A stretch of DNA of 21,545 bases from a virus, in IMG/VR virus record IMGVR_UViG_3300049893_001700, positions 1 to 21,545 of that record; one strand, given 5' to 3'. This document shows positions 1 through 21,545 of the stretch, one piece after another. The stretch's first letter is position 1, and each line of letters begins with the position of its first letter. The position numbers were made by a program, and so were the translations under genes. Under the pieces are notes generated by a model. That model saw only the letters and a list, made by a program, of their open reading frames with translations. It searched no databases and was not told where the DNA came from.

Positions 1-445
1 ATGTAAAGGACACTGCTTGGTTTGATTGTGAGGTAAGGGCGTTATGTGAACCAAAGATACCCTGCGTTCCACTATTGAAAGAGATACCGTTACTGTTGGT
101 GAACGAGAGGGTTTGGAATGCTACAGAACCAGAGGTGAACGATACTGCCTGATTGGATTGTGTACTTAATCCGTTATGTGAGGCTGTCATCGTTCCATTA
201 TTGGAAAGGCCAAATGTAATCCCATTAGAATTAGCAAACTCTATAGTACCCGTATTTTGGGTATAGGTTCCTGATCCCTTTATAGCTGCACCACCTCCAG
301 CTCCAGGAGGAGCAACACTGAGTGAGATACCATTGCTAAATATGGTTCCTGTTATGTTTGTCCCCGTTACTCCACCTGTTGCATTAACAAAATCGGTTCC
401 CCGATTCGAGGCCATTGCTGTGGTTAGATGAGTTACTGATGCCAT
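1..445 (-). CDS. Repeat-containing tail fibre / adhesin, N-terminal part (runs off the window)
   Basis: An open frame starts at the ATG at 443-445, 3 nt after the stop of the preceding fibre gene, and runs off the left edge; 148 codons are visible and the C-terminus is missing. The visible protein is low in charge and rich in Ser, Thr, Asn and Gly. A unit of about 44-45 residues repeats: NSNGITF...SHNGLSTQSNQAVSFT (residues 72-104) and NSNGISF...SHNALTSQSNQAVSFT (117-148). A glycine patch (PPGAGGG) lies near residue 47. Repeats of this kind are common in long fibres and adhesins of environmental phages. Its position after the coiled-coil fibre gene suggests it is the distal, host-contacting fibre. 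No Shine-Dalgarno is visible upstream. The fibre role is inferred from repeats and context. Confidence 0.7.
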   Translation of the reverse strand, partial: MASVTHLTTAMASNRGTDFVNATGGVTGTNITGTIFSNGISLSVAPPGAGGGAAIKGSGTYTQNTGTIEFANSNGITFGLSNNGTMTASHNGLSTQSNQAVSFTSGSVAFQTLSFTNSNGISFNSGTQGIFGSHNALTSQSNQAVSFT

Positions 446-448
446 ATT

Positions 449-1456
449 TTATAGTGAAGTAGCTATGAGTTCTCCAGAATTGCTGATGGTGATTCGCCAC
501 CGAGTCGAGTCTGGAGACTTGAGTATCACCCCGTAGGTCGTATCGGTGATTTCAATATCTTTTGAATGGTTGTGTTGACCGTACCATGTTGCATTTGCGG
601 TATTGGCCATACCCATTATACCAATGTCGGTGCCATTATCTGATTCAAAGAGTATACCGTCTGTTGCATCCCCCGCGAGTGAGTGGATGTGGAGTCGATC
701 AGTTAGTTTGTCGTAGGTAAAGTGGGAGTCAGACCCAAATACTCCTCCATCATTAAATTGAATTTCGGTGGTGTTCCCAGCAGGAGTTCCTCCTATAGAA
801 GAGGAAGAACGCACTTCATCTATCTGTGCTTGAAGTCCCATAGCCAACTTACGGAAGTCAGGCATCCCGAGGGTGTCTATGTTTTCTTTGAAGCGTTCAC
901 TGAACTCTGAACGTATCTGGTCGAGGAGTTCTTTTGGGTCAAAGGCTTCTGGGATCTCTAGGGTATCAAGTTTATCATGGAGGTACCCTATCTCTGCATA
1001 TACAGGATTAAGGTCTGTCTCCTTGTTGATAGTCTGGATGACAGTCTCTTTGACAATCGTAGGTTTCTCTATAGTGGTACGTTCAACAATGTTGTTCTGA
1101 ATGACAGGGGCCTTCACGACAGACTCTGCAATTATTTTCGCTTTAGAGAGGATGTCTTCTTCGTTTGGTACAATGAGCGCATCAACACGATTAGACACGT
1201 CCTGAGCGATTGTAGACGCTTCTGAGACCTGTTTTTCTACGTCCACCTTCTTAGCAGGGGCAACAAGCTCCTTAGCTTGACGATATTCCTCCAAGGTGAA
1301 ACCTAACCTCTCCAGAGTCTTGAGTCGAACGAGGTCACGTACCCTGATGTACTCTTCACTGAATATATCAATACCCTCAACAATAGCCTCCTTTTCAAGC
1401 TCGGAATAGATTTCCTTTAATAGTCTTCCTACTTTTTTAAATTCAGCGGATGTCAT
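449..1456 (-). CDS. Tail fibre protein with N-terminal coiled coil
   Basis: 335 aa. The first ~200 residues are charged and helical with heptad-like stretches (a Glu/Lys-rich start, then a region of repeated Val/Ile-Thr-Lys-Glu around 105-150), consistent with a trimeric coiled-coil shaft. Near residue 222 it changes to a Gly/Ser/Thr-rich beta-type region opening with GGTPAGNTTEIQFNDGG, then FTYDKLTDRLHI, a sequence style often seen in phage tail-fibre and collar proteins before a beta-rich tip. The ATG overlaps the stop of the upstream internal-protein gene by 4 nt (ATGA), so translation is probably coupled; no Shine-Dalgarno is seen. The next gene starts 3 nt after its stop. It is probably a fibre attached to the tail; the receptor is unknown. 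Confidence 0.72.
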   Translation of the reverse strand: MTSAEFKKVGRLLKEIYSELEKEAIVEGIDIFSEEYIRVRDLVRLKTLERLGFTLEEYRQAKELVAPAKKVDVEKQVSEASTIAQDVSNRVDALIVPNEEDILSKAKIIAESVVKAPVIQNNIVERTTIEKPTIVKETVIQTINKETDLNPVYAEIGYLHDKLDTLEIPEAFDPKELLDQIRSEFSERFKENIDTLGMPDFRKLAMGLQAQIDEVRSSSSIGGTPAGNTTEIQFNDGGVFGSDSHFTYDKLTDRLHIHSLAGDATDGILFESDNGTDIGIMGMANTANATWYGQHNHSKDIEITDTTYGVILKSPDSTRWRITISNSGELIATSL

Positions 1457-3123
1457 TTTGGAGTGCTTGTGTTAAACCCAACAGTGTTAAGGCCTGTCAG
1501 AATAAGAAGAAGAAGTAAATCTGCATCTTTTGAATTTTCAAAAGTTTTCATAGTACTGTCTAAAGACATAGGCATTGTAAGCCTTTTCAATGTACTAAGT
1601 AGGGTTGGCTTGTTTCCATCAAAATCTTTACCTTGTAGATAATCAAGTGCTGCTCCAAATGGGGGTGAAAGTTTACCTTCTGCAAACTGACCAAGTGCTG
1701 ATGCGCGAGAGAGTGCGCCAAACTTCCCTGAATCAAGGTCTATATATTTTCCTTTTTGGGTACGCATATCACCCGTTATAAGTCGTGTAGCCAATACGAC
1801 AAAACTTCCCATTTTTCCAGATATGTCTACCCAAGAATCACCAACCTTAATCTTTCCAAAGTTTGTGCTTGTTGGGTCTTCTTCTGTTTCAAAGCCGAGT
1901 GCATTTGCTGTTGCCAACACTGTTGCAACAGAAGCAACAACTTTTAAAAGATTCTGTGCAGCAACTTTTTTAACAAATGGAGTTGCCTTGGGGTCCATCA
2001 GGTGAGATGTTAAGAAATGGATATTAGAAAGTGCAAATCGTGGAGAGAAAAAAGCAACATTGATGGTATTACCTACTGCTTCCCATTTACCCAGTCCAGC
2101 ACGACCAGACAATACGTTTGCTAGTGACCCAATACCTTCGAGTGTCTCGGCATCAGTAATGTCCAGACCAGCTTTCTTTGCTTTCTCAATATACAAATCG
2201 AACATTACAGCACGAGATCTGAGTGCAAAATTTTGAAAAGCATGATCTGACGCAGAGAAAAGTCTTCCAATACCTGGAATACGACTAGGAATAGCTGTCG
2301 GGTATACTTCTTCATTGCCAATACCTGTAGCAAGTTTTGCTTTTGCGTCTAACCCATTACGAGCGTTTTTCCGAGAGTATACCCATGCTTTAGTTGGTAG
2401 AACAGCATCTTCATTACGAAGAGAAGCGGGGATTCCTTTAAGAACTTCTTTAATGATACCAATAGTTTTTACTGGATTAGTTAGAAGCATCTTTGCCCCT
2501 TGAATACCAATAAAGGAGAGATCCCCTGTCGCTGTCATGGATTTTGTTGCTCCTAATGCATCCTTGATAAGTCCAGCCTTATCATTCTTCATTCGTTCTA
2601 CAAACGGGGAAACATTCTCAAGCTTTAGGTCTTCCATATACTTCTTGAAGAGGGCGAGTGAGGTGCCGTATTCAAGGACGACAGGAGATCCATTTGGTGC
2701 GTTTTCTGGGATGGCCGCTTTCTTTGTTGCCACATCACCTGCAAGCTCCACGAGAGTTGCTGCTTCCTGTGGTGTCACATTTACCCCAAGCTTCTTTTCC
2801 ACAAGGTCTTCAAGAAACATATCCATCTCATCTGGGGTAAGCAGTTCAGCATTTTTCTCTATCTTTGTGAGAGTATCTCGAAGAGCTGGACTTTTTTCTC
2901 CAAGGACTTCTTTTGCCCAATTTATCATTGCCTGTTCTTGGTTCTTCAAGAGTAGTTTTTGTTCAAATGCTGTATTAACTTTTTTTGCATTTTCAGCACC
3001 AAGAAATGAGAAAGCTTCACGCCTCTCCGCGCTTGTCATCTCAGATAACTTTGAAGGTGTTAATTCTCCTGAAGAAAATTTACTTCTAAGAATGTCTGCT
3101 GCAAATTTAGGAAGACAAAACAT
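1453..3123 (-). CDS. Probable internal virion / DNA-ejection protein with hydrophobic C-terminal half
   Basis: 556 aa. The first ~150 residues are helical and charged. The second half (from about 330) is rich in Gly, Ala, Val and Leu, with a conserved-looking block GKWEAVGNTINVAFFSPRF and several hydrophobic stretches (around VVASVATVLATANAL, and LLLLLILTGLNTVGF near the C-terminus). This resembles domains found in phage 'large polyvalent' and internal proteins that may insert into the host membrane. It is the last of three large proteins lying between the tail adhesin and the fibres, where podoviruses often encode ejected core proteins. The ATG follows the upstream stop by 1 nt (TAG-T-ATG). 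No enzymatic motif is seen. The role is inferred from composition and position. Confidence 0.55.
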   Translation of the reverse strand: MFCLPKFAADILRSKFSSGELTPSKLSEMTSAERREAFSFLGAENAKKVNTAFEQKLLLKNQEQAMINWAKEVLGEKSPALRDTLTKIEKNAELLTPDEMDMFLEDLVEKKLGVNVTPQEAATLVELAGDVATKKAAIPENAPNGSPVVLEYGTSLALFKKYMEDLKLENVSPFVERMKNDKAGLIKDALGATKSMTATGDLSFIGIQGAKMLLTNPVKTIGIIKEVLKGIPASLRNEDAVLPTKAWVYSRKNARNGLDAKAKLATGIGNEEVYPTAIPSRIPGIGRLFSASDHAFQNFALRSRAVMFDLYIEKAKKAGLDITDAETLEGIGSLANVLSGRAGLGKWEAVGNTINVAFFSPRFALSNIHFLTSHLMDPKATPFVKKVAAQNLLKVVASVATVLATANALGFETEEDPTSTNFGKIKVGDSWVDISGKMGSFVVLATRLITGDMRTQKGKYIDLDSGKFGALSRASALGQFAEGKLSPPFGAALDYLQGKDFDGNKPTLLSTLKRLTMPMSLDSTMKTFENSKDADLLLLLILTGLNTVGFNTSTPK

Positions 3124-3124
3124 A

Positions 3125-4732
3125 CTAACATTCTAAACTTTTAACAAAATCATTCCATGTCTCCTTGCTGATAGGTTCTCGTTTTAATTTGGGCTTGAGT
3201 TTTCTAACTTCTTTCTTAACATCTACATTTTTTGCTTCAGCTTTAAGTTCGCGTACTCTTCGCATAGCTTCAATTGGGTCAGCATCAGTCTTTACCATTT
3301 CATCAAATGATTTAAGGCTCTGGGCAATATCTGAAGCTGGTGCAATGCGAGAAAGACGATTCCCGAGTTCGTAGTCCTTTTCTCTGATAGATTTTTGTTT
3401 GAGTTCTTTCCACACTGAACCAGGCTTGATGTCATTAGGAAATCGTTCTCCTCTACCAAGCATTTGTTCAGCACGTACAGGGTCAGCTTTGACAAACTCT
3501 TCTGCACTTTTTAGGTTCTCCATCATATTCATCCGTTCTTGAAATGGTACCTCTGCGTTTAGAGTCATTCCCTTTTGAGCTGCGTCTCGTTGAAGTTTGA
3601 GTGCTGTTTCAGATTGAAACTGGGTGTACCCTGGGGACTGATTTGTTTCAGTTTTAATACCAGCTTCTTTCTCAATGATTCTATTCGCAATTTCTTCACG
3701 CGCTATGAATCTAGTTTCACTACGTGGACCAGTACTTAAAGAAATCCCTTGTGGTTTTTGTACATTTGATGCCACAGGTTCTCGTACTGGTTCATATACA
3801 AAATCACCCTTAACAGAACGAGTCGTTGGTTCTATTTGGATCACCTTTTCGTTAGTCTTTGCTTTACTTCCAAATTCAATAACAGGCAAGCTGTCAGCTG
3901 GTGGGTAGTACTCACCTGCCTTATTTTCAATAGGAACTTTACCGATAGGATTGTTGGCGTTTATAACGCGAATATTACCTGTTCGTTTTGTTGTTCCAAA
4001 GGTGGTTGATTCTCCAGTAGACTGTACTGGTACGGTACGAGTTGGATCAACTTTTTTCATTGAGTCTAGAAGGATAGTACTTCGATCCCTGATACCCTTG
4101 TATGTAGCACCTGTTGCTTTACCTGCAATTGCCATACCTACCAAGGAAGCCAACTCGCTCACTACAGGGTCAAGTCGTACCTTTAGATCATCATCTAATG
4201 ATGATCCATAAAGGGCATCCAGAGCGACGCTTGATGCTCCTGTACCTGCAGCTTCAAATATTTTATTAAATCCATCAGCAAAATGTCCAACAACAGGAAC
4301 AGGGGTAAGAGTGTTTATAAGTGAGGAGACCCCAGCAAAAGCTGAATTAACTATTCCAACACCTGCACCCACGGTCTTCACTCCAGCGTTGACAAGAAAA
4401 CGATCTTTGTAATTGGGTTCTGTATACGCATCCATCATCTCATTAAGACGTCGAGAGGTGTCGTCTATTGTGGAACTCCAAGTCTCCCAACCCCTTTTTG
4501 CAGGTTCGTCGGAACCAAAAGCCAACTTCCACCCTTTTGGTGTTGAGGGTTTTTTAAGAACATCTAACGCAGCAAATCCTGCTTTCCCTATAGAATATAG
4601 AGGTTGTACGACTGCTTTTTGAAATAAAGAAGTTTTAGGTTTTGAATTTCCAGCTAATTCAATCTGATATTGCGAATAAACCGAGGACTCGGATGTTTTT
4701 CGTTCCTTGAGATAAGAGTCATATACACTCAT
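3125..4732 (-). CDS. Probable internal virion / ejection protein
   Basis: 535 aa, not recognised as a named family. An N-terminal charged segment is followed by a Gly/Ala/Val-rich hydrophobic region at about residues 115-205 (for example VKTVGAGVGIVNSAFAGV and VVGHFADGFNKIF) that could associate with a membrane. A Pro/Thr-rich linker covers ~225-330, and the C-terminal third is helical and strongly basic (AEAKNVDVKKEVRKLKPKLK). A membrane-active part plus a basic tail fits a protein packaged with DNA and injected. Start and stop are tightly linked to the neighbours: 3 nt after the upstream stop, 1 nt before the next ATG. No Shine-Dalgarno is present. A structural role outside the core cannot be excluded. 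Confidence 0.5.
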   Translation of the reverse strand: MSVYDSYLKERKTSESSVYSQYQIELAGNSKPKTSLFQKAVVQPLYSIGKAGFAALDVLKKPSTPKGWKLAFGSDEPAKRGWETWSSTIDDTSRRLNEMMDAYTEPNYKDRFLVNAGVKTVGAGVGIVNSAFAGVSSLINTLTPVPVVGHFADGFNKIFEAAGTGASSVALDALYGSSLDDDLKVRLDPVVSELASLVGMAIAGKATGATYKGIRDRSTILLDSMKKVDPTRTVPVQSTGESTTFGTTKRTGNIRVINANNPIGKVPIENKAGEYYPPADSLPVIEFGSKAKTNEKVIQIEPTTRSVKGDFVYEPVREPVASNVQKPQGISLSTGPRSETRFIAREEIANRIIEKEAGIKTETNQSPGYTQFQSETALKLQRDAAQKGMTLNAEVPFQERMNMMENLKSAEEFVKADPVRAEQMLGRGERFPNDIKPGSVWKELKQKSIREKDYELGNRLSRIAPASDIAQSLKSFDEMVKTDADPIEAMRRVRELKAEAKNVDVKKEVRKLKPKLKREPISKETWNDFVKSLEC

Positions 4733-4735
4733 ATA

Positions 4736-6301
4736 TTATTCAGATGCAGCCTTAGCTATTGCCCAGTCTCTAAAGTCGGGATCAGTCTTATATTTCTCAA
4801 TGTCACTAGCAGTAGCACCTGAGCTGTAAAGGTAGGTAAGTCCTGCTGAGTAGTTTGTGTCAGTCACCGTATTGCCAGTATCTTTGGAGCCTGTACCAGG
4901 ACCAGCGACTCGCATACGAAGTTCATTAAAGGTGCTGTCGAGATTAGCTCGACTAGTTTGAGATCCCTTAGACATAGCCGCAACGTATGGATTTGCTTCA
5001 TCAGTAGAACTCATCGCCCAAATAGCATCACGAATGTCTGCTTGTTCAGCTGTAGTGTAATCAGTGAGTGCTGCCTGCCCATTAAGAACCATAGCGGCAC
5101 GACGTTTTGATTCAGTAGAACCTACTCCTGTTGTTTTAGCAATTGCACCAATCTTTCGGGAGGCTTCTTCAAATGAATCCGTGATCTTTAATCCAGCTGT
5201 AGGGTACTTCATCATATACTCACCTATGAGAGTTTTCTGAGCAACGTTTTCTTCATGTTCTTGCTGTGCAATAGCCATCTGATTCTTGAATGCATCAGCG
5301 TAGATACTCTGTGTTCTCTCAAAATTGTCTTGATTGATATTGTAAAAAGTAGTGAACATGTCCATCTTAAACTTGGTGTCAGCGGTAGCTGCATCAATGG
5401 CATCATTCACATAGGAACGAGCTTCAGCAAAGTTACCCTGTTGTGCCTGAAGGGTTGCTGCCTTAGATGAAATGTTTGCAGAGATTTCGTTGAGTTTAGG
5501 TGCAGCGTTTCTTTCAATCTGAGCAGTCTGATTGTTGATGAAGTTCATTGAACCCATCTTGTCATTAGTCTGAGCAATCTGCTGGTCACGTGCAGCAACA
5601 ATAGCTGCGTAGTCATTATTGAGAGACTCGATTTCTTTTATACCTGCTTCCTGCTTTGCAAAGTATTTTTGTACGTCCATACCAGTGTCCTGCCATGCTT
5701 GATCACGAGCTTCAGTTGGAGAGGTAAGATTCTCACCGTTCTTACCAAGGATCTTATCCATGAACGTTTGCTGTTGCTTTTGGTTTTCCTTTTCACGTGC
5801 AAGAAGTGCTTCACTCTGCTTCTGTTGCAATTCAGCAAGTCGTTGATTTTCAATACTGAGTCCAGCTATACCTGCTATAGCATTAGTTGGGTCAACAACA
5901 TCTGGCATAATGTCAGGCACTTGTGTAGCACTGAGGCGGGTGATCTGATCAGCTGAGAGAGGAGCTTCTGGTTTCTTGAGGAGTTCAGTTTGGAAATTAG
6001 ATCCAGCAAAAGGTGTTGCTCCCTGTGCAGTAGTCTGAGCGTTCATTGCCTGTGCTCTTGCTACGGTAGTAGCTACAGATTCCTTTGGAGCAGAAGATGA
6101 ATTTGTCTTTGATGGAGTAGAGGGTTTATACGCAGACCCAAGCATAGCCTTTGCACGAGCAACAGTCTGTGCAACTGTTTCTTTTCCACTAGAAGAAGAT
6201 GACGATGATGAAGAAGACTTTGCTTTATCTTTAGCATTCTTTTTAGCAATAGCAACACTGACCCGCTGTTGCATCTTTGATTTCGTTTTAGACGTAGCCA
6301 T
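4736..6301 (-). CDS. Helical Ala/Gln/Ser-rich protein, probable internal virion protein
   Basis: 521 aa. A basic, Lys-rich N-terminus is followed by a run of ten serines (about 29-38). Two imperfect repeats come next, KETVAQTVARAKAM and KESVATTVARAQAM. The middle (about 150-370) is long, Gln/Ala/Glu-rich and predicted by eye to be coiled coil. No signal peptide, membrane segment or catalytic motif is seen. It is the first gene after an extended -10 promoter at 6312-6317, whose -10 lies only about 10 nt before the ATG, so its mRNA is nearly leaderless. Together with the next two genes it forms a three-gene block of large helical proteins, as in podoviral internal core and ejection modules. Function is inferred from position and composition only. 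Confidence 0.5.
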   Translation of the reverse strand: MATSKTKSKMQQRVSVAIAKKNAKDKAKSSSSSSSSSSGKETVAQTVARAKAMLGSAYKPSTPSKTNSSSAPKESVATTVARAQAMNAQTTAQGATPFAGSNFQTELLKKPEAPLSADQITRLSATQVPDIMPDVVDPTNAIAGIAGLSIENQRLAELQQKQSEALLAREKENQKQQQTFMDKILGKNGENLTSPTEARDQAWQDTGMDVQKYFAKQEAGIKEIESLNNDYAAIVAARDQQIAQTNDKMGSMNFINNQTAQIERNAAPKLNEISANISSKAATLQAQQGNFAEARSYVNDAIDAATADTKFKMDMFTTFYNINQDNFERTQSIYADAFKNQMAIAQQEHEENVAQKTLIGEYMMKYPTAGLKITDSFEEASRKIGAIAKTTGVGSTESKRRAAMVLNGQAALTDYTTAEQADIRDAIWAMSSTDEANPYVAAMSKGSQTSRANLDSTFNELRMRVAGPGTGSKDTGNTVTDTNYSAGLTYLYSSGATASDIEKYKTDPDFRDWAIAKAASE

Positions 6302-6311
6302 ATATTGGATA

Positions 6312-6335
6312 ATTATATCATGCGGTATTACGCAA
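6312..6335 (-). promoter_or_regulatory. Extended -10 promoter for the internal-protein genes
   Basis: On the minus strand the gap after the glycine-rich gene contains GCATGATATAATT. TATAAT lies at 6312-6317 with the extended -10 TG one base upstream. A weak -35-like TTGCG lies 12-13 nt further upstream, at the 3' end of the adhesin gene. Only 10 nt separate TATAAT from the ATG at 6301, so any transcript would carry almost no leader. Confidence 0.5.
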
Positions 6336-7938
6336 GAAGTCTTCCGACTATTGATTTACCTCTACGTCCATTCTGTCCATTAGTTCCATTACGTGCATCG
6401 CCATCAGTACCATAACTCAATCCTCTTGTTCCCCCAGTACCACCATCACCTCCTTGTGTCTGTACATCAATACCATTGTCAGTGAATGTGCCCGTACAAA
6501 GCATGTACACATCAGCACCATCTGAACCATTACCACCATTACCACCTACACCTCCTGTTGAATTTGTAGATGAATCTCCATCACCACCGTTTCCACCAGC
6601 ACCACCATCCGCACCAAACGCTTTTACGGTTCCATCAAGTGTCATATTTCCACCAACATAAAGGAATAGTGGGATAACACCGTTAAGTCCACTACCACCA
6701 ACACCTCCTGCACCGCCATCGTCTCCAGAACCAACACCAGCAGTTCCTCCATTACCTCCAGCACCACCTACGAGACCCCCAGTTCCACCATTACCCCCCG
6801 CCCCTGGAGCACCCGATCCACTACTGTTACCTCCATTACCTCCTGCACCTCCATTCCCCGTTCTTCCATTACCTCCAGCACCACCGTTACCAGCAGAGTT
6901 GGCAGCTCCACCTGCACCTCCTGCACCACCATTTACATACCCATGTCCTCCATTACCACCTACGCCACTAGTATCTCCAGTTCCCCCATTACCACCAGCT
7001 CCACCATTACCACCACTTGTACCACTATCTCCACCATTGCCACCATTACCACCCGCATTGCTTTCATTTGCTCCTGCACCTCCGTTTCCACCGTTACCTG
7101 TACCTGTTCCTGCACCACCACCACCTCCGTCACCACCGTTTGTACCTAGACCAGCCCCACCAGCTCCTCCTGCACCACCGTTTACACCACTGGCATTAGA
7201 ACCAGCTGAACCAGAAGTACCTCCAGATGAAGCACCTCCACCTCCTCCACCTCCTCCTGTAACTCCTGTTGTACCTACGACTCCTGGATCGCCATTACCA
7301 CCTGAGCCTGTTCCTCCTGCACCTCCTGTACCCGCACCAGCTCCTGTTCCTGATCCACCATTACCTCCATTTCCACCAGTATAAGGAGAATCACCTCCAG
7401 TACCACCATCTTGAAGCGCATCATTTTGATAACCAGAACCACCTTCTACAGTGTAGACACCGACTACAGAACCAACTCGTGTAGTAGACGCAAAACGCAA
7501 GTCTATGATGCCTGTGGCATGCATTGAAAAATCACCATCACAGATTATGGTTGCTGGTCCGTTACCTGTAAAAGAAAGAACACCTGCTGCACCTATGCTT
7601 ATTGAGTCATAGTGGTAAATAGTTCCAGGTGTCACATCAAGAATGGTAGAACCAGTGACATTGAGCACGCCCAAACTAACAGGGATCGGACCAGCTGATG
7701 TTAAAGGAATACCATAGATTTCCAGTCCTGTTGCCTGAATTAGACCATTGGAATTAAATCTCCATCCTGTTTGACTCTTAATGAAGTTAGACGACTGGAG
7801 TGGTTTACCGATTGCGGATATACCAGAACCGCGTTGTGCGAGTGGGTCAGTTATCTCAACAGTTTCATCCCACATCTTAGGCTCACTCACAGGTGGAGCT
7901 GCATCCTGTACGTCTGGGTTAGTTACGTAATTGTCCAT
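6328..7938 (-). CDS. Glycine-rich tail adhesin with probable polyglycine-II domain
   Basis: 536 aa from the ATG at 7936-7938, which follows the upstream stop by 1 nt (TAA-C-ATG). A longer frame opens at a TTG at 7959, but this lies inside the previous gene and is less likely. The first ~170 residues look like an ordinary beta-rich attachment domain. From about residue 175 to 415 the protein is almost wholly GGxGG, GGNGG and GGAGG motifs with Ala, Asn, Ser and Thr. A shorter hydrophobic beta segment (VIPLFLYVGG) and a second glycine-rich stretch follow, ending NGQNGRRGKSIVGRLLA. Such Gly/Asn tracts form packed polyglycine-II helices in known phage receptor-binding adhesins. I infer a tail-tip adhesin and possible glycosylation target. 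The antisense proline-rich frames over this region are composition artefacts. Confidence 0.68.
   Translation of the reverse strand: MDNYVTNPDVQDAAPPVSEPKMWDETVEITDPLAQRGSGISAIGKPLQSSNFIKSQTGWRFNSNGLIQATGLEIYGIPLTSAGPIPVSLGVLNVTGSTILDVTPGTIYHYDSISIGAAGVLSFTGNGPATIICDGDFSMHATGIIDLRFASTTRVGSVVGVYTVEGGSGYQNDALQDGGTGGDSPYTGGNGGNGGSGTGAGAGTGGAGGTGSGGNGDPGVVGTTGVTGGGGGGGGASSGGTSGSAGSNASGVNGGAGGAGGAGLGTNGGDGGGGGAGTGTGNGGNGGAGANESNAGGNGGNGGDSGTSGGNGGAGGNGGTGDTSGVGGNGGHGYVNGGAGGAGGAANSAGNGGAGGNGRTGNGGAGGNGGNSSGSGAPGAGGNGGTGGLVGGAGGNGGTAGVGSGDDGGAGGVGGSGLNGVIPLFLYVGGNMTLDGTVKAFGADGGAGGNGGDGDSSTNSTGGVGGNGGNGSDGADVYMLCTGTFTDNGIDVQTQGGDGGTGGTRGLSYGTDGDARNGTNGQNGRRGKSIVGRLLA
6691..7410 (-). repeat. Low-complexity GGN-codon repeat tract in the adhesin gene
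   Basis: About 720 bp of degenerate tandem units of roughly 9-18 bp encode GGxGG motifs; on the plus strand this reads as CCACC/CCATTACC-type repeats. Codons vary from unit to unit, which points to an old, selected protein repeat rather than recent slippage. The tract creates long open antisense frames that should not be taken as genes. Confidence 0.85.
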
Positions 7939-7939
7939 G

Positions 7940-9391
7940 TTATTGCTCTGAATTACCAAAGATACGGATACTCTTTACCTTTACGGGGTTGGTAGTAGAT
8001 CCAGCACTTGTATCAGTTTGAACTCTAAAGTTCTCCGTAAGCTTTCCATTAAGGTTGTATACGCAAGATGTAGCTGCCCCGAGTTTTGCAAAAGAGATTG
8101 TATCGGTAAAGATGGTGACTCCTTTGTTGTTTACCAAAGACCATGCAAGAGAAGCCCCTGAAGCTAGTTGCTCAAAAGTAAAGACAACGGTATCAATGCG
8201 TGACAATCCTGTAGATCCCGTGACATCAAAGATCAGGGTCTTGTAGAGAGAGTTCACATCGTATCCAGAAAACTGCGCTAGTTTAAAATTAGTACTCTCT
8301 GTGGATGCAAGCATCGGTGTCCCAAAAGGACAGGAGAGTGCTCCAACAGTTGAGTACCCACCGTCAGCTATTTGGAAGAGTCGTACAGGAAGTTCTTTAT
8401 CCCCAGAACCAAATGCGTATACCAAACCTGAAGATACCCACAATATAAAATCCTTGTAGTCAGTGATCTGCCCAAATTCAGGCAACGATCCCGAGTAACT
8501 CGCAATATCAGAGATTGCTCCTCCGTTCACATATGCCAACTTGTACCCTCCTGTAGATGTGACATCTTGGTAGAAGACAAAGAGGACTCCATTCTTTACA
8601 TGAGAACCACCAGCCGTTCCCATAAGTTTCACTTCAGCTTCCCATGAGTTAGTTGTTCCATCCCAGAGGAATACAGAAGCATTGTTCTTGTTTGCACCTG
8701 TCAGTGAAGGACGGTTAGCAATCAACCAAAGACGATCAGAGTTCCAGGCAATCGACTGTGCAACGGTACCTGTAGGTACATCGAGAGCTGTAGGCATCAG
8801 TGTTGTTCCGTCATAAGAAGCGATGTACCGTCCATTCGTTATATACATTACATCGTTTCCACCCACGATCATCTGATGAGGAACCCCACCCTGGAGTGCA
8901 GCAAAGCCTGAAGGTACAGTTGACCCCCAGTCATCATCAAAGGTTGATGCAAGGTCATACTTACCAATGTCTCCAGCAGAACCTGAATGGTTATATGAGT
9001 AGTAAAGATTTCCTTGGTAGACACAGACATCCTCTCCATCTTCTCCTGTTACTCCAGTCTTATCGATTGTATGAGGCCAGATACCAGTGTTTATTACAGC
9101 CGTTGAGCTGATCTTCTGTAGCTTATTTCCACCAACACCAAAAGTAACGTCAGCAGATACTGCTTCGTCTAGGATTGAGTTGAGGAGCGTAGTGACTGCT
9201 CCTGCTTGTGTTCCATTAGTTAAGTTGGCTAGTCCAGGACCCTGAGTGAACCATGCTGGAGAAGTGAGGTCCACGTTAGTCATATCACCTGCCTGGTTCT
9301 TGTTACCATAACTAGGATAGGTACCCTGGTTATACCAAGCAGGAGCAAACCCACCAAGAAAGTCATTTATTTCTATAGACCACTGAGACAT
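7940..9391 (-). CDS. Probable tail protein, beta-propeller-like (podovirus nozzle/tail-hub type)
   Basis: 483 aa from the ATG at 9389-9391, 1 nt after the upstream stop (TAG-C-ATG). The frame can be extended to a GTG at 9424 inside the previous gene, but the stop-N-ATG junction is repeated elsewhere in this genome and favours 9391. The protein is beta-rich with few charges. It has several loosely repeated blade-like blocks (ending in patterns such as GNLYYSYNH, DVMYITNGRYIASYDG, DRLWLIANRPS, GVLFVFYQDV and DFILWVSSGLVYAFG), as in propeller-fold tail proteins of short-tailed phages. The C-terminal ~130 residues look like a beta sandwich (DTVVFTFEQL...WSLVNNKG). It lies just downstream of the connector gene and upstream of the adhesin, which supports a tail hub or nozzle role. 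Confidence 0.6.
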   Translation of the reverse strand: MSQWSIEINDFLGGFAPAWYNQGTYPSYGNKNQAGDMTNVDLTSPAWFTQGPGLANLTNGTQAGAVTTLLNSILDEAVSADVTFGVGGNKLQKISSTAVINTGIWPHTIDKTGVTGEDGEDVCVYQGNLYYSYNHSGSAGDIGKYDLASTFDDDWGSTVPSGFAALQGGVPHQMIVGGNDVMYITNGRYIASYDGTTLMPTALDVPTGTVAQSIAWNSDRLWLIANRPSLTGANKNNASVFLWDGTTNSWEAEVKLMGTAGGSHVKNGVLFVFYQDVTSTGGYKLAYVNGGAISDIASYSGSLPEFGQITDYKDFILWVSSGLVYAFGSGDKELPVRLFQIADGGYSTVGALSCPFGTPMLASTESTNFKLAQFSGYDVNSLYKTLIFDVTGSTGLSRIDTVVFTFEQLASGASLAWSLVNNKGVTIFTDTISFAKLGAATSCVYNLNGKLTENFRVQTDTSAGSTTNPVKVKSIRIFGNSEQ

Positions 9392-9392
9392 G

Positions 9393-10091
9393 CTAGAGGT
9401 ATTTACGCCATCCCTTGCGAGCACCTGGCTTTATAGCAGTCTTCACTTCAGAAGCTGCCTTTGAGTAAAAGCGAATCATCCCTTGTTCAAGACGATCTTT
9501 CTGGACAGTGAGCCATTGGCGTTGTGTTGCATCCTGAGTGAAATCAATAGCACACGCATAGGAAAGGATGCGGTGGAAAGGTTTAGCAAACCCTGGTTCC
9601 GTTGTGGTCGCAGATACCGCTAGATCAGTAACGGATTTATCCATGTAAATAGTGAGACCGTTGGTGAGGGTTACTGAACCAGAGAGAGGGATTGGGTATA
9701 AAAGAAGTGATCGCCCTGCGAGTTCATAAGCTACAGGTGTTCCTCCAGAACCTCCAAGGTACTCTGGAAGTGCAACTTTAGTTTCATCAGGGTCTAGTGG
9801 TTCTAGTTTAAGCCAGTTTCCACTACCATCCATAATTTCAACACGATTAATACGCATTGCGGTGGTTGGCAACGTGTAGTCCTGTTGGTTATGTACTAGT
9901 GTCGTGTATGCCTTGTTAAGTGTTGTAGCGTTACCATCCTGGAAATGCCATCCTCCGTCTGATTCCCAGATAATACGAGCCACATCCGCATACGCGATGT
10001 TCATATTCCTACGCTTATTCGCAGGGGTATAGGTAGCAGAGGTTGATCCGCAGAGAAAATCAATATCTAGGTCTAGTGTTGATACGTCCAT
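9393..10091 (-). CDS. Probable head-tail connector / adaptor protein
   Basis: 232 aa from the ATG at 10089-10091; a TTG two codons upstream is less likely. Sequence features match a family of phage connector-like proteins seen beside propeller tail proteins: an N-terminal helix with YADVARIIWESDGGWHF, a DYTLPT strand, RINRVEIMDGSGNWLKLEPLD, a LLLYPIPL strand, then EPGFAKPFHRILSYACAIDF and a C-terminal helix with a basic end. I place it at the portal-tail junction because it heads the tail gene block. Its promoter lies at 10098-10122 and puts the first ATG about 6 nt after TATAAT, so the mRNA is probably leaderless. The family name is from memory of similar proteins, not from a search. Confidence 0.62.
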   Translation of the reverse strand: MDVSTLDLDIDFLCGSTSATYTPANKRRNMNIAYADVARIIWESDGGWHFQDGNATTLNKAYTTLVHNQQDYTLPTTAMRINRVEIMDGSGNWLKLEPLDPDETKVALPEYLGGSGGTPVAYELAGRSLLLYPIPLSGSVTLTNGLTIYMDKSVTDLAVSATTTEPGFAKPFHRILSYACAIDFTQDATQRQWLTVQKDRLEQGMIRFYSKAASEVKTAIKPGARKGWRKYL

Positions 10092-10097
10092 GGGCAA

Positions 10098-10122
10098 ATT
10101 ATACCATGGGGAAAAAAGTCAA
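10098..10122 (-). promoter_or_regulatory. Promoter for the tail gene block, leaderless type
   Basis: Minus strand: TTGACT (10117-10122), a 13-nt spacer ending CATGG, TATAAT (10098-10103), then 6 nt to the ATG at 10091. It lies in the 37-nt gap after the NeuB-type gene. The 14-mer CATGGTATAATTTG is identical to the promoter copy at 21166-21179. TG one base before TATAAT makes it an extended -10; the 13-nt spacing is shorter than the usual sigma-70 spacing. Confidence 0.62.
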
Positions 10123-10128
10123 CTCTTT

Positions 10129-11181
10129 CTACTTCAGATGAAAGTGATCCCACTGCAACACCGTATCAGCCTTAATGAAGTCCTTACTCCGCTTAGTGAG
10201 TAGACGTTCCTTTAATCCTGGCCAGATTCCTGTTCCTGGACGTTTGTAGGTGATCATGTCTTCAGTGATCTGTGTGTTCGGTGGAATATCTACCTTAGAA
10301 ACAATAGAACGCTTGTCGTACTTACGAGTCTCGGTCTCTGCCTCAAAGATAAACTTCTCAGAAGAACCCCTGAGTGTTTCAATACGTCGTGCGTTATCCA
10401 CAATCTCCTTGAGTTCAGTTGGATCAACAGACAACCAGTGGTCAGCACTTTTATCGAGACCCTTGTCTACCGTGTAGTGCTTCTCCACGACTTCAGCACC
10501 CATAGCAACCGCGATAGATGTTGAGAACGATCCCATCGTATGGTCGCTAACACCTACAGGATTGAATGGATATTCCTTCTTGATCGTCTTTATGAGGTTG
10601 TAGTTGGCATCCTTCTCTTGGGTTGGGTAACAAAGGGTGCAGTGGAGAATGATGATCTGTTCATTCCCTGCGTCCTCAATGGTTTTGATAGACTCTCGGA
10701 TCTCCTGCATACTCGACGCTCCTGTTGAGAGAATGATCGGCTTATTGTACTTAGCGATATGTGCAAGGTAGGGGAGTACACTCATATCTGAGGATGCGAC
10801 CTTAAACGCCTTCATGCCGATTGAGTTCAGGTAGTCTGCTGCTTCAAATGAAAATGGAGTTGAGAGGAACTCAATATTGTACTCTTCGCAGTATTTGATC
10901 AGTTCTGGGTACCACTCGTATTTAAAACCCTCTAGTGCTTCGTATGCTTGATACTGATCAAGTCCCTCATCTACCTTTGACTCCGCATCCCAAAACTTTG
11001 GTGTCCCTTTAACAACTAGTTCACTAGCGGTATAGGTCTGGAATTTGATTGCATCTGCTCCTGCCCATGCAGCTTTACGGATTCCTTCCTTTGCTCGTTC
11101 TAGTGATCCATTGTGGTTGACACCAAACTCCGCTATCACGTATGTCCTCCCTGTACCTATTTCCTTAGATCCAATTTTCAT
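10129..11181 (-). CDS. neuB: NeuB-type N-acetylneuraminate (nonulosonic acid) synthase
   Basis: 350 aa, full length for the family. NeuB enzymes condense phosphoenolpyruvate with an N-acyl hexosamine to make sialic, legionaminic or pseudaminic acid. Seen here: IAEFGVNHNGS (17-26), KFQTY (46-50), STPFSFEAADYL (107-118), KVASSDM (127-133), LSTGASS (151-157), GVSDHTMG (210-217) and VVEKHYTVDK (231-240), giving the two expected metal-binding histidines H214 and H235. A C-terminal antifreeze/SAF domain (about 290-350) contains the usual KRPGTGI motif. It is the last gene of the sugar cassette, joined to the 47-aa gene by an ATGA overlap; the tail promoter begins just after its stop. Motifs do not decide between NeuB, LegI and PseI types. 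Confidence 0.93.
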   Translation of the reverse strand: MKIGSKEIGTGRTYVIAEFGVNHNGSLERAKEGIRKAAWAGADAIKFQTYTASELVVKGTPKFWDAESKVDEGLDQYQAYEALEGFKYEWYPELIKYCEEYNIEFLSTPFSFEAADYLNSIGMKAFKVASSDMSVLPYLAHIAKYNKPIILSTGASSMQEIRESIKTIEDAGNEQIIILHCTLCYPTQEKDANYNLIKTIKKEYPFNPVGVSDHTMGSFSTSIAVAMGAEVVEKHYTVDKGLDKSADHWLSVDPTELKEIVDNARRIETLRGSSEKFIFEAETETRKYDKRSIVSKVDIPPNTQITEDMITYKRPGTGIWPGLKERLLTKRSKDFIKADTVLQWDHFHLK

Positions 11182-11321
11182 ACTTTTTTAAATAAAAACC
11201 AACGTGCTTGTTCAAGCAGTTCTAATAAATCTTTTTTTGTAGGGGGCTTCTTCTCATCAAGAATGATCGACATTTCTCTCGTGTCTCCATCTCTATTGAG
11301 AATCAGTTTTAGCGTATTCAT
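11178..11321 (-). CDS. Small 47-aa protein of unknown function in the sugar cassette
   Basis: A short frame from the ATG at 11319-11321 to the TGA at 11178-11180. It reads MNTLKLILNRDGDTREM, then a basic helix with Leu repeats (DLLELLEQARWFLFKKV). It overlaps the end of the GT2 gene by 29 nt, and its stop overlaps the NeuB start as ATGA. These two junctions leave no gap, which is the main evidence that it is real. A GGGAG about 10 nt before its ATG is one of only two Shine-Dalgarno-like sequences in the window. No domain is recognised; the short beta start followed by a helix could be a small regulator or partner of a neighbouring enzyme. Confidence 0.65.
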   Translation of the reverse strand: MNTLKLILNRDGDTREMSIILDEKKPPTKKDLLELLEQARWFLFKKV

Positions 11322-11961
11322 TTGCTTTTTGCTCCCATTCTTTCCTGTCCAACGTGTGTGTTAAAGATGTCTCTAGTTGTCTGTAACGATACAGTGGCAG
11401 TCTTAAATGGTACCCATCAAAATTACTTATATACCTCTTTAATAAATCGAAATCCTCTGCATTTCGAAGTTTAGGATTATAGAGCCCCAGTGCCTCAAGG
11501 TACTGTTTACGGAACATGATACCTGCACCATGACGTAACAACAAGTCAAGGGTGTTAATATCCACACGATCAATGATCTTTTCATCCTTATCCACACGAA
11601 GGTGATCGGTGTATACGAACCCTATGTTTTGATTCCAATTAAGGACTTCCGATAGAAATAAGATGGTGTTCTCATTGATATAGTCGTCTGAGTCTACGCG
11701 TATGATGTACTTGCCTACAGCCTTTTTAATTCCTTCATTTGAGGCATTGGCGACTCCACCATTCTTTGGAAGATAGACTGCCGTTATGCTGTCACCAAAG
11801 CAACTGATGGCTTCCCTGCTGTCATCTGTAGAAGCATCGTCAACAACGACGATTTCATAGGAACCCTTTGGTGCCGACTGCTTCAGACACGAACGAATTG
11901 CTCTCCCGATATAGTCCTGATTGTTGTAATTACAAATTACGATTGAAGTTTGAATTGACAT
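11293..11961 (-). CDS. GT2 family (GT-A fold) glycosyltransferase
   Basis: 222 aa. The N-terminal TSIVICNYNNQDYIGRAI (5-22), EIVVVDDASTDDS (36-48), NGGVANASNEGIKKA (67-81) and the metal-binding DxD motif in RVDSDDY (88-94) are typical of inverting family-2 transferases, which move a sugar from a nucleotide donor. A downstream NAEDFDLLKRY matches the usual ED acid region. At 222 aa it is a short, single-domain form without membrane segments, so it acts in the cytosol or at its surface. It starts 25 nt inside the cytidylyltransferase gene and ends 29 nt inside the 47-aa gene. Donor and acceptor are unknown; the neighbours make a nonulosonate-containing glycan plausible. Confidence 0.9.
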   Translation of the reverse strand: MSIQTSIVICNYNNQDYIGRAIRSCLKQSAPKGSYEIVVVDDASTDDSREAISCFGDSITAVYLPKNGGVANASNEGIKKAVGKYIIRVDSDDYINENTILFLSEVLNWNQNIGFVYTDHLRVDKDEKIIDRVDINTLDLLLRHGAGIMFRKQYLEALGLYNPKLRNAEDFDLLKRYISNFDGYHLRLPLYRYRQLETSLTHTLDRKEWEQKANEYAKTDSQ

Positions 11962-12524
11962 ACTGCTTGATCGAATGACTCTTGAGTTTCTATTTCTATA
12001 CTGTGATCGACTAACAGTACCTCTGGGTTTGGTTTGTACGGATCTTTGTAGGTGAGCAACCGTGTGGCTGAAAAGCCTCGTATGGAACCGTTTACTTTGT
12101 TGTGCTGGTCTTTGTAAACATCTCCGTGTGTCATTGGGTAACAGGTCATCACCTCGGGAGCACCTAATTCAATGAGGTACTTCACCCGTTCAATGAGTCC
12201 TGGGTGAATAGTTGGGTTGTTTGCGTGAACAGCTACAACCCCAAAAACCTCCCCCATCTCTTGATACGCATGTTGAAAGACAGGTATATCTGGTACATCA
12301 CCACAAAGTTCCTCTCCACGCTTGATGGGGATAGCCCCAGCATCTTTTGCAATCTGTAGAATAACTTCGCTATCGCTAGAAACATATACTTTCTTAAATA
12401 GTTTAAGACACTTCTCTACGTTCCAGAGAAATGTCGGTTTGCCATTAAAGTCCTTTAGATTTTTTCCTGGGAGTCTTTTTGACGTTCCCTTTGCTAACAA
12501 CAGGGCTACAACTGATCTGTCCAT
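11937..12524 (-). CDS. neuA: NeuA-like cytidylyltransferase (CMP-nonulosonate synthetase family), divergent
   Basis: 195 aa from the ATG at 12522-12524. This start begins the nucleotide-binding strand and loop VVALLLAKGTSKRLPGKN (5-22), equivalent to the family's ARGGSKRIPGKN. A longer frame upstream is only the shadow of the preceding gene. CMP-sialate synthetases activate NeuB products with CTP. Other matching parts are VYVSSDSEVI (47-56) and a C-terminal SIEIETQESFDQA (175-187), equivalent to the IDxDT region. Oddities: the signature Arg is Lys (K12), the metal-binding DID-type motif reads IEIE, and it is shorter than the usual ~220-230 aa. The gene overlaps the upstream aminopeptidase-fold gene by 80 nt, with the catalytic loop encoded in the overlap. 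A different NTP-sugar transferase specificity is possible. Confidence 0.75.
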   Translation of the reverse strand: MDRSVVALLLAKGTSKRLPGKNLKDFNGKPTFLWNVEKCLKLFKKVYVSSDSEVILQIAKDAGAIPIKRGEELCGDVPDIPVFQHAYQEMGEVFGVVAVHANNPTIHPGLIERVKYLIELGAPEVMTCYPMTHGDVYKDQHNKVNGSIRGFSATRLLTYKDPYKPNPEVLLVDHSIEIETQESFDQAVCQFKLQS

Positions 12525-13752
12525 CGGCGACAAGTCTTTGGATGTGGTCGTAAGTGAGTTCGTAATTAAGTCCGAACTCGAGGCAGAGGGAACTGAAAGT
12601 CCTGCTACCATCCATGGCGTAGATGAAATAATCCCACGCGAGGTTTTGAGGTTTCCCACTGGATTGGATCCCATATTTGCTCCTGAAGAGGGGTCCTGTG
12701 AATTTTCGTTCGGGGATGAAGTCTTTTTCATAGTATTCTATTATCTTAACAATTGCCTTCTGCACATGCACCATCATTGAGTAGTAAATGAACTCAGGTG
12801 TGTCGTATGAAGTATGATACTTGTTGTATGGGTGCGAGGTAAACATGATCCCTGGGATACCAATCTTTGGATCATTAAAGACATACTCATCTGACCCTGT
12901 GTCACAGCGGAATGCACCCTGTCGGTATCCTCCCATACCACGGAGTGCAAGTGCTGCAATCGTGTTGATACGTGATGTCTTATCGAATGACCATTGGAGC
13001 ATTGGTCCACCATCGTGGCTGTTTCCGATGGAGTCAACGGCAATCATAAACTCCACTTTGGAGATGTCTTGTGTATTCGCATATGCGATAGATCCTATAG
13101 TGCTCGGACAGAACACGATTTTAATGGTGTGATCGTACTGCCCAGGTTTGATGTAGCTCACAAGGTCAATGAGTGCCGCTACACCAGAGAGGTTGTTGTT
13201 TGCCTGGAATGGTCCGTCGAGGTGTGCAAAGAGCAGTATCTCTCGGTCAGTCTTTCCTTTGATGGTATGTGTCGCTACCTTCATGGTGCCAGGACGATAC
13301 TCAGTATCAATGTGGACTCTGTACTTCCCCTCTTTCAGTAGACAGACTGTCTTGTCACCCTCCTTCTTGTAAATCTTTATCTTTGGAATGCATACTCCCC
13401 AATCCTTTTGGTAGTATTTGTGCTCGTAGAGGTACGCAGAAGGTTGTTCGTCTGAGTAGTGGAGATGTTTCTTTAGCGTATCCAGATCAACTAATCCCGT
13501 GAAGGGTAAAGAGCCAACAACGAGAGAGAGTGGGTGACTTTTGTAGTCAACAAGACGTTCACCCTCAAATTCAACATACGCATCACGAACAATCCATTCA
13601 TCGGGGACAGTCCATGTGCCTACCTGTGTTCCGCTAGGGAACTCAAGCACATCGAGTGGAATGAGTTTATTTATGTAGAGGAGTGCATTATCAAATCCTT
13701 CTCCTAAGAGACACCTATTGAATCCATACAAGTCTTCAATAATTTGTTTCAT
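12445..13752 (-). CDS. DUF4910/DUF2172-type aminopeptidase-fold protein with C-terminal winged helix
   Basis: 435 aa from the ATG at 13750-13752, 1 nt after the upstream TAG; a frame extended to 13791 runs inside the previous gene. The family (zinc aminopeptidase fold, common in surface-polysaccharide clusters) is shown by YGFNRCLLGEG and PSGTQVGTWTVPDEWIVRDA (9-58), AHLDGPFQANNNLSG (176-190), IVFCPSTIGSIAY (212-224), GSDEY (286-290) and YHTSYDTPE (312-320). The last third carries the winged helix-turn-helix (about 355-415) typical of these proteins. Substrates are unknown for the family; peptidase, amidase or glycan deacylase roles are conjecture. Oddity: where I expect PETIGS this protein has PSTIGS, so a key Glu may be absent. 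The final ~26 residues, ending in a Lys-rich tail, overlap the next gene in another frame. Confidence 0.8.
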   Translation of the reverse strand: MKQIIEDLYGFNRCLLGEGFDNALLYINKLIPLDVLEFPSGTQVGTWTVPDEWIVRDAYVEFEGERLVDYKSHPLSLVVGSLPFTGLVDLDTLKKHLHYSDEQPSAYLYEHKYYQKDWGVCIPKIKIYKKEGDKTVCLLKEGKYRVHIDTEYRPGTMKVATHTIKGKTDREILLFAHLDGPFQANNNLSGVAALIDLVSYIKPGQYDHTIKIVFCPSTIGSIAYANTQDISKVEFMIAVDSIGNSHDGGPMLQWSFDKTSRINTIAALALRGMGGYRQGAFRCDTGSDEYVFNDPKIGIPGIMFTSHPYNKYHTSYDTPEFIYYSMMVHVQKAIVKIIEYYEKDFIPERKFTGPLFRSKYGIQSSGKPQNLAWDYFIYAMDGSRTFSSLCLEFGLNYELTYDHIQRLVADGQISCSPVVSKGNVKKTPRKKSKGL

Positions 13753-13753
13753 A

Positions 13754-14323
13754 CTACTTATAGACAGCAAACTGTCGGAGTGAGACTCCAATAACTTCTG
13801 ACTTTACAGTTGGGTTCTCTGCGAGCCAATTATCCACAGCAAGCTTTACGCCTGGGTGTACAGGGTAGTCGTGGATGAGAATAATGCCTCCCTTAACCAT
13901 CTTTGGGAAAAAGTATTCAAGTCCTGCCTTTGTTGGTGGGTAGATGTCCGTATCGAGGTGAACAAACTTAAATGACTTGCTCGTTATCTCCTTTGCCGTA
14001 TCAGGGAATTTGCCCTTGATGATCTTTGCCTTAGCATCATCCTTGAAAAGCGCAGTAACTGATTCCTCAGTTGTTGCACAACCACCTAATTCAAAGTGTG
14101 GAATGTCGCTCTCGTGGAGTTCAGGAAACCCTGCGAATGTGTCGAGAAGGAAGATCTGGTCTTCAGGAAGTTCCTCACGAATGATACGTGCGGTTCCTCC
14201 GTTGAATACTCCTACTTCTACAACGTCTCCTTTGAGTTCCTTTGTTCGTGCAAGAAGACCGCGAATAAGTACTTGTTCTTCTGGAGTCTGGTAAATGTGT
14301 GTTCCTTTGTATTCTATTCTCAT
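13754..14323 (-). CDS. TylF/MycF-like SAM-dependent O-methyltransferase
   Basis: 189 aa. A Rossmann-type methyltransferase: VVEVGVFNGGTA (34-45) is the SAM-binding glycine loop, LLDTFAGFPE (59-68) is the TylF-family signature, and KFVHLDTDIYPPT (119-131) with GGIILIHDYP (145-154) supplies the metal-binding Asp residues of this Mg-dependent group. Family members methylate hydroxyls on sugars, and phage or polysaccharide-cluster copies are common. It overlaps the upstream methyltransferase gene by 4 nt (ATGA) and ends 1 nt before the next ATG. No signal peptide; cytosolic. I infer it methylates a sugar of the cassette's glycan, at an unknown position. Confidence 0.88.
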   Translation of the reverse strand: MRIEYKGTHIYQTPEEQVLIRGLLARTKELKGDVVEVGVFNGGTARIIREELPEDQIFLLDTFAGFPELHESDIPHFELGGCATTEESVTALFKDDAKAKIIKGKFPDTAKEITSKSFKFVHLDTDIYPPTKAGLEYFFPKMVKGGIILIHDYPVHPGVKLAVDNWLAENPTVKSEVIGVSLRQFAVYK

Positions 14324-14754
14324 ATTTTTTTAAGTGTAAAGTGTAATTGTCCCTGTACCTCCTCGTTTTTGACGATTTCAAACGCTGGAAGTGGTACTTC
14401 GCTTCTTTGATATGCTTGGACCTTTTCCTGTTGCCAGAATGATTTATGTCCAGGGAATACAGCCCCAATAGTAGATGCGTGAGGACACCAAACATCTATC
14501 AACCCCTGATGCTTGATGACTCGTAACATTTCTCTCAAAAAATCCATAGCCTCGTCTTCGTCTAGGTGTTCAATGAAGTGAGATGAGAATATATTCGATA
14601 CTGAGTCATCAGGGAAAGGAAGTCCTTCCCTTACATCCCACACCATATTGCCATTGATATTACGATTATCAATGTTGATGAAGCCCTTTCGGAAATCATC
14701 ACCAGAACCGATGTTCAGTTGAATGGGTTCCTTGTATTTAGGAAACTTTCTCAT
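14320..14754 (-). CDS. Short class I SAM-dependent methyltransferase (type 11 family)
   Basis: 144 aa. IQLNIGSGDDFRKGFINID (11-29) is the SAM-binding loop with the acidic strand-2 residue, DVREGLPFPDDSV (40-52) and FSSHFIEHLDEDE (56-68) are the usual family continuation, and LREMLRVIKHQGLIDV (73-88) is the next helix and strand. It is shorter than the common ~200 aa, lacking most of the C-terminal substrate lid, but such short forms are frequent in phage and sugar gene clusters. It begins 17 nt inside the upstream gene and shares an ATGA with the next methyltransferase. The substrate is unknown; sugar methylation is inferred from neighbours. Confidence 0.82.
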   Translation of the reverse strand: MRKFPKYKEPIQLNIGSGDDFRKGFINIDNRNINGNMVWDVREGLPFPDDSVSNIFSSHFIEHLDEDEAMDFLREMLRVIKHQGLIDVWCPHASTIGAVFPGHKSFWQQEKVQAYQRSEVPLPAFEIVKNEEVQGQLHFTLKKI

Positions 14755-15691
14755 TGAGGATGACGTTAATTATTGCTGACGTAGGGTCAGCTATATCTGT
14801 GCCTCCATCTAGGATAGCAATTTCTTTTCTCTCTGTCTCGAGAAGTTGTGGATTATTCACATGCTTCATGATGACTTTCCCCAACTGTTTAAGATCCTTT
14901 ACACGTTCACAAGCAGGAGAATAGGTTCTTTGGAAGAGTTTGTGACGGTCATCCCCTGCACATGCCTTTGGTACCCAGATGTCTGCGATAATGACAGGAA
15001 TACCCATGATTTGAGCTAATAATTCAAAGGTACCTTCACTGATAGATACAACGGCATCAGCTTCTTGGAGGACCTTTATGGCAACGTCTAGGTGTCCAGG
15101 CTTCATACGATTTGAGGCAACTGGGTTGTCGTAGTTGTGGGATTGGTGTTCTCCATGGAGTATCTTCGTGATGATCTTCACCTTCTTCTGCCATGGCCAT
15201 CTGCTATTCACGAACTCACGGAGCGCATTACGCACCATGAAGTTCTCTGCTACTTCTTGATCCCAGTGTTCAGGGGCAAAGACAACATTGATTCCATCAT
15301 GGGGAGTACGATGTTTGATGTGATGTGTTATTGGAGTACCTGTAACGTGTATCTTTTCACGTGGAACACCACACGACATCAAACGGGTGACATCGTTCTC
15401 TCCCCACGCACAGATAGCGTCAGAGACAAGTGCTTCATTGAATGGTGGGTAGATACGAGAAACACCCCTCCTGCCATGTTGCATAAGGATGACTCGTTTC
15501 CCTGCATTCTTCCATTTCTTTACCAACGGTTTCCATCCACCGAGATCAGACTCCTGCCACACAATGACGATGTCTGCTTTCTTCCACGTCTCTGTCTTTC
15601 CATCCAGTGGAAGAAGTGTATGCCCTTGATGTACTAGTTCCTTCTCTACGTCAGTAAGGACGTTGTTGAAATCAAAGGAGAGGATGTTCAT
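14738..15691 (-). CDS. GT-B-like transferase, CDP-glycerol/polysaccharide transferase type
   Basis: 317 aa. The N-terminal half gives DIVIVWQESDLGG and RVILMQHGRRGVSR (66-79). A middle section has AICAWGENDVTRL and REKIHVTGTPI (111-121), the D-x-WG...VTG-P pattern found in CDP-glycerol glycerophosphotransferase-like and related GT-B proteins. The C-terminal half has ADAVVSISEGTFELLAQIMGIPVIIAD (211-237), the acceptor/nucleotide-side loop that normally holds STxxxEA and GxPV. The R-GT-PE and HREN motifs of hydrolysing UDP-GlcNAc 2-epimerase (NeuC) are not seen. Its start overlaps the GT4 stop by 1 nt (TGATG). It probably transfers a sugar or polyol phosphate in glycan assembly; the exact reaction is uncertain. 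Confidence 0.65.
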   Translation of the reverse strand: MNILSFDFNNVLTDVEKELVHQGHTLLPLDGKTETWKKADIVIVWQESDLGGWKPLVKKWKNAGKRVILMQHGRRGVSRIYPPFNEALVSDAICAWGENDVTRLMSCGVPREKIHVTGTPITHHIKHRTPHDGINVVFAPEHWDQEVAENFMVRNALREFVNSRWPWQKKVKIITKILHGEHQSHNYDNPVASNRMKPGHLDVAIKVLQEADAVVSISEGTFELLAQIMGIPVIIADIWVPKACAGDDRHKLFQRTYSPACERVKDLKQLGKVIMKHVNNPQLLETERKEIAILDGGTDIADPTSAIINVILNEKVS

Positions 15692-16812
15692 CAGCGTGTC
15701 TGGTTAAGCACCTTCAACCCCCATTTACTAGGGCGTTGGCAGGCGGTTTCCCAATCTAATCCTATCGCTTCGACAGAACGATTCTTATGGACCCATTCTC
15801 GTTGCTTCTTAAGTGTCTTCTCTCGGAACTCCTTATCAACAATGAGCTTCTCGAGTTTGTTGTACCAATCCTTATGGGTATTCTTTGCGACGTAATCCAC
15901 TTCTGTGTTGTATGGTTCTACGTCTGACGCGAGGGTAACCGTACCGACTGACGCATACTCATAGAACTTGATGTTTGATTTGCCACGGTTGAACTCTGTA
16001 TCTTCAAGTGGTGCGAGTCCAATGTCTAGGTCACACATTGAGAGTGTCTTAGCGTGGAGTTCTGGTGGCATAAAGGGAACGTGCCACATGCGCGTACCTG
16101 AAAGTTGTTCTGCAAATCCGAGTGCTGCTTTGTAGTATGGTGCCTTCTCTGGTGCGTAACCACTCTGGAGTATCTTTCTGTATGAGTATAGTGCTGCTTC
16201 GAGTGGTTCTCCTACAAGTCCGTAGAGGGTGAAAATGAAGTCATATTTCTTCTGGAGATCAGCAATAACACCACCTATAAGCTGAAGGTCTTTCCAATGT
16301 GACGCTGCACCCATGTACCCTACTTTGAGGATGTCCTCATTCTGGTGTGGGCGCTCACGGTAGTCATCGTAATCAATGCCGTTTGGACAAATGAATACAG
16401 TCTTCTTGAAGTGTTTCTTGAACTTCTTAGCGAGGACTGGGGATGGGGTGATTACTGCATCTGCTGCTTCAATCATTCCTTCGTACTGATCCTTGTGTGC
16501 ATTTGATACGAGAACAGACGGGTTATCCTTTGCTACAGACCAGAAGTCATCATCCATATCGTAGAGAACTCGTTTACCGAGCTTCTTATAGTCGTACATG
16601 AACTTCACGGGATCAAACTGTTGTGGGTAGGCACGTCCGAAGATGACAACGTCTGGCCAGTTCATTAGGTGTTCTGGGATCTCGTTTCCGATAGCTACTT
16701 GCTTACATGCATGGCCTCGCTTTCCGAGTGCGGTGCATGGGGTTTGATTACGGTGCATCCAAATGCCTGACATATAGGACATTGGACTGTCCATCATAAA
16801 TAGAACATTCAT
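15691..16812 (-). CDS. GT4 family (GT-B fold) glycosyltransferase
   Basis: 373 aa, full length. Motifs: VIFGRAYP (56-63), KRVLYDMDDDFW (80-91, the acidic motif common in phage and capsule GT4 enzymes), DAVITPSPVLAKKF (118-131), VFICPNGIDYDDY (139-151), LKVGYMGAASHWKDL (162-176), and the donor-binding region DIGLAPLEDTEFNRGKSNIKFYEYAS (263-288) followed by TVTLASDVEPY. GT4 enzymes are retaining transferases that build sugar chains from nucleotide donors. No transmembrane segment is visible. Its ATG shares an ATGA overlap with the preceding small gene, and its stop overlaps the next start. It is the first enzyme gene of the cassette. Confidence 0.9.
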   Translation of the reverse strand: MNVLFMMDSPMSYMSGIWMHRNQTPCTALGKRGHACKQVAIGNEIPEHLMNWPDVVIFGRAYPQQFDPVKFMYDYKKLGKRVLYDMDDDFWSVAKDNPSVLVSNAHKDQYEGMIEAADAVITPSPVLAKKFKKHFKKTVFICPNGIDYDDYRERPHQNEDILKVGYMGAASHWKDLQLIGGVIADLQKKYDFIFTLYGLVGEPLEAALYSYRKILQSGYAPEKAPYYKAALGFAEQLSGTRMWHVPFMPPELHAKTLSMCDLDIGLAPLEDTEFNRGKSNIKFYEYASVGTVTLASDVEPYNTEVDYVAKNTHKDWYNKLEKLIVDKEFREKTLKKQREWVHKNRSVEAIGLDWETACQRPSKWGLKVLNQTR

Positions 16813-17042
16813 TGTATTTTTGTCAAGAACTCAATAAAATCTTTATTTGACTTAAGTTCACCTTGCTTATCAGCTAGTTGCTTTCGCCCCTTTGCCATAA
16901 AATCAGCATCACCACCTCCAAGAAGTTTCTCTGTTAGATATTCCTCTAAGATTGTGTTTACTTCAACAAGGTATTCGTATTGCTCCTTTAGTTTATTCTT
17001 TGCTTTGCGTCTAAGGTACTTCCGCTTGATATTGTTGAACAT
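16809..17042 (-). CDS. Small basic coiled-coil protein, unknown function
   Basis: 77 aa from the ATG at 17040-17042. The frame can be opened to a TTG near 17105, but that part runs through the hairpin region and looks non-coding. It begins MFNNIKRKYLRRKAKNKLK and continues as a long Lys/Glu/Leu-rich helix, likely coiled coil, broken by GGGDAD near residue 42. No family is recognised. A GAGG about 12 nt before the ATG is one of only two Shine-Dalgarno-like signals in the window, and it lies at the 3' arm of a hairpin. It sits between the capsid gene and the first glycosyltransferase, so it could belong to either module. Confidence 0.7.
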   Translation of the reverse strand: MFNNIKRKYLRRKAKNKLKEQYEYLVEVNTILEEYLTEKLLGGGDADFMAKGRKQLADKQGELKSNKDFIEFLTKIQ

Positions 17043-17055
17043 ATTGTAAGTTATC

Positions 17056-17101
17056 CTCACTCTGCCATGCCCCCTCCCAGAGTGAGAAGAAGGGAGCATG
17101 G
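17056..17101 (-). promoter_or_regulatory. Two interleaved, mutually exclusive RNA hairpins after the capsid gene
   Basis: Between the capsid stop and the next ATG, the minus-strand RNA can form stem A, CCAUGCUCCC (17092-17101) with GGGGGCAUGG (17065-17074): 10 bp with one G-U pair and a 17-nt loop. It can also form stem B, CUCACUCUG (17078-17086) with CAGAGUGAG (17056-17064): 9 perfect bp and a 13-nt loop. Each stem uses bases in the other's loop, so both cannot fully form together. No U-tract follows, so this is not a standard intrinsic terminator. Stem B would hide the GAGG before the 77-aa gene. Confidence 0.6.
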
Positions 17102-17116
17102 ACAACTCTAATAAGA

Positions 17117-18082
17117 CTAGAGGTTTACACCAGTGGTGTTACCTGAAGCGTTGATTGGCATGTTGATACCACGACTTCGGTTCTTAGAAAGGACGGTAGA
17201 ACCGTACACTGTCCAAGTAATGAAGTTAGATCCAATCATGTCATCCTTCTTTCGGATTTCGAGAGCTGGCTGGCGAAGCATAGCTACGTCAATAGTTCCC
17301 TTCTTTCCGAAGTACACAGACTTTCCAGTTGTAGCTGAAAGACCTGTTGCGGTGACTCCACCTGCCCCTGGAGCAATCGCAGTCATCTTACCTGATGGCA
17401 AGTTGTTTGAGATGTACACCTGGAAGCCCATAAAGTCTCCTGCGTATCCATTGCGGAGTGTTGCGTCTGCAACGTTGAATCCTACGTTAGCTGCCTTTAC
17501 TTCGATGTAAGAAGCCATTGTTGGAGTAACGACTGCTACCCAATCTCCTGTCTCGTCAACGTTTCGCTGGCGGAGAACCTTACGTGCTCCTGCAAAGATG
17601 TTAACGATGTTTGCTGAACTAGCAGATACGGGGAATGCGTTTGATCCTGTACCGAGGATGTCTACAGTGTCAGCAGGAGTGAAGCCATCTGATCCAGTGA
17701 TGTTTGCAAAAACATGCTGGTCGATAACATCCTTGAGCTGGTATGCAGCCTCAGTCGCAAGCTCACGAGCCTGGTCAACGTTTACAGTGAGTGATCGAGG
17801 ATCATCAATGTAGAACGTAACGTGCTTGTAGGTTGAGACAATGAGGTTATCAAATGCCCAATCCTGTGGCGTTGCTGAAATGGTTGTACCTGGGGTGTAG
17901 GTCTGTGCTGACAACGATCCAAAGTAAGGAACGTGAAGCGTATCTCCGTACTTGAGAGTATCTGAGAAACGCATGTTCGCTACCTCGAGAGCAACGAGAG
18001 ACTTGTACAATGGTACCTGGACCATTGATGACCAAATTTCTGGCTGTATCGCTGAAACGTCGTTGGTGATGACTTGAGTCAT
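17117..18082 (-). CDS. Major capsid protein (HK97-type fold)
   Basis: 321 aa. It is the coat subunit of the icosahedral head. The identification rests on the gene order scaffold-coat, length, and sequence features: an N-terminal arm (QPEIWSSMVQVPLYKSLVALEV), the long helix QARELATEAAYQLKDVIDQHVFANI (about 104-128, the spine-like helix), VAVVTPTMASYIEVK, GFQVYISNNLPSG, and a C-terminal KDDMIGSNFITWTVYGSTV typical of phage coat proteins of this fold. The start is the ATG at 18080-18082, 12 nt after the scaffold stop, with an A/T-only leader and no Shine-Dalgarno, which is notable for a protein that must be made in bulk. The promoter upstream of the scaffold probably serves both. Confidence 0.88.
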   Translation of the reverse strand: MTQVITNDVSAIQPEIWSSMVQVPLYKSLVALEVANMRFSDTLKYGDTLHVPYFGSLSAQTYTPGTTISATPQDWAFDNLIVSTYKHVTFYIDDPRSLTVNVDQARELATEAAYQLKDVIDQHVFANITGSDGFTPADTVDILGTGSNAFPVSASSANIVNIFAGARKVLRQRNVDETGDWVAVVTPTMASYIEVKAANVGFNVADATLRNGYAGDFMGFQVYISNNLPSGKMTAIAPGAGGVTATGLSATTGKSVYFGKKGTIDVAMLRQPALEIRKKDDMIGSNFITWTVYGSTVLSKNRSRGINMPINASGNTTGVNL

Positions 18083-18094
18083 TTTACTAAAAAA

Positions 18095-18682
18095 TTAGCG
18101 ACTTCTTGTATTCCCAATACTACCGCGGTCTGCACGCGGTCTAAATTCTTTAAATAAGTTATTCTCTTTGAGAATCGCTTCCTTTTCAGAAAGTGATGCT
18201 GTTCGGAGTCTATCTGCAAGAGATCTAGGTGCGTCCTCGACTGCCTGTGTAGCATTAGGTCTGAGAGCATTCTCTTTTTCCTGCTTTTGGCGGTATGCCT
18301 CTTGCCAGAGTTGAAAATCCTCTCCTTGGCGAATCTCTGAGAGAGCCTTGCCTGAGAGTTTGTGCTGTTCCGCAAGGAACGCTTTCTCCCGAGCATCGAG
18401 TCCTTCAAGAGAGGTGCTGATGTCGATATAATCTTCAACAGCTAAAGGAACAGTGCCTCGTCTTGTTTGCTCATTGAGCTTTTCTTCGAGGGCTTTTCGT
18501 TCTGCCTCTGCCTTCTCAAATCTTTCTCGGTACTTCTCCTTTTGGACAAGTGCGCTTGTTAGATCTGGATTTGTAGCAGGGACTTCAACGGTAGGAGTTT
18601 CCTCAACTACTGTTGTTTCTGCGTTAGGGTCCAACTCAGAATCGAGTGAGTCTAACTCAGGGGTCGTTTGGAACTCATTCAT
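18095..18682 (-). CDS. Capsid scaffolding protein
   Basis: 195 aa, acidic and highly helical. An N-terminal Glu/Asp/Thr-rich unstructured region (about 1-45) is followed by a long coiled coil (LVQKEKYRERFEKAEAERKALEEKLN, about 46-71), an EGLDAREKAFLAEQHKLSG segment, and a basic C-terminus (FKEFRPRADRGSIGNTRSR) suited to bind the coat's acidic inner face. Length, composition and the place directly before the capsid gene are those of phage scaffolds, which fill the procapsid and leave before packaging. The ATG follows an A-rich leader (AGTAAAAAAATG) without Shine-Dalgarno. No protease motif is seen. Confidence 0.85.
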   Translation of the reverse strand: MNEFQTTPELDSLDSELDPNAETTVVEETPTVEVPATNPDLTSALVQKEKYRERFEKAEAERKALEEKLNEQTRRGTVPLAVEDYIDISTSLEGLDAREKAFLAEQHKLSGKALSEIRQGEDFQLWQEAYRQKQEKENALRPNATQAVEDAPRSLADRLRTASLSEKEAILKENNLFKEFRPRADRGSIGNTRSR

Positions 18683-18697
18683 TTTTTTACTTAGTTT

Positions 18698-18723
18698 AGT
18701 CTAATATATTCATGTTATAGACT
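18698..18723 (-). promoter_or_regulatory. Weak inverted repeat in the scaffold-capsid leader
   Basis: AGTCTA (18718-18723, minus strand) and TAGACT (18698-18703) form a 6-bp stem with a 14-nt loop in the ~50-nt leader of the scaffold-capsid transcript. It is short and AT-rich and may be chance; a protector of the 5' end or an operator are possible roles. Confidence 0.25.
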
Positions 18724-18740
18724 TTTGTGTCTTGTACCAA

Positions 18741-18750
18741 ATTATAACAT
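18741..18750 (-). promoter_or_regulatory. Extended -10 promoter for scaffold and capsid genes
   Basis: Minus strand ATGTTATAATTTGG: TATAAT at 18741-18746 with TG one base upstream, sharing ATGNTATAATT with the other three promoter sites. No TTGACA is visible at 13 or 17 nt upstream. It is in the 75-nt gap after the 76-aa gene. The predicted start leaves a leader of about 50 nt, unlike the leaderless copies. Confidence 0.5.
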
Positions 18751-18757
18751 ACACGTT

Positions 18758-18988
18758 TTATGTATACTGGTTAGGGGTTTTATCCACAGTCTTCTTTTCT
18801 TCCAAGAAAGAAAAAATATCTTTGAGTACACCGAGTGCAAGTTGCTTTCCAACTGTATGTTCCCATGAGGTACAGGTAGTTACATCATTGATGATCTCAT
18901 ATTTCTCTTTAAGATACGCTTGAAGCGCCTTGCCGTGAGCAGAGGTAGCTAGTTGCTGGAGTAATTCTTTGTTTCGTGGATCTATCAT
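18758..18988 (-). CDS. Conserved-looking 76-aa phage protein after the portal
   Basis: 76 aa. It begins directly after the portal stop (TAA-ATG, no gap) and reads MIDPRNKELLQQLATSAHGKA, then a helical YLKEKYEIINDV, TTCTSWEHTVGKQLALGVLK and a C-terminal helix. I recall similar small proteins in this position in other environmental phages, but know no function for them. It is soluble, with no membrane segment. Likely a head-assembly accessory because it is coupled to the portal. Confidence 0.72.
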   Translation of the reverse strand: MIDPRNKELLQQLATSAHGKALQAYLKEKYEIINDVTTCTSWEHTVGKQLALGVLKDIFSFLEEKKTVDKTPNQYT

Positions 18989-20779
18989 TTAAACTGTGGA
19001 CATCTGTTGACCTGGAAGTTGCTGTGAGAGTGCGGGTGCGGAGACTCCACCACCTGCTCTACCTTGCTGCATCTCTGGAGGAACCATATCCATAGGAGTC
19101 TTTACGGCAACATCAAGGTAGTCATTCATGTTGAGACCTCCATCTTCACCCATCGTGTAGAGGAACTTACGCTTTACTGGGTCTGTCGTCATGGTAGGGT
19201 CTGCAGTCATCGCTTGGAGGATGGCAAACAGTGTTGCTGATCGTACTCGGGTATCAACTGATTCACCCGTGATGTCTATGTCTACATCATATTTGATGTC
19301 TTTATAGAAATTGAGAGGAATCTTGATGATCTTTTCCTTTTCCTGCTTAATTGCCTCCTCAACTCCAATAGAAAGTGCATCTACTTCTGCAGTTGAGAGA
19401 ATCTTTCCACTATTCACAGCAATACGAACTACTTCCTGGAAGGTAAGTTCGTCTTTAACCATAGCAATGTACTGATCAAGGTCCTGTCCAACGAGGCGGA
19501 GTGTATGTTCAAGAGTATTTTCCTTTTGGAATTGTGGAACAAGTACTTTATAGATCAGTTCTTTTACATCTAGGGCAACATTCTCCTGGATTCCTTCGAA
19601 GTATGAGAGTGTCTGTGATATAGCGAGGTTTGCTGATCCAAGTGGAGTACCTGCAGGGAGACGTTCACCCTGCACAACGTCGTATGAGAAGGTGAGTTCG
19701 TCACGGTTACGCATCCACTTCTGTTCCTCTTGGTTGAAGAATGCGAGGTTACGATCAGACATGTCGATCTGCGTGATCTCTGAATCTACATTGATGACTT
19801 CTCCGTTACGGACATCTGAAAGGAGGTTGCGGTTGATTGCAGAATCACGGGTTTGGAACACACGAAGGGCTGACCAGTAGCTGGTCTTTGTCTGGAGATT
19901 TGCAAGTTCATTCTGACGGATCTGGGGCTCAAAGAGTGTCTCAACCACACCAATGCCGAGCCAACGTCCTGATACTTTCTCAGCATGGAACTCCCAGTAT
20001 GGTGTTTCCTTTTCCCACTTCTCATCAGAAAGAATCACTCCCGTATGTTCGACCTCAAGTTCTCCACGATGATCATAAGTATCTTCTCCCACATCAGCGA
20101 TAAAGAGTCTGTGGTATTCGTAGTTTGTTCCTCCATCTTCATCTTCCTGGGGTACATCACCATAACGCTCGAATAGCTGGATATGTGAAGCCTTCTTCAT
20201 CTGATAGAACTTCTCAATGGTCTCTTCAACGAGGTATGGACTCCACTTCATCTGTTTTGCAACTTTACGGAACTGGGGAACGGTGAGGTTGTGTACTTCG
20301 GTGACGTAATTCATCTCATCAATACACTCTGCAGTCGGTTCAACAATGAAGTTACGGAGGTCTACGAAGTATGGGGTACCATCAACGACCTTAAGAACGA
20401 CCGTTCCATAGATAGGGAGTTCACGAAAAATGCGGTTGAGTGTCTTTCCAAACTGCTTATCGCGCATCCAGAACTTAAGATCACGTTCCATGAACCATGT
20501 CTTAGTAGGGTTACCTCCCCCCGCGGTAAGCATACGGATATTCTTCGTATCAAAGTCGATAGCCTTCGAAAATACTTTGCAAGGATTCTTTACAATATTT
20601 AAAAAGAATTTTCGATCTCCATCTTCATCAACTTTCCCTGACATGAACTCAGAGTTGTAATAAAAATATATCTGACGGAGAGTCTCATACTGGTTAAAGG
20701 TAAGACCAGGTACGACTTGAATCGGCTTCGTCTTGAAGTCGGTGATTTCTTCGTTAATTTTACGAAGTATAGGAACCAT
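18989..20779 (-). CDS. Portal protein
   Basis: 596 aa. The dodecameric portal at one head vertex is the DNA channel and the terminase docking site. Support: size, place between terminase and scaffold, and features such as YYNSEFMSGK near residue 45, KNPCKVFSKAIDF, LPIYGTVVLKVVDGTPYFVDLRNFIVEP (about 121-148), an acidic insertion with FIADVGED, RWLGIGVVETLFEPQ and QNELANLQTKTSYWSALRVF (about 275-310), the usual crown-to-stem region, and a long helical C-terminal section that ends in a Gly/Gln-rich tail (PALSQQLPGQQM). The ATG overlaps the preceding small gene's stop by 1 nt (TAATG). No Shine-Dalgarno. Confidence 0.88.
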   Translation of the reverse strand: MVPILRKINEEITDFKTKPIQVVPGLTFNQYETLRQIYFYYNSEFMSGKVDEDGDRKFFLNIVKNPCKVFSKAIDFDTKNIRMLTAGGGNPTKTWFMERDLKFWMRDKQFGKTLNRIFRELPIYGTVVLKVVDGTPYFVDLRNFIVEPTAECIDEMNYVTEVHNLTVPQFRKVAKQMKWSPYLVEETIEKFYQMKKASHIQLFERYGDVPQEDEDGGTNYEYHRLFIADVGEDTYDHRGELEVEHTGVILSDEKWEKETPYWEFHAEKVSGRWLGIGVVETLFEPQIRQNELANLQTKTSYWSALRVFQTRDSAINRNLLSDVRNGEVINVDSEITQIDMSDRNLAFFNQEEQKWMRNRDELTFSYDVVQGERLPAGTPLGSANLAISQTLSYFEGIQENVALDVKELIYKVLVPQFQKENTLEHTLRLVGQDLDQYIAMVKDELTFQEVVRIAVNSGKILSTAEVDALSIGVEEAIKQEKEKIIKIPLNFYKDIKYDVDIDITGESVDTRVRSATLFAILQAMTADPTMTTDPVKRKFLYTMGEDGGLNMNDYLDVAVKTPMDMVPPEMQQGRAGGGVSAPALSQQLPGQQMSTV

Positions 20780-20898
20780 TATTTTCGTTTAGTAGTGCGG
20801 AGACTTGGCTTGAACTTGTTCTTCGTTGAATTACCTACCTTTGGGAACTTCTTTGCAAAAGCTCGAACTTCGTTTGCTACTTTATCTTTATTTTTCAT
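20779..20898 (-). CDS. Tiny basic protein (39 aa) before the portal
   Basis: 39 aa from the ATG at 20896-20898 to a stop that overlaps the portal ATG (TAATG). It is strongly basic: KNKDKVANEVRAFAKKF, then STKNKFKPSLRTTKRK. The tight link to the portal and the filling of an otherwise empty gap support it as a gene. No family is known. It could be a nucleic-acid-binding or head-packaged peptide. Confidence 0.55.
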   Translation of the reverse strand: MKNKDKVANEVRAFAKKFPKVGNSTKNKFKPSLRTTKRK

Positions 20899-20907
20899 GA
20901 ATGAAAT

Positions 20908-21027
20908 TTAAATTCTGCGTAATGGGCGCTTCACAGGAGTGGTCTTTCGTAAAGGAACAAGTGGAGCTTTTGCTTTTGTAGGTGTTGGTTTATATTGCTT
21001 CATTTGCTTTACGGGTTTTTTCATCAT
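20908..21027 (-). CDS. Tiny basic proline-rich protein (39 aa)
   Basis: 39 aa from the first of two tandem ATGs (21025-21027; the second is at 21022-21024). It is Lys/Pro/Thr-rich (KKPVKQMKQYKPTPTKAKAP, then KTTPVKRPLRRI) with almost no acidic residues. It lies 6 nt after the previous small gene and 9 nt before the next. Composition suggests an unstructured nucleic-acid-binding peptide. Function unknown. Confidence 0.5.
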   Translation of the reverse strand: MMKKPVKQMKQYKPTPTKAKAPLVPLRKTTPVKRPLRRI

Positions 21028-21033
21028 ATGCAA

Positions 21034-21159
21034 TTAACGCATCCAGCGTCGCTTATTCTCGGGTAAATCCTCTTCGACAACAACTACAGGTGGAACGACG
21101 ACTACTTCTTCTTTCTTGGGAGTCAGAACTTCCTTAATCTTTTTGATTGTCTCTTTCAT
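21034..21159 (-). CDS. Small charged protein (41 aa) after the terminase
   Basis: 41 aa from the ATG at 21157-21159. It has a basic helix (MKETIKKIKEVLTPKKEE), a hydrophobic valine/proline stretch (VVVVPPVVVV), and a mixed end (EEDLPENKRRWMR). It is the first gene after a strong promoter-like sequence at 21169-21193, with the ATG only 9 nt after TATAAT. No family is recognised; too short for a membrane protein unless the Val/Pro stretch inserts. Confidence 0.55.
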   Translation of the reverse strand: MKETIKKIKEVLTPKKEEVVVVPPVVVVEEDLPENKRRWMR

Positions 21160-21168
21160 ATGTCACAA

Positions 21169-21193
21169 ATTATACCATGCAGAAATTTGTCAA
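21169..21193 (-). promoter_or_regulatory. Promoter after the terminase gene, near-leaderless type
   Basis: Minus strand: TTGACA (21188-21193), a 13-nt spacer ending CATGG, TATAAT (21169-21174), 9 nt to the ATG at 21159. Both hexamers are perfect consensus but closer together than usual. TTGACA contains the terminase stop codon (TGA). The 14-mer CATGGTATAATTTG is identical to the copy before the connector gene. It probably drives the small genes, the portal and the 76-aa gene. Confidence 0.62.
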
Positions 21194-21545
21194 ATATACT
21201 GGGGACGACGTTTCGTGACAGGACGACTCTGAGCGGCATAGACTTCCATGATCTTCTCGGGGTCAAACTCCCAGTATGCGAGGAGCGTTGACATGATATC
21301 GTCATCATGAAACCCACGGGCAGCCCCCGCCCCCTGTTGCGTTGCTTCATTCGTCCACATGAATGACTTCATCTCTTCAATGGTTTTCCTATCGTAGATC
21401 TTTACTTGTCGGTTACGCAGTAGCTTCTGGAAGTGGGCAATGAGTTGCGACTTTGTTTCCCACGAAGTGCGGAATCCAAGCTTCTCCGTTTCAATGTCAG
21501 TCTTATACTCAAGCTGTTTACGACGGTACACCCGAAGGTCACGTA
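21190..21545 (-). CDS. terL: Terminase large subunit, C-terminal nuclease end (partial)
   Basis: The frame is open to the right edge; 117 residues are visible and the ATPase domain lies outside. The visible part ends the RNase H-like nuclease that cuts concatemeric DNA at packaging. It has LGFRTSWETKSQLIAHFQKLLRN, where the nuclease's late helix is expected, then VKIYDRKTIEEMKSFMW, and GFHDDDIMSTLLAYW with the conserved final metal-binding acidic residues (HDD). A basic tail (SRPVTKRRPQYI) follows. It is followed by the small genes and the portal, the standard order. An internal GTG at 21529-21531 is not the true start, since the frame continues upstream of it. Confidence 0.87.
   Translation of the reverse strand, partial: RDLRVYRRKQLEYKTDIETEKLGFRTSWETKSQLIAHFQKLLRNRQVKIYDRKTIEEMKSFMWTNEATQQGAGAARGFHDDDIMSTLLAYWEFDPEKIMEVYAAQSRPVTKRRPQYI

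Follow-up and report, generated by a model that had tools for sequence, protein, structure and literature searches.

RNA structures near capsid genes and between cistrons

A phage particle takes hundreds of capsid subunits, and their message is shared with other genes; the tuning of this ratio is known for few phages. In T7, the T-phi terminator follows gene 10. In the exonuclease-resistant RNAs (xrRNAs) of plant viruses and flaviviruses, the loop of a hairpin pairs with the stretch immediately downstream of that hairpin, and these RNA-virus elements stop a 5'-to-3' exonuclease. Intercistronic pseudoknots control translation of IncI-alpha repZ and of E. coli infC-rpmI, and pairing in the twister ribozyme joins a terminal loop to an internal loop, on the 3' side of the latter.

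The locus described here lies in a 21,545-base virus record (the window, to which all position numbers refer). As the main genes of the window are encoded on the minus strand, coordinates decrease along the transcript. Downstream of the capsid gene, an outer stem (P0) encloses two further helices, P1 and P2 (Table 1). The results below show the conserved pairings in 17107-17049 (59 bases, minus strand), their strand and their place. The preferred reading is a cis-acting RNA pseudoknot, kept among relatives and set between the capsid cistron and its successor; this reading includes the inference that P1 and P2 form in one molecule and that the element works as a roadblock on the message, and taken as a whole it is about as likely to be right as wrong.

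Table 1 Features at the capsid-downstream site of the window, and places of further matches in other phage records
Feature	Position	Strand	Remarks
Major capsid protein gene, 321 aa	17117..18082	-	Lies immediately 5' of the element; PHROG 267 major head protein, E 2.6e-36
Small hairpin containing the capsid stop codon	17106..17122	-	Predicted to compete locally with P0 in the nested fold
P0 5' arm, outer stem	17102..17107	-	Pairs with 17054-17049; conserved and covarying in relatives
P1 5' arm, the earlier stem A extended by G-U pairs	17089..17101	-	Pairs with 17077-17065
P2 5' arm, the earlier stem B, inside the P1 loop	17078..17086	-	CTCACTCTG pairs with CAGAGTGAG (17064-17056)
P1 3' arm	17065..17077	-	Pairs with 17101-17089
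P2 3' arm	17056..17064	-	Abuts P1 with zero spacer; overlaps the SD-like GAGG (17058-17055)
P0 3' arm	17049..17054	-	Ends 6 nt upstream of the start codon of the next gene
Next gene, 77 aa	16809..17042	-	Small helical hairpin protein with basic N-terminus; conserved unnamed family
Other matches at or below -35 kcal/mol	L164 ~897; L167 ~297 and ~11171; L168 ~6231

The element and its surroundings in the window

An earlier note on this DNA had reported two interleaved stems, A and B, and both are present at 17056-17101 on the minus (mRNA) strand. Stem B (17056-17064/17078-17086) makes nine perfect pairs, and stem A (17065-17075/17091-17101) comprises 11 positions that are 91% complementary on the plus strand; on the minus strand, the position mismatched on the plus strand is a G-U pair, and the longer stem has 14 pairs in all. 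The enclosing stem P0, which is kept in relatives, had been overlooked. The minus strand at the element folds at -36.2 kcal/mol (z -4.07), a value equalled by one of 200 shuffles, and the plus strand is unremarkable (z -0.66). The element is also the most stable 80-nt stretch on the minus strand of the window, at -34.9 kcal/mol compared with -29.4 kcal/mol for the next best.

The capsid protein additionally resembles Pfam Phage_capsid_2 with an E value of 2e-05, narrowly below the cut-off. The start of the next gene was set at ATG 17042 because the proteins of relatives begin at that site. In nearly all loci the product of this gene has ~66-90 aa, and its family alignment (A4) holds 48 sequences. 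AlphaFold2 predicted two helices for it with a pLDDT of 96.2, and neither Pfam and PHROG searches nor a fold search returned a match at E<=0.001. The protein has a basic N-terminus and is a putative candidate for binding the adjacent RNA. Further downstream, a glycan cassette lies beside the capsid gene (10129-16812, minus strand), with genes for glycosyltransferases, methyltransferases, a cytidylyltransferase, a NeuB-type synthase and a DUF4910/M28 peptidase. The same order of capsid gene, RNA element, small gene and glycosyltransferase-like gene is found in the L139 record, whose capsid protein is 50% identical. The 543-aa protein encoded at 6328-7959 (minus strand) contains a very long run rich in glycine and by eye resembles a collagen or a fibre protein.

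Relatives and structural classes

Capsid relatives were collected from IMG/VR by four capsid-protein scans and one genome scan, giving 159 loci. Together with the window, these 160 capsid-matching sequences yielded 58 distinct downstream regions after sequences with identical first 90 bases and contigs with fewer than 90 bases past the capsid stop were left out; one of the dropped rows, L006, also carries the element. Capsid identity among the 58 regions goes down to about 42%. The regions are not independent, since L047 and L152 share the same element and those of L145 and L159 are nearly the same. One further relative, L160 (JAACVK010000015.1, in the MAG bacterium isolate CG_2015-01t_44_12), has a capsid gene 82% identical to that of the window, and its first 90 bases past the capsid stop are identical to those of L010. 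This contig could be a host clue or a stray phage contig.

Three topologies were distinguished. The enclosed pseudoknot P0-P1-P2 is present in about 47 of the 58 regions, 37 of them by a strict rule and ten read by eye (L009, L015, L017, L024, L032, L039, L041, L131, L146 and L159); strict counts are 37 or 39 of 58, depending on the scan. In L039, a frameshift lies near the 3' end of the capsid reading frame, and the RNA element there is still intact. Eight regions (L025, L029, L033, L036, L127, L138, L149 and L155) instead form kissing hairpins, i.e., two hairpins with complementary loops; three of the eight pass a strict scan that five of 1160 shuffles also pass, and the other five were assigned by eye. 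In the remaining three, L077, L141 (with a UUCG loop) and L147, a very stable hairpin stands alone; this class was assigned mostly by eye.

In the 37 strict loci, P1 has 8-15 pairs (mostly 10-12) and P2 6-10 pairs (mostly 7-9), the P0-P1 junction is spacer-free on the 5' side in 33, and the spacer between the 3' arms of P1 and P2 is 0-2 nt. In the three strict kissing cases, the loop strands adjoin their 3' stems with 0-1 nt, and such abutting is the usual stacking in kissing loops.

Six of 25 matching phage records, cultured phages among them, were compared. Pelagibacter phage HTVC103P, Roseobacter phage CRP-9 and Podoviridae sp. ctYwJ313 have capsids that match at 26-31% identity, and in each of them a stable hairpin comes after the capsid gene. 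In MaAM05, the hairpin at this site is followed by a T-rich stretch, and in HMO-2011 and T2S2 the gap behind the capsid gene is only 11-12 bases long.

Selection acts on the sense RNA

A descriptor of the fold matched the capsid site in 39 of the 58 regions. Elsewhere, in 453 kb per strand, it matched four times on the same strand and three times on the opposite strand, compared with four matches in a shuffled copy; the seven off-site matches include the capsid site of L039 (one), the opposite strand of the L007 element (one) and positions antisense within the capsid gene (two). When G-U and A-C were treated equally, 37 of 58 loci passed the strict rule against one of 174 shuffles, and the pseudoknot score lay under that of all 20 shuffles in 56 of 58 regions. 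These three comparisons rule out chance pairing. Across the window and the 40 kb read from each of five longer phage records, other matches at or below -35 kcal/mol occurred at four places (Table 1). The one near 6231 in L168 resembles a normal U-tract terminator (G006). At L167:297-400 (plus strand, start of record G006), a possible second pseudoknot with an outer stem precedes another gene, in the same phage as L141, whose capsid site has only the UUCG hairpin.

In the 37 loci, G-U outnumbers A-C by 75:12 in total (P0 34:5, P1 33:6, P2 8:1). This excess shows that the selected molecule is the sense RNA and rules out a DNA-level feature such as a cruciform or an integration or packaging site.

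The pairing itself also covaries. For the whole structure, the covariation score was 0.510 compared with 0.230 after shuffling in 20 rows, and 0.447 compared with 0.170 in 10 rows; for P2 alone it was 0.560 compared with 0.211. The underlying alignments (A2 and A3) were made from sequence only, from rows picked for fitting the structure. Pairing of the loop with its own downstream strand reached -11.2 kcal/mol, against -5.9 kcal/mol for swapped pairs. With hairpins chosen without regard to P2, own-strand pairing was best in 27 of 57 regions and in the top 5% in 38 of 57 (L039, which gave no hairpin, was left out). As in an H-type pseudoknot, the loop pairs outside its hairpin and both helices covary. 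The earlier note had proposed that a functional RNA element separates the capsid gene from its downstream neighbour and held that a lack of compensatory changes in relatives would speak against it. The proposal is supported by the covariation of all helices, and the compensatory changes are clear. With one invariant column in A2, the sequence drifts freely while the shape is kept, and therefore the element very probably does a job.

Proposed coexistence of the two inner helices

The earlier note had leaned towards a bistable switch in which stems A and B alternate, perhaps in response to a protein or metabolite. In nested folding the stems do compete, and they share junctions. However, the nested P1 form wins over the nested P2 form in all 37 loci, by 1.2-14.9 kcal/mol (mean 8.4), and the gap is within 3 kcal/mol in only three of them. 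Nor does the sequence hold a conserved binding core: of the features expected of a riboswitch, neither a conserved ligand core nor two near-equal folds was found, with one invariant column in A2 and P1 favoured in 37 of 37 loci. Since the geometry described below also allows coexistence after one pair opens, such a switch is extremely unlikely.

P1 is transcribed complete before the 3' arm of P2 exists. Were the two helices only rivals, P2 would form too rarely for selection to keep it. As P1 is favoured and made first, and P2 is kept nonetheless, P2 most plausibly forms together with P1, which suggests that both are present in the same molecule.

The stereochemistry was considered in a coarse geometric model of A-form helices with linker limits and clash terms, without electrostatics or a threading check. 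With all window pairs made (11 + 9 + 6) and strict settings, strain remains in the model; it all but disappears after a single P1 or P2 pair opens. The earlier note had called a pseudoknot with both stems full sterically unlikely; in this crude model, that view finds no support for a structure with one opened pair. In a grid of 14 rows with shorter linkers (L1 3, L2 1, L3 0), strain was larger and was present at all P1 lengths of at least 7 bp, with a shallow dip at 11 bp and growth beyond 13. Within this model, the 14 rows speak against all pairs being made at once. For the kissing form, no pair has to open.

A proposed roadblock after the capsid gene

The role judged most likely is to shield and insulate the capsid message as a structural roadblock, and the first rival is a lock on translation of the next gene. 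The P1 hairpin would form upon transcription, its loop would then pair with the bases immediately 3' to make P2, and P0 would close the unit, so that the outcome would be a knot stacked on a stem, not two alternatives. Such an element could act by mechanical stability. As a roadblock, it may end the capsid message or shield it against 3'-to-5' decay, and it may keep the next gene from being served by ribosomes that have completed the capsid gene or that bind close to the next start. The outcome would be far more capsid than downstream protein. Protection of the capsid message and lower downstream expression, both also named in the earlier note, are the best candidate functions. A roadblock would be in keeping with a shape that persists without conserved sequence. 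Plain stable hairpins, moreover, substitute for the knot in L077, L141 and L147 and in HTVC103P, CRP-9 and ctYwJ313. Because a plain hairpin would already hold up an exonuclease, a barrier role alone does not account for the conserved P2. Also against the roadblock, HMO-2011 and phage T2S2 are without such a hairpin after the capsid gene, and the 22 of 37 outer stems near the next ATG would suit a role in translation as well.

In the translational lock, the element would bury the start region of the small downstream gene, in that only ribosomes finishing the capsid gene melt P0 (coupling) or that P2 over the Shine-Dalgarno (SD) sequence sets the level low. In those 22 loci, P0 stops at -10 to +5 relative to the next ATG; nearly all loci have a next gene from one and the same family of small proteins; and P2 overlaps an SD-like motif in several loci, among them the window, where the motif is GAGG. 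As a general purpose, the SD masking proposed in the earlier note is not supported: an SD-like 4-mer precedes no more than 16 of the 58 next genes (under a similar rule, 26 of 53 capsid genes have one), and the SDs of L031 and L048 lie outside the structure. Further, the next ATG lies at least 14 nt past P0 in 11 of 37 loci, and the distance from the capsid stop to P0 is 0-45 nt, not fixed as coupling would suggest. From the element to the next ATG, the distance ranges from -9 to 77 nt, and the fold stays despite this variation. The lock is therefore possible, if somewhat unlikely. The roadblock is favoured because SD and start distance are not kept, the kept feature being a very stable fold in the gap. 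The variable stop-to-structure distance likewise makes a stop-codon readthrough or frameshift pseudoknot unlikely, and readthrough is further disfavoured in the window by a second in-frame stop three codons past the capsid stop.

The continuity of P0 and P1 on the 5' side (33 of 37) would also fit a processing site of the RNase III type, or another endonuclease target, giving the capsid message a protected end. P0 and P1 would then form ~20 stacked pairs with a 3' bulge, perhaps resembling the T7 intergenic RNase III sites. Covariation of P2 is not required for such a site, however, and the relatives with kissing or plain hairpins break the bulge geometry, so that this reading seems quite improbable.

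A stable G+C-rich hairpin right after a gene expected to be highly expressed could likewise be a transcription terminator or pause site. However, no T-tract follows it, and a U-tract terminator is visible elsewhere, in G006 (L168). A scan for intrinsic terminators at 17049-17107 found none, and by eye no long T run lies past P0 in the listed regions. A terminator or pause site is thus very improbable. A search for single-subunit RNA polymerase (PF00940), which could account for a special terminator, gave no match in 10 records; as the control genomes gave none either, this does not speak for its absence. PF04851, with little bearing on the element, had no match in 5 records.

The roadblock may be taken one step further. 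The knot could be nuclease-proof and ribosome-proof, with the enclosed pseudoknot, the kissing hairpins and the very stable hairpin as interchangeable topologies that set the ratio of capsid to downstream copies, and thus be a DNA-phage counterpart of viral exonuclease-resistant RNA; we consider this speculation unlikely.

Comparison with known systems

A search of the window against Rfam release 15 returned only mir-67, on the plus strand (24.4 bits against a cut-off of 53, E 0.16), and 12 loci gave nothing at gathering score. With no Rfam match above the cut-off in the window or these 12 loci, and no conserved core, twister or another known RNA was rejected. The titles and abstract openings searched name no such element after a capsid gene. 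The element marks a large group of uncultured bacterial viruses for which no close cultured member was found, and at ~60 nt it is a compact, testable part. With the fold kept at ~42% capsid identity, with near-free sequence and in at least two alternative topologies, it is a natural experiment that could tell which features a roadblock on an mRNA requires.

RNA stems after capsid genes are already known, and the enclosed knot is a variant of them. Like T-phi of T7 and the hairpins of HTVC103P, CRP-9 and ctYwJ313, the element places a stable stem in the gap after the capsid stop. Those stems are simple hairpins, whereas the element is an enclosed pseudoknot or a pair of kissing hairpins, lacks a U-tract and has a loop pairing that strongly covaries. 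With repZ and infC-rpmI it has in common a pseudoknot beside a downstream start in a polycistronic message, yet an SD is mostly absent and the start distance varies. Twister shares the loop-to-bulge pairing across ~ten pairs, its conserved core having no counterpart in the element. Finally, xrRNAs share the pairing of a loop to a downstream strand and a shape kept as the sequence changes; they are RNA-virus elements with a known exonuclease stop, whereas the likeness of the phage element to them is one of predicted fold.
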